The position numbers and the translations under genes were made by a program. From Nitrospirota bacterium (GTDB lineage Bacteria > Nitrospirota > Thermodesulfovibrionia > UBA6902), in contig JACQZF010000006.1 of the NCBI GenBank assembly GCA_016213945.1, positions 124,001 to 188,000 on the forward strand: a stretch of 64,000 bases of DNA, in the 5' to 3' direction. Numbering within the stretch: the first letter of the stretch is position 1; the number at the start of each line of letters is the position of its first letter. Shown here in pieces: positions 1 to 64,000 of this stretch. The notes under the pieces are model-generated. The model did no database searches. It was not told the DNA's origin and was given only the letters and a program-made list of their open reading frames with translations.

Positions 1-216
1 GAATAAAAATTTAAACCCTGCCGCGATACCGAGAAGCGTGAATACAAGTGTAAACCACGGGAACGTACCGAAATATCTGTCTATCAGATAGTAGCCGAGC
101 GCAAAACCGATGAATGTGCTTATTACAAGATTTATCCCGACCGTGCTCGCCACGCCGAGATAGCGGAAGAGCTCGCGCTTCTTCTCCTTCTCATTAGAGG
201 GCTTCACTGGATTCAT
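1..216 (-). CDS. AtpZ/AtpI-like membrane protein (3' end cut by window edge)
   Basis: The reverse strand from an ATG at 216 reads an open frame to the window edge, so the C-terminus is missing. The N-terminus is charged (MNPVKPSNEKEKKRELFRY) and is followed by two hydrophobic helices. The first contains GINLVISTFIGFALGYYL and ends in a DRYFGT turn. The second is FTLVFTLLGIAAGFKFLF. This two-helix pattern with the G-x-x-x-G and D-x-x-F-G-T turn is typical of the AtpZ/AtpI family, small membrane proteins encoded near F-type ATP synthase genes and thought to help assemble the c-ring or carry Mg/Ca. The ATG lies 7 nt after the recN stop codon on the same strand, so the two are probably co-transcribed. 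ATP synthase genes may lie just outside the window. Confidence 0.75.
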   Translation of the reverse strand, partial: MNPVKPSNEKEKKRELFRYLGVASTVGINLVISTFIGFALGYYLIDRYFGTFPWFTLVFTLLGIAAGFKFLF

Positions 217-223
217 AGCGAAC

Positions 224-1930
224 TCAATTCCATTTATACCCTTTACCCTTCTTCAGCATTTCTTTTGCGTGTTTTAATGACACCTCTGATATCTCACCGC
301 CCAGCATCCGCGCCACCTCCTCGGTCCTCTCATCTTTTTCAACAGCGGCTATCTCAACGACAGTCCTGTCCTTCTTGACCTTCTTTTCAATTTTCAGATG
401 CCTGTCCGCGTATGACGCGATCTGTGGAAGATGGGTTATGCAGATTACCTGATGGCTTGCTGAAAGGTTCTTTAATTTCCTGCCGACATTCTCCGCTGTC
501 TTGCCGCCTACGCCCGCGTCAATTTCATCAAAGATGAGGACCGGTATGTTATCGCCCTTTGCAATGATGCTCTTTAACGCAAGCATTATCCTTGAAAGCT
601 CTCCGCCCGATGCGATCTTCGCTAAAGGCTTGAGGTCTTCGCCGACATTTGGAGAGATCAGGAATTCAACCCCGTCAATTCCTTTTTGCGTGGCCTTTAA
701 CCCGTCTGAGGTATCGTCGCCTTTTTCCTGTGTTATGTTAATTGAAAACCTGGTGTCGGGCATTGACAGCTCAGAGAGATGTGATATAACCTCCGCTTCT
801 ATTTTCTTTGCCGATGTCTTTCTCTTTTTTGAAAGCGCCCCCGCCTTTTCAGTCAGGCCTTTTTTGAGTTCATCGAGTTCCTTCTTCAGGGTCTCCAGTT
901 TTTCTTCGGAATGCTGGAGCGCTTCAAGTTCGATAACGGCTTTATCTTTGTAATCGAGAATCTCCTGGATGCTGCCGCCGTATTTTCTCTTCAACCCCTT
1001 TATCAGCTCAAGCCTTTCCTGTATTTGCTCAAGCCGTTGCGGGTCATTGTCCAGTTTCTCTTTATAGTCCCTGAGAAAATATCCCGCCTCCTCAAGCAGG
1101 GGGAGCGCGTCTTTGACAGACTTGACCGCGTCATCCGCGCGGGGGTCGATGGCCGCAATGTCCCGGAGAGAATTAAGTATGCGGGAGAGCTCCGCGATGC
1201 AGGCGGAATCAGATGAGTAAAGGGAATCGTACGCCTCGTTTGCAAGTTCCGCAAGCCTGCCCGCGCTGCTCAGGAATTTCACCTCGCCGGAAAGCTCCTC
1301 TTCCTCGCCCGGATTTAATTGTGCTGTTTCAATTTCATTTACCTGATACTTGAGGAGGTCCAGCCTCTGGGCCCTCTCTTTTTCCTGCCGAATGAGCTCC
1401 TCGATTTGCTGTCTCAAGGCGCTCACTGATTCATAAACGTTCTTTACCTCTTGCCGTTCATAAAGCAGCCCGCCGAATGCGTCAAGCAGGTCAAGCTGAT
1501 TGTCTGACGAAAGCAGAGACTGGTGCTCGTACTGTCCGTGGACATCGATGATGCTCTTACTGATATCGGAAAGTGTCTGCACGTTCACCATTGAGCCGTT
1601 GACGAACGCGCGGCTTTTGCCCTGCGCGGAGACGATCCTCTTGAGGATAAGTCCGTCATCAATGTTGATCCCGTAGTCTGTCAGGAATTGATGCGTGGCA
1701 GGGTTAAGCAATGTCGGAGAGATATCAAAGAACGCGGCAACGACCGCCTCCTTCTCCCCGCTCCGGATGGCCTCGGCCGTCGCCCTTTCGCCAAGCGCCA
1801 GACAGAGCGCGTCAATGATTATGGATTTCCCAGCGCCTGTTTCCCCTGTGAGGACATTGAACCCTTCAGCGAACTCTATGTTTGCATCATCGATAATCGA
1901 GAAGTTTTTAATATAGAGCACCCGCAGCAT
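224..1930 (-). CDS. recN: DNA repair protein RecN
   Basis: RecN is an SMC-like ATPase that acts with RecA in recombinational repair of double-strand breaks. The 568 residues match the usual family length. The Walker A motif GETGAGKS is at residues 29-36. A long central coiled coil runs from about 150 to 380. The ABC-type signature LASGGELSRIML is near residue 440 and Walker B (VLIFDEID) near 461. The start codon has no Shine-Dalgarno sequence but sits 5 nt after a TATAAT box, suggesting a leaderless mRNA. It precedes the atpZ-like gene by 7 nt. recA lies far away at 61 kb. Identification is firm. Confidence 0.97.
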   Translation of the reverse strand: MLRVLYIKNFSIIDDANIEFAEGFNVLTGETGAGKSIIIDALCLALGERATAEAIRSGEKEAVVAAFFDISPTLLNPATHQFLTDYGINIDDGLILKRIVSAQGKSRAFVNGSMVNVQTLSDISKSIIDVHGQYEHQSLLSSDNQLDLLDAFGGLLYERQEVKNVYESVSALRQQIEELIRQEKERAQRLDLLKYQVNEIETAQLNPGEEEELSGEVKFLSSAGRLAELANEAYDSLYSSDSACIAELSRILNSLRDIAAIDPRADDAVKSVKDALPLLEEAGYFLRDYKEKLDNDPQRLEQIQERLELIKGLKRKYGGSIQEILDYKDKAVIELEALQHSEEKLETLKKELDELKKGLTEKAGALSKKRKTSAKKIEAEVISHLSELSMPDTRFSINITQEKGDDTSDGLKATQKGIDGVEFLISPNVGEDLKPLAKIASGGELSRIMLALKSIIAKGDNIPVLIFDEIDAGVGGKTAENVGRKLKNLSASHQVICITHLPQIASYADRHLKIEKKVKKDRTVVEIAAVEKDERTEEVARMLGGEISEVSLKHAKEMLKKGKGYKWN

Positions 1931-1935
1931 CGTCT

Positions 1936-1964
1936 ATTATAAATAAGCGCCCCCGAACCCGCAA
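1936..1964 (-). promoter_or_regulatory. recN promoter, predicted leaderless
   Basis: On the reverse strand TTGCGG (1964-1959) and TATAAT (1941-1936) are separated by 17 nt. The -10 box ends 5 nt before the recN ATG at 1930, so the expected transcription start falls on or next to the start codon. There is no Shine-Dalgarno motif. Confidence 0.6.
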
Positions 1965-2066
1965 CATTTTTAATCGTCACCGTTACCATTGTCATTCTGG
2001 ACCTGTTTTCAGGATCTCCGACTGGCTCCCCTCTCCCCGGTTTCACCTTAATTTATTTTCTGTTTT

Positions 2067-2510
2067 TTACGCTAACCATCTCCACAACTGCAAGCAGGCA
2101 TTTGCATAAATCCCGGCTAATAAGTCATCTAACATAATGCCCGCGCCGCCAGGAACCAGCCTTTCTGCACTTCTTACAGGCGGCGGTTTCAGGATATCGA
2201 ATATCCTGAACAGGACAAACGCCGCGATGAAATAACCAACGCTTTTGGGAACGAACAGGACAGATACAAAATAGCCGCAAAGCTCATCTATCACTATATG
2301 ACCGCTGTCTTTGCCGAGGGACTTTTCAGCCTGATGTGAAGCATATAATCCTATGAAAAATACTGACAGTGCAAATATTACAAGTGTACTATCGTCAGGT
2401 CTGAGGAGAATTGCCAATATAAAACCCGCTGCGGAGCCGAACGTTCCGGGCGCATACGGCATGTAGCCTATAAAGCCGAGGGTGGCAATGTATGTAAATA
2501 AGGTTTGCAA
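2067..2510 (-). CDS. pgpA: phosphatidylglycerophosphatase A
   Basis: This 147-residue membrane protein should dephosphorylate phosphatidylglycerophosphate to phosphatidylglycerol in the inner membrane. Family features are the N-terminal GYMPYAPGTFGS loop (about 16-27), the acidic VIDELCGY motif (about 73-80) and the later motif FRIFDILKPPPVR with GGAGIMLDDLLAGI near the C-terminus. These acidic loops are the metal/phosphate site of PgpA. Several hydrophobic helices lie between them. It is followed upstream on the same strand by an OsmC-family gene, with a family A repeat between the two genes. Confidence 0.93.
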   Translation of the reverse strand: MQTLFTYIATLGFIGYMPYAPGTFGSAAGFILAILLRPDDSTLVIFALSVFFIGLYASHQAEKSLGKDSGHIVIDELCGYFVSVLFVPKSVGYFIAAFVLFRIFDILKPPPVRSAERLVPGGAGIMLDDLLAGIYANACLQLWRWLA

Positions 2511-2522
2511 AGCAATAATTTG

Positions 2523-2598
2523 AAAATCCCCCTTAAACCCCCTTTTACAAAGGGGGACTTATTACCCTCGTTGGCAAAGAGGGGCGAGGGGAGATTTT
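2523..2598. repeat. family A palindromic repeat, copy A1
   Basis: A roughly 75-bp element made of two CCCC/GGGG hairpins. It begins AAAATCCCCC, has a CCCCCTTTTACAAAGGGGG hairpin, then TTGGCAAAGAGGGGCGAGGGG and ends GAGATTTTA. It matches copies at 20350 and 39651 and, with its halves swapped, 40003. It overlaps the first codons of pgpA's upstream region only. Confidence 0.8.
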
Positions 2599-2605
2599 AT
2601 AACCT

Positions 2606-3028
2606 TCATCCTTCCTGTATAACTTTATACGAATGTGTTATCTCTGCGGCTTTGCCGAGGGTTGCGCCGACCGAACAATATTTTCCCAGCGAGAGATCAA
2701 TCGCCCTTTTCACTGCGTCGTCAGAGATATCCTTGCCTGTAACGACATATTCTATATGCATCGAGGTATACATATGCGGATAATCCTTCGCCATTTCGCC
2801 GGATACGTTTATCTCAAATTTGGTCACATTCTGTTTTTTCTTTCTCAGGATCGAGATCACATCCATCCCGGAACATCCGCCAAAGGCCATAGGAAGCAGT
2901 TCAGACGGTTTTGCAGCGGAGCCTTTGCCCCCGGATGACGGCGGCGCGTCCATCACGACCGCGTGGCCTGTGTCAGCCACTCCTATAAATTGCATGTCCT
3001 GAACAAGCGTAATCTTTGCATTTATCAT
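2606..3028 (-). CDS. OsmC/Ohr-family protein
   Basis: The 140-residue protein matches the OsmC fold, thiol-dependent peroxidase-like proteins of the cytoplasm. The two family cysteines are present: C52 in FGGCSGMD and C118 in LGKYCSVGATL. The intervening NVTKFEINVSGE strand and the preceding SSGGKGSAAKPSELL loop also fit. It resembles the YhfA-like branch more than Ohr, so hydroperoxide reduction is possible but the substrate is not known. A strong Shine-Dalgarno sequence (GAGGAGGG) lies 5 nt before the ATG. Confidence 0.88.
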   Translation of the reverse strand: MINAKITLVQDMQFIGVADTGHAVVMDAPPSSGGKGSAAKPSELLPMAFGGCSGMDVISILRKKKQNVTKFEINVSGEMAKDYPHMYTSMHIEYVVTGKDISDDAVKRAIDLSLGKYCSVGATLGKAAEITHSYKVIQEG

Positions 3029-3044
3029 ATTGACCCTCCTCTAT

Positions 3045-3124
3045 TGAAAGATTCCGCAGATTGCACAGATTGTGTTTTTCAGAAAAAGGTTTCTAACCTC
3101 TGCGCTAATCTGCGTAATCTATGG
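3045..3124. repeat. imperfect inverted repeat (family D)
   Basis: CCGCAGATTGCACAGATT at 3051-3068 is complementary to AATCTGCG...AATCTATGG near 3108-3124, giving an approximately 80-bp imperfect palindrome. It is the only copy I found in the window. It lies just upstream of the OsmC-family gene. Confidence 0.5.
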
Positions 3125-3241
3125 ATAATTTATTGCTCATGCTCTGAGCAATCGCCTTCTAAAATGTACGTAATTATCTTTGTTTTGTCAATAAACCGGA
3201 AAAGCGATATGCTTAAATACCTTCTTTAATTCTCCGCTTGA

Positions 3242-3360
3242 ATCTTGTATCATTAATCCTGTATCCTGCATCTTATACAAAAAGGATGAAGGGAGAAGGC
3301 AAAAGGATAAATTTGTAATGCGTTCCGTGATTCATCCTTCGTCCTTCAGCCCTCTGCCTT
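3242..3360. repeat. three heptanucleotide-period arrays upstream of the Lon-like gene
   Basis: Three blocks keep an exact 7-nt register. Block one, 3242-3276, has units ATCTTGT, ATCATTA, ATCCTGT, ATCCTGC, ATCTTAT. Block two, 3282-3309, has AAGGATG, AAGGGAG, AAGGCAA, AAGGATA. Block three, 3333-3360, has CATCCTT, CGTCCTT, CAGCCCT, CTGCCTT. Blocks two and three are inverted relative to each other. Together with the family D palindrome they account for most of the 369-nt gene-free gap 3029-3397. A TATAAT box at 3364-3369 follows. Confidence 0.75.
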
Positions 3361-3397
3361 TGTTATAATTCTGCATCGTTAAATGGGAGGCTATTAT

Positions 3398-5806
3398 ATG
3401 CTGAGAAAAGTCAGTAAGGAAGAGCTTTACAAATGCTGTGAACCAACCGACCTGCCGTTTATAACAACAGACGACATCCCTCCGCTAAAAGAGACCGTCG
3501 GGCAGAAAAGGGCGCTCAGCGCCTTGACGTTCGGCCTGGGGATTGACAGTCACGGATTCAATATATACATCCTCGGCGAAAGCGGCACCGGCAAGATGAC
3601 CACCATCAAGACGATACTGGAAGAAAAAGCCAAAAACGAACCAGTGCCCAATGACTGGTGTTATGTCTATAATTTTAAAAACGCGGACATGCCGCACGCC
3701 ATCAGCCTGCCTCCGGGGACGGGAATTGCATTTCAAAAAGACATGAATGAATTGGTCACCGCCCTGCGCCAGGAGATCCCCAAGATATTTGATTCAAAGG
3801 AGTATGAAAAACAGCGCACCAAACTGATCGAGGACTTCCAGCAGAAACAGAAAAAGTATTTTACGGACCTTGAGGCCGAGGCGAAAGAAAAAGACTTTAC
3901 AATGAAAAAAACCGTCAGCGGTCTTATCATTGTGCCTGTAAAAAAGACCGGAGAGGCCCTGAGTGAAGAAGAGTATGAGGATCTGGACCCGAAGGTAAAA
4001 AAGAACATTGACGCCATCGGGAAAGAGCTCCAGGAAAAACTCGATGACGTGATAAGGATTGTAAGGGAAGAAGAAAAGAAGATCAAAGAACTGATGACGC
4101 AGCTTGAGCGCCAGGCCACGCTCTCTTCGGTGGGACACAGGATCGACGAGCTGAAAAACAAGTACAAAGACAACCCTCAGATATTGAATTACCTTGAAGA
4201 AGTAAAAGAGGACATCCTCGAACATCTTGATGACTTCAAACCGCAGGAGGAGCAGTCGCCTGGGCTTCCTTTCATGCGGCCTTCAAAGGCCGAGCCCTCC
4301 TTTGTCAGATACAGCATAAACGTATTTGTAAATAACAGTGAATTGAAAGGCGCGCCTGTTGTGATCGAGAGCAACCCGACCTATTACAACCTCTTCGGGA
4401 GGGTTGAGCACAAGGTGCAGTACGGCATAGCGACCACAGATTTTTCAATGATAAAAGCAGGCTCGCTCCAGATGGCAAACAACGGTTATCTGGTCGTGGA
4501 TGCCCTTGATCTTCTCAAAAATATTTTCTCTTATGACGCGCTGAAAAGGACTATAAAAGACAAGGTGATAAAAATTGAAGACGTATGGGAACAGTACCGT
4601 TTAATCTCCACGGTCACCCTGAAACCGGAGGCGCTTCCGTTTAACGTAAAGATCGTCCTGGTTGGCAGCCCCCGTCTTTATTACCTCCTCTACAGCCTTG
4701 ACGAAGAATACAGGGAGCTATTCAAGGTGAAAGCCGACTACGAGAACCGTATGGACAGGACACCCGAAACCATGCTCAAGTATGCAAGTTTCATAAAGAC
4801 TAAATGCGATGAAAGAGGGATCCAGCCTTTTGCCCGCGATGCCGTGGCAAAGATTGTGGAATACGGCTCAAGACTTGCCGGGCACCAGAATAAACTCTCT
4901 GCAAAATTCAGCGAGATTGCAGACCTTTTAAGAGAGGCTGACTACTGGGCAAAAATCAGTAAACACAGTGTGGTTGCCGCGGAAGACGTTGATAAGGCGC
5001 TGGAGGAGAAGACCTACCGCTCCAACAAGGTAGAGCAGAAAATCCTCGAGGCTACGCAGGAAGGCACAATCCTCATGGACACCGAAGGTGCAGTGACAGG
5101 ACAGGTCAACGGACTGGCAGTGCTGGACCTTGGTGACTACAGGTTTGGTGTTCCGTCAAGGATCACAGCCAGGACTTATGCCGGAAGGGCGGGCATAGTA
5201 AACATTGAGAGAGAGATCAAGATGAGCGGAAAGATCCACGAGAAGGCAATATTGATCCTCACTGCCTACCTCGGAGGGAAATATGCTATTAAGCAGTCCC
5301 TGAGTCTCACCGCTTCCCTTACCTTCGAGCAGCTCTACGGCGGTATCGAGGGCGACAGCGCCACTTGCGCAGAGGTCTACGCGCTGTTAAGCAGCATCTC
5401 CGGGGTCCCTTTGAAACAGAGTTATGCAATAACTGGTTCGATGAACCAGCATGGACAGGTGCAGCCCATAGGCGGGGTCAATGAAAAGATCGAAGGGTTC
5501 TTTGGAGTCTGCAAGCTCAACGGGCTTAACGGAGGTCACGGCGCCATTGTCCCAAAGAGAAACCTGATGAACCTTATGCTGAAAAAAGAAGTTATTGACG
5601 CTGTCCTGAGCGGACAATTTAATATCTACGCAATTGACAATATCGAAGACGGAATAGAGGTCCTCACCGGGATGCAGCCGGGAGAATTACAATCCGACGG
5701 CGCTTATCCCGAAGGCACCTTCAACTTCATGGTTGCAAAGAGGTTAAAAGAACTTTCCGAGGCCCTGAAGGCGGAGAAAAAAGAGGAGAACAACAAAAAA
5801 GAGTAG
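3398..5806 (+). CDS. Lon-like ATP-dependent protease (AAA_32 family)
   Basis: A cytoplasmic AAA+ protease of the YcbZ/LonB-like branch, which lacks the classical Lon N-terminal domain. The ATPase region opens with GESGTGKM at about residues 60-67; the residue after the Walker lysine is Met, followed by Thr-Thr. A coiled-coil insertion spans roughly 130-290. Walker B-like NNGYLVVDALDLL is near 365. The C-terminal S16 protease domain has the catalytic Ser in GIEGDSA (about 654) and Lys in GGVNEKIEGF (about 697). I place the start at 3398 because GGGAGG sits 7 nt before it; an ATG at 3383 would add five residues. It stands alone, so the substrate is unknown. Confidence 0.92.
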   Translation: MLRKVSKEELYKCCEPTDLPFITTDDIPPLKETVGQKRALSALTFGLGIDSHGFNIYILGESGTGKMTTIKTILEEKAKNEPVPNDWCYVYNFKNADMPHAISLPPGTGIAFQKDMNELVTALRQEIPKIFDSKEYEKQRTKLIEDFQQKQKKYFTDLEAEAKEKDFTMKKTVSGLIIVPVKKTGEALSEEEYEDLDPKVKKNIDAIGKELQEKLDDVIRIVREEEKKIKELMTQLERQATLSSVGHRIDELKNKYKDNPQILNYLEEVKEDILEHLDDFKPQEEQSPGLPFMRPSKAEPSFVRYSINVFVNNSELKGAPVVIESNPTYYNLFGRVEHKVQYGIATTDFSMIKAGSLQMANNGYLVVDALDLLKNIFSYDALKRTIKDKVIKIEDVWEQYRLISTVTLKPEALPFNVKIVLVGSPRLYYLLYSLDEEYRELFKVKADYENRMDRTPETMLKYASFIKTKCDERGIQPFARDAVAKIVEYGSRLAGHQNKLSAKFSEIADLLREADYWAKISKHSVVAAEDVDKALEEKTYRSNKVEQKILEATQEGTILMDTEGAVTGQVNGLAVLDLGDYRFGVPSRITARTYAGRAGIVNIEREIKMSGKIHEKAILILTAYLGGKYAIKQSLSLTASLTFEQLYGGIEGDSATCAEVYALLSSISGVPLKQSYAITGSMNQHGQVQPIGGVNEKIEGFFGVCKLNGLNGGHGAIVPKRNLMNLMLKKEVIDAVLSGQFNIYAIDNIEDGIEVLTGMQPGELQSDGAYPEGTFNFMVAKRLKELSEALKAEKKEENNKKE

Positions 5807-5827
5807 ATTCCAAACACAATTATCCTG

Positions 5828-5978
5828 TAAAAAGCAGTTGACCACGGAGACACAGAGTTGAAAAATAATAGTAAGAACCGGAACTCATTCTGCACTCATA
5901 TGGTGACACAAAACTTTCCGGAATGTCGTTGTCTTCTCCGTGTCTCTGTGCCTCCGTGGTTAATGGACTTCCGTTTTT
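5828..5978. repeat. family B element, long form, copy B1 (reverse orientation)
   Basis: A 150-bp element with terminal inverted repeats (ACCACGGAGACACAGAG and the complementary CTCTGTGCCTCCGTGGT). Its core is the reverse complement of copies at 15256 and 35816 (shared ACAACG, TCCGGAAAGTTTTGT and a TTATTTTTCAA end). It fills the gap between two convergent genes. Confidence 0.85.
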
Positions 5979-6008
5979 AGAATTATATGCATTGGTCAAC
6001 CGGATCTG

Positions 6009-7598
6009 CTACTTTTTTCGTCGCTTCCAGATCAGCGCTGATCCGCATATTGTCAAAACGCTTGCTGTCAAAAACGGATATTTGATTGAATAAACAACCG
6101 GTGTGAGCATTACTCTCGTAACAGCCTTTAATGATTTATGCTGTGAAATATAATCCGCAACAGGCGGGGAATACCTGTAATAGAGATCTATAACAAAGGT
6201 CTTTCCCAGCGGATTTGTCAAAAGATGTTTGTCCCTGAATTCCCTCAGCAGCATCACTTCATCAGCAAGATAACTGCCATAGGCAGCCGTGGCGATAAAA
6301 CAATCACCGGGACCTTCACTACTTCCGTCTTTGCCGCCTGCACTTTCTCCGGTGCCCGCAGTTTCCCCAGCATCCACGGGACTTTCATTGTCAATAACCT
6401 CTACGCAGCCCAAATCATATACATCTGTCAGGCCGTCACAATTATTGTCCATTGCATCACTGCATGTTGCATCGCCAAACGGCCCTTCTTTTGCTGCCGG
6501 GCTGATTAATGGATCATTGTCATTACAATCCGCGGTAAAGCCATTAACGCAATTATGCCCTCCCGGATTGCCATATCCGTCGCTGTCTTTATCATTACAT
6601 GGCAGCTCAAGTTTCCAGACTGCGTTAGTTCGATTAATCTCACTGCCCTGTGATTTACCGCCGATTACATAAAAAGTATTACTTGAAAACACGGCAAGAT
6701 GAGCGAAGGTAGGGTACGGTAAAGGGATTTCAGTACTGAATGTGTTAGTTGCCGTATCATATATCTGGAAATCACCGGTTGGTACAATATCCGGCCCGGT
6801 CAGGCCGGTCCACTTCGCAGCAGTCCAGCCCCCAATGAGATAAATTTTACCATCGAGGACCGGCGCAGCGCTGCTGTATGAAAATCCCCGCGGTGAAGAT
6901 AGCGCTCCCAGGCCTGAAGTGGTCCATATGTCTGACTCAAAATCGTAGGCAATGACATCAACCACTGCATTATTCCCGTTTCGGTCAATGCCTCCAATCA
7001 GGTATGCTTTTGGTCCCGCAACTGCAACAGCCATATTGTTTATCACCATCGGCATATGAGTAACAAGACGCCATGTGTCCGTGGAAGGATTGTATGCCTC
7101 TACCACATCAGAATAAGTGTCAGGATCAGTATTGCTTTTCCCGCCGAAGAGATAGATTTCTCCTTTGTGGACTACTGCAGGGACTGAGGACACGGCAGAA
7201 GGTTTTACCGCTTTAGAGGTCCAGGCATCGGCTGCAGGATCGTACTCTTGAACAAAGTTAAGAATTACGGAAGGGCTTCCGCTTAGCGCGCCAAAGACAT
7301 ACAATTTATCATTTACCACCGCGCCGGACAATTCTTCAGCGGCAGTTTGATTGCTCTTTTTGGAACTCCACTTATCTGTTTCAGGATTATACATTTCCGT
7401 AGATTTAAGATTAACGGTCCCTCGCCCTCCAAATACATAAATCTTCCCGCTAATAATGCCGCCAGTGAATTGATAGCGTGCGACATTTAAAGTTGCCGCC
7501 TCCTCCCATTCACCGTAATATGAATAAGCGGTTGCGGGCGCAAAATACGCAGCAAGAATAAATACTGCCAGCGCAAATACAACAATGCTTTTTGACAT
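6009..7598 (-). CDS. kelch-repeat surface protein with MopE-like and CFI-box C-terminal domains
   Basis: 529 residues. A signal peptide (1-24, ending ATAYS) is followed by about six kelch blades (30-335; repeated xxYVFGGxxx and YNPETDxW motifs), predicted to form a beta-propeller. Residues 336-400 carry MopE-like metal-binding motifs ([25 protein letters not shown]). A low-complexity Gly/Ser linker leads to [12 protein letters not shown] at about 433. This begins a CFI-box C-terminal region with [10 protein letters not shown] and YYRYSP, then a hydrophobic helix and the basic end KRRKK. The architecture suggests an exported protein held at the envelope, with the tail resembling sorting signals. 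The ligand is unknown. A GGGGGGAC Shine-Dalgarno sequence precedes the ATG. It is divergent from the waaF-like gene. Confidence 0.85.
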
Positions 7599-7742
7599 GA
7601 TTTGTCCCCCCGTGGTTTTTTGGTTATTAAATGCGGATTCAAGCCTGTCCCCTCTTAAATCCCTTGCAGTAATTATTATGTATCTTGCCCGGAAATTTCA
7701 ACCCATTGTAACTTCAAACGCCGATGATGATATATTAGTAGC

Positions 7743-9314
7743 ATGAAAATTTTGATACGCGGGGTAAACTGGATCGGGGACGCGGTCCTCACCACTCCTT
7801 CTATCAGGGCCATACGCCGCGCATATCCTGATGCCCGCATAAGCCTGCTCGTCAAGCCGTGGGTCTCTGAAATATATAAAGAAGATCCTGACATAAACGA
7901 GATCATTCTCTACGATGAAAGTTATAAGGGCCTTGCGGGGAAATTAAAGCTGGCAAAAAAACTGCGCCAGGGAAAATTCGATATCACGATACTTTTTCAA
8001 AATGCATTTGATGCAGCTTTGATTACATGGCTTGCGGGAATCCCAAAACGGATAGGCTACAAAAGGGACGGCCGCGGGTTCCTTCTAACTACTGCAATAC
8101 CCGTGACAAAAGACATCCTCTCACAGCACCAGGTCTGTTATTATCTGGACCTTCTAAAGGCAATCGGCATTGAAACGAAAGAGATACATCCTTACATCTA
8201 TCTTTCCGATGGAGAAAGACAGTGGGCGAGAAATACAATTAATCCCCAACCCCCAAACCCCAACCCCCGGCTTTTAATCGGCATCAATCCCGGCGCAACT
8301 TACGGCTCTGCAAAAAGGTGGATGCCTGAAAGATTTGCAGAGGTGATACGCAGAATTATTGATGAAGCAAACGGCAGGGTCATAATATTCGGCAGTAAAT
8401 CAGAGGTTGATATTGCTGATGAGATTGTGAAAATAGTCAGAAGTCAGAAGTCAGAAGTCAGAAGTCAGTGGGGCGAGGAGGGATTACTCAACATGGCGGG
8501 GAAAACCACCTTGCGACAGCTTGCCTCATTGATTTCCGAATGCGATGCATTCATCACCAACGACTCTGGCCCGATGCACATGGCTTCCGCCCTTTTTGTC
8601 CCGGTTGTAGCAATCTTCGGGTCAACCAACAAGATGACAACCGGCCCTTTCGGGGAGGGACACAGAGTTATTGCAAAAGACCTTTCCTGCTCCCCTTGCA
8701 TGGAAAGAGAATGTCCCGAAGGACATCTGAAGTGCATGACGGAGATTTCCGCAGATAACGTATTTGCCGCATTAAAAGAAGTCCTCCCCATGCGCAGCGC
8801 CGTCTTTCTTGACCGCGATGGAACAATAATTGAAGACAGGAATTATTTGAACAGCTTTGACGGGCTGGTAATTTTTCCTGATACAAAAGAGGGCTTGCAA
8901 AAATTGAAAGACTCCGGCTTTAAACTAATCGGCATAACTAATCAGTCGGGGATTGCCAGGGGAATTGTAGATGAAAAATTTGTGATTGAATTAAGCGCCT
9001 GTCTGCAAAAGGAGCTAAGGATAGATGATTTCTACTACTGCCCTCATCATCCTGATCAGCATTGCCCCTGCAGAAAACCCGAACCCATGCTGCCTCTCAT
9101 GGCAAGGCTCAGGCACGGTATAACTTTAAAATCTTCCTATGTAATCGGGGACAAGGAGTTAGACGTGCAGTTAGCATGGAAAATCGGGGCCAGGGGGATT
9201 TTATTATCGCCTTCACAGCCTGAAAACACCTGCGCCGTACACGTTGCAAAAGACTTGACCGGCGCTGTCCAGTGGATATTGGAGAGGGAAAAGGAATATA
9301 CCAAAAGCGAATAA
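7743..9314 (+). CDS. fused heptosyltransferase II and heptose bisphosphate phosphatase (GmhB-type)
   Basis: Residues 1 to about 345 are a GT9 heptosyltransferase of the WaaF type. Evidence is KILIRGVNWIGDAVLTTP at the start, INPGATYGSAKRWMPERF, and the donor-site motif TNDSGPMHMASAL. Residues 350-523 are a HAD-IIIA phosphatase like GmhB, with FLDRDGTI, the zinc loop CPHHPDQHCPCRKP (about 434-447) and IGDKELDVQLA. The first half would add L,D-heptose to lipid A-core; the second would make the D,D-heptose 1-phosphate precursor. Two heptanucleotide arrays lie in the glycosyltransferase half: INPQPPNPNP near 166 and VRSQKSEVRSQ near 232. No Shine-Dalgarno sequence is visible; TATATT ends 6 nt before the ATG. 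Confidence 0.9.
   Translation: MKILIRGVNWIGDAVLTTPSIRAIRRAYPDARISLLVKPWVSEIYKEDPDINEIILYDESYKGLAGKLKLAKKLRQGKFDITILFQNAFDAALITWLAGIPKRIGYKRDGRGFLLTTAIPVTKDILSQHQVCYYLDLLKAIGIETKEIHPYIYLSDGERQWARNTINPQPPNPNPRLLIGINPGATYGSAKRWMPERFAEVIRRIIDEANGRVIIFGSKSEVDIADEIVKIVRSQKSEVRSQWGEEGLLNMAGKTTLRQLASLISECDAFITNDSGPMHMASALFVPVVAIFGSTNKMTTGPFGEGHRVIAKDLSCSPCMERECPEGHLKCMTEISADNVFAALKEVLPMRSAVFLDRDGTIIEDRNYLNSFDGLVIFPDTKEGLQKLKDSGFKLIGITNQSGIARGIVDEKFVIELSACLQKELRIDDFYYCPHHPDQHCPCRKPEPMLPLMARLRHGITLKSSYVIGDKELDVQLAWKIGARGILLSPSQPENTCAVHVAKDLTGAVQWILEREKEYTKSE
8241..8268. repeat. heptanucleotide array inside the waaF-like gene (CCCC type)
   Basis: Four exact 7-nt units: AATCCCC, AACCCCC, AAACCCC, AACCCCC. 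The array is in frame and encodes a Pro/Asn-rich stretch between two conserved parts of the glycosyltransferase. Confidence 0.8.
8435..8468. repeat. heptanucleotide array inside the waaF-like gene (AGTCAGA type)
   Basis: Five units of AGTCAGA, the last short by one base. Three units make seven codons, so the frame is kept and the peptide VRSQKSE repeats. The same unit in the same coding frame is found in fabF (56264-56298). Confidence 0.9.
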
Positions 9315-9365
9315 AGAACCTTGCAGCAAGCTACAGGGTATCTGAAAGATGAGTAGTTATTTTGC

Positions 9366-9425
9366 TGTCATTCCCTCTTGTCGGAATTGTCATTCCGACT
9401 TGTTCGGAATCTTTCTGAAGAAGGG
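9366..9425. repeat. family C REP-like element, copy C1
   Basis: TGTCATTCC... and GTCATTCCGACTTGTTCGGAATCTTTC form a REP-like palindrome related to the copies at 24509, 36680, 55169 and 62003. It lies between two convergent genes and contains partial duplication of the left arm. Confidence 0.7.
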
Positions 9426-9426
9426 T

Positions 9427-9942
9427 TTATGCATTAAATATTTCATCCAGCGCCCCGCACCACACATCATATCCCTTACCGCTCAGATGCACGCCGTCGT
9501 CAAGCAAATATTCCTTCACCGGTTTCCCCTGGTCATCAATAAAGAGGTTATATATGTCCACAAACTCAACACCGGTATCTTTGGCAAGGGCCTTGACAGA
9601 ACCGTTCACGTTCCTGATAGATTCATCCTCTATGAAGTCTGCGAGGACAGGCAGGAGGCTGTGAATAAATATCCGGGCGTTTGGATAAGCAGAGGACAAT
9701 TTATTTATTATTTGCCTGTAGGGACCGAAAAAATCAAAATCCTCCATTGCAACATTATTGGTCCCGGTCATGATGAAGATCAGGTCAGCGTCAGGATGTG
9801 TCTCGATTATCCTGCCGACTCTTGCAAGCAGTCCTTCAACCGACTCCCCGGCAACGCCAAGGCCAGCAACATTGTGCCGGGGAAATCTTTTCTGCCAGTC
9901 AAAGAATTCTATAAGAGAATGCCCGAGGAAGAGGACGTTCAT
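9427..9942 (-). CDS. SGNH/GDSL-family hydrolase
   Basis: 171 residues with the SGNH esterase blocks. The nucleophile Ser9 is in LGHSL. The block II Gly is in NVAGLGVAGES. Block III is GTNN (60-63). The Asp-His pair is in DDGVHLSGKG (D149, H152). It probably removes an acyl group from a carbohydrate or lipid; the substrate cannot be read from sequence. No signal peptide is evident, so it is likely cytoplasmic unless the true start is different. The start codon follows the stop of the DUF1207 gene by about one base, which implies an operon and a shared envelope role. Confidence 0.85.
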   Translation of the reverse strand: MNVLFLGHSLIEFFDWQKRFPRHNVAGLGVAGESVEGLLARVGRIIETHPDADLIFIMTGTNNVAMEDFDFFGPYRQIINKLSSAYPNARIFIHSLLPVLADFIEDESIRNVNGSVKALAKDTGVEFVDIYNLFIDDQGKPVKEYLLDDGVHLSGKGYDVWCGALDEIFNA

Positions 9943-9943
9943 A

Positions 9944-10804
9944 TCAAAAATAAAAGTGGGCCCCCAGGGCCAGGAATTCTATGATATTGTCATGAAACTG
10001 CCCGTTTGGGGAATTACCGTTGTAATATTCCAGCATAAACTGCAGTTTATTCCAGAGGGTCTTCTCACTTTCAAGCTGTACGCCCAGGCGCAATGAGGTT
10101 TCATTATGCCAGTTGTTTTCCTGTCTGTTCTTGAAATCAATTCCAGCAACAGGCTTGAACCAGCCATGCAAATACGCCCGCGGGCTTCGGTATTCAAAAC
10201 CGTATTGTACCGCCCAGCGCTTGAGGTCTTTAGGGTCAGGGCTGAACATATATTCAGCGCCCCCGTAAACACGGTACGGTCCTTTAAGGTCATACGAAAG
10301 TATCGTTTGCACGGCCTCATAACTGAAATTCTCCCTGTCCACATTATTGTGGAGAATAAACTCATCACCGATATGAGAGCTGTTATGGTAAATACTGAAA
10401 AGACCCGACAGGGCGTTACGTCGATAAAAGAATGTGACCCCTCCCCTGTAATCTTCGTTAATAAGGTCCCATGAAGCAGTGTCCAGATCATGGATTATAA
10501 AACCGGCGGCCTGAATTGCCACCTGCCACCGTCCGCCGAAAAGCCCGCCATCAGTGTATAAAGGGAGTGTCTCGCCAAAGCTCGCCGCAAAGAGACGGGA
10601 AAATTCTTTATCATGCAGATAATTTTGATAAGACATGGAGAAATGCGGCCAGCGCGGATCGGCAATCAATGGGACGAATAACGCTTCTTTATTATTGACG
10701 GTAGAATTTTGCACATCTGAAGCCGGCACCGGTAAGGCATTTAAAAAAATTATGGTATGTAAGACTATGCCTGCAAGTAAGAAGCGGAATTTTTTATGAT
10801 ACAT
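9944..10804 (-). CDS. DUF1207 family outer-membrane beta-barrel protein
   Basis: 286 residues. A signal peptide (about 1-27, ending VPASD) precedes a domain rich in alternating hydrophobic and aromatic strands, with a C-terminal Phe (AHFYF) as in outer-membrane barrels. Segments such as FVPLIADPRWPHFSMSYQNY, GLFGGRWQVAIQAAGF and YRVYGGAEYMFSPDP are characteristic of DUF1207, whose function is unknown. It is immediately upstream of the SGNH hydrolase on the same strand, with effectively no gap. The pair may act together on an envelope substrate, but that is inference from position alone. Confidence 0.8.
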   Translation of the reverse strand: MYHKKFRFLLAGIVLHTIIFLNALPVPASDVQNSTVNNKEALFVPLIADPRWPHFSMSYQNYLHDKEFSRLFAASFGETLPLYTDGGLFGGRWQVAIQAAGFIIHDLDTASWDLINEDYRGGVTFFYRRNALSGLFSIYHNSSHIGDEFILHNNVDRENFSYEAVQTILSYDLKGPYRVYGGAEYMFSPDPKDLKRWAVQYGFEYRSPRAYLHGWFKPVAGIDFKNRQENNWHNETSLRLGVQLESEKTLWNKLQFMLEYYNGNSPNGQFHDNIIEFLALGAHFYF

Positions 10805-10875
10805 ATCCGGGAATCATCCTTTCTTAAGATATTAAAGGCGCCATATTTTAGCAGATATCACAATCATGTTGCATA

Positions 10876-11415
10876 CTATGCTGCTACTCCGCCGGATATA
10901 ATGAATGACATGACATCACCGCTTTCAGCGCATATCGGCGTTACCTGTTCCTTCGACACAATAATAAGGTTCCCCGCAAAGTTGTACGCCTGCGGAAGGT
11001 AGACGGCAACCTTGTCCGCGAATCCTAAATTCTCCAGGCTTTCCCTCGTCATAAATCCTATGAGCATGATGTTGCTGTGAGGTGAAGGCTGTACCAGCAC
11101 CGGTTTGTTAAAACTTTTCTTGTCCCCGACAAACGCGTTCGTCAAATCCCTGATGGCCGTGTAGATCATTTTCACAAACGGCAGCCGGGTGAAGGCCCTT
11201 TCAAGGGCGCGCACCAGTCTTTTCGTCAGCAGGTTTGAGGAAATAAACCCCACCAATGTTATCGTTATAACAGTTGCCGCGAAACCGAGTCCCGGTATCT
11301 TGAATTTAAAAATGCTGTCAATCTTCATGAAAATAATATAAATAACATAAAACGTTACTGCCAGCGGGACCAGCACTAAAAGCCCCTCAAGGAAATATCT
11401 CGTGATTTTTTTCAT
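10876..11415 (-). CDS. DUF502 family membrane protein
   Basis: 179 residues with two N-terminal membrane helices (about 8-30 and 41-62) separated by a short polar loop, then the conserved cytoplasmic part RLPFVKMIYTAIRD and the motif IGFMTRESLEN followed by VYLPQAYNFAGNLIIV. These are hallmarks of DUF502, widespread membrane proteins of unknown function. Shine-Dalgarno GGGAGGGCGG precedes the ATG closely. It appears to be a single-gene unit, divergent from rlmD, with a short family B repeat in the gap. Confidence 0.85.
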   Translation of the reverse strand: MKKITRYFLEGLLVLVPLAVTFYVIYIIFMKIDSIFKFKIPGLGFAATVITITLVGFISSNLLTKRLVRALERAFTRLPFVKMIYTAIRDLTNAFVGDKKSFNKPVLVQPSPHSNIMLIGFMTRESLENLGFADKVAVYLPQAYNFAGNLIIVSKEQVTPICAESGDVMSFIISGGVAA

Positions 11416-11469
11416 ATCCGCCCTCCCGGTTTCTTATTAATTCATGTTTAGCTGAAAGTATTCTTCAAT

Positions 11470-11524
11470 GAACCACAGAGACACGGAGATGATTTTTCTC
11501 TGTGCCTCTGTGTCTCCGTGGTTA
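11470..11524. repeat. family B element, short form, copy B2
   Basis: A 55-bp near-perfect palindrome: AACCACAGAGACACGGAGA, a short T-rich loop, and the complementary CTGTGTCTCCGTGGTT. It keeps only the terminal inverted repeats of the 150-bp form. Confidence 0.85.
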
Positions 11525-11533
11525 TTATATAAT

Positions 11534-11563
11534 TTGTCATACTTTACCATAATCTTTTACAAT
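11534..11563 (+). promoter_or_regulatory. putative rlmD promoter, leaderless layout
   Basis: TTGTCA (11534-11539) and TACAAT (11558-11563) with an 18-nt spacer. The -10 box ends 2 nt before the ATG at 11566 and 8 nt before a second in-frame ATG at 11572. If used, translation would begin at 11572 on a leaderless mRNA. Confidence 0.45.
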
Positions 11564-11565
11564 CA

Positions 11566-12813
11566 ATGAGTATGGCAACATTAATTGTAAAAGCGGAGCG
11601 TCCAGCGTACGGAGGTTTCTTTATCGGCAGGCACGAGGGAAAAGTCGTCATGATAAAGGGCGCGGTCCTGCCGGGAGAAACTGTTGAGGCGGTCATAGAA
11701 AATGAAAAAAAGGATTACCTCACTGCGCGCGTCAAAAAAATTATCGGGCCGTCAGAATACAGGATAAAGCCTGCCTGTAAATATTTTGGAATTTGCGGCG
11801 GGTGCCATTTGCAGCATACTCCATACGCCCGGCAGATAGAGTTAAAACAGGAGGTCCTCAGAGACTGTTTAAAGCGGCTGGCAAAAATCGAGAAGGAGCT
11901 TTCAGCTCCTGTCATTGACGATGACCCCTGGAATTACAGGCTGCGGGGACAATTTAAAGTATCTCACGGAGACATCGGTTTCTACAGGGAGAATACAAGG
12001 GACGTAGTCGACATAGACAATTGTCCCCTGATGGATGAAAAGATAAATGGGTTTCTCAAAAAAATAAGGCCCGTTCTGAAAGATCTCGGCATCAGAGAAA
12101 TACATATCACCGTTAACGATTGCGCCGTTGCGTTGATAACACTTCCTGCTCAGATTAAATCCCCACAGGAAATAAATAAACTGGCAGGGCTTTTCTTAAG
12201 CATGGGCTTTTCGGGATTACATATAGAGGCAGGGGATAAAAAGATGTCGCGGTCCGGGGGTAAAACCTTCATCACCCTGGACCTTGAAGGACTGAAATAC
12301 ACGATATCTCCTGAGGCATTTTTCCAGAGCCACTGGAGACTGAACCTGAAGGTCGTCAAATTAATAAAAGACACCCTTCAGCCGTTAAAAGGTAAAAGGA
12401 TATTGGACCTTTATGCGGGAGCGGGGAATTTCTCAATGCCGCTTGCAGGGGATGCGGAGGTACTTGCAGTCGAGGAGAATCCTGATGCGATAGAGGACGG
12501 CAGGAGAAACCAGAAGATCAACAACATGACGAATTGCCGGTTCGTCAATTCCACTGCCGAGGATTTTTTTGCTGATGGGCATTTTGATATCGTGGTCCTT
12601 GACCCTCCGAGGACCGGGATCACAAACATTGTTGCTGAAAAGATACTTTCATTAATGCCTGACAGGATCGTCTGCATCTCCTGCAATCCGGCGACCTTTG
12701 CGCGGGACCTGAAAAAATTGCAGAATAAATATGATATCGAGCTGATCAGGATGATTGACTTTTTCCCGCAGACATTCCATATTGAATCTATTTCATTCCT
12801 CAGATTAAGGTAG
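11566..12813 (+). CDS. rlmD: 23S rRNA (uracil-5)-methyltransferase, RlmD/RumA type
   Basis: 415 residues. An N-terminal TRAM-like RNA-binding domain (1-55) is followed by iron-sulfur cysteines C72, C78 and C81 (CKYFGICGGC) and a later Cys in DNCPLM. The Rossmann methyltransferase domain has the SAM motif LDLYAGAGNFSMPL and DPPRTG. The catalytic nucleophile is in ISCNPATFARDL (about 373). It methylates uracil in 23S rRNA using SAM; family members also act on tRNA, and the exact base cannot be assigned here. The ATGs at 11566 and 11572 are both possible starts. It is followed after 9 nt by the response regulator gene. Confidence 0.9.
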   Translation: MSMATLIVKAERPAYGGFFIGRHEGKVVMIKGAVLPGETVEAVIENEKKDYLTARVKKIIGPSEYRIKPACKYFGICGGCHLQHTPYARQIELKQEVLRDCLKRLAKIEKELSAPVIDDDPWNYRLRGQFKVSHGDIGFYRENTRDVVDIDNCPLMDEKINGFLKKIRPVLKDLGIREIHITVNDCAVALITLPAQIKSPQEINKLAGLFLSMGFSGLHIEAGDKKMSRSGGKTFITLDLEGLKYTISPEAFFQSHWRLNLKVVKLIKDTLQPLKGKRILDLYAGAGNFSMPLAGDAEVLAVEENPDAIEDGRRNQKINNMTNCRFVNSTAEDFFADGHFDIVVLDPPRTGITNIVAEKILSLMPDRIVCISCNPATFARDLKKLQNKYDIELIRMIDFFPQTFHIESISFLRLR

Positions 12814-12822
12814 AGGCGAACA

Positions 12823-13518
12823 TTGAAGACAAAGATTTTAGTTATTGAAGACGAAAGAGACATCTCCGAACTTGTTGCGTACAATCTCGGCAAGGAAGGC
12901 TTTGCCGTGTCCGCTTCCGCAAATGGCGAAGATGCCCTGAAAACTATCCGCAAAGAAAAGTTCGGACTGATCATCCTCGATCTTATGCTGCCCGGCATCC
13001 AGGGGATGGAACTCTGCAAGATACTGAAGTCTTCCGTGGAGACGTCTTCAATCCCGATCATCATGCTGACGGCAAAAAGCGAAGAGCTTGATAAGGTGCT
13101 CGGCCTTGAGATGGGCGCGGATGATTACATCACGAAGCCCTTCAGCCCCAGGGAATTAATTGCCCGCGTCAAGGCGGTCCTGAGACGGGGCCATGAAAAA
13201 ACAGCGGCAGATAAAATAATAAAGGCCGGCGACCTTGAGATCAACACGGACACCTATCAGGTGTCCAGGAGAGGAACACCGGTCAAACTAAGCGCAACGG
13301 AATTTAAACTCCTGCTCTTCCTGGTTAAAAGGAAGGGAAGGGTCTTTGACAGGGACATGCTCCTGAACGCCGTATGGAAAGACGAGACATATGTTGAGCC
13401 GCGGACCGTTGACGTCCACATCAGGCGCCTCAGGGAGCAGATAGAAGACGACCCCTCAAACCCGGTGTATATCAGGACGAGAAGGGGCATCGGTTATTAT
13501 GTGGATGGAGATTTATGA
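12823..13518 (+). CDS. OmpR/PhoB-family response regulator
   Basis: 231 residues. The receiver domain (1-118) has the acidic pocket IEDERD, the phospho-acceptor Asp near 52 in LIILDLMLPG, and Lys in ITKPFSP. The C-terminal winged helix (about 130-228) carries LSATEFKLLLFL and VDVHIRRLREQI. It starts with TTG preceded by GAGG. Its end overlaps the next gene by ATGA, so it is translated with the kinase gene. The closest functional guess is phosphate control (PhoB), because the partner has the PhoR layout, but no pst genes are seen. Confidence 0.92.
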   Translation: MKTKILVIEDERDISELVAYNLGKEGFAVSASANGEDALKTIRKEKFGLIILDLMLPGIQGMELCKILKSSVETSSIPIIMLTAKSEELDKVLGLEMGADDYITKPFSPRELIARVKAVLRRGHEKTAADKIIKAGDLEINTDTYQVSRRGTPVKLSATEFKLLLFLVKRKGRVFDRDMLLNAVWKDETYVEPRTVDVHIRRLREQIEDDPSNPVYIRTRRGIGYYVDGDL

Positions 13519-15251
13519 AAAGGCATATCTTTAGAAGGATATTTTTGCTGTACGCCCTTGTCCTGCTGTTTTCGGTAATCTTTGCTGAACTCTATGTCAC
13601 AAAGGTTGTGCGTTCCGGTTATATCAATGATCTGAAAGACAGCCTTTTAATTCAGGCAGGGCTTATATCTGAAAATATTTCTTTTGCCACTGAGACCTCA
13701 CTTGATGATTTTTGCAGGCGGATGAAGGAAAAGACAGGCGCGCGTGTTACTGTCATTGATATCAGAGGGAAAGTCCTCGGTGATTCCGACAATGATTCAT
13801 CAAAGATGGACAACCATGCCGGCAGGCTGGAGATCCAGCAGGCATTTGCTTCAGAAACAGGATGGTCTGTCAGGCACAGCGATACGCTGGAGCATGACTT
13901 CCTCTACACCGCAAGAAAGATCGTCAGGGAGGGACAGCCTGCGGGCATTGTCAGGCTCGCCATTCCTCTGAAAGACGTCTATGAATCAGTTAAAGCGCTT
14001 AGGCTGAAGATCAGTCTCGTGGTCATAACAATATTCTTACTGTCGGGTATCGCCTTGGCCTGGCAGACAACAAAGATCAGGAAGCTTGTGAACCAGATAG
14101 CTGAATATGCCGGAGCAATATCTCACGGCTTCTATAAAAAAAGACTTCATCTCGAAGGCGTGGGAGAGTTTACCGAGCTGGCCCACAGCCTCAATGACAT
14201 GGCTTCGAAGCTGGAAACAAGTGTCACCCAAAGGGACGAGAAGACAAACCGCCTGAATGTCATTATCAAGGGCATTCCCGAAGCCCTTTTGCTGATCAAT
14301 ACACACGGCATTATCGAGCTCTCAAACAATGCCGCAAGAGAACTTTTCGGGGGCCAGAAGCTGGACGGCAAGCCTTTTATCGAGATCGTGAGGAATCCCG
14401 GTTTCCTGTCTCTCGTTGATTATGTAAAACAAAACCGTGCTACCAGCTCCTCCGAGTTTATAATTGATTTTCCGGAAGAGAGATATTTGTCCGTCCTGGT
14501 GTCGCCGATATCATATACGGTGGGAGAGATAGCGGGAGTCGCGGCCATCTTTCATGACCTGACACGCATAAAGAGACTTGAGCAGATGAGAAAGGATTTT
14601 GTGGCAAACGTCTCGCATGAAATAAAGACCCCGGTAACCGCGATCAAGGGATTTTCGGAGACGCTTTTGGACGGGGCGCTTTATGACAGGGAAAATGCCG
14701 AAAAATTTCTTCAGACCATTAAGGCCCAAAGCGAAAGGCTCAACAGGCTCGTGGATGATCTGCTGACTCTTTCAAGAGTTGAACTCGGAGTTATAAAGAT
14801 GAACAAGACTGAAGTAACCATACCGGAGCTTGTTGACCATGTAATTGAGACTGTTGCCGTGCAGGCTGCGGGGAAAAATATTTCCGTCAGGAAATCAATC
14901 GGGTCAGAATGGACAGCCATCAGCGCGGACAGGGACCGTCTGGAACAAATCCTCCTTAACCTTGCCGACAATGCCATCAAATTTACTGAGGAAGGCGAGA
15001 TAGAAATCGGCGTGGCTCAAGAGAGCGGCAGGAATTATATTTTTGTAAGAGACAGCGGTATCGGCATTCCAAGAAAATATATCTCAAGGATCGGCGAGCG
15101 CTTCTTCCGGGTTGACCCGTCGCGTTCACGCGAACTCGGAGGCACAGGGCTTGGACTTGCGATTGTAAAACATCTTGTAAAGGCCCACGGCTGGGACATG
15201 AAAATTGAGAGCGAAGAGGGCCGGGGCACGACTGTAAAGATTTTTGTATGA
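13515..15251 (+). CDS. PhoR-like membrane sensor histidine kinase
   Basis: 578 residues. Membrane helices at about 9-29 and 165-185 flank a periplasmic sensor of about 135 residues. HAMP (about 187-240) and a PAS domain (245-350) follow. The HisKA motif NVSHEIKTPVTAIKGFSE puts the phospho-His near 367, and HATPase boxes are NLADNAIKFT, DSGIGIP and GGTGLGLAIVKHL. The domain order matches PhoR-type kinases that respond to envelope or phosphate signals. The ATG overlaps the regulator's stop codon, indicating a cognate pair. Confidence 0.93.
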   Translation: MKRHIFRRIFLLYALVLLFSVIFAELYVTKVVRSGYINDLKDSLLIQAGLISENISFATETSLDDFCRRMKEKTGARVTVIDIRGKVLGDSDNDSSKMDNHAGRLEIQQAFASETGWSVRHSDTLEHDFLYTARKIVREGQPAGIVRLAIPLKDVYESVKALRLKISLVVITIFLLSGIALAWQTTKIRKLVNQIAEYAGAISHGFYKKRLHLEGVGEFTELAHSLNDMASKLETSVTQRDEKTNRLNVIIKGIPEALLLINTHGIIELSNNAARELFGGQKLDGKPFIEIVRNPGFLSLVDYVKQNRATSSSEFIIDFPEERYLSVLVSPISYTVGEIAGVAAIFHDLTRIKRLEQMRKDFVANVSHEIKTPVTAIKGFSETLLDGALYDRENAEKFLQTIKAQSERLNRLVDDLLTLSRVELGVIKMNKTEVTIPELVDHVIETVAVQAAGKNISVRKSIGSEWTAISADRDRLEQILLNLADNAIKFTEEGEIEIGVAQESGRNYIFVRDSGIGIPRKYISRIGERFFRVDPSRSRELGGTGLGLAIVKHLVKAHGWDMKIESEEGRGTTVKIFV

Positions 15252-15255
15252 TCCT

Positions 15256-15417
15256 AAAAGCGGCAGTTCATTTACCACGGAGGCACAGAGACACGGAGAG
15301 GACAACGGGAGTCCGGAAAGTTTTGTACCACCACTTGGGTGAAGAAGGAGTTCTTGTCTTTACTATTATTTTTCAATCCTGTGTCTCCGTGTCTCCGTGG
15401 TTAACTGCTTTTTATAG
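15256..15417. repeat. family B element, long form, copy B3
   Basis: Terminal inverted repeats (TTACCACGGAGGCACAGAGAC and complement) around a core with ACAACGGGAG, TCCGGAAAGTTTTGT and TATTTTTCAA. It fills the space between the kinase and the transporter gene. Outer arms AAAAGCGGCAGTT and AACTGCTTTTT extend the inverted repeat. Confidence 0.85.
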
Positions 15418-15434
15418 GTTGAAAGGATGATCTT

Positions 15435-16136
15435 GTGAATGCGTTTATAGCATCCCTTATTTTTGTTGTCCTGGCTGAGATGGGTGACAAGACCCAGCTT
15501 CTTGCCATGGCTTTCGCCTGCAAATTCAGGTGGCAGACAGTCATGTGGGGCGTGTTTGCGGCGACCGCGGTCAACCATCTTATGGCGGCAGCCGCGGGAA
15601 GCTATCTTGCGGCTATTGTCCCGATTGAATATATAAAGATCGCCGCCTCAGCATCTTTCATAATCTTCGGCCTGTGGACTATCAGGGGGGACACTCTGCA
15701 TGGCGAGGACAAACGCTTCAACTTCAGCCCTTTCTGGACAGTGACAATCGCCTTCTTTATTGCGGAGATGGGTGATAAGACACAGCTTGCGACCATAGCG
15801 CTTGCTGTCAAATATAACAATATTTTTAACGTATGGATGGGTACAACAACCGGAATGCTCATCGCGGATGCGTTCGGCATAGTCATCGGCATAGTTATGG
15901 GAAAACATATACCCGAAAGGTTTATAAAATGGTTTGCGGCGCTTATCTTTATGACCTTTGGCGTCTACGGCCTGTATGAAAATCTTCCAAAGGAAATCTG
16001 GAGCCTGCCGGTAATTGCAGGAAGCTTCTGCCTACTCATTGTATCAATATATCTGATAGCGCGCCTGAATGCGAAAAAGGGGAGTCATCTCCCTGTGTGT
16101 GAAAACAGAAAAGTCACGGGGTCCGGGAAGGAATAA
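15435..16136 (+). CDS. GDT1/TMEM165-family (UPF0016) cation transporter
   Basis: 233 residues, almost all hydrophobic, with two copies of the family signature EMGDKTQL (about 15-22 and 109-116), each starting a three-helix repeat. Family members export Mn2+ or exchange Ca2+/Mn2+ for protons. The start is GTG at 15435, preceded by GAAAGGA. The C-terminal tail after about 215 is polar and non-conserved. A strong bidirectional terminator follows. It is preceded by a family B repeat, so it may not be in the rlmD operon. Confidence 0.88.
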   Translation: MNAFIASLIFVVLAEMGDKTQLLAMAFACKFRWQTVMWGVFAATAVNHLMAAAAGSYLAAIVPIEYIKIAASASFIIFGLWTIRGDTLHGEDKRFNFSPFWTVTIAFFIAEMGDKTQLATIALAVKYNNIFNVWMGTTTGMLIADAFGIVIGIVMGKHIPERFIKWFAALIFMTFGVYGLYENLPKEIWSLPVIAGSFCLLIVSIYLIARLNAKKGSHLPVCENRKVTGSGKE

Positions 16137-16160
16137 ATAGACAGGAATAAAGCCAATAAA

Positions 16161-16190
16161 AAAAAGCCCCGTCATCAACGGGGCTTTTTT
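16161..16190. terminator. bidirectional intrinsic terminator
   Basis: AAAAAGCCCCGT, a short loop CATCA, and ACGGGGCTTTTTT form a GC-rich stem with A tracts before and T tracts after. It serves both the GDT1-type gene on the plus strand and ctpA on the minus strand. Confidence 0.93.
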
Positions 16191-16213
16191 TCTTTATAAA
16201 TGCATGGGAATTT

Positions 16214-17539
16214 TTATCCCGCCTTTGGCAGTTCTTTAAATACCTTCCATGACTTCAACAGATCCAGCGCGCGCTGAAGCTGGATGTCATCCTTTTCAGA
16301 AACCTCGGCAGGCATCTCAGCCGTCTCATTATCTTTTATTTCCTCGGTCTCGGCATCTTTGTCCTTTGCATCATCATTTTTAAGATGCTGCTTGAGGTCT
16401 TTTTCTCTGATAACGGGATGCGTCTTGGTCTCTTCCTTTATCTCCGGTTTGACAACGATATCAGGCGTGATCCCGGTAGTCTGTATGGACCTTCCCTTGG
16501 GTGTATAGTACCTTGCCGTCGTCAGGCGCAGGGCAGAGCCGTCACTCAAAGGAATAACGGTTTGGACCGAACCTTTTCCGAATGTCTGCGTTCCAAGCAC
16601 TACGGAGCGTCCCCAGTCCTGCAGGGCGCCGGCTACAATTTCAGAGGCGCTGGCGCTCCCTTCATTTACAAGCACGATCATGGGAAAGTCATAGTGTTTA
16701 CTGTTGTTAACGGTATGAAATTCCTGCTTATCGCCGGTTCTTCCTTTAATATAAACTACGAGTTTCCCTTCGGGCATAAACTGGCTTGAAACTTCCACCG
16801 CGCTGTTAAGAAGACCTCCCGGATTGTTTCTCAGATCAAGGACCAGCGCATTTAAATTGTCTTTTTTAAACTTTTCCAATGCATCAGCAAGGTCTGACGC
16901 AGTCTTCTGCTGAAACTGCGTGAGTTTTACATAGCCGTATTTTTCATCAATGATTTTGGATTTTACGCTCTTAAGCTGAATAACGTCCCTGACAATAGAG
17001 AAGTCCTTTGCCTTGTCCAGACCTTCTCTTAATATTGTGATTGTAACAGATGTGCCTTTGGGCCCTCTCAATTTTGTCACCGCATCCTGAAGAGTAATAT
17101 CCTGTGTGGATTCGTTGTCTATTTTAATAATCTTGTCTCCTGACTTGACCCCGGCTTTATAAGCGGGCGTGTCTTCTATGGGGGCAATGACTGTCAGCAT
17201 TTTATCTTTTATACCGATCTGGATGCCGAGCCCCGAGAACTCGCCTTTTGTGTCAATCTGCATTTCTTTAAAGGCTTCAGGAGGAAGAAACGAGGAATGC
17301 GGGTCAAGAGAATTGAGCATCCCTTTAATTGCTCCGTATACAAGCTCCTTGTCATCTACCTCTTCAACATAATTTTGTTTTACTATCGAAAGTGTTTCGG
17401 CAAAGGTCTTCAGCCGCGCATAATGCCCGTCTTCCCCGGCGTCTACCTTCTCTAAAAGCATTCCCTTACCGAGCAGAAACCCGGTAAAGGCGATCACAAT
17501 GACTGACATCCAGACAAACGTCTTTTTACTTCTGAACAT
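16214..17539 (-). CDS. ctpA: carboxyl-terminal processing protease (S41, CtpA)
   Basis: 441 residues from an ATG preceded by AGGAGGAAG; a longer frame back to 17611 lacks such a signal. A membrane anchor (about 8-26) puts the enzyme in the periplasm. A PDZ domain (about 100-180) precedes the S41 domain. The catalytic Ser lies in GSASASEIVAG (about 296) and Lys in QTFGKGSVQTV (about 321). A charged Glu/Lys/Asp-rich segment (about 365-410) precedes the final LDLLKSWKVF. CtpA trims envelope proteins and controls peptidoglycan hydrolases. It follows envC by 47 nt and completes an ftsE-ftsX-envC-ctpA unit. Confidence 0.95.
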   Translation of the reverse strand: MFRSKKTFVWMSVIVIAFTGFLLGKGMLLEKVDAGEDGHYARLKTFAETLSIVKQNYVEEVDDKELVYGAIKGMLNSLDPHSSFLPPEAFKEMQIDTKGEFSGLGIQIGIKDKMLTVIAPIEDTPAYKAGVKSGDKIIKIDNESTQDITLQDAVTKLRGPKGTSVTITILREGLDKAKDFSIVRDVIQLKSVKSKIIDEKYGYVKLTQFQQKTASDLADALEKFKKDNLNALVLDLRNNPGGLLNSAVEVSSQFMPEGKLVVYIKGRTGDKQEFHTVNNSKHYDFPMIVLVNEGSASASEIVAGALQDWGRSVVLGTQTFGKGSVQTVIPLSDGSALRLTTARYYTPKGRSIQTTGITPDIVVKPEIKEETKTHPVIREKDLKQHLKNDDAKDKDAETEEIKDNETAEMPAEVSEKDDIQLQRALDLLKSWKVFKELPKAG

Positions 17540-17586
17540 TCTTCCTCCTGTATCTTTAACTCGCAGTAATATCTTCATGCAAAATA

Positions 17587-18762
17587 CTATCTGCCCTTTT
17601 TCTTTAACCATTGCAAGGGGTCAAAAGGTTTTCCTTTATGTCTTATCTCAAAATAAAGGGTAGGGACATTCGACAATCCTGATTCACCTATCTTCCCAAC
17701 CGCAACACCTTTTTTAATTATATCACCAGTGTTATGAAAAATCTCCGACATGTGGCCGTATAGACTATGATACCCGCTGCCGTGATTTATTATCAACAGC
17801 AGGCCGTATCCCTTGAACCAGTCGGAGTAGACGACTTTGCCGTCAGCCACTGCCTTGGGTTCGCTTCCTTTATCAGCCGTTATCTCTATCCCGTTTTTAA
17901 AAACCGCGATGTTGTACTGTGGGTCATTGTATTTACCAAATGGAACAATAACTTCACCTGTGATGGGCCAGGGGAGACGCCCCTTCAGCGTACCGAAGCC
18001 GTTCCCTACTGGAGTTTCCTCAGGTTTTTCCCTGTCAAGGTTCTCTATCATCTCGCGGAGCTTCTCTGAGGACTCTTCAAGCTCCTTAATCATTTTTTCA
18101 TAAGAGCTCCGCTTGCTTCTGACTGATGCAAGAAGCTTGTCCCTCTTTGCCCGCTCAGTTTCCAGTTCTTTTGTCTTATTTTCAAGATTGTCCTTGCTTG
18201 ACCGAAGGTCTTTCTCCATGGACTCCAGGTCGCGTTTTTTCAGGTTGACCTCATTCAGTCCGCTGCTGAAAGTCTTCATAAGCCTGTTGTCCTGGTACGC
18301 GACAAGGCTTACGTATTTGGCCCTTCTGATCAGGTCCTGGTAATCTTTAGCGGTGACAAGAAGAAGGGCCTTGCTGCCGTACTGCTGTTTGTAGAGCGCC
18401 TTCAGCCGCTCTTTTAAATGCTGCTTTTTCTGCTCCAGCTTTCCGGTCAGGGTCATGATCTCGTTCTCGATGTCTTTTATATTCAACTGTGTTTGCAATA
18501 TGCGCTCATCGTAATGTTTCATATCATTCTGTTTCTTTTTGATATTTTTATTTATCCCCTCAATCTCCGACAGAACAGACTTTTCTTTTTCTATCACTTC
18601 CTTAACTTCCTGCTTTTTCTTTTTCAACTGTTCTTCAACTTCTGAAAGCTGTTTCTTGGCGTTGGCGGCGTAAAGAAATGAGAAGTGGGAAGTTAGAAGT
18701 GAGAAGATAAAAAAACAGGAAATAAAAAGTAAGATTTCACTCTTCCACTTCCTACTTCCCAT
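17587..18762 (-). CDS. envC: EnvC-like murein hydrolase activator (degenerate LytM domain)
   Basis: 391 residues: an unusual signal peptide (1-33), a long coiled coil (about 35-250) and a C-terminal LytM domain (about 255-391). The LytM metal motifs of active M23 peptidases are absent: the first H-x-x-x-D is NGIEIT, and the last H-x-H is YFEIRH. EnvC of enterobacteria has the same loss and activates amidases under FtsEX control. Gene order ftsE-ftsX-envC supports that role. The start codon and first codons are formed by a heptanucleotide array, and a second inverted array encodes the end of the signal peptide, so the exact start is uncertain. Confidence 0.88.
   Translation of the reverse strand: MGSRKWKSEILLFISCFFIFSLLTSHFSFLYAANAKKQLSEVEEQLKKKKQEVKEVIEKEKSVLSEIEGINKNIKKKQNDMKHYDERILQTQLNIKDIENEIMTLTGKLEQKKQHLKERLKALYKQQYGSKALLLVTAKDYQDLIRRAKYVSLVAYQDNRLMKTFSSGLNEVNLKKRDLESMEKDLRSSKDNLENKTKELETERAKRDKLLASVRSKRSSYEKMIKELEESSEKLREMIENLDREKPEETPVGNGFGTLKGRLPWPITGEVIVPFGKYNDPQYNIAVFKNGIEITADKGSEPKAVADGKVVYSDWFKGYGLLLIINHGSGYHSLYGHMSEIFHNTGDIIKKGVAVGKIGESGLSNVPTLYFEIRHKGKPFDPLQWLKKKGR
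18675..18709. repeat. heptanucleotide array in the envC signal-peptide region (GAAGTGA type)
   Basis: Five 7-nt units: GAAATGA, GAAGTGG, GAAGTTA, GAAGTGA, GAAGATA. It encodes part of the EnvC leader (around LLTSHFSFL) on the minus strand and is inverted relative to the array at 18742. Confidence 0.75.
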
Positions 18763-18783
18763 TTCCTACTTCTCACTTTCCAT
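18742..18783. repeat. heptanucleotide array at the envC start codon
   Basis: Six 7-nt units: CTTCCAC, TTCCTAC, TTCCCAT, TTCCTAC, TTCTCAC, TTTCCAT. On the minus strand the third unit supplies the ATG and neighbouring units supply an AGGA-type ribosome site. The array abuts the ftsX stop codon at 18785. Confidence 0.75.
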
Positions 18784-18784
18784 T

Positions 18785-19669
18785 TTAGTATCTTATCTTC
18801 CCGACGGCGATGAAGCTTCCAAGGAAACCCGTTACCGCTCCTGCAAGCGGCGCGGGCACATAGACCTTCAGGGGAAGATATAGCATGATCGCGCTGACTG
18901 ACGGCAGATAATCAGGGGCCTTATGAATTACAAAAGCATATAAGCCGTAAAGCACAAGGGAGCTGGCTGCGCCGCCGAGGACCCCGATAAGAAGCCCTTC
19001 AAGTAAAAAAGGCAGTCTTATAAAACTCCTTGTCGCCCCTAATAATTTCAGCGTTTCAATTTCATCTTTCCTTCTGTAGAAGAATATCTTGATGGTGCTG
19101 TAGGTGACAAACACAATGGCGATAAATACCGCGCTGCCCAGGAAGAGCGAGCCGATCTTCAAAACACCGGAAAGTGTGTTGAGGGATGACAGCCACTTCT
19201 CGCCGTACTCCACATCTTCCACCCCGTTCATCTGTTTTATCTGCTCGGCCTTCCGCTCTACAAGCTCTGGCTTCAGCGCCTCCCTTTTCAGCGACAGCTC
19301 GAATGAAGAGGGAAGGGGGTTGTTTTCAAAGCCTTCAAGTATTGAACTGTTTAAGCCAAGCGCCAGGCGGAGTTCCTGCAGGGCCTGCTCTTTCGGTATG
19401 TATTTTATTCCCTCGACGTCAGGGTCTTTCTCGAAAATATTTTTTAACGCGTCCTCTGAGTCTTTGCTCAAGCCGTCATTCATGTATACAACCAGTCCAA
19501 AGTCCTTGGACCAGCGTTTCAGCACGAAATCTATATTTAGGGTAATTGTCATAAACGCGCTCAGTATCAGCAATCCAATGCTGATGGACAGGACCGTCAG
19601 CAGGTTTATCCATTTCTCATGCCAGAGACTTCTCAGCGCAGTCTGGAGAGCAAAAATAAAAATCCTCAC
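18785..19669 (-). CDS. ftsX: cell-division ABC transporter permease FtsX
   Basis: 294 residues with four membrane helices (about 22-42, 168-190, 220-245 and 260-285) and a large extracytoplasmic loop between the first two that would contact EnvC. The C-terminal part matches the FtsX/MacB permease fold (RRKDEIETLKLLGATRSFIRLPFLLEG). Its ATG overlaps the ftsE stop by 4 nt. FtsEX transmits ATP hydrolysis to periplasmic hydrolase activators at the septum. Confidence 0.95.
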   Translation of the reverse strand: MRIFIFALQTALRSLWHEKWINLLTVLSISIGLLILSAFMTITLNIDFVLKRWSKDFGLVVYMNDGLSKDSEDALKNIFEKDPDVEGIKYIPKEQALQELRLALGLNSSILEGFENNPLPSSFELSLKREALKPELVERKAEQIKQMNGVEDVEYGEKWLSSLNTLSGVLKIGSLFLGSAVFIAIVFVTYSTIKIFFYRRKDEIETLKLLGATRSFIRLPFLLEGLLIGVLGGAASSLVLYGLYAFVIHKAPDYLPSVSAIMLYLPLKVYVPAPLAGAVTGFLGSFIAVGKIRY

Positions 19670-20328
19670 TCGATGGTCTCCTTTTCAATACAGTTATCTC
19701 TTAAATGAAACACCCTTCTGCCCGTGCCGTGGAAAAGGGCATCGTTATGGGTCGCAATAAGAACAGTGGTCCCCCTCGCGTTTATTTCCTTAAAAAGGTC
19801 TGTGATCGTCTTTGAGGTCTCGGCGTCAAGGTTTCCTGTAGGCTCATCCGCAAGCAGAACGGTTGGCTTTGACACCATGGCCCGCGCAATTACAACCCTC
19901 TGCTGCTCTCCGCCTGAAAGATGAGGGGGAAAGGTGTTCGCCTTGTGCGATATTTTTACTTCTTTAAGCACGGCACTTACTTTTTCCTTTATTTCCTTAG
20001 GCGGCATGTCGTGGATCCTCAAGGCAAGGGCCACGTTATCGAAAACAGTTTTATTTGAAAGCAGCCTGAAGTCCTGGAACACTATTCCGACGTTGCGCCT
20101 TAAATACGGGATGGTACCCTGCTTTAATTTCCCGACGTCCCAGTGCGCGACAACGATCTGCCCCTGGTCGGGACGCTCCGCGCAGTAGATTAGTTTGAGC
20201 AGGGTTGTCTTTCCTGCGCCGCTTGGGCCGGTAATGTAGGCGAGTTCACCTTTTTCAATGGTGAATGAAATGTCCTTCAGAACAACATCTTCATCATAAA
20301 ATTTTGAGACGTTTGTAAATTGAATCAT
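19666..20328 (-). CDS. ftsE: cell-division ABC transporter ATPase FtsE
   Basis: 220 residues, a complete ABC ATPase: Walker A GPSGAGKT (34-41), Q-loop VFQDFRLL, signature LSGGEQQR (about 138), Walker B VLLADEPTGN and H-loop IATHND. The FtsE-type marker FQDFRLL is present. It is the first gene of the ftsE-ftsX-envC-ctpA unit. No clear promoter was found; a family A repeat lies just upstream. Confidence 0.96.
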   Translation of the reverse strand: MIQFTNVSKFYDEDVVLKDISFTIEKGELAYITGPSGAGKTTLLKLIYCAERPDQGQIVVAHWDVGKLKQGTIPYLRRNVGIVFQDFRLLSNKTVFDNVALALRIHDMPPKEIKEKVSAVLKEVKISHKANTFPPHLSGGEQQRVVIARAMVSKPTVLLADEPTGNLDAETSKTITDLFKEINARGTTVLIATHNDALFHGTGRRVFHLRDNCIEKETIE

Positions 20329-20349
20329 ATAATTTGAAAATTAGTTATC

Positions 20350-20425
20350 AAAATCCCCCTTCATCCCCCTTTTTCAAAGGGGGAACTTTACCCCTCTTTA
20401 CCAAAGATGGGTAAGGGGAGATTTT
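20350..20425. repeat. family A palindromic repeat, copy A2
   Basis: AAAATCCCCC...CCCCCTTTTTCAAAGGGGG hairpin, then CCCCTCTTTACCAAAGATGGG and GGGGAGATTTTAC. Same orientation as A1. It lies between ftsE and the transketolase C-terminal gene. Confidence 0.8.
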
Positions 20426-20432
20426 ACAATAT

Positions 20433-21422
20433 TTATTTCAACGCTCCTTTAACCGTCTTCACTATGTCCTCGGCGGTCAGGCCGTGGATTTTCAGGAGTT
20501 CATCCGGGTTACCTGAACAGCCGAAGGTGTCGTTAATGCCGATACGCTTTACCGGGACAGGATGGTTCTCGGCCAAAAACTCACACACGGCCCCGCCAAG
20601 CCCGCCGATCACGGAATGCTCTTCCGCTGTTACAATGAGCTTTGAATTTCTGGCAGCCTTTAACAGTGTCTCTCCGTCAAGGGGTTTTATTGTAGACATA
20701 TTTATAACACCGGTATCAATTCCGTCATTTGATAAAATGTCTGCCGCCTTCTTCGCAATTGCCACCATTATCCCGGCGGCGATTAGGTTGACGTCTTTTC
20801 CAATTTTGAATGCGAAGGCCTTGCCGATCCTGAATTTATAATCATCCGGCATTACGTATGGAACTTTCGCCCTGCCGAGCCGCACATACACCGGGCCTTT
20901 GAAATCAGCGACAGCGTTGATCACTGAAGCGGTTTCAGCAGAGTCCGCAGGCACTATCACCGTCATATTTGGAAGCGCCCTCATTAACGCGATATCTTCA
21001 AGCGCCTGATGCGAGGCCCCGTCTTCGCCTACGGTTATGCCGCTGTGGGTTGCAACGAGTTTGACATTTGTATTTGAATAGCAGACGGTCAATCTTATCT
21101 GGTCCCAGGCCCTGCCTGTTTCAAACACTGCGAAGGTTGACGCGAAAGGCACCTTCCCTGTCAATGAAAGTCCAGCGGCAGTGCCGACCATGTCCTGCTC
21201 CGCAATGCCCATGTTGAAAAACCTGTCGGGGAATGCCTTCGCAAACTTGGCAGTCTTGGTTGACCCCGAGAGGTCGGCGTCAAGCACTACAATGTCTGAA
21301 CGTTTCTTCCCAAGCTCAAGCAGTGTATCTCCGTATTCATCACGAGTGGCCTTCGCTTTTTTCTCTTCCTTACCGGGCGCATCACGATGCGCCCCTACAT
21401 TGCTGGCTGCTCTCTCACCCAT
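20433..21422 (-). CDS. transketolase, C-terminal subunit
   Basis: 329 residues covering the pyrimidine-binding and C-terminal domains of a split transketolase. Evidence is DADLSGSTKTAKF, GIAEQDMVGTAAGLS, the TPP-contacting FAVFETGRAWDQIR and SGITVGEDGASHQALEDIA. Transketolase moves two-carbon units in the pentose phosphate pathway using TPP. The first 25 residues are not conserved: VGAHRDAPG is encoded by a 20-bp perfect palindrome (21374-21393), probably an inserted repeat. The start overlaps the N-terminal subunit gene by 8 nt, so the two are translationally coupled. Confidence 0.93.
   Translation of the reverse strand: MGERAASNVGAHRDAPGKEEKKAKATRDEYGDTLLELGKKRSDIVVLDADLSGSTKTAKFAKAFPDRFFNMGIAEQDMVGTAAGLSLTGKVPFASTFAVFETGRAWDQIRLTVCYSNTNVKLVATHSGITVGEDGASHQALEDIALMRALPNMTVIVPADSAETASVINAVADFKGPVYVRLGRAKVPYVMPDDYKFRIGKAFAFKIGKDVNLIAAGIMVAIAKKAADILSNDGIDTGVINMSTIKPLDGETLLKAARNSKLIVTAEEHSVIGGLGGAVCEFLAENHPVPVKRIGINDTFGCSGNPDELLKIHGLTAEDIVKTVKGALK
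21374..21397. repeat. REP-type palindrome inside the transketolase gene
   Basis: GGGCGCATCACGATGCGCCC followed by CTAC, a perfect inverted repeat with a 2-nt centre. It is translated as VGAHRDAP in the N-terminus of the protein. Its form is that of bacterial REP sequences. Confidence 0.7.
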
Positions 21423-22257
21423 TGTGGATCTCCTTTACCGCTCTTTCGTATTCCTCAGGTGTAGGTGTAATTCCGTGATATTCTACTTTATCTTCAAAGA
21501 AAGATACACCCTTCCCTTTAGTCGTATTTGCGATTATTACGGTGGGCTTGCCCTTGATGCTTTCCGCCTCGGCAAGCGCATTGAGGATTTTCTCCATATT
21601 ATGCCCGTCAATACCGATCACGTGCCAGCCGAATGCGGCCCATTTGTCATGTATCGGGGCAATGCCCATCACCTTCTGGACCGGCCCGTCTATCTGCAAC
21701 CCGTTGTTGTCAACTACCGCGCAGAGGTTGTCGATCTTATAATGGGCGGCCGTCATTGCAGCCTCCCAAATCTGTCCTTCCTGTATTTCTCCGTCGCCCA
21801 TGACACAGAAGACACGGGCAGGATTTTTATCAAGCCGCAGGCCCAGAGCTATTCCGTTTGCAACTGAAAGCCCCTGTCCCAGGGAGCCTGTTGAAACTTC
21901 CACTCCGGGGAGGCTTGTGCAGCATGGATGGCCCTGAAGGGGGGACTCGACCTTTCTCAGGTTGTCGATAACATCCATCGGGAAATAACCGGCCTCCGCC
22001 ATGATCGCGTAGAGCAGCGGGGCCGCGTGTCCTTTTGATAGGATGAACCTGTCCCTGTCTTTCCAAGAGGGGTCTTTGGGGTCGAAGCTCATCTTTGAAA
22101 AATATATTGCCACGGCTACATCAACGGCTGACAGCGAACCTCCGGTATGCCCGGAGCCTGACTTTGTCAGCATGTGCAGGATATGAAGACGTATTTTCTT
22201 TGCAATGTGCTTAAGTTCCTTAACATCTGTGACTTTCCCTTTTGTCATTACGCTCAT
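21415..22257 (-). CDS. transketolase, N-terminal subunit
   Basis: 280 residues carrying the TPP pyrophosphate-binding domain: SGSGHTGGSLSAVDVAVAIYF, DRFILSKGHAAPLLYA, the TPP motif GDGEIQEGQIWEA (about 150) with N near 178, and [16 protein letters not shown]. It forms the catalytic enzyme with the downstream subunit. Split transketolases are usual in archaea and many anaerobes. Shine-Dalgarno AAGGAGA sits 6 nt before the ATG. Confidence 0.94.
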   Translation of the reverse strand: MSVMTKGKVTDVKELKHIAKKIRLHILHMLTKSGSGHTGGSLSAVDVAVAIYFSKMSFDPKDPSWKDRDRFILSKGHAAPLLYAIMAEAGYFPMDVIDNLRKVESPLQGHPCCTSLPGVEVSTGSLGQGLSVANGIALGLRLDKNPARVFCVMGDGEIQEGQIWEAAMTAAHYKIDNLCAVVDNNGLQIDGPVQKVMGIAPIHDKWAAFGWHVIGIDGHNMEKILNALAEAESIKGKPTVIIANTTKGKGVSFFEDKVEYHGITPTPEEYERAVKEIHNG

Positions 22258-22397
22258 AAATCTTCTCCTTGTTTTTTATAGTGGATCATGTCTGAAAGCA
22301 ATGGCTCGTCATAAGGTTTGGCTGGAAACTAATCTAATCAGGAATCAATAACCGGATAATTATAAAATTTAAGGTCAAGCAGAAGCAAGGATTGCCC

Positions 22398-22426
22398 TTG
22401 ACCATCCGCTTTTTAGCTTTTATACT
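22398..22426 (+). promoter_or_regulatory. mscS promoter
   Basis: TTGACC (22398-22403), 17-nt spacer, TATACT (22421-22426): a near-consensus sigma-70 promoter. The -10 box ends 12 nt before the ATG at 22439, leaving a leader of about 6 nt or less and no Shine-Dalgarno sequence. Confidence 0.8.
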
Positions 22427-22438
22427 GTTAGCAGCAAA

Positions 22439-23476
22439 ATGGACGAACAGTTTAAAGTCATTGTAATCCCTGTCATCGCAGCAATGATATCTGCGATTGC
22501 GCTGCTTATAGCAAGGGGTGTTGCCTTCGGGTTCCTGCACAGGTGGGCGGAAAAGACCGAGACAAAAGTTGACGACCTTATAATCAGGGCGTTTAAAACC
22601 CCGTCTATTTTCTGGTGCATTGCCATCGGTCTTTACATCGGGGTTGCCATATCGGATCTGCCGGAAAAATACACCTTCTATTTCAGCAAGACCATCCACA
22701 TCATAATCATATTCTCAATCACAATTGCCGCTGCAAATCTTGCGGGCAGGATCTTTAAAAATTACATACAGTCTTCAGACCTCCCCATCCCCACAACCGG
22801 GCTTGCTTACGGGATATTAAAGGGGACGATACTTGTCATAGGCCTGTTGATTATACTCAGCGTCCTCGGGATCTCGATAACCCCGATTATCACGGCGTTA
22901 GGCGTCGGAGGCCTCGCAGTCGCGCTCGCGCTTCAGGATACGCTTGCCAACCTCTTTTCCGGAATCCATATCCTGATGGAAAAGTCCATCAGGGTGGGTG
23001 ATTTCATCAGGCTTGAAACGGGACAGGAAGGATACGTGGAAGACATCACATGGAGGACTACAAGGATTAAAATGCGGCCTAATAATATGGTGGTCATACC
23101 AAACAGCAAGCTCGCGCAGAGCGTGGTAACGAACTACTACCTGCCGGAGAAGAAGATGGCGTTGTCGATCATCGTCTCAGTAAGCTACAGTTCCGACATT
23201 GAATTAGTGGAGAGAATTCTCACTGAAGAGGCGAAAAAGTCAATCGGCGAAGTCGGCGGGCTGCTTGGAGACCCGGAGCCTGTTGTAAGGTTCATTCCCG
23301 GTTTTGGAGAGAGCACGCTCAATTTTACTTTGATCTGCTATGTGCAGGAAGTTGGAGATCAGCCTGATGTTGAACATGAACTGAGGAAGAGGATTTTCAG
23401 ACGGTTCAAGCATGAAGGCATCGAGATACCGTTTCCGCAGAGGACGGTCCATATCGTGCAGGACAAGAACCTGTGA
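22439..23476 (+). CDS. small-conductance mechanosensitive channel (MscS family)
   Basis: 345 residues. Four N-terminal membrane helices (about 7-30, 58-76, 85-105, 120-145) precede the pore helix ALGVGGLAVALALQDTLANLF (about 155-175), rich in small residues as required for MscS packing. The beta domain follows (IRVGDFIRLETGQEGYVEDITWRTT, then NNMVVIPNSKL) and then the C-terminal alpha/beta domain. The channel opens under membrane tension during hypo-osmotic shock. It is followed after 21 nt by the small HMA-like gene. Confidence 0.95.
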   Translation: MDEQFKVIVIPVIAAMISAIALLIARGVAFGFLHRWAEKTETKVDDLIIRAFKTPSIFWCIAIGLYIGVAISDLPEKYTFYFSKTIHIIIIFSITIAAANLAGRIFKNYIQSSDLPIPTTGLAYGILKGTILVIGLLIILSVLGISITPIITALGVGGLAVALALQDTLANLFSGIHILMEKSIRVGDFIRLETGQEGYVEDITWRTTRIKMRPNNMVVIPNSKLAQSVVTNYYLPEKKMALSIIVSVSYSSDIELVERILTEEAKKSIGEVGGLLGDPEPVVRFIPGFGESTLNFTLICYVQEVGDQPDVEHELRKRIFRRFKHEGIEIPFPQRTVHIVQDKNL

Positions 23477-23497
23477 TACTGAATCAGGAGGTGAAAA

Positions 23498-23728
23498 ATG
23501 AGGCGAGAAATAATGCAGCGAATCACGTTTAACATGCAGAAGGATATCTGCGATGACTGTTCTCTGGCCTTAAAGAGGTTTATAGGACATATGGACGGAG
23601 TTGAGTCCATAGAGGCGGAAGACGGCAGACTGGTCATAGATTTCAATTCTTCAAAAATATCCATGGAAGAGCTTTCCCGGATTACGAAAGACAGCATAGA
23701 AAAACTCGGGTATAAATTAACAGAGTGA
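23498..23728 (+). CDS. small heavy-metal-associated (HMA)-like protein
   Basis: 76 residues with the beta-alpha-beta-beta-alpha-beta pattern of HMA domains: RITFNMQKDICDDCSLALKR with a C-x-x-C pair (CDDC), FIGHMDGVESIEAEDGRLVIDF, then SMEELSRITKDSIEKLGY. HMA proteins bind Cu+ or similar soft metals and pass them to transporters or regulators. The CxxC is shifted relative to the standard M-x-C-x-x-C loop, so metal binding is probable but not certain. AGGAGGT lies 6 nt upstream of the ATG. It is likely co-transcribed with mscS. Confidence 0.7.
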   Translation: MRREIMQRITFNMQKDICDDCSLALKRFIGHMDGVESIEAEDGRLVIDFNSSKISMEELSRITKDSIEKLGYKLTE

Positions 23729-23795
23729 ATTCATGACTGCTGCTTAATTGCGCTGTTTAACTTCCGCGCTTTTGCACTTTTGCTCTTTTGCACTT

Positions 23796-24425
23796 TTATC
23801 CAGTCCTCCAGAATTCTTTTCCGTTTTCGCTGTCGCGGATGTACTGCAGGAGGTCGTCATAGGCGGGCGGCGTAACCAGGAAAAGCCCGAAATCCACGGG
23901 CAGTTCAAGGGATTTCCTGTCTTCTTCACGCATGATGAGAAGTCCCGATTCACCCTTCACGATATTTTCACTAAGGACTGATTTTATGTGTTCAAACCTT
24001 TCCAGCACAGTCTCATTTAATAACTTATCAATAGCTTTATGCACCCTGGGTGTCCGCACGATCATGTGGCAGTTGCTCCAGTCCATATAGGCCCCGAATA
24101 ATTCCTTGTCTTCAAGCGGAAGGAATCTCCCCCCGGCGTCGATCTTTTTTTTCACAATCTGCCCCAGACGCATATTCATGGCGTTCAACACCTTCAGCGA
24201 TTCCTCGCCTGTCATGTAAATGCTCTCACAGAAAATTTTTGATATCTTCCCGGCGACTTCGAGCTTCTCCAGATGTTCCTCAACTTCATCCCAGTACCGG
24301 TGAAAAATATTCTTGTACTTATCGGTGGCATTTTGAGGCAGATAAAGATTTCTCACGAAAAAGAGCTTCTTCTTGTTCTTGAAGCTTGAAACGTCAGGCT
24401 TATCCAGTTTCCCAATCTTGGCCAT
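23796..24425 (-). CDS. hypothetical protein, 209 residues
   Basis: I do not recognise this family. The protein is soluble and mixed alpha/beta. It starts with a basic stretch (MAKIGKLDKPDVSSFKNKKK) followed by the strand KLFFVRNLYLP, then a helical region with EVEEHLEKLE and acidic patches, a central MRLGQIVKKKIDAGGRFLPLEDKELFGAYMDWSNC split over two segments, and a C-terminal part with LLIMREEDR and LFLVTPPAYDDLLQYI. Codon use looks like that of the neighbouring core genes, and the reading frame is intact. It is monocistronic and convergent with the HMA-like gene. Confidence 0.7.
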   Translation of the reverse strand: MAKIGKLDKPDVSSFKNKKKLFFVRNLYLPQNATDKYKNIFHRYWDEVEEHLEKLEVAGKISKIFCESIYMTGEESLKVLNAMNMRLGQIVKKKIDAGGRFLPLEDKELFGAYMDWSNCHMIVRTPRVHKAIDKLLNETVLERFEHIKSVLSENIVKGESGLLIMREEDRKSLELPVDFGLFLVTPPAYDDLLQYIRDSENGKEFWRTG

Positions 24426-24508
24426 AAGATATCTCCAGTCTGATTAGCGCTTTTATATTTAATGGATTGCATCTGTATTATTAACTCGGCAATCAAATAT
24501 CCTAACTT

Positions 24509-24692
24509 TGTCATTCCGGCGGCTCCGTCCGACCTACTGTTGGCTTGTCCGGAATCTTGCTTTATTTTCAGTCAGATAAACCAGTAGATTCCCGACAAGC
24601 GGGAATGACTGATTGCACTGGAATGACTGATTGCACTATTTTGATTGCCGGTTTAATAGTCGTCATTGCCCGGCTTGATCGGGCAATCCAGA
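24509..24692. repeat. family C REP-like elements, composite copy C2
   Basis: GTCATTCCGGCGG, GGCTTGTCCGGAATCTTGC and GATTCCCGACAAGCGGGAATGAC (24509-24610), then two direct GGAATGACTGATTGCACT-like copies and a second palindrome GTCATTGCCCGGCTTGATCGGGCAAT (24662-24687). Together these occupy most of the gene-free stretch 24426-24793; I see nothing else certain there. Confidence 0.7.
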
Positions 24693-24793
24693 AAATGCAT
24701 TAGATATGTAATCGCAAAAAAATAAGTTCTCATTTTGAATTAGAATCAATGGACTATAAGACCAAAGAAACAAAACAAAAGGAGAACAGAAAT

Positions 24794-24895
24794 ATGCAGA
24801 CAAAATGTACCACAAAAATCGAAATTAATAAAGCAGGGAGCAGGTTCACGAGCAAACGATTTATGCGTCATTTTGGCATTACATGGCCAGCATGA
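24794..24895 (+). CDS. candidate 33-residue small protein
   Basis: The sequence has an ATG at 24794 preceded by AAAAGGAGAACAGAAAT, so a good Shine-Dalgarno site (AAAGGAG) with a 9-nt gap. The frame runs 33 codons to TGA: it starts MQTKCTTKIEINKAGSRF and ends RHFGITWPA. It is rich in Lys/Arg and has no membrane helix. No known family is recognised. It precedes the large haem protein gene by 170 nt and could be a leader peptide, a small regulator or a chance frame. An upstream TATAAG lies near 24755 but with no good -35 box. Confidence 0.4.
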   Translation: MQTKCTTKIEINKAGSRFTSKRFMRHFGITWPA

Positions 24896-25065
24896 CAAAC
24901 AATATGAGACACAAAAAATATAACTATCAGATTTTTAAGCTAATAATGATTTTGCACGTTAATTGCTCTAAATATTCAAAATCTTCTGTACGCATGCTTT
25001 AAGTTTCAACATAATAATATTGAAAAGAGAAGTTACGCGCTTCAATTAAAGGAGAAGGGTTTTTT

Positions 25066-28000
25066 ATGAAAAAGTATCGTTTGTTTATTATTCTTATTGT
25101 TTCGGTTTTTTTATTAGGCAGTGCTGCCGGGACGGTTTATGCAGTATGTACTGATTTAGACGGAGACGGTTACGGCCGTCCGGGAGACGCCTCGTGCCCA
25201 AAGGGCAATAAGACCGATTGTAATGACAATGACAACAAGGTTTACCCCGGCGCGCCATTGCTCTGCGACGGCAAGGACAACAACTGCGACGGCAGGAAGG
25301 ACTTTACAACTGACGAGGACAAGGACCGGGACGGTGTATTATGGTGTGCAAATGACTGTGATGATAATAACGCAGCGCGCTTCCCCGGCAACCCCGAGAT
25401 CTGCGACGGTATTGACAATGACTGTAATAACATAGTGCCGGGAAATGAAGCGGACAAGGACAAAGATGGCTACCGGGTTTGCAGTACGCCGTCCGACTGC
25501 AATGACAATGACGCGGCAATAAATCCCGGCAAGCCTGAGATATGCAGTGACAACAAGGACAACAACTGTAACGGGCAGATAGACGAGGCAGGGTGTATCT
25601 GTCCTGACGCGGACGCGGACGGCTTTACGGCGTCATTCTGCGGAGGGCAGGACTGTGACGACAACAACGGGGCGGTAAACCCCAATGCAGTGGAAGTATG
25701 CACGGACGGCATAGACAACAACTGTAACGGAGTGAAGGACCTATCAGACCCGACAGCGGTCAACTGTCCTGTGTGCATAGACAATGACAGCGACGGATAC
25801 GCAATAGATGGCGGACTCTGCGGCCCTGTGGACTGTGATGATGCTGATGCTAATGTATACCCCGGAGCAGCGAAGATATGCGACGGCAAAGACAGCGACT
25901 GCGACGGCAGGCAGGATTTCAGCACAGACGTGGACGCTGACAATGACGGATTCCCGGTATGCGTATTATCTGGATACACTGCGGGAGACTGCAATGACAG
26001 TAATCCGAACGTAAACCCCGGCAAAAGGGAAGGGCATTTTGGAAACCCTACCTGCAGCGACGGTATGGACAATGACTGTGACAACCAGGTTGATGCAGGA
26101 GACGGCGGATGTGCTGCTCCGACCTGCGGCACCAAAGCGAACCCCAATGACGGGCCACACTTCTTTGCCCTCCTGAACTCTGACGGCACGCTTCATCCTG
26201 ACAATTCGCAATTACTTTGCGGCAAGTGTCATGACCAAAATGATTTCCTGAACAATGTCAGGTACCAGTGTCAGCGCTGCCATGCTGACCCTAACGACAC
26301 ATCAGACCCTCTGAACGGGACATTTAAGGCACAGTACCCGCTCGCCCCGCCATATGGATTCGGCTCAGCGCCTAATGTAAAGATGCACTCATCCGCTGTA
26401 GTAGGAGCAAAATACGGCAACTGGGACACAAGCTGTACAACCTGCCACAACCCTCACCAGCAGGAGCAGAATCTCGCATACAAAACTACCTACGGTAAAT
26501 ATATCAAAGAATATATCTGTCTCGATAATCCTGTTACCGGCCTGAACATACAGGAGTTCGTGAATTTCACCGCACCTACAGGGACCGGCTCATTTGCAGA
26601 CGGAGTGCCTTACAATGAGAACATTTGCAATATATGTCATACACAGACCAATCATCACAGAAGGGATGGGAACGCGCCGGCACAGTTACATAATGATGGA
26701 ACAAACTGCACGACGTGTCATGCGCATGCAGATGGTTTTAAGCATGGAGGGTCAGGAGGGGGCGCAAACTGCGCATCCTGTCACGGCCATGATGCCGGAT
26801 ATGAGTATGCCCCGGGGCAGTACGGTCAGGGCAGAGGAACGTTCAAGAGCCATTCCACGCATACGGAAAATGACGGCGATGATCAAAAAGGACCTTTTGT
26901 AAATTGCGATTCGTGTCATGACACGAATAATTTCCCATATTTCAAATCAGGCAATGATGCTAACGGAGACGGGAAGTATAGTTTGCCTGAGACGAATGTC
27001 TGCAATACCTGTCATAGCCCGGGAGGCAGTTATGACGGCGTTAATGACCTTATTGCCGGAGCAAAGAATAACTGGAAGAACGGGATATACGAGGAACGGT
27101 CATTGAAGGCTGGCAAGGAGAAGTGGTGTGCCGGCTGCCATGATAATGTCCCGGGCAACAGCAGAAGCGATGGAACAGGAGCAGACGCTCCGTCCGTGGC
27201 AGGCGATAACAGCACATATGGGTTTTATGCAACAGGACATGGAAAAGGGGGACAGGTAGAGTGTATAAATTGCCACGACGCATCGCGCGCTCACCTCGAC
27301 CACAAGAGTGTTCCCTTATCAAATGTACTCTTTAGTTACGAGACGAATCCGACTGGTTACCGTTTTTATCAGGGGAAAGGAATGGAGCTTCCGTACAACA
27401 GTGAGATGATGGACAGCGACTTCACGCTTTGCTTAAGCTGTCATAACAAGAGTTCGCTGTCTGACATCACCACGCAGGGGCCGTACCTGGAGACCAACTT
27501 CAGGATGGATAATAACGTATACGGATCGAATTTCTACAACCTCCATTATCAGCATGTATATGCCTATCCGCGCGTGACATGCGTCGAATGTCATGAACCT
27601 CATGGCACGGTCAGGGCGAGGTTGGCCTCTGATTTTATCTCCGGATACAGGCCTCTGACTTATGACGCGGTCTCGAACAAATATTTTGAATTGACAGATC
27701 TTTCAATGGTAGATAATCCTGATTACAACAAAGGCGGGGCGTTGACCTCACAGCTTTCCTGTGCAGCCTGTCATAACCCTGCAAACCTGAGCAATGGGGT
27801 GGGGCCTGTTGATGGTATGTTCGACGGCTGGTATCTGAGGCAGTATAAGCCCAAGACTTTCGCTGTTAATGAGGATTTCGACGGTGACAGTATTGCCAAT
27901 AACATTGATAACTGTTCCGGAACAGGGAACCCGTCGCAATCTGATGCAGACCTGGACGGTGTTGGTGATTCGTGCGACAATTGTCCGGGCAACAGTAACT

Positions 28001-29226
28001 TCCGGCAGGAGGACAAGGACAAGGACGGCATTGGTGATGCCTGTGACAGTTCCTGCGACGCGGCAGTAGTTGCATGGGCAGGCCAGATGGGAGGGTATGA
28101 CGGCCCGTATGCCGGGAATGAAGGAGCCTACGCAGCAGCAGTAGATATTGATGGCAATGTATATGTAACAGGGTATACTTTTTCCGACCTTTTCGGCCCG
28201 CATATTGGATATGATGCTGACTTTTTTATTGCCAAGTATAACTCCAGCGGCACACTACTGTGGGGAAAACATTTCGGCTCCGTTAACCGCGATTATGCTC
28301 AAAGCATAGTAGCAGATAACAATGGCTATGTATATATTGCCGGATGGACAAACGGTAATCTCTTTGGGACGAATGGCAGCGGGCCTGGCACCTTATGGGG
28401 CGACGATTATTTTGTCGCAAAATACGACACTAACGGCAACCTGGTCTGGGGCCGCCAGTACAGCAGTAATGGCAACCCGGACAGTCTCGACCGGGCCTTT
28501 GCTGTCGCGGTTGACGCGGCAGGCAATGTCTATGCGACTGGAAGCACCTCGCTTGTGAAATACGACAGCAACGGCAATCTGCTCAGAGCAATTACGGCAG
28601 GGAGTTATCAGGGAGGGATTGGTTTGGCTGTTGATAATGCAAACGGGTTTATCTATATGACCGGGGGGTATACTTATGATCTTAAACTAACCAAGTACGA
28701 TCTGGATTTGAATCAGGTCTGGACCAGAAGCACTGGCACATCATCTGATGAAATATCCGGTGGCGTGGCGCTGGACAGCTCCGGGAATATCTATATGACC
28801 GGCTATACAGCAGGAAGCCTTGTCGGAGCCAGCAACGGCTTCAATGACATCGTCATCGTCAAATACAATCCTGCCGGCACTAATCTGTGGACAAGACAGG
28901 TAGGGACTGCCGCCGATGACAAAGGCGTCGGCATAGCAGTCAATGCAGCAGGCGTTTATGTCACGGCAAACACTGCCGGGTCATTCGTCCCCTACCAAAA
29001 CTACAGCGGAGCAGATCCCGTACTGTTTAAGTATGACCTTAACGGCAACAGACTTTGGCATACTCAATGGAACTCATTCGGGGCCGCTTATGTATATGGA
29101 CTTGCCCTTGACAGTTCAGGGAATTATTATCTGCCCGGGGAGGCTGGTGGAGATGTAACCGGTACGGGTCTGAACACAGGCGGAAGCGCAGACGCTTATG
29201 TGTTGAAGACCCAGCAGTGTAATTAA
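25066..29226 (+). CDS. secreted MopE-repeat / 13-haem cytochrome c / beta-propeller protein
   Basis: 1386 residues. A signal peptide (1-27, ending TVYA) leads into about seven MopE-like metal-binding repeats (30-350; pattern D-C-N/D-D-N-D...P-G...E-I-C-D-G-x-D-N-N-C-D/N-G). Residues about 380-910 contain 13 CxxCH haem sites (for example CGKCH, CQRCH, CTTCH, CNICH, CASCH, CVECH, CAACH). Two thrombospondin type 3-like Asp-rich repeats follow (about 935-985; DADLDGVGDSCD, DKDKDGIGDACD). The rest is an SBBP-like beta-propeller (VDIDGNVYVTGYT, KYDTNGNLVWGRQY and similar). It should be an extracellular or outer-membrane-associated electron carrier, possibly Ca2+-stabilised. No membrane anchor or C-terminal sorting tail is visible. 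Shine-Dalgarno AAAGGAG is present upstream. Confidence 0.9.
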   Translation: MKKYRLFIILIVSVFLLGSAAGTVYAVCTDLDGDGYGRPGDASCPKGNKTDCNDNDNKVYPGAPLLCDGKDNNCDGRKDFTTDEDKDRDGVLWCANDCDDNNAARFPGNPEICDGIDNDCNNIVPGNEADKDKDGYRVCSTPSDCNDNDAAINPGKPEICSDNKDNNCNGQIDEAGCICPDADADGFTASFCGGQDCDDNNGAVNPNAVEVCTDGIDNNCNGVKDLSDPTAVNCPVCIDNDSDGYAIDGGLCGPVDCDDADANVYPGAAKICDGKDSDCDGRQDFSTDVDADNDGFPVCVLSGYTAGDCNDSNPNVNPGKREGHFGNPTCSDGMDNDCDNQVDAGDGGCAAPTCGTKANPNDGPHFFALLNSDGTLHPDNSQLLCGKCHDQNDFLNNVRYQCQRCHADPNDTSDPLNGTFKAQYPLAPPYGFGSAPNVKMHSSAVVGAKYGNWDTSCTTCHNPHQQEQNLAYKTTYGKYIKEYICLDNPVTGLNIQEFVNFTAPTGTGSFADGVPYNENICNICHTQTNHHRRDGNAPAQLHNDGTNCTTCHAHADGFKHGGSGGGANCASCHGHDAGYEYAPGQYGQGRGTFKSHSTHTENDGDDQKGPFVNCDSCHDTNNFPYFKSGNDANGDGKYSLPETNVCNTCHSPGGSYDGVNDLIAGAKNNWKNGIYEERSLKAGKEKWCAGCHDNVPGNSRSDGTGADAPSVAGDNSTYGFYATGHGKGGQVECINCHDASRAHLDHKSVPLSNVLFSYETNPTGYRFYQGKGMELPYNSEMMDSDFTLCLSCHNKSSLSDITTQGPYLETNFRMDNNVYGSNFYNLHYQHVYAYPRVTCVECHEPHGTVRARLASDFISGYRPLTYDAVSNKYFELTDLSMVDNPDYNKGGALTSQLSCAACHNPANLSNGVGPVDGMFDGWYLRQYKPKTFAVNEDFDGDSIANNIDNCSGTGNPSQSDADLDGVGDSCDNCPGNSNFRQEDKDKDGIGDACDSSCDAAVVAWAGQMGGYDGPYAGNEGAYAAAVDIDGNVYVTGYTFSDLFGPHIGYDADFFIAKYNSSGTLLWGKHFGSVNRDYAQSIVADNNGYVYIAGWTNGNLFGTNGSGPGTLWGDDYFVAKYDTNGNLVWGRQYSSNGNPDSLDRAFAVAVDAAGNVYATGSTSLVKYDSNGNLLRAITAGSYQGGIGLAVDNANGFIYMTGGYTYDLKLTKYDLDLNQVWTRSTGTSSDEISGGVALDSSGNIYMTGYTAGSLVGASNGFNDIVIVKYNPAGTNLWTRQVGTAADDKGVGIAVNAAGVYVTANTAGSFVPYQNYSGADPVLFKYDLNGNRLWHTQWNSFGAAYVYGLALDSSGNYYLPGEAGGDVTGTGLNTGGSADAYVLKTQQCN

Positions 29227-29234
29227 ATGGACAG

Positions 29235-29275
29235 CGCTCGCTGACCCCGTGGCAAGGTCACTGGGTCAGCGAGCG
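29235..29275. terminator. hairpin after the cytochrome gene
   Basis: CGCTCGCTGACCC (29235-29247) pairs perfectly with GGGTCAGCGAGCG (29263-29275), a 13-bp GC-rich stem with a 15-nt loop, beginning 9 nt after the stop codon. There is no T tract, so it may be a stabilising 3' hairpin or a weak terminator. Confidence 0.5.
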
Positions 29276-29307
29276 AATGTAATAAAAAGAAACGCCACCA
29301 CCTTTAA

Positions 29308-29335
29308 CTCTATGCTCTCCGCTCTATGCCCTCTG
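29308..29335. repeat. heptanucleotide array upstream of glgB
   Basis: Four units in register: CTCTATG, CTCTCCG, CTCTATG, CCCTCTG. Confidence 0.6.
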
Positions 29336-29437
29336 CTTTTAATAAGACTACAAAAATCATTTGTAAGGTTCAGAAAAAAGTGCTAACATTTGTGGTATTC
29401 GGCGGAATGAAGGCATGATAATTTTACATTTTAATAA

Positions 29438-29463
29438 AAGATTCCGGACAAGCCGGAATGACA
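29438..29463. repeat. family C half element, copy C3
   Basis: AAAGATTCCGGACAAGCCGGAATGACAG matches the right arm of the family C palindrome. It ends about 20 nt before the glgB start. Confidence 0.6.
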
Positions 29464-29483
29464 GGGAAAGGGAGGGATGAATC

Positions 29484-31421
29484 ATGGCGTTAAGAGATTA
29501 TGAAATCGGCTATAATGTCAGATATGACGCAAGCAGGTTGACCGAGCAGGATATTTATCTCTTTAAGGAAGGCAATCACTTCAGGCTCTATAAAAACCTC
29601 GGCGCGCATTTGATGACTGTGGAAGGCATAAGCGGGGTGCATTTTGCCGTGTGGGCGCCCAATGCTGAAAATGTATCGGTCATCGGAGACTTTAATCAAT
29701 GGGACAGGGATTCACATCAGCTTGCTCCAAGATGGGACGGCTCCGGGATCTGGGAGGGTTTTATCGCCGGGCTGGAAAAAGGAGATCTTTATAAATATCA
29801 CATTGTCTCAAGGTTCAACGATTACACCGTGGAAAAAGGAGACCCCTTTGCCTTTTACTGGGAAACGCCTCCGAGGACCGCGTCGGTTGTATGGGACCTG
29901 AAATATGAATGGAATGACCAGGGATGGATGGCCAACAGGCATGAAAAAAATTCCCTGAACGCGCCTTATTCAATATACGAAGTCCATCTCGGCTCCTGGA
30001 AGCGCGTACCTGAAGAGGACAACAGGTATCTTACCTACAGGGAACTCGCCCATCAGCTTGCGGACTATGTGAAGGAAATGGGATTCACGCATGTTGAAAT
30101 TATGCCTGTAATGGAGCACCCTTTCTACGGCTCCTGGGGATATCAGACCCTTGGATATTTCGCGCCGACAAGCAGGTTCGGCACCCCGCAGGATTTTATG
30201 TATCTGATCGACCACCTCCACCAGAACGGCATCGGCGTGATCCTCGACTGGGTGCCTTCACACTTTCCTTCAGACCAGTACGGCCTGTCCTATTTTGACG
30301 GGACCTATCTCTATGAACATGAGGACCCGAAGAAGGGTTACCACCCCGAGTGGTGCAGCTACATTTTCAATCACGGGCGAAACGAGGTGAGAAACTTCCT
30401 TATCAGCAGCGCCATGTTCTGGCTTGAGCAATATCATATCGACGGTCTGAGGGTGGATGCGGTCGCCTCAATGCTATACCTGGATTACGCGAGAAATGAA
30501 GGCGAGTGGATCCCCAACATATACGGCAGCAAGGAAAACCTCGAGGCCATAAGCTTTTTAAAGAGATTAAATGAAACGGTCTACACCTTCTACCCGGACG
30601 TGCAGACCTTTGCCGAGGAATCAACGGCATGGGCCATGGTCTCACGGCCTGTCTATGTCGGCGGCCTGGGTTTCGGCATGAAATGGAACATGGGCTGGAT
30701 GCACGACACGCTGAAATATTTCTCGCATGAGCCTGTGCACAGAAAATACCACCATGACCAGCTCACCTTCAGCATCTGGTACGCGTTCTTTGAGAATTTC
30801 GTCCTGCCGCTATCGCATGACGAGGTAACACACGGCAAGGGCGCGCTGCTTGGAAAGATGCCCGGCGACGAGTGGCAGAGCTGCGCCAATCTCAGGCTTT
30901 TGTTTGGTTGCATGTGGGGGCATCCCGGCAAGAAGCTCCTGTTCATGGGAGGAGAAATCGCGCAGTGGAGGGAATGGGTCCATGAAGAGAGTCTTGAGTG
31001 GCACGCCCTTGAACATCCTTCACACCAGGGAGTGCAGAGATGGGTGAAAGATTTGAACCACTTTTACAGGACCGAACCCGCGCTCTATGAACTGGATTTT
31101 TCAAACGACGGATTTGAATGGGTAGACTTTCACGACTGGGAGGAGAGCATAATCAGTTTTATAAGGAAAGGGAAAGATACACAGGACATCATCCTTGTAG
31201 TATGCAATTTCACTCCTGTGCCCCGGACGAATTACAGGGTGGGAGTCCCACGCGGCGGCTACTGGAAAGAGATGATGAACAGCGACGCGGAAATGTACTG
31301 GGGAAGCAACGTCGGCAACTCCGGTGGCGTTGAAGCCGAGGAGATACCTGCGCACGGGATGGAACATTCTCTGTCACTGACACTTCCGCCGCTCGGTGTA
31401 ATTTTCCTCAAGAGTAAATGA
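29484..31421 (+). CDS. glgB: 1,4-alpha-glucan branching enzyme GlgB
   Basis: 645 residues, the shorter GlgB form. It has an N-terminal CBM48 domain (about 35-130; [20 protein letters not shown]), the GH13 barrel and an all-beta C-terminal domain. Catalytic residues are visible: the nucleophile Asp in [15 protein letters not shown], Glu in FAEESTAW, and the third acid in [12 protein letters not shown]. It makes alpha-1,6 branches in glycogen. There are no other glycogen genes nearby, so it is either scattered or part of an unlinked pathway. GGGAGGG precedes the ATG. Confidence 0.97.
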
Positions 31422-31545
31422 TACCGGGAGGGTTGTTAATCAAAGCGGTATTAAAACGAAAACCAAAGACAGCCTTTAGTTTAACTATCTGAAACCTTGA
31501 TATTCCGCTAAGGGATTTACTATTCGTTCTGAGCACTTATTCCGG

Positions 31546-31573
31546 TTGACACCTAAGACTTTTGTTTTATAGA
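31546..31573 (+). promoter_or_regulatory. promoter of the PAS-GAF kinase gene
   Basis: TTGACA (31546-31551), 16-nt spacer, TATAGA (31568-31573). It lies about 95 nt upstream of the start codon. A TTCCCG...CGGGAA hairpin (31642-31660) sits in the leader, ending 9 nt before the ATG and possibly covering the ribosome site. Confidence 0.65.
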
Positions 31574-31669
31574 GTATAAGTACACACTTTTCTAAATAAA
31601 TTTCGGCACACTAAGATTCAACTTGTAACGCTGTATGGATTTTCCCGGTGCTGACGGGAAGAAAATACA

Positions 31670-33529
31670 ATGCCCGGAAAAAAGACCAAATCAAATACAT
31701 CCAGCAAGAAACGAACAGGTTCTAAAACTCCGCTTAAAAGTAAATCTTCTTCCAAACTCCTCACTGCCGGCTGCGGTCTCCGCAATCAGACTGAAGAAAT
31801 GCTGAGGGCGTCTGAAGAAAAATACAGAAGTATTTTTGAGGGCGCGAATGACGGAATTATTTCCTGCGACCTGAGGACAGGGAAGTTCCTGTTTGTCAAT
31901 AAACGGATGTGCGAATTAATGGGTTATTCGGATGAGGAGATATTGAAGCTTGGGATAAAAGATCTTCACCCCCCTGAAAGTCTGCCTCACGTGCTTAATC
32001 AGTTCAACAGGATGGCTGCCGGAGAAGCGACTGAAGCGGCTGAAATACCGGTGCTGAAAAAAGACAAGAGTATCATTTACTGCGATATCGGCTCCTCTTT
32101 CTTAGAGCTGGGCAAAAAGACCGTACTGTTAGGCTTTTTCAGGGATGTCACCGCGCGCAGGATTGCCGTGGAATCTTTGAGGAAAAGCAACCAGCGGCTT
32201 GAAATCCTTTCCGACACAGCCCGGCTGTTACTGACAAGCGATACGCCTGAGAAGATCGTGGAAACAATATGCCGGAAGGTCATGGACTTTCTCGATTGCC
32301 ACGTATTCTTCAATTATCTTCTTGATGATGAAAAGATGAGTCTCAGGCTGAATGCTTATGCCGGGGTATCCGGGAACGTCGCAAAGGAAATCGAGTGGCT
32401 GGGCTTTGGCGAAACCGTGTGCGATTATGTGGCCCGGGACGGACGCAGGATTGTCGCTGAAAATATCCAGGAAACACCGGACTCACGTACAAACCGTGTG
32501 CGTTCAATAGGGATGAGGGCATTTGCCTGTCATCCTTTGCTTGCCAGAGGGCGGGTTATCGGGACGCTTTCATTCGGCACCAGTTCCAGGGCCTCTTTTA
32601 CAGAGGATGATCTGGCCCTGATGAGGACCGTGACCAACCATGTGGCTGCTGCAGTGGAGCGTAAAAAGGCAGAAGAAGAATTAATGAGTCACCGCAAGGA
32701 ACTAATGGCCCTGGTTGAAGAGCGAACTGCGGAATTGAATAAGATCAATGAAGAGCTTGAACGGGAAATTACAGAGCGCGTGCAGATTGAGGCGGAAATA
32801 GTTAAAATCAACAGAAGCCTGGATAAGCGTGTAAAAGAGCGCACCGCCGAACTCGAATTCTTAAACCGTGAGCTTGAGGCGTATTCCTATACGGTCTCTC
32901 ACGACCTGCGCGCTCCGCTCAGAGTTATTGACGGATTCATCAAGGCCCTTCATGAAGACTACGCAGAAAATCTGGACGAGACAGGAAGGGACTACTGCAG
33001 GCGGGTGCATTCAGCCAGCCAGAGGATGCTTCAGCTTATCGACGCCCTTCTTAACATGGCGCGTTTGACTCGCGGAGAACTTAAAGAATCGAATGTAGAC
33101 CTCAGCGCAATAGTTTCGGTAACGGCCCACGAGTTGAAAAAGACAGATCCCGAACGTCAGGTGGAAGTTATCATGGCCGAAAAGATGAAGGCTAAGGGAG
33201 ATATCAACATGCTCAGGGTCGTGCTTGAGAACCTCATCAATAACGCATGGAAATTCACATCCCGTCATCCTTCTGCAAAGATCGAATTCGGCGGCACCCG
33301 CATTAATGATAAAGATGTTTATTATGTCCGCGACGACGGCGCCGGGTTCAATATGGAATTTGCAGACAAACTCTTCAGCCCGTTCAGGCGGTTTCACAAC
33401 GAATCCGAATTCCCCGGCATAGGCATCGGGCTGGCTATTGTGCAGCAGATAATCAAGCGGCACGGGGGTAAAATCTGGGCGGAGAGCGAAGTGGAAAAAG
33501 GCGCGACATTTTATTTCACGCTGGGGTAA
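31670..33529 (+). CDS. soluble PAS-GAF sensor histidine kinase
   Basis: 619 residues with no membrane helix. A Lys/Ser-rich N-terminus (1-35) precedes a PAS domain (about 48-165; SEEKYRSIFEGANDGIISCD), a GAF domain (about 185-330), a coiled coil (335-400) and a phytochrome-type kinase core. The phospho-His is in YTVSHDLRAPLR (about 411). ATPase boxes are NLINNAWKFT, DDGAGFN and GIGIGLAIVQQI. It has no receiver domain. The neighbouring gene at 33733 begins with a receiver domain, so phosphotransfer between them is possible. The ligand is unknown. Confidence 0.9.
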   Translation: MPGKKTKSNTSSKKRTGSKTPLKSKSSSKLLTAGCGLRNQTEEMLRASEEKYRSIFEGANDGIISCDLRTGKFLFVNKRMCELMGYSDEEILKLGIKDLHPPESLPHVLNQFNRMAAGEATEAAEIPVLKKDKSIIYCDIGSSFLELGKKTVLLGFFRDVTARRIAVESLRKSNQRLEILSDTARLLLTSDTPEKIVETICRKVMDFLDCHVFFNYLLDDEKMSLRLNAYAGVSGNVAKEIEWLGFGETVCDYVARDGRRIVAENIQETPDSRTNRVRSIGMRAFACHPLLARGRVIGTLSFGTSSRASFTEDDLALMRTVTNHVAAAVERKKAEEELMSHRKELMALVEERTAELNKINEELEREITERVQIEAEIVKINRSLDKRVKERTAELEFLNRELEAYSYTVSHDLRAPLRVIDGFIKALHEDYAENLDETGRDYCRRVHSASQRMLQLIDALLNMARLTRGELKESNVDLSAIVSVTAHELKKTDPERQVEVIMAEKMKAKGDINMLRVVLENLINNAWKFTSRHPSAKIEFGGTRINDKDVYYVRDDGAGFNMEFADKLFSPFRRFHNESEFPGIGIGLAIVQQIIKRHGGKIWAESEVEKGATFYFTLG

Positions 33530-33654
33530 AATAAATTCTGGACTTTTCGATACGTGCCTGTAGTTCTAAAAATAACCTTAGCAGCCTGATCCAGGGACAA
33601 ACGATGAGTGCCCTAATACTCGGAGATATACCAAAAAGATGGGTAAGAGGGATT

Positions 33655-33707
33655 TAGGAATCTTTCAGATCCTGCTTCGGAAAGATTCCCGTCAAGCTGG
33701 AATGACA
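33655..33707. repeat. family C REP-like element, copy C4
   Basis: GGAATCTTTCAG and GAAAGATTCCCGTCAAGCTGGAATGAC form a degenerate copy upstream of the hybrid kinase gene. Confidence 0.6.
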
Positions 33708-33732
33708 AAATTATAAATATTAGAGATACTGA

Positions 33733-35796
33733 ATGCCTAACCCGCTTCATTTATTACTTATTGAGGACTCGGAAGACGATGCCCTTCTTCTGCTGCGTGA
33801 GTTGAAAAAAGGCGGATACGGGCCTGTATCTGAGCGCGTCGAAACACCCGAAGCCATGAGGGCGTCTCTTGAAAAAAACCGGTGGGACATAATCATTTCA
33901 GATTACGTATTGCCGAGGTTCAGCGGACTCGCCGCTCTGAACGTTCTTAAAGAAAACGGACAGGACATCCCTTTCATCATCGTATCCGGCAACATCGGTG
34001 AGGATATCGCAGTGGGAGCGATGAAATCCGGGGCGCACGACTACATTATAAAAGGCAATCTGGCAAGGCTTGTCCCTGCCGTGGAGCGGGAACTGCGCGA
34101 GGCTGAAGTGCGCCGCGCGCGCAGCCGCGCGGACCGTCTGATTAAAACTACGAACGAACTCCTCAAGCTCTTCCCCGGTAAATATTCAAGAAGGAATTAC
34201 CTTGAATCTGTGGTGAAAATAATACAGGACTGGAGCGGCTGCCGCTGCATAGGCATCAGGGTAGTGAATGAACGCGGCGAAGTCCCGTATGATTCCTATT
34301 GCGGTTTCAACTATGAATTCTGGAAATCGGAAAACTGCCTTTCCGTCGGCATAGACCAGTGTATCTGCACCAGGGTAGTGAACGGAAAACCTGGTCCACA
34401 GGACATCCCCGCCATGACAGAGGCCGGCTCATTTAGCTGTAATAACACAATCCGGTTTATTGATGAACTGCCGGAGGATGAAAAGAGGAGGTTCCGGGGC
34501 GTGTGCGTTCAGAACGGCTTTAAATCTCTCGCGGTTATCCCGGTCCGTTTTCTTGACAGGACGCTTGCGGCAATTCAGCTTGCTGACGAAAGAGAAGGGC
34601 TGGTCCCTCTTAACACCATAGAGGCGCTTGAGACTATGACCCCTCTTATCGGCGAGGCGGTCCACAGGTTCAATGTGGAAGACGAACTTATAAGAAACTA
34701 CGAGTCCCTGCAGAGAACCAACGAACTGCTGGAAAACATCTTCTCCAACGTCTATGTCCTGATTGCATACATGGACAGGGATTTTAATTTCATCAGGGTA
34801 AACAGTAAATACGCTGAAGCGGATGGCAGGAAGCCGGAATTTTTTGCCGGCAAAAACCACTTTGACCTTTATCCGCATGAGGAGAATGAGGCGATTTTCA
34901 GAAAGGTGGCGGAGACCGGGGAGCCTTACTTCGTAAGGGCAAAACCCTTCGTACATCCTGAACACCCTGAGCGCGGGATGACCTTCTGGGACTGGAGCCT
35001 TAAACCCGTCAAAGACGCTGACGGCAAGACCGCCGGACTGGTGCTCAGCCTGGTTGACGTAACGGAGAATATAACGCTCTACGCGGAGCTGATGCGCGCA
35101 GACCACCTCGCCTCAATCGGCAAGTTGGCCGCGGGTGTCGCGCATGAGATAAACAACCCGATAAACGGCATCATCAATTACACCCAGTTGCTGATGAACA
35201 AATTCGACGCAGAGAGCAAAGAGCATGACATTGCCTTTAGGATCATAAAGGAAAGCGACCGTATCGCAGGGATTGTAAGGAACCTCCTCTCCTTTGCCCG
35301 CGACAACAAAGGAGAAAAAAAACCAGCGCATATCAGTGAAATACTATCTGACTCGCTTGCGCTTGCCGGGACGCAAATGAAAAAAGACGGAATAGAACTC
35401 AAGATAAATATCCCGACCGACCTGCCACAGATTGTTGTTCAGCCCCAGCATATAGAACAGGTGTTTCTCAATATCATTCATAATGCCCGCTTCGCCCTGA
35501 ACAAGAAATATCCGGAGGCTCATGCCGAAGGCAAAACTATTGAGATCACGGCCGAAGCGCTAACGATTGATAACAATCCTTTTGCACGCATAATATTTTA
35601 CGACCATGGCACAGGAATACCTTCCAATATACTGAATAAAATAATGAATCCTTTTTTTACGACCAAGCCTGACGGCGAGGGCACAGGCCTCGGGCTGAGC
35701 ATCAGCCACGGCATTATCAGCAACCACGGAGGGAAGCTCACAGTCGACAGCATTGAAGGCAAGTTTACAAAGGTTATAATCGACCTCCCCCTCTGA
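33733..35796 (+). CDS. receiver-GAF-PAS sensor histidine kinase
   Basis: 687 residues. An N-terminal receiver domain (about 5-122; LIEDSEDDALLL, the acceptor Asp near 56 in IIISDYVLPR, and Lys in YIIKGNL) is followed by a GAF-like region (about 150-310) with several Cys residues. A PAS domain comes next (330-450; YMDRDFNFIRVNSKYAEADG). The kinase core has AAGVAHEINNPINGIINY (His about 473), NIIHNARFALNK, DHGTGIP and GEGTGLGLSISHGI. A receiver at the N-terminus suggests that it is controlled by phosphotransfer, perhaps from the kinase encoded just upstream. Confidence 0.9.
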   Translation: MPNPLHLLLIEDSEDDALLLLRELKKGGYGPVSERVETPEAMRASLEKNRWDIIISDYVLPRFSGLAALNVLKENGQDIPFIIVSGNIGEDIAVGAMKSGAHDYIIKGNLARLVPAVERELREAEVRRARSRADRLIKTTNELLKLFPGKYSRRNYLESVVKIIQDWSGCRCIGIRVVNERGEVPYDSYCGFNYEFWKSENCLSVGIDQCICTRVVNGKPGPQDIPAMTEAGSFSCNNTIRFIDELPEDEKRRFRGVCVQNGFKSLAVIPVRFLDRTLAAIQLADEREGLVPLNTIEALETMTPLIGEAVHRFNVEDELIRNYESLQRTNELLENIFSNVYVLIAYMDRDFNFIRVNSKYAEADGRKPEFFAGKNHFDLYPHEENEAIFRKVAETGEPYFVRAKPFVHPEHPERGMTFWDWSLKPVKDADGKTAGLVLSLVDVTENITLYAELMRADHLASIGKLAAGVAHEINNPINGIINYTQLLMNKFDAESKEHDIAFRIIKESDRIAGIVRNLLSFARDNKGEKKPAHISEILSDSLALAGTQMKKDGIELKINIPTDLPQIVVQPQHIEQVFLNIIHNARFALNKKYPEAHAEGKTIEITAEALTIDNNPFARIIFYDHGTGIPSNILNKIMNPFFTTKPDGEGTGLGLSISHGIISNHGGKLTVDSIEGKFTKVIIDLPL

Positions 35797-35815
35797 ACAC
35801 AACTCTTAACTCCAT

Positions 35816-35974
35816 AAAAAACAGTTTACCACGGAGGCACAGAGACACAGAGAAAACAACGGGATGCCGGAGATTTTTGTGTAACAACCGAGGTGAAGGA
35901 TGCGCCTTAGTCTTTTCTCTTATTTTTCAACTCTGTGCCTCTGTGTCTCCGTGGTAAGGAACTGCCGTTTTTTT
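35816..35974. repeat. family B element, long form, copy B4
   Basis: TTTACCACGGAGGCACAGAGA...CTCTGTGCCTCTGTGTCTCC with the core ACAACGGGATGCCGGAGATTTTTGTG. Same orientation as B3. Outer arms AAAACAGTTTACC and GGTAAGGAACTG resemble those of B3. Confidence 0.85.
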
Positions 35975-36043
35975 TTAACTCTATTTGTAGCTTTTCTGGA
36001 GAAAGTGATAAAATCGGGTTGAAATAATACGGATCGGGTTTCA

Positions 36044-36652
36044 ATGAAATTACCGGAAGCAAAAAATCAGTTGCACATCAGAATCAAACCGGGAGAATAT
36101 CACGCTTCAGAGCAGCGCGTCATTATCTCGACATTATTAGGCTCATGTGTATCCGCGTGTTTATATGACCCGGTGCAAAAGATCGTAGGGATGAACCATT
36201 TCCTGCTAAGCAGCAGGCGCTACGCCAGGAATATGCCGTATTATGTTACCGAGGCGGGCAGATACGGCATTCACGCCATGGAAATTCTTATTAATGAAAT
36301 GCTGAAGCTCGGCGCGAGACGCGAAAATCTTCATGCCAAGGCCTTCGGCGGGGCGTCATTGTTTCAGCCTTCAGGCGGGGCAGGAAATTTCTTTTGCGTA
36401 GGAGAAGTAAATATAATGTTTATCAAAGAGTTTTTAGAAACAGAGGGGATCCCGCTGGTGACTTCGGATCTCGGAGGGGACAGGGGCAGGGTCATCCATT
36501 TTCACTATGATGATTTTTCCGTGTACGTAAGAAAAATACAGAAGACCGTCAATAATAAACTGGGACTGAAGGAAAAACTGTTCTGGCAAAGGAGCATAGA
36601 GATACAGGAGCAGAAAGCCGTTGACCCCGATATCTCGCTTTTTGCCAGCTAA
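36044..36652 (+). CDS. cheD: chemoreceptor glutamine deamidase CheD
   Basis: 202 residues. The catalytic Cys35 is in LLGSCVSACLYD and His52 in GMNHFLLSS; the conserved AKAFGGASLF and GRVIHFHYDDFSVYVRKI follow. CheD deamidates Gln in chemoreceptors and can bind CheC. The enzyme here has about 40 extra C-terminal residues beyond the core. No cheA, cheW or receptor gene is in the window, so it is an orphan beside sensor kinases, possibly acting on a distant chemosensory array or on pilus motility (pilT at 62 kb). Confidence 0.93.
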   Translation: MKLPEAKNQLHIRIKPGEYHASEQRVIISTLLGSCVSACLYDPVQKIVGMNHFLLSSRRYARNMPYYVTEAGRYGIHAMEILINEMLKLGARRENLHAKAFGGASLFQPSGGAGNFFCVGEVNIMFIKEFLETEGIPLVTSDLGGDRGRVIHFHYDDFSVYVRKIQKTVNNKLGLKEKLFWQRSIEIQEQKAVDPDISLFAS

Positions 36653-36679
36653 ATAGAGCCTGTTTATAAATTGTCTTTT

Positions 36680-36752
36680 TCTGTCATTCCGGCTTGTCCG
36701 GAATCTGCTTTTCAGAAAGATTCCCGACTCGCTTCGCTTGCGGGAATGACAA
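36680..36752. repeat. family C REP-like element, copy C5
   Basis: A 72-bp copy with TGTCATTCCGGCTTGTCCGG, AATCTGC, AGAAAGATTCCCGACTCGC and TTCGCTTGCGGGAATGACA. It lies between cheD and a kinase gene. Confidence 0.8.
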
Positions 36753-36790
36753 ATTAGCCAGTTTATAAGCAGACACTAAATAATGCAATT

Positions 36791-38422
36791 ATGAAAATCA
36801 GGGACACATTACAATTCTCATCCGGCAGCAACATAACAATACTTGGATTCATCCTTATAATTCTTTTATGGATATTTGAGGCCGCACTCCACTCCTTCAT
36901 ATTCCGGGAAGGCGCCTTTTTGGAACAACTGTTAGCTCCTGACATGCATGAGGTATGGATGCGTCTGTTAATCTCTTCCCTTTTAGCAGGTTTTATTGTT
37001 TATGTGCAAATAGCCTTTAACAGGCAACTAAAGATAAAGAAAGATCTGCTGGCAGAGATTAAAAAAACAAACGATGAGAGGGCAAAGACAGGATCAATTA
37101 TCGCAAGCGTGGGAGACGGGTTATGTTTAATGGATTCGAATTGCAGGATCACATACCAGAACAAAATTCATGAAGATCTCTTCGGGAAGCAAATCGGCAA
37201 TTACTGTTATAAGCTGTATAAGGGTGAGCCGGCCTGTAAAGAATGCCCCGTTTACGAGACCTTCAATGACGGCTATATCCACACAACGATAAGAACGATA
37301 ACTATTGAAGCAGAAAAGATGTACTTTGAAATTACATCTTCGCCAATGAAAAATGCGGCAGGAGAGATAATTGCGGCCATCGAGATAGTCAGGAATGTAA
37401 CAGAGCGTAAATGGGCTGAGGAAGCCATTATTGCAAGCGAGATGCGGTTCCGTGCAACCTTCGCTGAGGCGGCTATCGGAATGGCCCTTGTTAACATGGA
37501 TGGCTGCCCCTTAGTAAGCAATTCCGCCCTGCAAAACATGCTGGGGTACAGTTGGAAGGAGCTTTGCAATATGGTTTTGAAGGAGCTTACCCATCCGGAT
37601 GACGCAAATGCAGACATGGGCCTTTACGAGGAATTAATGGCCGGCAAGCGCAACTCCTACCAGATAGAAAAACGTTACATCCGCAAGGACAGACAACTGC
37701 TCTGGGGGCATCTGACCATCTCTTTAGTCCGTGATTCAGAAGGCAAGCCTCAGTTTGCCGTAGCCATGATTGAAGATATCTCCGGGCGTAAAAAAATGGA
37801 GGGCCTGCTCATAGAGATTGAGGAAAAGGAACGCCAGCGTATAGGGCAGGATCTGCACGACGGGCTGGGACAGCTCCTTACAGGCATTGCCTTTAAACTC
37901 AGAGGGCTGGGACGCAAGCTTGAGAGAAACTCTTCTGCGGGGGTTGTGGATGCCGCAGAGATTTCAGTGCTCGTAGACGACGCCAAGGTGCTGGTGGGCC
38001 AGATCGCAAAAGGGCTTTCTCCTGTTGAAACGGAGCATGACGGATTTATCAGCGCGCTTGAACAGTTGGCTGTTAGTACTAATAAAATGTTCGGCATAGA
38101 TTGCGTCTTCATCTGCGACAGCCCGGTCTCAATACAGAACAAAACTGCGGTCACACAATTATACCGTATTGCCCAGGAGGCTGTGACTAATGCGGCCAAA
38201 CACGGTAAGCCGGAACACATCTCCATTTCCCTTTCGGAAGAAAACGGCAAGGTCTCAATGACGATAAAAGATGACGGCGCGGGGATCCCTGATATGTCGG
38301 GAAAACAAGACGGCATGGGATTAAAAATAATGAAATACCGCGCCAACCTCATAAACGCCTCGCTTGAAATTAAGCGGGATGTCCAAGGCGGCACAATCGT
38401 AAAGTGTCTCTTGTCCGAATAG
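36791..38422 (+). CDS. membrane PAS-PAS sensor histidine kinase, NarX/DegS type
   Basis: 543 residues. Two membrane helices (about 18-40 and 58-76) frame a short outer segment. PAS domains follow at about 95-210 (with three Cys: NYCYKLYKGEPACKECP) and 215-335. The kinase is of the HisKA_3 class: ERQRIGQDLHDGLGQLLTGI puts the phospho-His near 356, and the ATPase boxes are QEAVTNAAKHG, DDGAGIP and GMGLKIMKYRA. Such kinases pair with LuxR-type regulators, none of which is adjacent. The Cys cluster may sense redox or bind metal. Confidence 0.9.
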   Translation: MKIRDTLQFSSGSNITILGFILIILLWIFEAALHSFIFREGAFLEQLLAPDMHEVWMRLLISSLLAGFIVYVQIAFNRQLKIKKDLLAEIKKTNDERAKTGSIIASVGDGLCLMDSNCRITYQNKIHEDLFGKQIGNYCYKLYKGEPACKECPVYETFNDGYIHTTIRTITIEAEKMYFEITSSPMKNAAGEIIAAIEIVRNVTERKWAEEAIIASEMRFRATFAEAAIGMALVNMDGCPLVSNSALQNMLGYSWKELCNMVLKELTHPDDANADMGLYEELMAGKRNSYQIEKRYIRKDRQLLWGHLTISLVRDSEGKPQFAVAMIEDISGRKKMEGLLIEIEEKERQRIGQDLHDGLGQLLTGIAFKLRGLGRKLERNSSAGVVDAAEISVLVDDAKVLVGQIAKGLSPVETEHDGFISALEQLAVSTNKMFGIDCVFICDSPVSIQNKTAVTQLYRIAQEAVTNAAKHGKPEHISISLSEENGKVSMTIKDDGAGIPDMSGKQDGMGLKIMKYRANLINASLEIKRDVQGGTIVKCLLSE

Positions 38423-38429
38423 AAAGCTA

Positions 38430-39605
38430 TCAGCCGCGCAATTTCGTTATCGAATACCTGACGAGTTCCGAAAGATATGCGGCGCCGACCCTTAGGACCT
38501 CTTCGTCAAAATCAAACCTCGGGCTGTGGGACGGGACATGCTCATTTCCTTTTATCGCGCCTCCGAACCTGACGAAACAGCCTGGCACTTTTTGCAGGTA
38601 ATACGCAAAGTCTTCGCCGCCGAGAGTTGGAAAGGGGATGGCGATCATGTTTTTCTTCCCGACAACCTCCTCAGCCACATGCCATGCAAATTCATACGCC
38701 CTCTCCTCGTTTATCACCGGAGGATAACCGGGCTTGAGCACGACCTGTATCTCCGCGTCATGAAGGGATGAAAAAGAGGATGCCATTCTCTTGACCTTAT
38801 CGATCACCAGCGTCCTTATTGACTCATCCGTTGTCCTTATAGTGCCTTTCAAGACCGCCTTTTCCGCAATCGCGTTATGCACAGTTCCTGCCTTGACATA
38901 CCCGACCGTTATCACCGCGGGATGAAGCGGGTCTATTTCCCTTGAGATGATCGTCTGTAAATTCATCACGAGCTGGCTTGCAATTATAACTGCGTCAACG
39001 GCTTCATGGGGCCTTGCGGCATGTCCGCCCTTGCCGGTGATCTTTATTTCAAAACCGTCGGTGAATGATGTATGCAATCCTGTCTTTATTCCAATCTCGC
39101 CCGCGTGATGGTGTGTCTCGATATGTCCTCCGAAGATCATATCTACTCCTTCAAGTACACCCTCTTCTATCATGGGCTTGGCGCCGCCTTCGTTCTCCTC
39201 GGCAGGCTGAAAAATGAAAACAACATTTCCGTCTGGAAGACTTTCCTTTAACACCGCAGCCGCGCCTAATAAAATGGCAACATGCCCGTCATGCCCGCAT
39301 GCGTGCATAATGCCGGGGACTTGTGAAGAAAATTGAAGGCCTGTTTCCTCAAACACGGGCAGGGCATCCATGTCAGCCCGCAGCGCGACAGTCGGCGCGT
39401 TTTCATTAATTGTTAATCTCGCGACTATTCCCGTCTGCGCAACGCCTGTTTTACAGGGGATACCGAGCTTCTTCAGGCAGCCGGCAATAAGCTCAGCGGT
39501 CTTTTCTTCCTTAAATCCTAATTCAGGGGAGCGGTGTATCTCTCTCCTTATACTTTTCATCCACTTAAAAAGCTCATCGCTGACTATTTTCTTAATCCTG
39601 CTCAT
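38430..39605 (-). CDS. M20 family metallo-amidohydrolase
   Basis: 391 residues of the M20D type (IAA-amino acid, N-acyl amino acid or hippurate hydrolase). Metal-binding motifs are MHACGHDGHVAILLG, FQPAEENEGGA, and the final His in NEHVPSHSPRFDFDEE. The lid/dimer domain (GFEIKITGKGGHAARPHE) is complete. It would cleave an N-acyl group from an amino acid with two metals in the cytoplasm; the substrate cannot be told. It is convergent with the kinase gene (7 nt apart). Confidence 0.93.
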   Translation of the reverse strand: MSRIKKIVSDELFKWMKSIRREIHRSPELGFKEEKTAELIAGCLKKLGIPCKTGVAQTGIVARLTINENAPTVALRADMDALPVFEETGLQFSSQVPGIMHACGHDGHVAILLGAAAVLKESLPDGNVVFIFQPAEENEGGAKPMIEEGVLEGVDMIFGGHIETHHHAGEIGIKTGLHTSFTDGFEIKITGKGGHAARPHEAVDAVIIASQLVMNLQTIISREIDPLHPAVITVGYVKAGTVHNAIAEKAVLKGTIRTTDESIRTLVIDKVKRMASSFSSLHDAEIQVVLKPGYPPVINEERAYEFAWHVAEEVVGKKNMIAIPFPTLGGEDFAYYLQKVPGCFVRFGGAIKGNEHVPSHSPRFDFDEEVLRVGAAYLSELVRYSITKLRG

Positions 39606-39650
39606 TTGAAATACCTCTTAGCTAACACAAACCGTTAAAAAATTTTCTAT

Positions 39651-39728
39651 AAAATCTCCCCTACCCCTCTTTGCCAAAGAGGGGAATAAATTCCCCCTTT
39701 GAAAAAGGGGGATGCTGGGGGATTGTTT
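39651..39728. repeat. family A palindromic repeat, copy A3 (reverse orientation)
   Basis: AAAATCTCCCCTACCCCTC, CTTTGCCAAAGAGGGG, then TTCCCCCTTTGAAAAAGGGGG and TGGGGGATTG. It is the reverse complement of A1 and A2. Confidence 0.8.
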
Positions 39729-39999
39729 ATTTATCTCTAACATCCCTCACTCCATGAAGCTTCACGATCTTATTCTTTGAACTCTCCCCTGAGATTATCT
39801 CAACGTCTTTTTTGGCAATCCCGTATTCCTTCGCAAGAAGATTTATAAGCTCCTTGTTTGCCTTGCCTTCAACGGGCGGCGCAGTCAATTTGACCTTTAA
39901 TGCGTCTCCGTACGGGCCGACTATTCCCGCGCGGGACGAGCGCGGCTCCACCTTGATCTTCAAGGTCAACTCATGTTTTTCTGCTTTTGCTTTATGCAT
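39727..39999 (-). CDS. DUF167 (YggU family) protein
   Basis: 90 residues matching DUF167: KIKVEPRSSRAGIVG at the N-terminal side, then DALKVKLTAPPVEGKANKEL and the C-terminal helix-strand region ending ISGESSKNKIVKL. The function of the family is unknown. A family A repeat lies on either side. The gene is on the same strand as truB, about 100 nt downstream of it. Confidence 0.9.
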   Translation of the reverse strand: MHKAKAEKHELTLKIKVEPRSSRAGIVGPYGDALKVKLTAPPVEGKANKELINLLAKEYGIAKKDVEIISGESSKNKIVKLHGVRDVRDK

Positions 40000-40002
40000 A
40001 TT

Positions 40003-40090
40003 TCATCTCCCCCTTTGTAAAAGGGGGATACTGGGGGATTGTTTTTTTGAAAAATCTCCCCTTGCCCCTCTTTGCCAAAGAGGGGTATTA
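40003..40090. repeat. family A palindromic repeat, copy A4 (halves swapped)
   Basis: CTCCCCCTTTGTAAAAGGGGG and CTGGGGGATT come first, then AAAATCTCCCCTTGCCCC and CTTTGCCAAAGAGGGG. The two hairpin halves are in the opposite order to A3, as if two elements sit side by side or the element recombined. Confidence 0.75.
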
Positions 40091-40097
40091 AATCCTG

Positions 40098-40991
40098 CTA
40101 CGCTGCAAACACTACATCCATCTTTATCATGTCTCTTTCATGAGAATAGCTGCCTACCGCGAGAAGCTCGCCTTTAAGCGATCTTATCCTTATGCCCTCT
40201 GCTTGTTTATAGTCATCCGAAAGAGACAACACCTTGACCGGATTTCCGTGCGCAACACCCATAGCCATTGTCTCGTTTATCGTCAATCCGGGCATCCATG
40301 ACAGGGCTTTATCCATGGTGTAAACACCCTTGCCTGAGGGGCCATCCATATTTATGTCTTTCAACTCTTCAATTGTCAGACTGTCTTCAACCCTGAACGG
40401 GCCGACTGCCGTGCGTTCCAGTCCAAAGAGGTGCGCGCCCGCGCCAAGCTTTATGCCCATATCATGACACAGCGTCCTGACGTATGTGCCCTTTGAGCAG
40501 CGTGTGATGAATGTAACATAAGGCAGATCGATATCCAGAAGCTCAATGTCGTAAATATTGACCTCTCTAAGTTTGCGCTCGATCTCAATGCCTTTGCGGG
40601 CCAGTTTATAAAGCGGCTCGCCCTCATGTTTTAACGCGGAATACATTGGGGGCTGCTGGAGTATCTTACCCTGAAAAGATTTCAGGGCCGCCTCAATAGC
40701 TCTCTCTTCGATATCGATCTTATCTGAGCTGGAGATGACCTTGCCGTACGCGTCCTGCGTGTCCGTTGTCTCGCCTAATTTCATTACAGCCCTGTATTCC
40801 TTGTCCAGCGAGGAAAAATAATTGGCAAGCCTCGTCGCCCTGTTGATGCAGATGAGCAGAAGACCGGTAGCCATCGGGTCGAGGGTCCCGGTGTGGCCGA
40901 CCCTTTTTTCTTTTAAGGTCTTTCTTACTTTCATGACCGCGTCATGAGAGGTAATGTCTTTGGGCTTATTGAGACTGATAATCAGGTCCAT
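40098..40991 (-). CDS. truB: tRNA pseudouridine(55) synthase TruB
   Basis: 297 residues. The catalytic motif GHTGTLDPMATGLLLICI holds the nucleophilic Asp (about 39). KPKDITSHDAV and YSALKHEGEPLYKLAR, RCSKGTYVRTLCHDMG and a C-terminal PUA-like extension (LLAVGSYSHERDM) also fit. It makes pseudouridine 55 in the tRNA T-loop. It follows dnaG on the same strand by 18 nt, so the two are probably co-transcribed. Confidence 0.96.
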   Translation of the reverse strand: MDLIISLNKPKDITSHDAVMKVRKTLKEKRVGHTGTLDPMATGLLLICINRATRLANYFSSLDKEYRAVMKLGETTDTQDAYGKVISSSDKIDIEERAIEAALKSFQGKILQQPPMYSALKHEGEPLYKLARKGIEIERKLREVNIYDIELLDIDLPYVTFITRCSKGTYVRTLCHDMGIKLGAGAHLFGLERTAVGPFRVEDSLTIEELKDINMDGPSGKGVYTMDKALSWMPGLTINETMAMGVAHGNPVKVLSLSDDYKQAEGIRIRSLKGELLAVGSYSHERDMIKMDVVFAA

Positions 40992-41009
40992 GGTTTTTTA
41001 ATGACGGCG

Positions 41010-42701
41010 TTAAGGTTTCCTGTGTTTCAGAAGTTTCTGATGCTCTGACTGAAGTGATTTTAACAGATTTAAATCCTTTTTCAATTCCGCCTCTTTGATC
41101 TTCCGCTGTAATTCCTGCAACAATATCTTCCGCCTGTTTTCCTTTATCCTTGTAACGCAATCGTCGATCGTCTTCTCCGGGTCCTCGAAATGGTCTTCCA
41201 GTGATATCTCCGTGAGAAAATTTTTCTCTGCCTCGTCACACTGTGAATACAGCCCTTTGAAATCCGTTGACCCCTCTTTAATTCTTTTAAACACCGACCT
41301 CGACATGATGTCCTTGAAATCCTCTTCAGAAAGGACATTTGAGACCTCTTCAGCCTTCTCCGGCAATTGCAGAAGCAGTTTTATCAAGGTCACTTCTTCT
41401 ACGGGTTTTGGTCCTGAATGAGACAGAGAGGCAGCGGTTTGTCCTTCAGGCGAAGACTGACTACTGACTTTCTTGAATTCCTCCCTGATAAATATTTCAT
41501 TTACTCCCAGTTTCTCGGAAAGCATCTTTATATATTGCCCGCGAAGGATGCTGTCCTGGACTTTAGAGATCGTTGTTAATGCCTCGCGCGCTATCAGGCG
41601 TTTATCGCCTTTCTGCCGCATGAAGAAGTCAACTATCGATAACGGGTTGTCGAGCAGCTCCTGAAACGCTTCTTTGCCTTTCTTCCTCAGGAAGCTGTCC
41701 GGGTCTTCTTTGTCCGGGAAAGAAAGCACCCTGACATTCAGTCCCGCTTCCAAAAGAATATTGGCAGCGTTCCTGACCGCCTTTCTCCCGGCCTCGTCAC
41801 TGTCAAAGACAAGGAGCACGTCTTCTGTAAATCTCTTTATTAATTTTCCGTGTTCCAGCGTAAATGCCGTGCCCAGCGGCGCGACCGCGTTTGAAAAGCC
41901 GAACATGTGCGTGGTGATGACATCAAGATAGCCTTCCATAAACAGGACACGTCCCGTTTCCTTTATCGCGTCTTTTGCGCGGTGTATCCCGTAGAGTACG
42001 CGCCGTTTGTTAAAAATAATTGTCTCAGGTGAATTTAGATACTTCGGCTCATCTCCATTGATGGACCTGCCGCCGAATGCGATAACATCGCCCTTTAAGT
42101 CATAAATGGGAAACATTATCCTGTCCCTGAACGTATCATAAAAACCCTTTGTGCCCTGTGTGACGAGCCCGGCCTTTTTTATTATTTCCGGCTTGTAGCC
42201 TTTGCGCGAAAGATACTTAATAAGGGCGTCCCAGGTCTTGGGCGCGTATCCGAGCGAAAAGACATTCTGGGCGTTTTCTTCGATCCCGCGCTTGTTTAGG
42301 TATGCCTTTGCCTTGTCACTTTTTGAAAGGTAGTGCTGAAAAAAAACAGCGGCGTCCTTATGCAGGTTGAGCAGGACCTCTTTTTCCCCGCTTTGGACCG
42401 TGTCCTTTTGATAAGTCTTGAGAGTAACTCCTGCTTTTTTGGCCAAAACAGCGACAGCCTCCGGGAAGGAAAGGCCCTCATATTTAACAAGGAAGGAGAA
42501 GATGTCGCCGCCGCTGCCGCAGCCGAAGCAATGATATATCTGTTTTGCGGGATTGACGGTAAAAGACGGGGTCTTCTCTGTGTGAAAAGGGCAAAGCCCC
42601 TTCCAGTTCTGCCCGGCCTGCTTCAGGCGCACATATTCGGATATGACGTCAACGATATCAAGCCTGTTTTTTATTTCTTCAAGGGTGCTGTCGGAAGGCA
42701 T
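41010..42701 (-). CDS. dnaG: DNA primase DnaG
   Basis: 563 residues from the ATG at 42701 (MPSDSTLEEIKNRLD); a longer frame to 42737 is unlikely. The CHC2 zinc finger is CPFHTEK...IYHCFGCGSGGD (about 39-64). The Toprim core has VLFMEGYLDVI and VLLVFDSDEAGRKA. The C-terminal helicase-binding region is present but short and divergent. DnaG makes RNA primers at the replication fork. The predicted promoter lies so close to the start codon that the mRNA would be leaderless. Confidence 0.96.
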   Translation of the reverse strand: MPSDSTLEEIKNRLDIVDVISEYVRLKQAGQNWKGLCPFHTEKTPSFTVNPAKQIYHCFGCGSGGDIFSFLVKYEGLSFPEAVAVLAKKAGVTLKTYQKDTVQSGEKEVLLNLHKDAAVFFQHYLSKSDKAKAYLNKRGIEENAQNVFSLGYAPKTWDALIKYLSRKGYKPEIIKKAGLVTQGTKGFYDTFRDRIMFPIYDLKGDVIAFGGRSINGDEPKYLNSPETIIFNKRRVLYGIHRAKDAIKETGRVLFMEGYLDVITTHMFGFSNAVAPLGTAFTLEHGKLIKRFTEDVLLVFDSDEAGRKAVRNAANILLEAGLNVRVLSFPDKEDPDSFLRKKGKEAFQELLDNPLSIVDFFMRQKGDKRLIAREALTTISKVQDSILRGQYIKMLSEKLGVNEIFIREEFKKVSSQSSPEGQTAASLSHSGPKPVEEVTLIKLLLQLPEKAEEVSNVLSEEDFKDIMSRSVFKRIKEGSTDFKGLYSQCDEAEKNFLTEISLEDHFEDPEKTIDDCVTRIKENRRKILLQELQRKIKEAELKKDLNLLKSLQSEHQKLLKHRKP

Positions 42702-42707
42702 GAATAA

Positions 42708-42737
42708 ATGATACAGGATGCCGGATGAAGGATACAA
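42708..42737 (-). promoter_or_regulatory. putative dnaG promoter formed in a heptanucleotide array
   Basis: On the minus strand TTGTAT (42737-42732) and TATCAT (42713-42708) have an 18-nt spacer. The -10 box ends 6 nt before the ATG at 42701. The region 42710-42737 is four heptads (GATACAG, GATGCCG, GATGAAG, GATACAA), so the repeat itself supplies the promoter boxes. Confidence 0.5.
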
Positions 42738-42828
42738 GCCCTCTTGTTTTAACCATTTTTCCCCGCCTACAGATATTGAATGTTTCAGCCGATAAATATA
42801 TGAGGTAAATCTTAAAAACGGATATGGA

Positions 42829-44469
42829 ATGATGGAAGGGAGATACGGTTTGCTTACCCTGCTTTTAAAAACTATTGCTCAAAAAGATAATTTATGCATC
42901 CAGTGCGACGGCACCTTGAAGGATTTAATCAGCCTGATGAATATCAACAAGAAAGGCGTGGTTGTCATCCTGAATGAAAATAAGGCTGTCGGCATTTTAA
43001 CTGAACGCGACGTAGTCGAGATCCTGTACAACGGGGTTGACATGAACTCAAGGATAGACTGCCACTCAAAGCGGCCTCTCGTTGTGACCAAAGGGGACAG
43101 GACCATCGGTTACGCACTTAATTTAACTTTAGAGAATAATATCAGAAGGGTGATAGTGGCGGACGATGAAAATAATTTTCTCGGCATTGTGACCCAGCAG
43201 GATTTACTGAAATATCTTGAAGAGGATTTTTACCGGTTGACGATCAAGGTCAAACACATCCTGAAAAAGACCGGGGGCCTGATAAGCGTCTCTCCCGACA
43301 CCGGCTTAAATATAGTGCTGCAACAGATGGTCCGGCACAAGATCAGCGCCATTCCCGTAATTAAAGACAATAAGGCTCTGGGAATCGTGACAGAAAAGGA
43401 CATCCTGAAGCTGACTTGTGAAAATGTTTCGCTTAAAGACCATGTGGAAAAATACATGTCCTCGCCGGTTGAGACCGTCAATCTTGACACGCCCCTTGCT
43501 GAAATAGTGGAAGTCATGAATTATGAGGGCATCAGGAGGGTGGTGGTGGTTGATAAGGAAGGAGACGCCGTTAATATTGTGACCATCAGGGACGTAATGG
43601 AGAACCTCGAAGGCGATTACAACAGATTTATCGAGGGAAAACTCAAGACGGCAAGAGAAATTTTAAACCTGCTGCCTGAAATGCTTATTGAAGTGGTTGA
43701 TGTGGGAAGCGAGCATCTCGTGATCTGGGCCAATGACAAGGTCATCGGTAAATTCGGCAAGGAGATCCTGGATAAGCCGGTCACTAATTTCATCCCTAAA
43801 GAAAACTGGGAAAGGATCTCCGCGACTTTAAATAAGCTGCATAAGATCGAGCGTATTAAATTCAAAAAAGAGGACAGGATATTTGAGCTTTCCGGGTTCA
43901 TGCTGAAAACATTCGGAGATAACGAGCAGGGGAGATATCAGCTTATTATGAGGGACATTACAGAAGACATTAAATTGTCTACTGTCGATCCTCTTACAAA
44001 TATTTACAACAGGAGATTCATCAACGGATTTTTAATGAAAGAGATAGAGCGCTGCAAAAGGACCAACAGCCATTTCTCCATCGTCATATCCGACATAGAC
44101 GATTTCAAGATCATAAACGACACCTACGGGCATTTAGCGGGAGACCTTGCGCTAAAAGCCGTATCGCAGATTATAGTAGACACCGTGAGGACCCTGGATG
44201 TAGTGGGGAGATACGGAGGGGACGAATTCATGATAATTCTCCCTGAAACGTCAGGTGACATAGCCTCTTATGTTATTGACAGGCTGAGGTGCAAGATCGA
44301 AAACCTGGAAATATCTCTTCCTAAAGGGTTAACAGCGAAAATAACGTGCAGCTTCGGCATTGCGACTTTCCCGGATGACGGGACCGGATCGGATGACCTG
44401 CTGGTAACAGCCGATGAAAGATTATATAAGGCAAAAAGCATGGGAAAGAACAAGATCGTCTGCGTGTAA
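42829..44469 (+). CDS. CBS-PAS-GGDEF diguanylate cyclase
   Basis: 546 residues. Four CBS motifs (about 25-275; for example ILTERDVVEIL, GIVTQQDLLKYL, GIVTEKDILKL) form two Bateman modules that usually bind adenine nucleotides. A PAS-like domain (280-380) and GGDEF domain (385-546) follow. The active loop is intact (GRYGGDEFMIILPE) and an RxxD inhibitory site (RTLD) sits five residues before it. It should make c-di-GMP from GTP with feedback inhibition, with activity tuned by nucleotide binding. No EAL domain. It is divergent from dnaG. Confidence 0.92.
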   Translation: MMEGRYGLLTLLLKTIAQKDNLCIQCDGTLKDLISLMNINKKGVVVILNENKAVGILTERDVVEILYNGVDMNSRIDCHSKRPLVVTKGDRTIGYALNLTLENNIRRVIVADDENNFLGIVTQQDLLKYLEEDFYRLTIKVKHILKKTGGLISVSPDTGLNIVLQQMVRHKISAIPVIKDNKALGIVTEKDILKLTCENVSLKDHVEKYMSSPVETVNLDTPLAEIVEVMNYEGIRRVVVVDKEGDAVNIVTIRDVMENLEGDYNRFIEGKLKTAREILNLLPEMLIEVVDVGSEHLVIWANDKVIGKFGKEILDKPVTNFIPKENWERISATLNKLHKIERIKFKKEDRIFELSGFMLKTFGDNEQGRYQLIMRDITEDIKLSTVDPLTNIYNRRFINGFLMKEIERCKRTNSHFSIVISDIDDFKIINDTYGHLAGDLALKAVSQIIVDTVRTLDVVGRYGGDEFMIILPETSGDIASYVIDRLRCKIENLEISLPKGLTAKITCSFGIATFPDDGTGSDDLLVTADERLYKAKSMGKNKIVCV

Positions 44470-44566
44470 AAACGGTGACGCATAACGAGTGACCTACCTG
44501 CCAATATAACACATAACCCAAAGACCGCAGACTTTTCCGGCTGTCTTTGATAAACTCTTTCTTCAA

Positions 44567-45283
44567 ATGTCCATGAGAACAGTTAAAAGCTACCTCGCCC
44601 TCTGCAGGGTCAGCAATCTTCCAACTGTCTGGACGAATGTGCTGGCAGGTGTTGTTCTGTCGGGCGCGCCTTTTTCACTGCCTCACTTTATCACCCTGAC
44701 GCTTTCTCTTTCTTTCTTTTATTCCGGCGGCATGTGCCTGAATGATATTTTAGACGCTAAAACAGACATGGGCAAAAAACCTTTCCGTCCCATTCCCTCT
44801 CAAAAAATATCGATAAATAGCGCTGTCCTGTTTACCATCGCACTTTTTACAATCGCATTATTGCTTCTCGTTTTCGTTCCTCACCGTGAGGCAGTCTATG
44901 CGGGCCTGCTGCTTCTCACATTTATTCTCATCTACGATAAGTTCCATAAAGGTCATCCATTAAGTGTGATACTCATGGCGGCGTGCAGATCAATGGTCTT
45001 TGTGGTTGCCTCAATCGCAGTTGCGGGGACGGTCGGGAAGCTTGCTGCGATAGCAGGGGCGCTCCAGTTTATTTATGTGCTTGCGATCAGCATTGTCGCT
45101 CGATATGAAAATAAAGGGGGGATGGGGGGATATTCATTTCCCGTTATCCCGGTTATGCTTGCCTGTATCTCACTGCTGGACGGGGTTGTGATGGCTGTTC
45201 TTATTTCGCCTGCATGGCTGACAGCGGGAATTACCGGGACAACCCTAACAATGCTGGGGCAGAAATATATCAGAGGAGATTGA
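44567..45283 (+). CDS. UbiA-family prenyltransferase (short, second motif altered)
   Basis: 238 residues with about seven membrane helices. The first Asp-rich motif NDILDAKTD (about 59-67) follows the UbiA pattern, but I see no second DxxxD motif. The region where it is expected reads ARYENKGGMGGYS and is encoded by a G-rich segment (45107-45131) that resembles half of a family A repeat. UbiA enzymes prenylate aromatic acceptors; the substrate here cannot be predicted, and the EboC-type short members are an alternative. The next gene encodes a glycosyltransferase. Confidence 0.75.
   Translation: MSMRTVKSYLALCRVSNLPTVWTNVLAGVVLSGAPFSLPHFITLTLSLSFFYSGGMCLNDILDAKTDMGKKPFRPIPSQKISINSAVLFTIALFTIALLLLVFVPHREAVYAGLLLLTFILIYDKFHKGHPLSVILMAACRSMVFVVASIAVAGTVGKLAAIAGALQFIYVLAISIVARYENKGGMGGYSFPVIPVMLACISLLDGVVMAVLISPAWLTAGITGTTLTMLGQKYIRGD
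45107..45131. repeat. family A-like segment inside the UbiA-family gene
   Basis: GAAAATAAAGGGGGG followed by ATGGGGGGAT resembles the GAAAAAGGGGGATGCTGGGGG half of copy A3. It encodes ENKGGMGG in frame. Confidence 0.45.
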
Positions 45284-45294
45284 CCCGAAATTAG

Positions 45295-45325
45295 ATCTTT
45301 CTCTGTGTTCTCTGTGGTGAATTTC
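45295..45325. repeat. family B half element, copy B5
   Basis: TTTCTCTGTGTTCTCTGTGGTGAA matches the right arm of the short family B palindrome; the left arm is absent. Confidence 0.5.
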
Positions 45326-45335
45326 AATCCCGAAA

Positions 45336-45365
45336 TTGATTTTATAAAGTTATAACGTTTATACT
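45336..45365 (+). promoter_or_regulatory. glycosyltransferase gene promoter
   Basis: TTGATT (45336-45341), 18-nt spacer, TATACT (45360-45365). The -10 box ends 10 nt before the ATG at 45376, with no Shine-Dalgarno sequence between them. Confidence 0.65.
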
Positions 45366-45375
45366 TTTATATCGC

Positions 45376-46356
45376 ATGATTTCAATCGTGGTCCCCACAT
45401 ACAATGCCGCACGGTTTATGCCTGACCTCCTTGGTTCTATTTTCAGAAACAAAGTCGACGATATGGAAGTGATCATCGTTGATGACTGCTCAAAGGACGA
45501 TACTGTAAAGATCGCGAAGAACTTTCCCTTGAAAGTTATCGAACTGGGAAAGAACGGAGGGCCTGCCAAGGCGAGAAATATCGGGGTGGCGGAAGCCAAA
45601 GGCGATATAATATTTTTTCTTGATTCAGACGTGATCGTGCTGGACGGGGCCATTAAGGAAGTCAAAGATTATTTCGACAAGAACCCCACTGAGAAATGCA
45701 TTATAGGCGTGTGCGCCACCGAGCCGCTGAACAAGGGGTTTGTCCCGAGATACATGGCGATGTTTGAATATATTCATCTCATCGGAACGCCTGAAAACAA
45801 GGTGAGCGTATTCGCTCCAAGATGCGGCGCGATCAAAAAAGATTTTTTCCAGAAAATCGGCGGATACAATGAATCATACAAGGGAGCTGATGTAGAAGAC
45901 TTTGAACTGGCAAGAAGGATAAATAGAACAGACCCCATTATCTTAGTCCGGAACGTCATGGTGAAGCATCAATTTGCCGGCTTCAGACAGGCGGTGAGGA
46001 ATTATTTCAAACGCGCGGTGATGTGGGTGCATCTGTTCTTTAAAGAAAGGAAGCTTGACAACGCAGGGCCTACTTCGCCTGGAAACGGGATTGCTGCAAT
46101 ATGCTCATTTCTCAGTTTCCTGACCCTGTTTTTCATTCCATTTATTAATGAGGCCAAGCTTGTCTTTTTTATACTTTTTCACGCCTTTGTTTTTGCAAAT
46201 CTCAAATGGTGGAATTTTATGCGGAAAGAGGCAGGTCTGTTGTTTGCCTTGAGGGCGCTCTTTTTAAATTATTTCCTGGGAATTGATATTATGATAGCGG
46301 CGATATACGCTGTAATAAGTTATCCATTATCTAAAAAGGAGATACTGCCGAGTTGA
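45376..46356 (+). CDS. family 2 glycosyltransferase, membrane-associated
   Basis: 326 residues. The GT-A fold is clear: SIVVPTYNAARFM at the N-terminus, IIVDDCSKDDT, GGPAKARNIGVAEAKGD, and the metal-binding FLDSDV (about 84-89). A later acidic motif is GADVEDFELARR. Two hydrophobic helices lie near the C-terminus (about 240-262 and 296-320). It transfers a sugar from a nucleotide donor to a lipid or glycan acceptor at the inner membrane; specificity is not readable. It may form a set with the UbiA-like and radical SAM genes. Confidence 0.9.
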   Translation: MISIVVPTYNAARFMPDLLGSIFRNKVDDMEVIIVDDCSKDDTVKIAKNFPLKVIELGKNGGPAKARNIGVAEAKGDIIFFLDSDVIVLDGAIKEVKDYFDKNPTEKCIIGVCATEPLNKGFVPRYMAMFEYIHLIGTPENKVSVFAPRCGAIKKDFFQKIGGYNESYKGADVEDFELARRINRTDPIILVRNVMVKHQFAGFRQAVRNYFKRAVMWVHLFFKERKLDNAGPTSPGNGIAAICSFLSFLTLFFIPFINEAKLVFFILFHAFVFANLKWWNFMRKEAGLLFALRALFLNYFLGIDIMIAAIYAVISYPLSKKEILPS

Positions 46357-46452
46357 ACCACAGAGACACGGAGGCACAGAGTCAAGAATATATATTTTTT
46401 GCTTTTTTAGCTTGCATTTTTTCTCTGTGTCTCAGTGCCTCAGTGGTTATAA
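46353..46452. repeat. family B element, intermediate form, copy B6
   Basis: GAACCACAGAGACACGGAGG...CTCTGTGTCTCAGTGCC with TCAGTGGTTATA. The central part is AT-rich and differs from the long-form core. Confidence 0.8.
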
Positions 46453-46458
46453 AAAACT

Positions 46459-47922
46459 ATGAATAAAAATTTAGTCGTCTTGGCTTACGCAAATGCAAGT
46501 CCGTTCCCCTATCACGCGTGGACGCCTCTTGCGATCCTTTCCCTCGGCGCTTACCTTGAAAAGCAAGGTATAGAAGTTGAATACTTTGACGAAAGGATCC
46601 ACAAAATAGAAAGGTTTAAAGAACTCGTTGCAAGAAAACCCCTCCTGATCGGGCTTTCCACCATGACCTGTTTTCAGATCAAGAATACCCTGCGGCTTTC
46701 AAAGCTCGCGCGAAAAATCGCCCCTGAAATTCCCCTTGTTTGGGGAGGGACGCATCCCTCCATGATGGCGGAGCAGACACTTGAATCCGAACTTGTCGAC
46801 TTTGTGGTAAAGGGTGAGGGCGAGCAGACGCTGCTTGAATTAGTGCGCGCATTGCAGGAAGGAAAGAAGGATTTCAGCAGCATTGACGGCCTCGGCTGGA
46901 AGGGCAACGGGAAGAACACTTTGAACAAAGACAGGGAGTTTCTCGATATAGAAACCTTACCGTTCCCCTATGACGGCAAAGGCAAGGACATACTGCTTGA
47001 ATACCTCAGAAGGTCTTCTGATACACTGGAGAACATCGGCTATGAATCGTCAAGGGGATGCCCGCACAAATGCGGGTTCTGCTACAACGTTTATTTCCAT
47101 AAAAATGTTTGCAGGGTAAAAAGTGTTGATAAGGTCAGGGATGAACTTATGAAACTGAAGGCCCTCGGCGTCAACAAATTAACATTCTATGACGATACAT
47201 TTCTCGCGGGCAAAAAGGACATGATGCTGAACATCCTCGACCTGCTGAGAGAAAACAATTTTAAATGGATAGCCAATGTAAGGATAAACACTTTCAGCCC
47301 TGAGCTGCTGAAAAAGTTTGAAGACAGCGGATGCGTGTACCTGTTCTTTGGAGTGGAGTCCCCGGATGATGACGTTCTGAAATACATCAGAAAAGGGCAG
47401 AACAGGCGGATGATCGACGAGGGGATTGCCACAGTGTCAAAGGGAAATATCAAGACCCTCTACTCGCTGATAATCGGTCTTCCCAACCAGACTGACGAAC
47501 AGCTTGAACGGACTTTAGATTTTGCGGATGAGATCAGAAGGAGGCATCCCGGAGCGGAGGTCCCCATTCAGCCGTATGTGCCGCTGCCCGGAACTCTTCT
47601 ATATGAAGAGGCATTGAAAGCGGGGTTTAAACCGCCGACAAGCCTTGAGGGCTGGAAGAACTTTACAAACGATGAAATAAGAAATCCCTGGATAAAAAAT
47701 CCAAAGCTGCTTAACGCCATCTACATAAATACCTTTCTCGCCTTCCGCTACGACAGGTTCCTCAGGAACTTCTGGAGCCGCCTGGTGTTCGGGCCGCTGC
47801 ATTCATTGTCCCTCTGGAGATGGAAGAACAGGAACTACAAGTTCTTCTTTGAACTCTATCTGTACCTCACATACAAACGCCTCGGACGGTTCTTTATCTT
47901 TATTGAGAAGATGATAAAGTAG
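46459..47922 (+). CDS. B12-binding domain radical SAM protein
   Basis: 487 residues. The N-terminal cobalamin-binding domain (about 1-135) has the strands LVVLAYANASPFPYHAW, LLIGLSTMTC and VWGGTHPSMM, followed by VVKGEGEQTLLELV. The radical SAM cluster motif C-x3-C-x2-C is in SSRGCPHKCGFCYN (C201, C205, C208), with FYDDTFLAG and FGVESPDDDVL downstream. Such enzymes carry out methylations or rearrangements on lipids, hopanoids or cofactors; the exact reaction is unknown. A hydrophobic and aromatic C-terminus is typical of BchE-like members. Confidence 0.92.
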   Translation: MNKNLVVLAYANASPFPYHAWTPLAILSLGAYLEKQGIEVEYFDERIHKIERFKELVARKPLLIGLSTMTCFQIKNTLRLSKLARKIAPEIPLVWGGTHPSMMAEQTLESELVDFVVKGEGEQTLLELVRALQEGKKDFSSIDGLGWKGNGKNTLNKDREFLDIETLPFPYDGKGKDILLEYLRRSSDTLENIGYESSRGCPHKCGFCYNVYFHKNVCRVKSVDKVRDELMKLKALGVNKLTFYDDTFLAGKKDMMLNILDLLRENNFKWIANVRINTFSPELLKKFEDSGCVYLFFGVESPDDDVLKYIRKGQNRRMIDEGIATVSKGNIKTLYSLIIGLPNQTDEQLERTLDFADEIRRRHPGAEVPIQPYVPLPGTLLYEEALKAGFKPPTSLEGWKNFTNDEIRNPWIKNPKLLNAIYINTFLAFRYDRFLRNFWSRLVFGPLHSLSLWRWKNRNYKFFFELYLYLTYKRLGRFFIFIEKMIK

Positions 47923-47962
47923 GGGACAATCGACAAGTTAAACGACTTTTAAGTAAATTACT

Positions 47963-50900
47963 CTATCGTTTTCTTCTCCGTCGTTTTGGTCTTGGAGGTG
48001 GTGTCTGGTTTATTCGACGGTCTATTTCAAGAAGTGTTTGTCTTGCATTCCAAACATCTAATTCTAAGAGGCGTTCAAATAAGTCTAAGCCTTTTTCTCT
48101 GTAACCATCCAGCCGTTGTAAAGTTAAAGCTATATTTATCAGATTTTCCGTACAGATTGTAAAACGGTGACTGATGTTTGATAGTTCCTTTCCAAGCTGA
48201 GTTACAAACGCATTACATACACGATAGATACGGTCAGGATCAGTTGTTAATAAATCTTCAAGATGTTCAATTAAATAGCATGATCTTTCATTAGTTAAGA
48301 TTTTTGGATACTCACAAACTTTATCCAGTATTTTCCACGTATATTCATCAGGGAAGAATGACTTTGCTGAGGCAAACACCTTCGATGTTGCTTTCTGGAC
48401 TGCTTCATTAGAATCAGAAATAAGCTCTAATAATATTTCCGTCGCCATGATTCTGTACTGTGGTTCTGACCACAATTCTGAAGCTGAGAATGCAAGCCCT
48501 ATACGCATATTTTTCATTTTTTGAAATTCGGCAGATCGTCCTTTTTGAATTGAGATTACTTCTCTCTTCACCCAATCTATTTCGGAAAACCACGCATGGC
48601 GTAGCAATAAAATCTCAGCAAAAGCTTGTGCTCCCTGCTTCCAGTCACTATCGCGTAAACTGAATAGCCAATTTGAGACTAACGAATCATCTACCCATGA
48701 TTGAACGCGGGCAATTAAAGTGACGCCGTCATCGCTTTTCATTACATCGGGGAATTTAGAGAACAAAGAATCAAGGAATTTTTCAGATCGAATTTTATCA
48801 CCGAGATTTAAATTTGGTAAATAATGAGTTAATGTTTTCCACACTTCAGGATTTTCTTTACGCTGCACATGTTTTTCCAGAAGTGACAACCAGCCATCAA
48901 TGTCCGGGGAGTCTTTCCATAAATAAGCTTTCGTAAGTGTATCGAGGATGGGGTAGTTCCCATGTGGAACCACAATCATTCTATGTGATTGCCAAAGTAC
49001 ACTGGCAACATCATTGGCCTTTTTATTTTCTTTTTCATTCGTATCTTCTTGTTTTTCTACGGTGACTGATTTTAACCAACTTTCAAATAACTGAAAGAGG
49101 TCTACTGGCAATTCGTGATCCGAATCTAACCTTTCTCCAACTGCTCTTGCAGCATAATGACGGAAGTCCTCGCCTTCAAAACCAGCGTTATTAAGTTTTT
49201 GAATCAATTCAAACAACGTTTGAAATGGTAATTCTGATTTACTTAATCCTTCTAAAGCATGCCCTACTGTAATTTCGTTTCTTTTTGGTTGCATGCGAAA
49301 TATTAACCCAACTACTCTCTCCGGCTGTTCTTTTGCTAATTCGCCCAAAACCCTTGAAGCTTGAATAGTGCCGCCTTTCTCTCTAAATCTTGGATGATCC
49401 CAACCAGTGGCGTCTGTTAATTCATTAAACAACTTCAACAGTTCTTCATCCTGAGCCTTTGCCATTTGTTGAGCGGACATTTGGCTATCAACTGAATGCA
49501 TACCGCTAAAACATACATCTTTATCACTGAGATGAGGAAATGCACGTTTTTCTTCTTCTAATAATCGCTTTGTTCTTTTACTCATGTATTCAGAGGGAAA
49601 AGCTCTTAATAGTCTAAGCCTATGCTCGCGGTTATACCTAATTCGGTCAAGACGTATATTAGGAGATTCTTCATGCCAAGAGTCCTTGTACATATTGAAT
49701 TGAGAGATTGCAATTTCGAGTTCCTGAGTTCTTTTCTTATCAAGTTTGGGTACCACAAGTTTAATAAGATCAATCGTGTCTGAATGACAGTCCTGATAAC
49801 TTCCGAGGATTAAGCGTCTTTCATCTTCCATTAGGAATTCATAAACTTTTGCTGGATAAGAGGCTACAATTTTTCTCAAACCTCTTGCCAGCAGCCGCTG
49901 CACAACCAAGAAATCTTCAACTTTGAGTTTTTCGTAAAAAGCCCAAAAATTATCTGCATCTTTTTCTGCAAGATTTTTTACAGCGCTTTCAACAGAATAT
50001 ACTATTGGATATTCTCTAACACTATCTAAATCGCCTTCTAAATTTGTTGCTAAACAATGGTCGTCGCGATAGCCGATGCGAATATGATGTGGTTCATAAG
50101 CGATGAAGCTGAGAACTTTTGTAAACCATAGCCAAACAGATTCAAGAAAAGCTTTTGGGGCAGCTTCAGCAACTGCAGGTAAATTATATAACCCCTCGCG
50201 TGATTCTAAAAGTTGTTTGTAGGGCTGTAGGTTATCATGTTTTATTTGATAGAGAATTTTTTGTTCATCAGTTTCATCTACTGGTAAATGTGGCAGTTCT
50301 TTTGATGCCTCCTCCTTAGCTTTCTCAAGGCTATGATCAAAATAAGCTCTCACTAATTGAGGGGCAAGTTCAGGCGCGTTTGCAGAAATAAGTGTTGAAA
50401 GAGAATCGATATAATAATCATCCACATCAGTTCGGCCTATCATCCGACAAGCCATGCTCAGTGCTTTTTCATCCCAATCTTTCATGTCATCCAATACCCT
50501 CAGACTTAGATAATCTTTTTCCGGATTAATTAGCCAGTATCTTTCAATCATCTCCAATATTTTCTCTCTGTCGTAATTCAATGCGCTTTTTAAAATAAAA
50601 AGAACATCGATAGCCTGATTAGGTGGGAGTGACATAAACATCGGGATATGCGTGTCCATAAGACGATGAAACCATCCATGGCTTTCAGTCATGCAAGACA
50701 ATATTCTCCGTCTGTATTGAGGTTGTATAAGATATGGCAGAAGCCAATTAGCTTCAAAATCTTGAGGATCAGGAATCTGCCCAAGGAACTCAATTAATAA
50801 TATTTTTAAATGAAATTTCAGATCGTCATGGTTCCAGAGTGCACCAAATTCTTTTCTATAGCTTGATTGATCTACGACACGCAGGTAATTTAAAGCATTC

Positions 50901-52453
50901 CAAAGTTGCGGACGAACAAATAAACCATTTTGTCTTTTTAAGACATAATTGGATAGAGACCCTTCTACCCTTACAAATGCACGTGAGCGAGCATATTCAA
51001 AAAGAGTCTGATGTCTAAACCCAACCCTTTGCCTGTCTGATTCAATCGTTAAAATTTCCTGGGCTTCAAGATATTTAATATGCGGTAAATAATCCTGATA
51101 CATGGCAGAAGGCAACCATAATTCCTCCCTCTCCCCCATTGTGGTAGCCATGCTATCAAGCAAATCTACATAGTCCTTTCCGGCTTTCAGAACTTTTTCT
51201 TCCCACAACTTCTCCAACATAGCGTAATAAGAATGGAATATTTCAGTTGTACTGCTCCCCTGACAGATATCAATAAATATTTTCAAGTATTGCGGGATAC
51301 GAAGTAATTCCAGAAAGTCTGCAGACCAACCCGCGGTTTGTATCCCTTTCTCTTGTATGAGTGCAGACACTCTGTCAATAGATGGGGATTCCAAAAGTAT
51401 ATTATCAGCTTCTATGTTTCTAAGGCGGGGATCGTGTTGATGTTCAAAAGAACGACATGATGCAACTATATGAACATTAGGTAATCCTGATAAATCATGT
51501 ATCAAATCAAGCAGAACGTTAAGACGCCCTGAATGCAGATCAACCATATCTGCAAGCGCATCAAGCTGATCAACAATGAGTACAACGGGTTCCAGCTTCG
51601 ATAAGCCCTCAATGCAATAACGGGAGGCAGCAGGCAAATGAAAAGTCTTCATTAATTGTTCAGATGTCCCGATATCGGCAGGTAAAAGATCTGCTTTAAT
51701 CGCCATCAATGCTATGTTATTAACTACAAATTCATGGGCAAGTCGCGACAGTAATGCAGACTTGCCACTTCCGGGCGGACCTAAAAGAAGTGTGATGCTA
51801 TTTAGTTCAGATCTTATCTTTTCTCTGATCTGATTTAATTCATCTCTCTCTAACCACCGTCCATCTGATAAAGTAGATGGCCAGTTTAAAAGAGAATCTG
51901 ATGCTTTGAATAATGCTTTTTTGATATTGTCAAAAGTGATGTTGATGGTAATTAGATCTGGTTTTTGAAGTGAACTGATGGCTAATTGATTGATCTCCTG
52001 AATAGATTTCGAAAAGTTTCCTAAAACCTGCTCATCTCCGCCAATTGCGGCAAGCAGCAGATGTAAAGTTTCCGAATTGTCTAAGCCGTCTCGAAAATCT
52101 ACCCATGTATTTCTTCTAAGAAAGCGCGACAAACTGCTCGAGCTTGCTCCAGGTAAGAGAACAGGTATTACAGGGAAATTGTCTTCATTAATTTGACGGT
52201 TTAAAGCAATATCAATTTCAGCCCTTTGATATCTACCTATTCCATGAGAGCCTATAAAAACAGCACAGCATTTAGAGCTGTTAAAAGCTGATTCAATTTT
52301 TTCAAGTGATGAACGCCCTGGCAATAGATGCCATTTATCTAAAAATGAGTTTATCCCTTTGTCCTGCAAAAGACGTTCAATAGTTTTTACTATTGGTTTG
52401 TCCTTATCGTTGTGGCATAAAAATACGTCAAAAAGGAGCGTCATTTTTCTCAT
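47963..52453 (-). CDS. TIR-STAND NTPase with large helical-repeat sensor region (candidate antiphage protein)
   Basis: About 1496 residues. An N-terminal TIR domain (about 7-135) has FDVFLCHNDKDKPIVKTI, FLDKWHLLPGRSSLEKIES (holding candidate catalytic Glu) and CCAVFIGSHGIG. A STAND/NACHT-like ATPase follows (about 195-470) with GPPGSGKSALL (226-236), VVLIVDQLDAL (291-301) and IVASCRSFE. The remaining roughly 1000 residues are alpha-helical repeats, ending in a basic tail (RPKRRRRK). TIR domains cleave NAD+ and STAND modules oligomerise when triggered, so this could be a one-protein defence sensor like Avs or TIR-STAND systems. The start is ATG 52453 (in-frame alternatives: a TTG at 52456 and an ATG at 52444). 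It is AT-rich and convergent with the radical SAM gene. Confidence 0.9.
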   Translation of the reverse strand: MRKMTLLFDVFLCHNDKDKPIVKTIERLLQDKGINSFLDKWHLLPGRSSLEKIESAFNSSKCCAVFIGSHGIGRYQRAEIDIALNRQINEDNFPVIPVLLPGASSSSLSRFLRRNTWVDFRDGLDNSETLHLLLAAIGGDEQVLGNFSKSIQEINQLAISSLQKPDLITINITFDNIKKALFKASDSLLNWPSTLSDGRWLERDELNQIREKIRSELNSITLLLGPPGSGKSALLSRLAHEFVVNNIALMAIKADLLPADIGTSEQLMKTFHLPAASRYCIEGLSKLEPVVLIVDQLDALADMVDLHSGRLNVLLDLIHDLSGLPNVHIVASCRSFEHQHDPRLRNIEADNILLESPSIDRVSALIQEKGIQTAGWSADFLELLRIPQYLKIFIDICQGSSTTEIFHSYYAMLEKLWEEKVLKAGKDYVDLLDSMATTMGEREELWLPSAMYQDYLPHIKYLEAQEILTIESDRQRVGFRHQTLFEYARSRAFVRVEGSLSNYVLKRQNGLFVRPQLWNALNYLRVVDQSSYRKEFGALWNHDDLKFHLKILLIEFLGQIPDPQDFEANWLLPYLIQPQYRRRILSCMTESHGWFHRLMDTHIPMFMSLPPNQAIDVLFILKSALNYDREKILEMIERYWLINPEKDYLSLRVLDDMKDWDEKALSMACRMIGRTDVDDYYIDSLSTLISANAPELAPQLVRAYFDHSLEKAKEEASKELPHLPVDETDEQKILYQIKHDNLQPYKQLLESREGLYNLPAVAEAAPKAFLESVWLWFTKVLSFIAYEPHHIRIGYRDDHCLATNLEGDLDSVREYPIVYSVESAVKNLAEKDADNFWAFYEKLKVEDFLVVQRLLARGLRKIVASYPAKVYEFLMEDERRLILGSYQDCHSDTIDLIKLVVPKLDKKRTQELEIAISQFNMYKDSWHEESPNIRLDRIRYNREHRLRLLRAFPSEYMSKRTKRLLEEEKRAFPHLSDKDVCFSGMHSVDSQMSAQQMAKAQDEELLKLFNELTDATGWDHPRFREKGGTIQASRVLGELAKEQPERVVGLIFRMQPKRNEITVGHALEGLSKSELPFQTLFELIQKLNNAGFEGEDFRHYAARAVGERLDSDHELPVDLFQLFESWLKSVTVEKQEDTNEKENKKANDVASVLWQSHRMIVVPHGNYPILDTLTKAYLWKDSPDIDGWLSLLEKHVQRKENPEVWKTLTHYLPNLNLGDKIRSEKFLDSLFSKFPDVMKSDDGVTLIARVQSWVDDSLVSNWLFSLRDSDWKQGAQAFAEILLLRHAWFSEIDWVKREVISIQKGRSAEFQKMKNMRIGLAFSASELWSEPQYRIMATEILLELISDSNEAVQKATSKVFASAKSFFPDEYTWKILDKVCEYPKILTNERSCYLIEHLEDLLTTDPDRIYRVCNAFVTQLGKELSNISHRFTICTENLINIALTLQRLDGYREKGLDLFERLLELDVWNARQTLLEIDRRINQTPPPRPKRRRRKR

Positions 52454-52646
52454 CAAAATTTATTAGATATTATGAAGAGCATTATTAATCCTTTTTTCAT
52501 TTCTAACCAAGCCCCAATTTTTATTCTGAATATCATAAGCAAGATAATGGGATGTTTTCAAGTTCAACAACCTAATACTCTAAGAAAAGTTCTCTTGAAT
52601 GGAGGTGCAACAAACTGCTCGTGTAGAAACTTTTGCTATAGCTTAT

Positions 52647-52675
52647 TTGATATTTTCTTGTTGCTAATCTATGAT
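52647..52675 (+). promoter_or_regulatory. promoter of the DUF433/DUF5615 pair
   Basis: TTGATA (52647-52652), 17-nt spacer, TATGAT (52670-52675). It lies 33 nt before the antitoxin ATG, whose ribosome site AAAGGAGGG is strong. The rest of the 255-nt gap from the TIR gene shows no convincing gene. Confidence 0.7.
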
Positions 52676-52708
52676 GAATACATAGGCCGCATTAAAGGAG
52701 GGCAAAAG

Positions 52709-52924
52709 ATGTTTGACAGGATAACGTTTGATTCTCAGATCATGGGGGGCAGGGCTTGTATCAGGGGAATGAGAATTCCAGTCTCTGTGATTGTTGGACA
52801 AATCGCACATGGTGCCAGGGTTGAAGAAATTCTCTCCGACTATCCCGACCTTGAGCCGGAAGATATCCAGCAGGCGCTTGAATACGCTGCCTGGCTTACC
52901 CAGGAAGAAGTTACCACGGGATAA
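52709..52924 (+). CDS. DUF433 family antitoxin (VapB-like)
   Basis: 71 residues matching DUF433: FDRITFDSQIMGGRACIRG, MRIPVSVIVGQIAHGARVEEILSDYPDL split by the conserved turn, and LEPEDIQQALEYAAWL. DUF433 proteins contain a winged-helix-like DNA-binding fold and act as antitoxins to PIN-like toxins. I use the ATG at 52709 because of its strong ribosome site; a longer frame to 52472 has no family match. The next gene begins 10 nt after the stop codon, forming a toxin-antitoxin pair. AT-rich context with the TIR gene suggests acquired DNA. Confidence 0.88.
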   Translation: MFDRITFDSQIMGGRACIRGMRIPVSVIVGQIAHGARVEEILSDYPDLEPEDIQQALEYAAWLTQEEVTTG

Positions 52925-52934
52925 CCAGACCTTT

Positions 52935-53300
52935 ATGAAATTCCTTGCTGATATGGGCGTGTCAATGAGGGTTGTTGAAGAGTTGAGGTCCTGTGGGCAT
53001 GATGTAGTACATCTTCGCGAAGAAGGCTTGCATAAACTCCCTGACAAAGATATTTTCAAAAAGGCTACCCATGAGAACCGTATTATTCTCACTTTCGATT
53101 TAGACTTTGGAGAAATTATCGCTTTTTCTGAAAAGGCGACTGTTAGTGTAATTGTTTTCCGTCTCCGCAATACACGCACACCTTTCGTGATAGAACGTCT
53201 CAACCAGGTTTTAGCAGGGACAGTTGCTTCCCTCGAAGAAGGATGCATTGTAACTGTTGAAGATGCAAGATATCGCATACGTAAATTACCAATATCATAA
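52935..53300 (+). CDS. DUF5615 family PIN-like toxin
   Basis: 121 residues matching DUF5615: MKFLADMGVSMRVVEELRS, then GHDVVHLREEGLHKLPD, IILTFDLDFGEIIAFS and RLRNTRTPFVIERLNQVL. The conserved Asp residues (D6; the DLDFGE pair at about 55-60) are arranged as in PIN-like RNases. It is paired with the DUF433 antitoxin just upstream. No strong ribosome site precedes the ATG, so it may be translated by coupling. Confidence 0.85.
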   Translation: MKFLADMGVSMRVVEELRSCGHDVVHLREEGLHKLPDKDIFKKATHENRIILTFDLDFGEIIAFSEKATVSVIVFRLRNTRTPFVIERLNQVLAGTVASLEEGCIVTVEDARYRIRKLPIS

Positions 53301-53390
53301 TTTCCCATATTTGCCTTTCGCCTCAAGCTTGATAACCCGCAAGTTCTCAGTTGTATCGATACCCGATTCCCTATTATTTCATTGTTGTAA

Positions 53391-53396
53391 TATAAT
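53391..53396 (+). promoter_or_regulatory. mutL -10 box (possible leaderless promoter)
   Basis: A perfect TATAAT ends 5 nt before the mutL ATG at 53402. No good -35 box is present at 17 nt. The position resembles that of the recN and dnaG promoters. Confidence 0.4.
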
Positions 53397-53401
53397 CACT
53401 T

Positions 53402-55126
53402 ATGTCCAAGATTGCTGTTCTCCCTGAGATATTAATCAACAAGATCGCTGCAGGCGAAGTCATCGAACGGCCCGCCTCGGTTATCAGGGAATTAATTGAT
53501 AATTCCATTGACGCCGGCGCGACACAGATAAATATTGAGGTCCTGCACGGAGGGAAAAAACTCATCAAGGTTTCAGACAATGGCTCCGGCATGGAAAAGG
53601 ATGACGCACTGCTCTGCTTTGAGAGACACGCGACAAGCAAGATCAAATCGGAAGACGACCTTTTCGATATATCCACTCTCGGTTTCAGGGGCGAGGCATT
53701 GCCTGCCATTGCGTCAGTCTCGAAAATAACGCTTCTGACATCCACTGCAGATTCTGGGTCGGGAATAAAAATAGAGATCGGCGCAAGCCAGAAAAAAGAA
53801 ATAACAGACGCGCCTCCTTCGCGGGGTACGACAATTGAGATAAGGGACATTTTCTACAACACCCCGGCGCGGAGAAAATTCCTTAAGAGCACGACCACCG
53901 AACTTTCCCATATCATCGAGATAGTCACACAGAAGGCGTTTGCGTATCATGAGACAGCTTTTTCTCTCACGCATAACAACAGTGAGATCATGAATGTCCC
54001 TGCGGCTGCGGACCTCAGGGAAAGGTTCATTCAACTCTACAATGATGAATTGGCCAATGAATTCCTTGAGACGGGAAAGGACGAAAGAGGGATAAAGGTC
54101 TACGGGTTTGTGTCCGCGCCTGATTTCGCGAGGGCCAGGAGGAGCCATCAGTACATATTCGTAAACAAACGTCCCGTGAAAAACCCGACCATCAGCCATG
54201 CGGTCTATAATGCGTACACAAACCTGATCGCAAAGGACAGGCATCCCGCGTATTTTCTTTTTCTCGATATTGATCCAAAGAGGGTGGATGTGAACGTGCA
54301 TCCCGCAAAGCGCGAGGTGAGATTTGAAAGCCCGGATGAGGTCCACAGGATAGTGGGGTCTGCAATTCAGGAAGTCCTGAATCCGCATCACGACAAAGAG
54401 ATGGGTCAGGTTCCGGCCTCGGACACGGCTTTCAAACCCCGGCAGTATACGGGATATCAATTGCACGATAATACCTTTGTCCGTGAATCTGCATTGGGGA
54501 TGTTCAACTCATCACAGACGGATTTTTTCACCTCAGGCGTTACACAGGATATCAGGAAGTTTTTTTATCTTGGAGAATGTTTTTTTGCGACAGCTACCAA
54601 TGACGGGCTGCTGATAATTGATCAACATGCCTCACATGAGAGGATACTGTTTGAAAAGTTCCTGAAGAAAACATCTGTAGAAACAGAAGCCCTCTTCCTT
54701 CCCCTGCGGCTGGAACTGCCTCTTAGAGAGTATCACCTTATTATCAAGCATAAGGACTTCCTCCAGGAACTTGGAATTGATATGGACGATTTTGGAGGGA
54801 GCAATGTAATTGTAAGGTCATTGCCGAAGGAATTGAACAAGTCAGACATGAAGGGACTTCTCATAGATATAGCTGCCGGCATTATCGAGGAAGAAACAAG
54901 CGGGATAAAAGGAGACGTGTCCGGACAAAGCCTTTTAAAAAATATAGCGGCCCGGCTTGCGTGTCATAAATCCGTGAGGGGAAGCGAGCCGCTTAACAAT
55001 GAGGAATTGACAAGAATGATGTCCGACCTTGATAAGGCAGATGAGCCTGACAGATGCCCGCACGGACGCCCCACGCGAATTCATCTTTCTCTTGATGACC
55101 TTAAGAAGATGTTCAAAAGAAAATAA
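53402..55126 (+). CDS. mutL: DNA mismatch repair protein MutL
   Basis: 574 residues. The GHKL ATPase domain has IRELIDNSIDAGAT, KVSDNGSGM, RHATSK and GFRGEALPAI. The C-terminal domain has the endonuclease motif DQHASHERILFE and zinc-site motifs CHKSVRG and CPHGRP. MutL links MutS recognition to strand removal; here it should nick the daughter strand itself. It is not adjacent to mutS. No Shine-Dalgarno sequence precedes the ATG. Confidence 0.97.
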   Translation: MSKIAVLPEILINKIAAGEVIERPASVIRELIDNSIDAGATQINIEVLHGGKKLIKVSDNGSGMEKDDALLCFERHATSKIKSEDDLFDISTLGFRGEALPAIASVSKITLLTSTADSGSGIKIEIGASQKKEITDAPPSRGTTIEIRDIFYNTPARRKFLKSTTTELSHIIEIVTQKAFAYHETAFSLTHNNSEIMNVPAAADLRERFIQLYNDELANEFLETGKDERGIKVYGFVSAPDFARARRSHQYIFVNKRPVKNPTISHAVYNAYTNLIAKDRHPAYFLFLDIDPKRVDVNVHPAKREVRFESPDEVHRIVGSAIQEVLNPHHDKEMGQVPASDTAFKPRQYTGYQLHDNTFVRESALGMFNSSQTDFFTSGVTQDIRKFFYLGECFFATATNDGLLIIDQHASHERILFEKFLKKTSVETEALFLPLRLELPLREYHLIIKHKDFLQELGIDMDDFGGSNVIVRSLPKELNKSDMKGLLIDIAAGIIEEETSGIKGDVSGQSLLKNIAARLACHKSVRGSEPLNNEELTRMMSDLDKADEPDRCPHGRPTRIHLSLDDLKKMFKRK

Positions 55127-55168
55127 CCTGCCACTTTAGATTTGCAAGACAATGATATATGGAAAGGT

Positions 55169-55230
55169 CTGTCATTCTGGCTTGTCCAGAATCTTTCTTT
55201 AAATGAGGATTTCCGACAAGCGGGAATGAC
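55169..55230. repeat. family C REP-like element, copy C6
   Basis: CTGTCATTCTGGCTTGTCCAG, AATCTTTCTTT and TTTCCGACAAGCGGGAATGAC. It lies between convergent mutL and fabF. Confidence 0.8.
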
Positions 55231-55300
55231 GCTTCTTGGAAACACGTATTCTATGATTAAGACCGCCTATTTCCGTTGAAAAGCAAAAGAGAGTTAATTG

Positions 55301-56572
55301 TCACATCGAAAATCTCTTCATCACCAGCACTGCATTGACCCCGCCGAAACCGAAGGAGTTTGTGACTGCGGCGTTTATCTCTTTCTCGATTGTTGATGTC
55401 ACATGATTTAGATTGCAGTCTGGATCCGGATCATCGAGATTGATTGTCGGTATGATGATGCCCCTGCTGATTGAGATCGCTGTTATTGCCGCTTCCACAG
55501 CCCCGGCAGCGCCAAGCATGTGACCCAGCATGGACTTGCAGGAGCTTACGTAAATATCATTTGCATTCTTGTCGAAAACCTTCTTGATTGCCCGGGCCTC
55601 AGCAATATCGCCAAGGGGAGTTGATGTTGCGTGTGCGTTTATATAATCAACTTCATTTACTGAAACCTTTGCGTCTTTCAATGCCTTGCTGATTGCGAGG
55701 GCTTCGCCTTCGCTGTCCGGCTGTGTCTGATGAAACGCATCTGAAGACATTCCGTATCCTGACAGCTCCGCGTAAATCCTTGCCCCTCTTTTGAGGGCGC
55801 TATCAAGTTCTTCAAGAATAACAACTCCCGCGCCTTCGGCAATGACAAAGCCGTCTCTGTTTTTATCAAAAGGCCTGCTCGCCTTTTCAGGTTCATGGTC
55901 CCTTTTTGAAAGCGCGCCTGATGCCGCGTATCCTCCAACCGCAAACCTGCAAAGAGGCGCATCCGAGCCTCCTGCAATAGCAATGTCAACCTCACCATGT
56001 TGAATCATGCGGAATGCCTCTCCGATCGCGTTCGTTCCAGATGCGCACGCAGTTGATATTCCCAGCGCAGCGCCTTTTATTCCCAGCTTCATGGAGATGT
56101 AAGACGGAGCCATGCTGATCGTTGTCGCAGGCATGAGATAGGGAGAAAAGAGTGACGGGTGACGGGTGACGGGTGACGGGTGGGACTGTTGACTTCTGAC
56201 AAACGCCTTTTCCAAAGTCGTTATCCCGCCCCTGCTTGAGCCGATGACGATTCCTGCGGAATCGACTTCTGACTTCTGACTTCTGACTTCTGACTTCCCT
56301 TTTATCAGTCCCGCGTCTTCCGCTGCCATCATTGCCGCCGCGACTGCGTAATGGATGAAAGGATCAAGCCGCTGAATATCTTTCTTTGAGATATACTTTT
56401 CAGGAGAGAAGTCTTTTACTTCCCCGGCGGTCCGGCTCGCCAGGTCAGAGGGATCAAATTTGGTTATGCGGCCTATGCCGGACCTTTTTTGGGTTAAATT
56501 GTCCCATGTCGTCTCTATGTCATTGCCAAGCGGCGTCACCACGCCGATACCAGTAATTACAACCCGTCTCAT
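55301..56572 (-). CDS. fabF: beta-ketoacyl-ACP synthase II (FabF) with heptad-derived inserts
   Basis: 423 residues from the ATG at 56572 (MRRVVITGIGVVTPLGND); the frame to 56611 is longer but not family-like. Catalytic Cys is in STACASGTNAIG and the two His in NAHATSTPLGD and SMLGHMLGAAG. It extends fatty acids by condensing malonyl-ACP with acyl-ACP. Two inserts, KSEVRSQKSEV and HPSPVTRHPS, break otherwise conserved sequence near residues 95-105 and 133-143. Both are encoded by heptanucleotide arrays. No acpP or fabG lies nearby. Confidence 0.93.
   Translation of the reverse strand: MRRVVITGIGVVTPLGNDIETTWDNLTQKRSGIGRITKFDPSDLASRTAGEVKDFSPEKYISKKDIQRLDPFIHYAVAAAMMAAEDAGLIKGKSEVRSQKSEVDSAGIVIGSSRGGITTLEKAFVRSQQSHPSPVTRHPSLFSPYLMPATTISMAPSYISMKLGIKGAALGISTACASGTNAIGEAFRMIQHGEVDIAIAGGSDAPLCRFAVGGYAASGALSKRDHEPEKASRPFDKNRDGFVIAEGAGVVILEELDSALKRGARIYAELSGYGMSSDAFHQTQPDSEGEALAISKALKDAKVSVNEVDYINAHATSTPLGDIAEARAIKKVFDKNANDIYVSSCKSMLGHMLGAAGAVEAAITAISISRGIIIPTINLDDPDPDCNLNHVTSTIEKEINAAVTNSFGFGGVNAVLVMKRFSM
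56152..56182. repeat. heptanucleotide array in fabF (GTGACGG type)
   Basis: Four exact copies of GTGACGG and a partial fifth. On the coding strand the unit is CCGTCAC, giving a PVTRHPS heptapeptide in frame. Confidence 0.9.
56264..56298. repeat. heptanucleotide array in fabF (AGAAGTC type)
   Basis: Four copies of GACTTCT and a fifth with one change. The coding-strand unit AGAAGTC is a permutation of the AGTCAGA unit in the waaF-like gene (8435-8468) and yields the same SEVRSQK heptapeptide. Confidence 0.9.
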
Positions 56573-56677
56573 GATGGAATATAGTAACACAAGAGGTTTG
56601 CGATTCGGCATTTGAAGCGGCGGTCCCCACGCCCTGCGTTATAGAAAATTTTCACTCTGAGAAGGTATTATAATCCC

Positions 56678-57109
56678 ATGAATCAGGTAACGGATGCGGT
56701 ATCTCTTTTTAATACAGGCTTCAACTGAGCGCAATCGATATTGGCGGCTTACGGGGTTAAGCTGGGGCTTGATCATGAAACAGCGCTGAAGCTTGGCAAC
56801 TTTTTCGGGGGCGGCATAGGGAGGATGGGAGATACCTGCGGAGCTGTAACCGGGGCGTTGATGGTCATCGGCCTTAAATACGGCACAGCGGATACGGGGA
56901 ACAAAGCGTCAAAGGTAAAGGGCTATGACCTTTCAAAAAAATTTATTGATGAATTCAAGGCCCGAAACAGGTCCGTCATTTGCAGGGAGCTTATAGGTTT
57001 TGACATAGGGTTAAAAAAGGACTTGGACGCTGACGCGTGGATGATTATCTCTGAACGGTGTCCGAAATATGTAAAAGACGCCGCGGGAATATTGGAGGAG
57101 ATATTATGA
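56678..57109 (+). CDS. C-GCAxxG-C-C family redox protein, probable selenoprotein (in-frame UGA)
   Basis: From ATG 56678 the frame reads [16 protein letters not shown], then TGA (56726-56728), then [15 protein letters not shown] and on to 57109, giving 143 residues. The family has four conserved Cys: the first in FN-C-AQS, then [18 protein letters not shown] and SERCPKY. Here the first is UGA, exactly where Sec occurs in selenoprotein members of this family; the other three are intact. A hairpin with loop ACGGGGTT starts 16 nt after the UGA. The protein would be a small cytoplasmic redox-active enzyme of unknown substrate. The stop overlaps moaC by ATGA. A recent nonsense mutation is the alternative. 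Confidence 0.8.
56726..56764 (+). promoter_or_regulatory. UGA codon and SECIS-like hairpin
   Basis: TGA at 56726-56728. CGGCTT (56745-56750) pairs with AAGCTG (56759-56764, one G-U pair), leaving the loop ACGGGGTT (56751-56758). The loop contains GGU about 27 nt after the UGA, within the usual 16-37 nt range for bacterial SECIS loops. Lower stem pairing is weaker. Confidence 0.55.
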
Positions 57110-57579
57110 AAAGACTCACTCACATTGACAAAGAAGGCAAAGCCAGGATGGTTGATGTAGGCAATAAGCCTGCGACTCAGAGAGAAGCAGTGGCGGCAGG
57201 CGCTGTTTACATGGAAAAGGAAACCCTCCGCCTTATTACAGATAATAAAATCGCAAAGGGTAACGTGTTTGAAACAGCAAGGCTTGCCGGCATTATGGCT
57301 GCAAAGAAGGCGCATGAACTTATTCCGCTGTGCCATCCATTAAACATCACTTCTGTCTCTGTTGACTTCACGACAGATAAGAAAAAGAACAAAGTTGACA
57401 TTGAGGCAAAGGTAAAATGCACGGGGCAGACAGGAGTTGAGATGGAGGCGCTTATCGCGGTCTCGGTTGCGGCCCTCACTATTTATGATATGTGTAAAGC
57501 GGTGGACAAGGCCATGGTCATCTCCGGCATTATGCTCATCGAAAAGCGCGGCGGCAAAAGCGGCGAGTGGAAGCGATAA
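57106..57579 (+). CDS. moaC: cyclic pyranopterin monophosphate synthase MoaC
   Basis: 157 residues. Family motifs are [46 protein letters not shown] in parts, and [26 protein letters not shown]. MoaC, with MoaA, converts GTP to cyclic pyranopterin monophosphate, the first step of molybdenum cofactor synthesis. The ATG overlaps the stop of the selenoprotein-like gene (ATGA) and GGAGGAG lies upstream, so translation is coupled. No moaA is in the window. Coupling to molybdopterin synthesis makes sense for an organism that uses Mo/Se enzymes, but that link is inference. Confidence 0.96.
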
Positions 57580-57636
57580 TGGCAATTTATGACTTTTCCT
57601 TGTTTATCCATTTTCAATACATTCGCAGCCAATTAA

Positions 57637-57665
57637 TTGCCTTAAAAAGACAAGATATTTATAAT
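57637..57665 (+). promoter_or_regulatory. promoter of the MNT-HEPN pair
   Basis: TTGCCT (57637-57642), 17-nt spacer, TATAAT (57660-57665). It lies 36 nt before the MNT start codon. Confidence 0.75.
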
Positions 57666-57701
57666 TCATGATATACAGCACTACTAAAGGTAAGAACTTA
57701 T

Positions 57702-58061
57702 ATGAAACAACAGTTGAGTAAAGCCATTAACGATTACATGAAATTGCTTAGGAAGCACTATGAGACTAAGATATTAAAGGTTATATTATTCGGTTCAGCC
57801 GCAAGGGGGGAATACAGCAAGGAATCTGATGCGGATATCCTCATAGTTGTATCAGACAGCACTGTAAAAATAAAAGATGAAATCAGCATGTCTGCATATG
57901 AAATTATGCTCAAGAACAATGTCGTACTTTCTCCTATTGTAATGGACAGTGGCACATATGATTGGTACAAAAAGAACGGTGATCCATTTTATAAGAATAT
58001 CCAGAGGGACGGGATTGACATTTGGACGAGAAAACAAAAGAGCTTATTAAAGTCCGCTTAG
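57702..58061 (+). CDS. MNT-family nucleotidyltransferase (antitoxin of a HEPN/MNT pair)
   Basis: 119 residues of the minimal nucleotidyltransferase fold. The active motif GSAARGEYSKESDADILIVV holds Gly-Ser and the Asp pair that bind metal and ATP. In HEPN/MNT toxin-antitoxin systems this enzyme AMPylates or blocks the HEPN RNase. The downstream HEPN gene overlaps its 3' end by about 40 nt. AT-rich codon use differs from moaC upstream. Confidence 0.88.
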   Translation: MKQQLSKAINDYMKLLRKHYETKILKVILFGSAARGEYSKESDADILIVVSDSTVKIKDEISMSAYEIMLKNNVVLSPIVMDSGTYDWYKKNGDPFYKNIQRDGIDIWTRKQKSLLKSA

Positions 58062-58423
58062 AGAAGGCTGAAGAAGATATTGAGACTGCCGGGGAACTGT
58101 TATCGCTCAGAAGATACAGAGCTGTAGTAAATAGAGCTTATTACTCATTGTTCAGCGTTACCACTGCGGTGTTACTCACTAAGAAGCTTGAAAGGTCAAA
58201 ACACTCTGGAGTTGAAGCGGCATTCAATCAATATTTCGTAAAAAACAAAATCATCGAGGTTGAATACGGAAAGATATTTGATTACGTGAGAAGGAAGAGA
58301 GAAGAGAGTGATTATAATGCCAAAATTATCATTGATAAAGAAGCGGCAGAAAAGATCGTGAAGGATTCCAGCAGATTCATAAGGCGAATGAAAAAATATC
58401 TGAGAAGTGTTGCAGGCGGATAG
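58022..58423 (+). CDS. HEPN-domain protein (toxin of a HEPN/MNT pair)
   Basis: 133 residues, all helical, of the UPF0332/HEPN type: KAEEDIETAGELLSLRRYRAVVNRAYYSLFSV and a C-terminal helix bundle. The typical RNase motif R-x4-6-H is not seen; the usual NRAYYxxFH site reads NRAYYSLFS. The toxin may be inactive as an RNase or belong to a variant class. The start is a TTG (58022) inside the MNT gene. Confidence 0.85.
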   Translation: MDEKTKELIKVRLEKAEEDIETAGELLSLRRYRAVVNRAYYSLFSVTTAVLLTKKLERSKHSGVEAAFNQYFVKNKIIEVEYGKIFDYVRRKREESDYNAKIIIDKEAAEKIVKDSSRFIRRMKKYLRSVAGG

Positions 58424-58492
58424 GGAACAAGAGCTATGAAGAACTTCCAGTTTAACGCTAAGCAAAATTTAAAAACTTTTTTGGAGGGGTAA

Positions 58493-60214
58493 ATGAAACA
58501 CGCAAGCAAATACATTTCTCTTTTTCTTATATTCTTGTTTACAGGCATATTACTGAATAGCTGCGCTACCACACCAAAACCTGTCGGAGCACTTAACAAG
58601 GTGGAAGTAATAGAAAGATATTTCAAGGATCGAAGCCTTGATGACATTGAAGGTATTTGGGTTAGAGAAGACAACTCTTTCGAAATAGCAGTCTTGAAAA
58701 ATTCCTTTAACATATTTCCTGGCTATGATTATGTTGGGATAATTACTGATACAAATAACAGAGATTGGGGAGTTGGAGAAACAAAGCTTTTAATCAAAAA
58801 AACAAGTAATCAGAACAGATACGTGATATCGTATTTTGATGACGACGCAGCCGCAACTAAATCTCAAAACGAAACTGATCTGATCATGATAGGTGATCAT
58901 TTAGCCAAGATGTCGTTTGGCAGAACGAATTATGTGCTCATAAAGAATTACCCTCAACCTGAGGCGGTCTGCAGGGTTGGATTTGCATATAGTAAAACCA
59001 CTCTTCTCTTGAAAGTTGTTTCTCCATATGCCAGCATTGCTGGTCTTTTACCAGGAGATAAACTAAAGGCCATAAATGGAGAGCAGGTATTAACTGGCGA
59101 GGATGTTCTTTCAAAGATTGACAAAAAAAGAGCTGGCGATAGTATCAAAGTTGCCGTAGAGAGAAATCAAAAAATAATTGAAGTAGAGGCTGTTTGTAAA
59201 GATGGTAACAAGATGCAACAGGGGCTAACAGAGATTTTTATAGCAGAAGGTCAAGGCAAATGGGATGAATGTATTTCAAAATCTTACGATGCTGAACAGG
59301 AATGGGGAAAATCATCTAATCTTTCCGGGATCCGCCTCGACTGTGCTGAAAAGAAAAGACTTGAAGACAATCGCATGCCGAACGTATACTCTGCTGAATT
59401 AGTTTATGAATACCGTAGAAGAATGATAGCTGAAGCGGTTAACTCGCAAGACGACCTTGAATCAATAAGGAGTGATGTATTAAAAGCACGCTCTTGGTTA
59501 GAATCAAATAATTTTAATGCCTTTGCTGATGATCTCAGCAAACAATGGGAAGCCGCGATAAAATCACAAACCTCAAGGCCCGCTCCGATGGGGACTGAAT
59601 CAAAATCTTTTGGGACAGGGTTTATTGTATCACCTGACGGACTTATACTTACCGCTTATCATGTAGTAGAGAAAGCCAAATCAATCAAAGTAGTTTTGGA
59701 TGAGCGCTCATTTGAAGCATTTATCCAGCAATCTTCTAAATCTACTGACCTGGCAGTTCTTCGGGTAAGTGCATTAACCCCTAATTATCTCCCTCTTGTC
59801 CCAATAAAAACATCAAAGGTAGGTGAACCCATATTTACTATGGGGTTTCCGGTAGAACAAATCTTGGGAAAAGAACCAAAATTTACAGACGGAACAATAA
59901 GCGCTTTATCAGGTATACGTGACGAGGCGACATTTTTCCAGATGTCAATCCCTATTCAACCAGGCAATTCAGGCGGCCCAGTAATAAATAATAAAGGTGA
60001 AGTAATTGGTATTGTCACCTCATCAGCCGCAGTACTACCATTTTTATCTAATACAGGGACACTACCACAAAATATTAACTGGGCTGTGAAGTCAGATTAT
60101 GCGATTCCTCTTTTTAGCGCACCCCCAACATTGCAACCATCTCATGATCGTGAAGCTGCAATTGAACGTGTAAGAAATGCTTTATGTGCGATTGAGGCGA
60201 CTATATCGGAGTAA
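58493..60214 (+). CDS. lipoprotein trypsin-like protease with N-terminal PDZ domain
   Basis: 573 residues. A lipobox (FTGILLNSCATT; Cys near 24) makes it a predicted lipoprotein. A poorly conserved region (30-150) precedes a PDZ domain (about 155-235; GLLPGDKLKAINGEQVLTGEDVL split by a loop) and a helical linker. The S1C protease (about 365-555) has His in TAYHVVE (about 390), Asp in STDLAVL (about 418) and Ser in QPGNSGGP (about 494). The PDZ-before-protease order is the reverse of DegP. It may process or sense envelope proteins. Codon use is AT-rich like the MNT/HEPN pair. GGAGGGG precedes the ATG. Confidence 0.88.
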   Translation: MKHASKYISLFLIFLFTGILLNSCATTPKPVGALNKVEVIERYFKDRSLDDIEGIWVREDNSFEIAVLKNSFNIFPGYDYVGIITDTNNRDWGVGETKLLIKKTSNQNRYVISYFDDDAAATKSQNETDLIMIGDHLAKMSFGRTNYVLIKNYPQPEAVCRVGFAYSKTTLLLKVVSPYASIAGLLPGDKLKAINGEQVLTGEDVLSKIDKKRAGDSIKVAVERNQKIIEVEAVCKDGNKMQQGLTEIFIAEGQGKWDECISKSYDAEQEWGKSSNLSGIRLDCAEKKRLEDNRMPNVYSAELVYEYRRRMIAEAVNSQDDLESIRSDVLKARSWLESNNFNAFADDLSKQWEAAIKSQTSRPAPMGTESKSFGTGFIVSPDGLILTAYHVVEKAKSIKVVLDERSFEAFIQQSSKSTDLAVLRVSALTPNYLPLVPIKTSKVGEPIFTMGFPVEQILGKEPKFTDGTISALSGIRDEATFFQMSIPIQPGNSGGPVINNKGEVIGIVTSSAAVLPFLSNTGTLPQNINWAVKSDYAIPLFSAPPTLQPSHDREAAIERVRNALCAIEATISE

Positions 60215-60274
60215 AAATAGCCCTGCATATTTTGATATATCTGTGGTATCCTATTTGGGAAATTTAGAAAGACC

Positions 60275-60835
60275 TTGAGAAGTTTTATTGCGATAGAATT
60301 ATCAGAAGCGGCAATATCAGCCCTGTCGGCGCTTCAGCAGGAACTTAAAAAAAGCGGGGCGGATGTCAGATGGGTCAGGCCTGAGGGCATTCATCTGACA
60401 CTCAAGTTCCTCGGCAATATTGAGGAAAAAGACGCTGACAGGATTGTAAAAATAATTGAGGGGACCTGCAAGAAATACACGGCATTCAATCTTGAACTCA
60501 GAGGAGCAGGCGTTTTCTCTAACATGAAATCCCCGCGCGTTTTATGGATCGGCGTAACCGGCAACGGAGCTTTTATAAAACTTCAGCAGGAAATCGAATA
60601 TGGGATAGCCTCTCTGGGGTTTGAAAAGGAAGACAGAAGGTTCACTCCTCATCTTACCCTCGGCAGGTTCAGGTCGATGTCAGGAAAAGACGCTCTACTG
60701 AATGCAATTGGATCGCATAAAGAAAGCAAATTCTGCGTCATTGAAGTCAGGGCTGTTTATTTAATGAGAAGCGATTTAAGCCCGGCAGGGGCAAAGTATA
60801 CAAGAGTAGCGGAGATACCACTTGGGAGCCGGTAG
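60275..60835 (+). CDS. thpR: RNA 2',3'-cyclic phosphodiesterase ThpR
   Basis: 186 residues with the two H-x-T-L motifs of the 2H phosphoesterases: IHLTLKFLG (about 40) and TPHLTLGRF (about 127). N-terminal RSFIAIELSEAAI and GVFSNMKSPRVLWIGV are family-typical. It hydrolyses 2',3'-cyclic phosphates at RNA ends. The start appears to be TTG (60275). A heptanucleotide array begins at its stop codon. Confidence 0.93.
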   Translation: MRSFIAIELSEAAISALSALQQELKKSGADVRWVRPEGIHLTLKFLGNIEEKDADRIVKIIEGTCKKYTAFNLELRGAGVFSNMKSPRVLWIGVTGNGAFIKLQQEIEYGIASLGFEKEDRRFTPHLTLGRFRSMSGKDALLNAIGSHKESKFCVIEVRAVYLMRSDLSPAGAKYTRVAEIPLGSR

Positions 60836-60893
60836 TTAGTAGCTGGTAGTTACGGGAAAAAATATAACTACCAGCTACTGGCTGCTGACTACT
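60831..60893. repeat. paired heptanucleotide arrays forming a 15-bp hairpin
   Basis: Units GGTAGTT, AGTAGCT, GGTAGTT (60831-60851) face AACTACC, AGCTACT, GGCTGCT, GACTACT (60866-60893). Bases 60838-60852 pair with 60865-60879 as a perfect 15-bp stem with a 12-nt loop. It lies between thpR and recA, starting in the thpR stop codon. Confidence 0.8.
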
Positions 60894-60945
60894 TGTTAAT
60901 GGATAGTTAAAACTTGATAAATTAAATACACAAGGAGGAGATATC

Positions 60946-61941
60946 ATGTCAGACAAGGACCGTTCAAAGGCGCTTGAAGTCGCCATTTCACAGATAGAAA
61001 AACAGTTCGGCAAGGGCGCAATAATGAGGCTCGGCGCTGGAGGGATAACGGAGATATCCGTCATTCCGTCCGGCTCAATCGGCCTTGACGCTGCGCTTGG
61101 GGTCGGCGGGTATCCAAGAGGCAGGGTCATTGAGATTTACGGCCCGGAATCATCGGGCAAGACCACTCTCGCGCTCAACGCGGTGGCGCAGGCGCAGAAG
61201 GCAGGCGGCAACGCTGCTTTTATCGACGCCGAACATGCATTGGATGTCGCGTATGCTCAAAAACTCGGCGTCAATATTGACGACCTCCTCATAAGTCAGC
61301 CTGATACCGGAGAGCAGGCGCTTGAAGTGACAGAAACACTTGTACGCAGCGGCGCGCTTGATATAATCGTGATAGATTCGGTTGCAGCCCTTGTACCCCG
61401 CGCTGAGATCGAGGGAGAGATGGGTGACAGCCTGCCGGGGCTTCAGGCGAGGCTGATGAGTCAGGCTTTAAGAAAGCTGACAGCGGCGATCTCAAAAGGG
61501 CAGGCAACCGTAATATTCATTAACCAGATAAGGATGAAGATCGGGGTCATGTTTGGCAATCCCGAGACAACAACAGGCGGCAATGCCCTGAAGTTTTACT
61601 CGACAATCAGGCTCGATATCAGAAAGATTGAAAACCTCAAGGACGCGCAGGAGTCAGTCGGCAGCAGGGTCAGGGTGAAGGTAGTCAAGAACAAGGTGGC
61701 GCCGCCCTTCAAACAGGCGGAGTTCGACATATATTTCAACGAAGGCATATCGAGGACCGGCGAGATCATAGACCTCGGGGCCGAGAAGAATATCATTGAG
61801 AAATCAGGCGCGTGGTATTCATACAACGGGAGCCGCATTGGACAGGGCCGGGAGAATTCAAGGCAGTACCTTCAGGCAAACCCGCAAATAGCGCTGGAGA
61901 TTGAATCAAAGATACTTGAGGCGTATAATTTTAAGAAATAA
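60946..61941 (+). CDS. recA: recombinase RecA
   Basis: 331 residues. Walker [10 protein letters not shown] (about 66-74), Walker [17 protein letters not shown], the L1 loop [20 protein letters not shown] and L2 region [14 protein letters not shown] are all intact. RecA drives homologous recombination and the SOS response. GGAGGAGA precedes the ATG. No LexA-type site or recX is immediately beside it; pilT lies between recA and recX. Confidence 0.98.
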
Positions 61942-62002
61942 GAGAAGAAAGCCGAAAAGGTAATATGAAGTTCATAAATAAAGCGTTATGCTTGCGACCG
62001 GG

Positions 62003-62067
62003 TCTGTCATTGCGGCTTGTCCGTAATCCTTCCTTGAAAGAAAGATTCCCGACAAGCGGGAATGACA
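62003..62067. repeat. family C REP-like element, copy C7
   Basis: CTGTCATTGCGGCTTGTCCG, TAATCCTTCCTTGAAAGA and GATTCCCGACAAGCGGGAATGAC, between recA and pilT. Confidence 0.8.
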
Positions 62068-62131
62068 ATAAAAGGTTTTGCTTACGAACTTATTTGCAAA
62101 ATAATTATAATTACTTTACAGGGGATAATTT

Positions 62132-63289
62132 ATGTCAGTAGATATTAACGCGCTTCTAAAAAGAGCAGTCCAGATGAAGGCTTCAGACCTGCACATAAAA
62201 GCAGGCAACCAGCCTGTTGTCCGCATTGACGGCGCTATTATTCCATTGCAGGATGAAAAAAGGCTGACTGCTGCGGACACTCTGAATTTAGCCAACTCAA
62301 TCATGACCGAGGCACAAAGGGAACAGTTCACCAAGACCCGCGATATTGATATCGGATACGGCGTTCCCGGAGTTGCAAGGTTCAGGTGCAACCTCTTTAT
62401 ACAAAGAGGCACGGTGGGGATTGTTTTCAGGATTGTCTCTATGGACATTCTTGATATAGAGGAATTAATGCTGCCGCCTGTATTGAAAAAGATCGCCCTT
62501 GAGCCCAGGGGTCTTATTCTCGTCACGGGGACAACCGGAAGCGGCAAGTCAACAGCCCTGGCATCCATGATCGAATATATAAATATCAATAAAACTCTGA
62601 ATATAATAACCATTGAAGACCCGATTGAATTTACATACAGGGACAAGAAGAGCATCATAAGCCAGAGGGAGATAGGCAATGACACGGACTCATTCAGCAA
62701 GGCGCTGAGGGCCGCATTGAGACAGGACCCCGACGTCATCCTCGTCGGCGAGATGCGCGATTTTGAGACCATACAAACGGCGCTGGTCGCGGCTGAGACA
62801 GGGCATCTGGTTCTCAGCACCTTGCACACTTCCGATGCCGTTGAGACCATAAACAGGATCATCTCTGTCTTCCCCCCGTATCAGCACAAGCAGGTGAGGG
62901 TACAGCTTGCCTCTGTTCTCAAGGCCATCATCTCCATGAGGCTCGTCCCGAGGGCCGATGAAAAAGGAAGGGTCCCTGCAGTTGAAGTGCTTGTTGCGAC
63001 AGCCACAATAAAAAGCTGCATCGAAGATTCCGACAAGACAAAACAGATCCACGACTTCATTGTAGAAGGTTTCAGCCAGTATGGGATGCAGACCTTTGAT
63101 CAATCCCTTATGGGTCTTTACCAGCGCGGGCTTATAACTTACGAAGACGCAGTAAGCAGGGCAACAAATCCCGATGACTTCGCCCTCAAGGTGAAAGGAA
63201 TTCTCTCCACAAAGGAATCATGGGAAGAAGGCGTTGCCTCAAGAGAAAAAAATAAAAAGGGACCTGACATTGAAAGGTTCACCCGCTGA
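62132..63289 (+). CDS. pilT: type IV pilus twitching motility ATPase PilT
   Basis: 385 residues. The N-terminal domain starts DINALLKRAVQMKASDLHIKAG in parts. Walker A GTTGSGKSTALA (about 134-145), the Asp box TIEDPIEFTY, Walker B DPDVILVGEMRD and the His box LVLSTLHTSDAVETINRII follow. It depolymerises pilin to retract type IV pili. It is followed by recX, whose start lies inside the pilT coding end. Confidence 0.96.
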   Translation: MSVDINALLKRAVQMKASDLHIKAGNQPVVRIDGAIIPLQDEKRLTAADTLNLANSIMTEAQREQFTKTRDIDIGYGVPGVARFRCNLFIQRGTVGIVFRIVSMDILDIEELMLPPVLKKIALEPRGLILVTGTTGSGKSTALASMIEYININKTLNIITIEDPIEFTYRDKKSIISQREIGNDTDSFSKALRAALRQDPDVILVGEMRDFETIQTALVAAETGHLVLSTLHTSDAVETINRIISVFPPYQHKQVRVQLASVLKAIISMRLVPRADEKGRVPAVEVLVATATIKSCIEDSDKTKQIHDFIVEGFSQYGMQTFDQSLMGLYQRGLITYEDAVSRATNPDDFALKVKGILSTKESWEEGVASREKNKKGPDIERFTR

Positions 63290-63737
63290 CGCCAAAACCT
63301 GTGCATTAAGACTCCTCGGTTACCGCTCCAGAAGCAAAAAAGAAATCCTTGACAGGCTTAAGAGAAAAGGCTTCAGTGATGAGCAGATAAACAACACCGT
63401 TTGTTTTCTTGAAAAGGCCGGGTTAATCAGCGACGAGGCCCTGGCCGCGGAACTTTTCAGATATTCAACAGAAAGAAAGTCTCTCGGCAAAAGAGGTGTC
63501 GAGGCATTCCTTTTACGGCGCGGGATTGATAAAGAGCTTGTCAATAAAACGCTTTCAAAACATTCCGGAGATTTGGAGGAGGAATCAGCGGGGAGATTTG
63601 TCGAAAAGAAATTAAAAAGCATGAAGGACCTTCCCTGTGATGTTATCAGGCGCAGGCTATGGGGAATGCTTCAGCGCAGGGGATTTTCTCCCGATGTAAT
63701 TAACAGGGTTGTGGAAACCGTTAAATATTCCAAATGA
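63270..63737 (+). CDS. recX: RecX family regulator
   Basis: 155 residues if started at TTG 63270, with AAGGGA 8 nt upstream; an alternative TTG at 63234 gives 167 residues. Three helical repeats typical of RecX are present: ALRLLGYRSRSKKEILDRL, GLISDEALAAELFRYST and GKRGVEAFLLRRG. RecX blocks or modulates RecA filaments. It overlaps the 3' end of pilT by about 20 nt in a different frame. Confidence 0.88.
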   Translation: MKGSPADAKTCALRLLGYRSRSKKEILDRLKRKGFSDEQINNTVCFLEKAGLISDEALAAELFRYSTERKSLGKRGVEAFLLRRGIDKELVNKTLSKHSGDLEEESAGRFVEKKLKSMKDLPCDVIRRRLWGMLQRRGFSPDVINRVVETVKYSK

Positions 63738-63912
63738 AGAAATTACGCTCCCATGAATGAACCCGAATAAGCACGAATGAAGGAAGGTCCGTGAAACTTC
63801 GTAGCTGAAAATTATTTGCAATGACATTGTCCTGAATCCGGTCAGCCTCGAATGTACACGAGAAATGATTATATCTCTTGACTAATAAATATCCTGAGGT
63901 TATATTTTCAAT

Positions 63913-64000
63913 GTGATTAAAAAATATATCCCGTTATCATTGGATAAAATAACAACCTGCCGCCTGAAGCGCAGAAAAAGCAAGGTCCGGCTTACTAAGA
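63913..64000 (+). CDS. start of another gene, cut by window edge
   Basis: A GTG at 63913 opens a frame to the edge, reading MIKKYIPLSLDKITTCRLK, then a basic stretch KRRKSKVRLTK. The 5' part is too short to classify; the pattern resembles the start of deoxyhypusine synthase-like proteins but I would not rely on it. GAGG lies about 15 nt upstream, which is far. The 175 nt between recX and this GTG show no gene. Confidence 0.35.
   Translation, partial: MIKKYIPLSLDKITTCRLKRRKSKVRLTK

Follow-up and report, generated by a model that had tools for sequence, protein, structure and literature searches.

Archaea encode giant multihaem cytochromes, ANME-MHC types A, B and C, that also contain extracellular domains without haem; the added domain varies by type (S-layer, peptidase-M6-like or pectin-lyase-type; PMC9012536, accessible portion). 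In syntrophic sulfate reducers and in Desulfovibrio ferrophilus, multihaem cytochromes are encoded beside beta-propeller genes, and the authors link them to extracellular electron transfer (PMC5539420, PMC8322314, accessible portions). MopE of Methylococcus capsulatus is secreted and binds Cu(I) through His132, His203 and a kynurenine made from Trp130 (PMC3423442), and surface cytochromes have been reported from the same organism (PMC3423442, PMC4831470); these sources are likewise cited from their accessible portions. We analysed one gene within a window of 64,000 nucleotides from a Nitrospirota bacterium. To our knowledge, the exchange of electrons between uncultured Nitrospirota and solids or partner cells is largely unexplained. 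The gene is a single open reading frame with an ATG start; its neighbours are unrelated genes, and it stands alone. Its features are as follows.

25049..25054, plus strand: Shine-Dalgarno-like AAGGAG, 11 nt 5' of the ATG, read from the sequence
25066..29226, plus strand: whole ORF, 1386 aa; relatives with the same modules in other genomes
25066..25143, plus strand: predicted Sec signal peptide, aa 1-26, cleavage VYA/VC; hydrophobicity maximum at aa 6, sequence read by eye
25147..26121, plus strand: MopE-motif region, aa 28-352; six PF11617 stretches, with 65 Asp, 39 Asn, 30 Cys and 1 His
25147..26670, plus strand: N-module (MopE and haems 1-4), aa 28-535; common to paralogues, partly homogenised
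26037..26669, plus strand: 633-bp segment with an ungapped, 95.9% identical counterpart at the end of the genome's own contig C78; dS 0.09
26218..27774, plus strand: 13 CxxCH haem-binding motifs, aa 385-903; from the motif count and conservation in relatives
26563..27855, plus strand: cytochrome core, 10 haems, aa 500-930; domain encoded by 25 of 229 genomes in this class
27871..28059, plus strand: thrombospondin type 3 (TSP3) repeats, aa 936-998; from Pfam and matches to COMP and thrombospondin-2
28066..29223, plus strand: seven-bladed SBBP beta-propeller, aa 1001-1386; from Pfam, AF2 model and structure comparison
29218..29220, plus strand: penultimate residue, Cys1385, invariant across the 8 aligned rows
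29235..29275, plus strand: strong hairpin with 17-nt arms directly 3' of the ORF, z -6.9; possibly a terminator candidate without a T-run

The first-pass annotation had proposed that three modules, MopE-like motifs, a cytochrome and a propeller, are joined in one secreted protein with no membrane anchor, and the ORF, the Pfam scan, the CxxCH count and the hydrophobicity profile all bear this out. Scores lie above the Pfam cut-offs for PF11617 (179.7 bits against 27), Cytochrome_C7 (44.2 against 24.8), TSP_3 (26.4 against 25, two stretches) and SBBP (71.4 against 20.5). The single hydrophobic stretch is N-terminal (19-residue mean peaking at 2.49, at aa 6); past aa 30 the mean does not exceed 1.15 and no membrane anchor was recognised, nor was a lipobox seen by eye at the mature start. 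Judged from its sequence, the protein is thus confirmed as an exported one that joins a MopE region, a 13-haem cytochrome, TSP3 repeats and a seven-bladed propeller. The Asp-rich TSP3 repeats, with matches to COMP (E 8.8e-22) and thrombospondin-2 (E 1.9e-16), had been regarded as the hinge. Two stretches do lie at a module junction, but only at that between cytochrome and propeller, and they are not placed as a hinge for all three modules. Cys1385 might form a disulfide clasp with Cys997.

The haem motifs start at aa 385 to 899 and all 13 are plain CxxCH, while shuffled sequences of equal composition averaged 0.07 motifs and never had more than 2 (n=2000). The motifs are nearly invariant among relatives. 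Those at aa 521, 614, 646, 688, 733, 789, 839 and 899 are intact in all eight aligned relatives, the window protein included, and the non-motif histidines 554, 596, 599, 725, 743, 746, 827, 830 and 846 are conserved in all eight rows. These nine suffice for most haems to be bis-His ligated. Several CxxCH motifs, export and conserved distal histidines are the marks of a multihaem c-type cytochrome; the protein is accordingly predicted to be one with 13 haems, and covalent haem loading is predicted as well. ResB and CcsA maturation genes lie together on contigs C91, C49 and C35 of the genome, which also encodes three secretins. The dN/dS ratio was 0.12 for L097 against L064 and 0.11 for L094 against L095 (the latter at a dS of 2.2, near saturation), and such values of about 0.12 suggest purifying selection on the family. 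In the AF2 model the cytochrome part falls below pLDDT 50, so that haem geometry is not readable, and the structures matched are propellers, with no cytochrome fold readable.

The modules had been said to be usually separate. The fusion order is real, but it is not isolated: a search for homologs with the same domain order, as the annotation had suggested, returned a complete gene with all four modules in genome G226 (L094) and a second in G229 (L096), cut at a contig edge. The order cytochrome-TSP3-propeller occurs in five further genes. In L064, an N gap precedes the cytochrome and hides the N-terminus. Since L094 is complete, an isolated oddity or an assembly chimera was rejected. Fusions of MopE motifs to multihaem cytochromes constitute a paralogous family of 8-38 haems. 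No report of MopE with multihaem cytochromes was found in the open-licence PMC literature, and the available text of PMC11475568 does not mention MopE, propeller or Nitrospir. Cargo of a mobile element was also rejected, with no match in 72,556 plasmids and none of 31 candidate stretches in viral contigs.

The modules differ in ancestry. At the DNA level, homology of the N-module to three paralogous loci ends at 26660-26669. The C78 copy of the 633-bp segment runs to the edge of its contig, and at one codon it reads TGA, in frame, against AGG in the window; for these two reasons it is possibly a misassembly or a pseudogene. In the tree of the core, one branch (93/88; recovered in 94% of bootstrap trees) separates the eight propeller proteins from the others, whereas the N-module rejects this group (delta lnL 225, p-AU 2.4e-6, with five of the eight proteins testable and the group picked post hoc). 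The N-module mostly follows genus. Its tree, which omits L109, another cut from a G022 gene already included, requires two changes each for G000, G022, G001, G229 and DeMMO. Because the genome groups are imperfect in this way, homogenisation is partial, and it follows individual genomes less closely than it does the genus or family branch. The window protein is a mosaic, a point that the annotation had missed: core and propeller share one lineage, and the N-module has a separate history. Other C-terminal modules are found on relatives of the core. They exceeded the cut-off in seven of nine stretches scanned (LamG in two, beta-helix in four, Kelch in one); L071 has no named head and that of L107 is under the cut-off. 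The scan covered nine of the twelve non-propeller rows of the core tree (all except L104, L110 and L111), with several stretches cut to about 1300 aa. Tentatively, gene conversion may keep a near-identical MopE-tetrahaem plug on otherwise different multihaem proteins in genomes of this class. The breakpoint would lie at the conserved fourth haem (CHTQTNHHRRDG), and cores and heads (propeller, lectin, beta-helix) could then be swapped on one surface conduit; we regard this as possible rather than probable. The available text of PMC12977616, which reports duplication and fast change of cytochromes in Geobacter, nowhere uses the word recombination; the open-licence PMC literature yielded no case of gene conversion in multihaem cytochromes.

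A candidate for such a conduit lies on contig C78. Here the MopE-cytochrome paralogue that carries the 95.9% identical segment adjoins a cluster on one strand, which reads MopE-cytochrome, DsbA-like protein, 4-haem protein, 5-haem protein, NHL protein, 5-haem protein with lipobox, 676-aa barrel, NHL protein and 11-haem protein. Fifteen of the 16 loci read (14 genomes; some loci truncated at contig ends) repeat this gene order. The barrel has no sequence match in the PDB. Its model folds as an outer-membrane-type beta-barrel, for which MtrB (6r2q_B; 364 residues aligned, Z 16.5, rmsd 6.2 A) is the second structural match listed, tied with other barrels. The barrel is present in 9 of the 11 genomes with MopE-cytochromes, G004 and G034 being the exceptions, against 14 of 218 others (229 in total; Fisher p 1e-8), and within the family of the window genome in 8 of 9 against 9 of 28 (Fisher p 0.004), tests in which kinship among the genomes overstates independence. 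The family count (f1, 37 genomes, 17 with and 20 without the barrel) was tallied by hand from the genome list. In G194, a cytochrome-propeller fusion occurs and no barrel match was found. At the window locus and the G226 locus, no operon ties the four-module gene directly to the cluster; in G226 it adjoins RtcB/archease.

Taken together, these observations favour, with a probability of about 0.5, a secreted 13-haem cytochrome (exported to the periplasm and probably extracellular) that acts in extracellular electron transfer by means of a docking module, a core and a propeller head. The N-module would dock the protein at the cell surface and take up electrons there, the 10-haem core would conduct them outward, and the TSP3 spacer, dependent on calcium, would present the propeller, which may bind a mineral, a polysaccharide, matrix or a partner cell outside. 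The annotation had offered such a role as a possibility, and export, the extracellular-type modules and the presence of the cluster and the maturation genes in the genome make it plausible, with the crossing of the outer membrane presumed; a scaffold function and mineral contact, which the annotation also named, find no support of their own in these observations.

The same parts could also serve recognition or adhesion in direct electron exchange with partner cells or a biofilm matrix, in which case the propeller would attach to polysaccharide or to the surface of a partner, and electrons would travel from cell to cell through the haems. The LamG (lectin-like), beta-helix and Kelch ends of related cores are typical of contact with carbohydrate or matrix, and the syntrophic sulfate reducers possess cytochrome clusters with separate propeller proteins (PMC5539420, PMC8322314, accessible portions); the same anatomy, however, fits contact with minerals, and we consider this version somewhat unlikely. 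TSP3 repeats, SBBP propellers, LamG and beta-helix domains are extracellular-type modules. Their presence here or in the relatives speaks against an electron store or shuttle confined to the periplasm, in which MopE and TSP3 only stabilise with calcium, as does the secretion of MopE in Methylococcus (PMC3423442, accessible portion). The protein could nevertheless be periplasmic instead of extracellular, since a Sec signal is present with no recognised signal for outer-membrane export, and the cytochromes of the syntroph operon, too, are called periplasmic from a signal peptide alone (PMC5539420, accessible portion); we hold this to be unlikely. A subunit of a polymerised cytochrome filament (nanowire), decorated by the propeller, is quite improbable. 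The family profile does match 9yuq_N, a 'putative multiheme cytochrome c' (E 3.6e-6; one entry, whose 16 chains could be a filament, and for which no paper was found in the open-licence PMC literature), but over only about 125 profile positions, and the protein is large and multi-modular with a cytochrome structure that could not be predicted.

The propeller model superimposes on the seven-bladed designer protein v13WRAP-T (Z 35.4, rmsd 1.8, 278 aligned), and the closest structure is CylK (Z 49.6, 34% identity, 364 residues). This likeness, and a short stretch resembling the octahaem nitrite reductase 8rv0_Y (E 0.008), could indicate an enzyme, either a multihaem oxidoreductase or one of the CylK-like propeller type. 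But the match is limited to the propeller half of CylK (chain 249-654, with significant sequence stretches from 226), whose N-terminal domain is missing here, and 13 plain CxxCH motifs with ample conserved histidines are as expected of electron carriers; a CylK-like enzyme was rejected and an enzyme of either kind is very improbable. Copper uptake as by MopE/CorA of methanotrophs, to which the PF11617 motifs and a weak match to MopE* (2vov, residues 11-46 only, E 0.016) might point, was rejected, and the copper reading of the motifs in the annotation is not supported, because the Cu(I) site lies outside the matched part, composition and 2vov alignment reveal no counterpart of its His/His/kynurenine ligands, and the region has one His and one Trp in 325 aa. 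Calcium appears to be the likelier metal.

For uncultured Nitrospirota, the analysis gives candidate outer proteins and a conserved candidate conduit cluster, with a rule that can be tested, namely that members of a genus retain similar N-modules whereas their outer parts vary. Should this hold, the use of many acceptors through a single conduit would be accounted for, and the docking module, conducting core and binding heads would be haem-protein parts usable for bioelectronics.

Compared with known systems, the window protein shares its propeller subfamily with CylK and the SBBP/LipL53-type propellers, by fold and sequence, and carries other modules upstream in place of the CylK N-terminal part. 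The OmcS, OmcE and OmcZ nanowires are filament haem chains whose ligands bridge subunits, with which comparison is limited to the weak 9yuq_N match and the low-confidence cytochrome model. MtrC and OmcA possess PF22113 and a lipobox, and the window protein lacks both (PF22113 up to E 1 in Pfam). What likeness there is to the MtrCAB conduit belongs to the C78 cluster, with its outer-membrane-type barrel and multihaem proteins that match the MtrC domain PF22113. With MopE the protein shares the PF11617-type motif; the accessible sources on MopE mention no haem domain, while here six motifs in a row are fused to a cytochrome, and export is predicted from the signal peptide. ANME-MHC resembles it by description only, as two of the types are built for an S-layer with a membrane helix, and MopE, TSP3 and propeller are not named in the accessible portion of PMC9012536. 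Finally, the syntroph (Skennerton-type) operon and its D. ferrophilus counterpart combine a PPIase, core cytochromes of 16 and 26 haems and separate propellers (PMC5539420, PMC8322314, accessible portions); in the 12.8 kb of the C78 cluster read up to the contig end, PPIase is absent and 4-, 5-, 5- and 11-haem proteins and a DsbA-like protein are found instead, and in the window protein the propeller is fused to the cytochrome itself.

The first-pass annotation had described one secreted protein that joins MopE-like motifs, thirteen haem sites and a propeller without a membrane anchor. This ORF is real: it forms one frame, its 13 CxxCH motifs stand against 0.07 expected from shuffles, and its Pfam matches to MopE (six stretches), cytochrome c7/c3, TSP3 (two) and the SBBP propeller each lie above cut-off. 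The lack of an anchor was likewise borne out, the single hydrophobic segment being the signal peptide, and neither a lipobox nor a C-terminal sorting signal was recognised in the protein. Among the window ORFs the gene is solitary, in the following setting.

Upstream: an unassigned 209-aa ORF (opposite strand) and a mechanosensitive channel
25066-29226, + strand: the window ORF, 1386 aa, uninterrupted
Downstream: histidine kinases and an enzyme that we take, by eye, to be of the glycogen branching type

A very stable hairpin with 17-nt arms (29235-29275, RNA z-score -6.9) lies directly 3' of the stop codon and has no T-run. The source genome, G000, is 98% complete with 3.5 Mb in 101 contigs; it contains 95 matches to the MopE motif PF11617, and the same search was positive in 0 of 14 control genomes. 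At 6009-7598 (-) the window encodes a further surface-type protein, Kelch/mutarotase-like, which combines a CFI-box-CTERM domain with a single MopE motif. A 1497-aa ORF at 47966-52456 (-) may possibly be a TIR defence protein; its first 100 residues match a family of anti-phage reverse transcriptases in the portion that contains TIR (E 1.5e-9, a score far under the family cut-off).

The window protein is conserved. When each module was searched separately by Blast against the ORFs of the fetched loci, homologues with the same domain order were found: all four modules recur in a complete gene with 13 haems (L094, genome G226) and in one truncated by a contig edge within the MopE region (L096, G229). 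Cytochrome, TSP3 and propeller occur together in L095 (G229), L064 (G022) and L097 and L098 (G220), where the N-terminus is missing or lies in an N gap; L098 starts in the tail of the MopE region. A more distant protein of this kind from another family (L099, G194) carries a haem-rich N-terminus in place of MopE. In the alignment of these seven with the window protein, the core haem motifs are retained wherever rows have sequence, except at aa 548 (lost in one row) and aa 569 (absent as a unit in three), and the penultimate Cys is conserved in 8/8 rows. dN/dS is about 0.12 in two pairs of relatives, and selection acts on the three C-terminal modules jointly.

The N-terminal module (MopE motifs and haems 1-4) and the ten-haem core have different histories. 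DNA homology between the window gene and three paralogous loci of the same genome ends at a single place, 26660-26669, just 3' of the fourth haem motif (CHTQTNHHRRDG). One of these loci, at the end of contig C78, shares 95.9% identity with the window gene over 633 bp without gaps, and the nearest protein relative of the N-module is the C78 paralogue (94.9% over 136 residues), followed by that on contig C94 (76%); identity to the propeller-type orthologues L094 and L096 is 64-66%. The C78 segment (L057, 12147-12779) runs up to the contig end, and its reading frame contains a single TGA, possibly the mark of a pseudogene or an assembly error. In the N-module tree, grouping is mostly by genus or family branch, and a single group of five propeller proteins, chosen post hoc, was rejected (delta lnL 225, p-AU 2.4e-6). 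The core tree places 8/8 propeller proteins on one side of a branch (support 93/88, 94% of bootstrap trees). The two tandem MopE-cytochromes of G039 (L069, 618-5647) are identical in the compared N-module segment and differ elsewhere. Taken together, the trees and the paralogue identity establish the separate histories and argue that the N-module was exchanged or converted among paralogues. A bolder reading would be an exchangeable-module system of cytochromes. A 2451-aa MopE-cytochrome frame with 38 CxxCH was also seen in G001 (L068, 1854-9206, -).

Aligned by itself (aa 500-930, 21 sequences), the core shows many invariant columns; it gave only generic matches in Pfam and NCBIfam, and, at E 1e-20, its profile was positive in 25 of 229 genomes from this class. 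The family profile also matches PDB 9yuq_N, a 'putative multiheme cytochrome c' in a 16-chain entry, on which no publication was found in the open-licence PMC literature. Non-propeller sequence trails the core in most relatives. Nine C-terminal stretches, from the 12 non-propeller rows of the core tree, were scanned and yielded LamG (two), beta-helix (four) and Kelch repeats (one), with no module above cut-off in the other two. For the window protein itself, AF2 predicted a confident propeller at aa ~1000-1386. Its closest solved counterpart is CylK (Z 49.6, rmsd 2.0 A, 364 aligned, 34% identity), of which the propeller half alone is shared; the next matches, seven-bladed designed proteins among them, fall far below at Z about 35.

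Copper binding by the MopE-like motifs, one of two options first raised, found no support. According to passages of PMC3423442, the MopE copper site requires two His and a kynurenine derived from Trp. The motif region of the window protein is rich in Asp, Asn and Cys and has one His and one Trp. The match to MopE structure 2vov is a short stretch, residues 11-46 only, and the copper site falls outside it. Another solved protein, acyloxyacyl hydrolase, matches with equal strength (E 0.016), through a calcium-binding part. Because copper-site residues are scarce, the site lies outside the match and the matched hydrolase part is calcium-binding, calcium seems the better guess.

A one-strand cluster begins with the C78 paralogue and runs in this order: MopE-cytochrome, DsbA-like protein, 4-haem and 5-haem cytochromes, NHL propeller, 5-haem cytochrome with lipobox, 676-aa barrel, NHL propeller, 11-haem cytochrome. 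The cluster order was seen in 15 of 16 loci read (14 genomes; contig ends cut some), the sixteenth being another stretch of G022, and a MopE-cytochrome adjoins it in G000, G001 and G039. The predicted structure of the barrel is of outer-membrane beta-barrel type, with MtrB second among the structures listed (Z 16.5, tied with other barrels). Across 229 genomes the barrel is present in 23, MopE-cytochromes in 11 and both in 9.

Anatomy, conservation, mosaic and co-occurrence are observations; from them we infer a possible course of events. The protein would be loaded covalently with haem by a ResB/CcsA system, exported via Sec and then passed through the outer membrane; genes for ResB/CcsA and secretins are present in G000. 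The N-module may then dock at a surface conduit, the core conduct electrons and the propeller make contact. Contig C49 of this genome bears two ResB/CcsA-type gene pairs and also an open-ended ORF with 37 CxxCH (L061, 1-4326).

No publication on MopE motifs and a multihaem cytochrome in one protein was found in the open-licence PMC literature. In the syntroph and Desulfovibrio clusters, as far as the consulted portions of PMC5539420 and PMC8322314 describe them, cytochromes and propellers are encoded as separate proteins. By design, the nearest published kind is that of the giant cytochromes of ANME, which passages of PMC9012536 describe as fused to S-layer and other domains.

Follow-up and report, generated by a model that had tools for sequence, protein, structure and literature searches.

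A TIR-bearing member of a STAND-solenoid family in Nitrospirota as a candidate antiphage receptor

Introduction

The window analysed here comprises 64,000 nucleotides of a Nitrospirota genome (contig JACQZF010000006.1 of assembly GCA_016213945.1, positions 124,001 to 188,000) and contains a gene for a very large TIR protein. Judged by profiles and alignments, this protein is a TIR-bearing variant of the STAND-solenoid family represented by the PADLOC candidate PDC-M54A and the PDB entry 9n00. It probably acts as a single-protein, NLR-like antiphage receptor that depletes NAD+, an estimate which covers the whole chain from the trigger to abortive infection.

The gene and its product

The gene (Table 1) is an uninterrupted open reading frame on the minus strand, which begins at TTG 52456 (1497 codons) or ATG 52453 (1496 codons) and stops at 47963-47965. 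Full-length relatives with about 54 % identity in Planctomycetota MAGs, together with purifying selection on the shared core (dN/dS of about 0.15), indicate that it is not a chance frame. An earlier sequence-only reading had described a large single gene combining a TIR domain, a Walker A/B STAND ATPase and about 1000 residues of helical repeats, and the intact frame, the Pfam matches, the motifs and the structural model all agree with this description. The AlphaFold models, which rely on shallow alignments and reach pLDDT values of 70 and 67, show the TIR, a STAND module that includes a winged-helix region, and some 50 helices making up the solenoid.

Table 1. Features of the TIR-STAND gene and its surroundings (window coordinates)
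Feature	Position	Strand	Evidence or remark
TIR-STAND-solenoid gene	47963..52453	-	1496 aa from ATG 52453; TTG start 3 bases upstream possible
TIR domain, residues 8-140	52034..52432	-	Pfam TIR_2, AbTIR alignment, 16 related TIRs
Effector-core junction, about residues 174-178	51920..51933	-	Homology start with other-effector cores and TIR-exchange breakpoint
STAND/NACHT-like ATPase and winged-helix region, residues ~176-500	50954..51928	-	Pfam, motifs, model
HEAT/ARM-like helical solenoid, residues ~501-1496, putative sensor	47966..50953	-	Model and Foldseek
AT-rich 5.5-kb insertion between radical SAM and mutL	47923..53401	.	G+C and sister-genome comparison
DUF433 protein (antitoxin type), 71 aa	52709..52924	+	PF04255, 3.5e-25
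DUF5615 PIN-like protein (toxin type), 121 aa	52935..53300	+	PF18480, 9.7e-26

The TIR domain and its active site

Pfam TIR_2 matches residues 10-129 (4.3e-20) and the model displays the alternating beta/alpha order of a TIR fold. The catalytic glutamate had been expected near residues 52-55, but this stretch lies in alpha-B (helix 48-59), where position 51 is not conserved. It is E79 that aligns with E208 of the solved AbTIR, so that the domain does possess a glutamate at the catalytic position of the WxxxE motif, as had been supposed; it is located within the alpha-C helix (74-89 in the model) and present in 16 of 16 related TIRs compared. D39 takes the position of AbTIR D167, and that of AbTIR S140 is occupied by C13. 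The tryptophan of the motif is replaced by Y75; among the 16 related TIRs, the same position is Ile in the three closest relatives (L003, L004 and L005) and Trp in the other 13.

AbTIR depends on this tryptophan to be fully active and to form the cyclic product; TcpC can dispense with it and produces ADP-ribose (PMC11374754, PMC10937652). The residue is thus not strictly defining for a TIR NADase. Its replacement suggests a reaction of plain NAD+ hydrolysis rather than cyclic-ADPR signalling, but the enzyme may also be weak or dead, since loss of the tryptophan inhibits AbTIR, though not TcpC.

The STAND module and the solenoid

Within the ATPase region, the P-loop part matches Pfam AAA above the cut-off (3.9e-7), and AAA_16, nSTAND_NTPase5 and NACHT match at about residues 198-345 below it. 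Walker A (GPPGSGKS, residues 225-232), Walker B (VVLIVDQLD, residues 290-298) and a GxP-like RIPQYL (residues 385-390) can be recognised. A Foldseek search with residues 1-640 returned Avs4 bound to a phage portal at the top, followed by the plant TIR-NLR RPP1, and the top ten also include NOD2, NLRC4 and NLRP3; as TM-scores are modest (TMq 0.43 for Avs4) on models of pLDDT about 70, these matches are statements on the fold class and not on close homology. Residues 521-1496 are predicted to be almost purely helical, and the repeats look HEAT-like because their nearest folds in Foldseek are HEAT/ARM proteins, e.g., CAND1 and karyopherins. The last 12 or so residues of the chain are rich in Arg and Lys.

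A core shared with other effectors

The PDC-M54A profile matches the STAND core and the start of the solenoid (9e-15) over roughly 300 residues, and homology to this family thus runs through the ATPase into the solenoid. It is the only defence profile among the PADLOC models to do so and is also matched by all family members checked. In the members of PDC-M54A, the N-terminal region, about 300 residues long, can be aligned with L075, a nuclease-like relative, and not with the TIR. Since the protein has a TIR in place of this nuclease-like N-terminus, we place it as a variant of the PDC-M54A family. In a PDB sequence search, the 1523-residue "AAA family ATPase" 9n00 was recovered with 6e-18 over residues 206-578; it is the only full-size PDB relative of the core by sequence, and it is matched again by core relatives. 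The similarity to 9n00, 9n01 and 9yix is nevertheless remote and leaves the TIR unaligned. Literature searches, by entry code for these three structures and for the PADLOC candidate PDC-M54A, found no paper. That the repeat region belongs to no nameable family, as the sequence-only reading had it, was therefore nearly right, except that it goes with PDC-M54A and 9n00.

Other N-termini are found on the same core. A Nitrospirota protein (L025) carries a DUF4062-like domain (PDC-S60, 2e-10; Pfam DUF4062 only 0.065) and a protein from a Nostoc plasmid (L074) a SEFIR domain (bSEFIR, 5.8e-53); full-length core alignments with the SEFIR and DUF4062 members give 31-34 % identity. PD-(D/E)XK/Cap4-like N-termini, their motif recognised by eye, occur in L027, L028, L030 and L075-L077. 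These nuclease-like N-termini are without a Pfam match, and the LmuA profile matches only L030 and L078 among the nuclease-like members. In a maximum-likelihood tree of a small sample of 11 cores, the TIR, SEFIR and DUF4062 proteins form a clade apart from the nuclease-like cores (100/100). The family is rare, the core search having matched only 7 of the 230 genomes in the class, and it includes filamentous cyanobacteria; its plasmid homologues adjoin integrases. A phage origin was considered and rejected, no relative of the protein being found in viral contigs, and phage records likewise yielding no relative of the core.

Exchange of the TIR domain

Alignments with the SEFIR and DUF4062 members begin at residues 174 and 176, respectively. 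Much the same joint appears in a comparison with L005, a near copy from a Nitrospirota MAG of the same order and another family (placed by a second record, G446). At the DNA level, the identity of the two genes is about 92 % for most of the core but only about 60 % for the TIR, and it changes abruptly at codon ~178; in dS, the TIR reaches 2.0 and the core 0.25-0.33. A faster evolution of the TIR fails to account for this pattern, since the TIRs of the window and of L005 lie at much the same distance from a Planctomycetota TIR (50, 52.5 and 54 % identity) and the core proteins of this pair are 88-92 % identical, compared with 56-63 % to L003. Exchange of the effector fits. Read from these alignments, only the TIR is exchanged in the window/L005 pair, at a joint around residues 175-178. 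The GltX proteins of the two hosts are 79 % identical, i.e., less than the receptor cores, which suggests horizontal transfer.

L003 and L004, examined as a second TIR swap, were rejected as such: their TIR is common to both and almost identical (pS 0.008), while the synonymous sites of the solenoid differ by 22-25 % in mosaic blocks. L003-L005 come from MAGs, in which chimeric assembly is possible at module borders; the contig that contains the window is 247 kb long. Two deletions, one of about 80 bp and one of about 180 bp, break the frame of L005. As the gene is rare and this near copy broken, the receptor may be costly or transient.

A variable insertion site

The gene lies in a mobile insertion whose G+C content is about 38-40 % at 48-53 kb, in comparison to about 45-50 % in most of the window. 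It is bordered by core genes on both sides, which encode a B12-binding radical SAM protein and MutL, and it also contains a toxin-antitoxin pair, DUF433 and DUF5615, on the plus strand. These three traits of the locus had already been noticed from the letters alone. In the closest sister genome, whose flanking proteins are 97 % and 95 % identical, the insertion is absent and about 175 bp separate the flanks; two further sister genomes have 31 and 28 bp at this site. A fourth species harbours here a restriction/helicase-like cluster and a fifth an alpha-amylase-family gene. Given this variability, the TIR-STAND gene and the DUF433/DUF5615 pair are most simply a recent gain. The repeat search turned up only weak imperfect repeats in the insertion, and its borders had no terminal repeats. 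The DUF433 gene is divergent from the TIR-STAND gene, and nothing ties it to the mechanism proposed below.

Comparison with named systems

The protein has the effector-STAND-sensor layout of Avs proteins. It shares with Avs4/AVAST (8dgf) and Avs5 the N-terminal effector, the STAND ATPase and the large C-terminal sensor, but differs from them by its HEAT-like solenoid and its TIR effector. The Avs likeness pointed out earlier thus holds for the layout and for the top Foldseek match, but not for the PADLOC Avs1-5 models, none of which is matched at E<=1 (one relative has a weak Avs2 match in the ATPase region, 3.5e-4). In the plant TIR-NLR RPP1 (7dfv; Foldseek rank 2-3), a TIR likewise precedes a nucleotide-binding STAND module, but this module is an NB-ARC and not NACHT-like, and the sensor consists of LRRs. 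RPP1 signalling is EDS1-dependent. bNACHT proteins have a similar P-loop module and one relative (P0002) lies above the Pfam NACHT cut-off (29.1 vs 26.7), whereas the present protein scores 20.7, below it, and combines a TIR effector with a very long solenoid. Swarozyc (DUF4062) and bSEFIR contain the TIR-like NADase and SEFIR effectors that L025 and L074 carry on the same STAND core, but these named systems are without the STAND-solenoid core.

Neither the PADLOC TIR-NLR model (PDLC03015) nor the DSR1/DSR2 models match at E<=1. Membership in Avs1-5, TIR-NLR, DSR or bNACHT was consequently rejected, the profiles being unmatched or below cut-off. The comparison with Avs, bNACHT and repeat models that had been recommended thus ends with Avs unmatched, NACHT below cut-off and HEAT/ARM as the nearest fold of the solenoid. 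The working mode would be of the Avs, TIR-NLR and Avs5 type, but no Avs, DSR or TIR-NLR model is matched.

Proposed mechanism and alternatives

In the resting state, the TIR would be kept inactive by the solenoid (501-1496) together with the STAND module in its ADP-bound form. Once a phage infects, the solenoid would bind one of its proteins, upon which the STAND module would exchange its nucleotide and oligomerise. The TIRs thus brought together would become active by proximity as an NAD+ glycohydrolase, NAD+ would fall and the infected cell would abort the infection. An antiphage sensor and NADase, as the sequence-only reading had proposed, is the best-supported account, in view of the glutamate at the WxxxE position, the NLR-like core, the variable site, the relatives with other effectors and the likeness to Avs4 and RPP1. 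As to function, we infer the phage trigger, oligomerisation, NAD+ depletion and abortive infection from the biology of Avs, plant TIR-NLR, TIR and DUF4062 proteins. According to a preprint (PMC13174449), one DUF4062 protein is a portal-triggered NADase that causes abortive infection.

The TIR itself would more likely be the executioner, releasing ADP-ribose and nicotinamide, than a second-messenger synthase, given the replaced tryptophan and the fact that no gene for a cyclic-ADPR-sensing effector adjoins. It is unlikely that the same receptor works in a Thoeris-like manner, its TIR making a cyclic ADP-ribose signal for a distinct effector encoded at another locus. Many bacterial TIRs do make cADPR isomers (PMC10937652, PMC11374754), and another NAD-linked defence locus, L031 with SIR2, is present in the same genome. 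However, the cADPR-linked tryptophan has given way to Tyr here and to Ile in three relatives, the ORF list of the 5.5-kb insertion shows no ThsA-like gene, and other members of the clade have SEFIR or DUF4062 where this protein has its TIR, the studied DUF4062 protein yielding plain ADP-ribose (PMC13174449).

We hold it to be distinctly improbable that the TIR, with little or no catalytic activity, serves as a protein-protein assembly domain recruiting another effector. The tryptophan needed by AbTIR and its S140 are both replaced (mutants in PMC11374754), but E79 is invariant and the aspartate equivalent to D167 is present; moreover, the three folds swapped within one clade are all of the NADase type, which points to enzyme activity as the retained property. 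It is similarly improbable that the protein is a STAND protein regulating stress, cell death, development or the like in the host, rather than one for antiphage defence. STAND proteins do act in regulation too, and a rare family that includes filamentous cyanobacteria would suit such a role, but the insertion is AT-rich, patchy in its occurrence and absent from sister species, plasmid homologues lie beside integrases, and one core carries nuclease-like as well as NADase-type effectors, all of which speaks against this reading.

Implications

The chances seem evenly balanced that these proteins form a distinct branch of STAND-HEAT receptors, with only TIR-superfamily effectors (TIR, SEFIR, DUF4062) attached at a fixed joint near residue 175, in which recombination swaps the effectors and the sensor is kept. 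If so, receptors of such a branch would evolve by module shuffling, with recognition separated from killing. That one receptor core links TIR, SEFIR and DUF4062 NADase-type domains suggests that these are interchangeable outputs of a single NLR-like sensor. The sharply mapped natural joint lends itself to testing which part determines phage specificity and which part the killing mode, a question that plant and animal NLRs raise as well.

Variation at the insertion site and within the family

The interval between the radical SAM gene and mutL, compared between the window and five loci from other members of the genus (L057, L058, L059, L060 and L061), varies in content within the genus: it is empty in three species, holds a type IIG/I-like restriction-helicase gene and an ORF matching the candidate model PDC-S05 in a fourth, and an alpha-amylase-family gene in a fifth. 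Elsewhere in the window, an AT-rich stretch downstream of moaC encodes a HEPN-domain protein, a PDZ/trypsin-like protease and a LigT/2'-5' RNA ligase-like protein.

The C-terminus of the TIR and DUF4062 members of the STAND-solenoid family is a tail rich in Arg and Lys (RPKRRRRKR, RPSRRRRRRGK, RPTRLRRRRTVVRK); L027 and L028, both of the nuclease type, have no such tail. In another Nitrospirota genome the DUF4062-STAND gene has decayed through several frame breaks, whereas L025 carries an intact near copy of it. Next to the decayed gene is one that looks like DUF5615, and the window gene likewise has a DUF5615 neighbour.

Another NAD-linked defence locus lies in the window's own genome, where a 290-aa SIR2 ORF overlaps by 4 bp the gene of a 1204-aa protein whose N-terminal TIR is followed by a helical body resembling Dsr1 (match to the Dsr1 model, 1.4e-138). 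The pair looks like a Dsr1 divided into two genes, with a TIR added.

Tyrosine-integrase genes near the plasmid-borne members of the STAND-solenoid family, 23 bp upstream in the Herpetosiphon plasmid, suggest that these members travel on small mobile elements.

Coordinates of the features discussed
Feature	Position	Remark
Radical-SAM/mutL interval	window 47923-53401	
Arg/Lys-rich tail, window gene	window 47966-48010	
AT-rich stretch	window 58022-60835	
Decayed DUF4062-STAND gene	L026:5536-9766	
DUF5615-looking gene	L026:4836-5204	
SIR2 + TIR/Dsr1-like pair	L031:6560-11043	G000:C84 ~44.6-49.0 kb; Dsr1 model match
Plasmid-borne members	L075:3229-8810; L074:3012-9092; L077:2336-7972	near tyrosine-integrase genes
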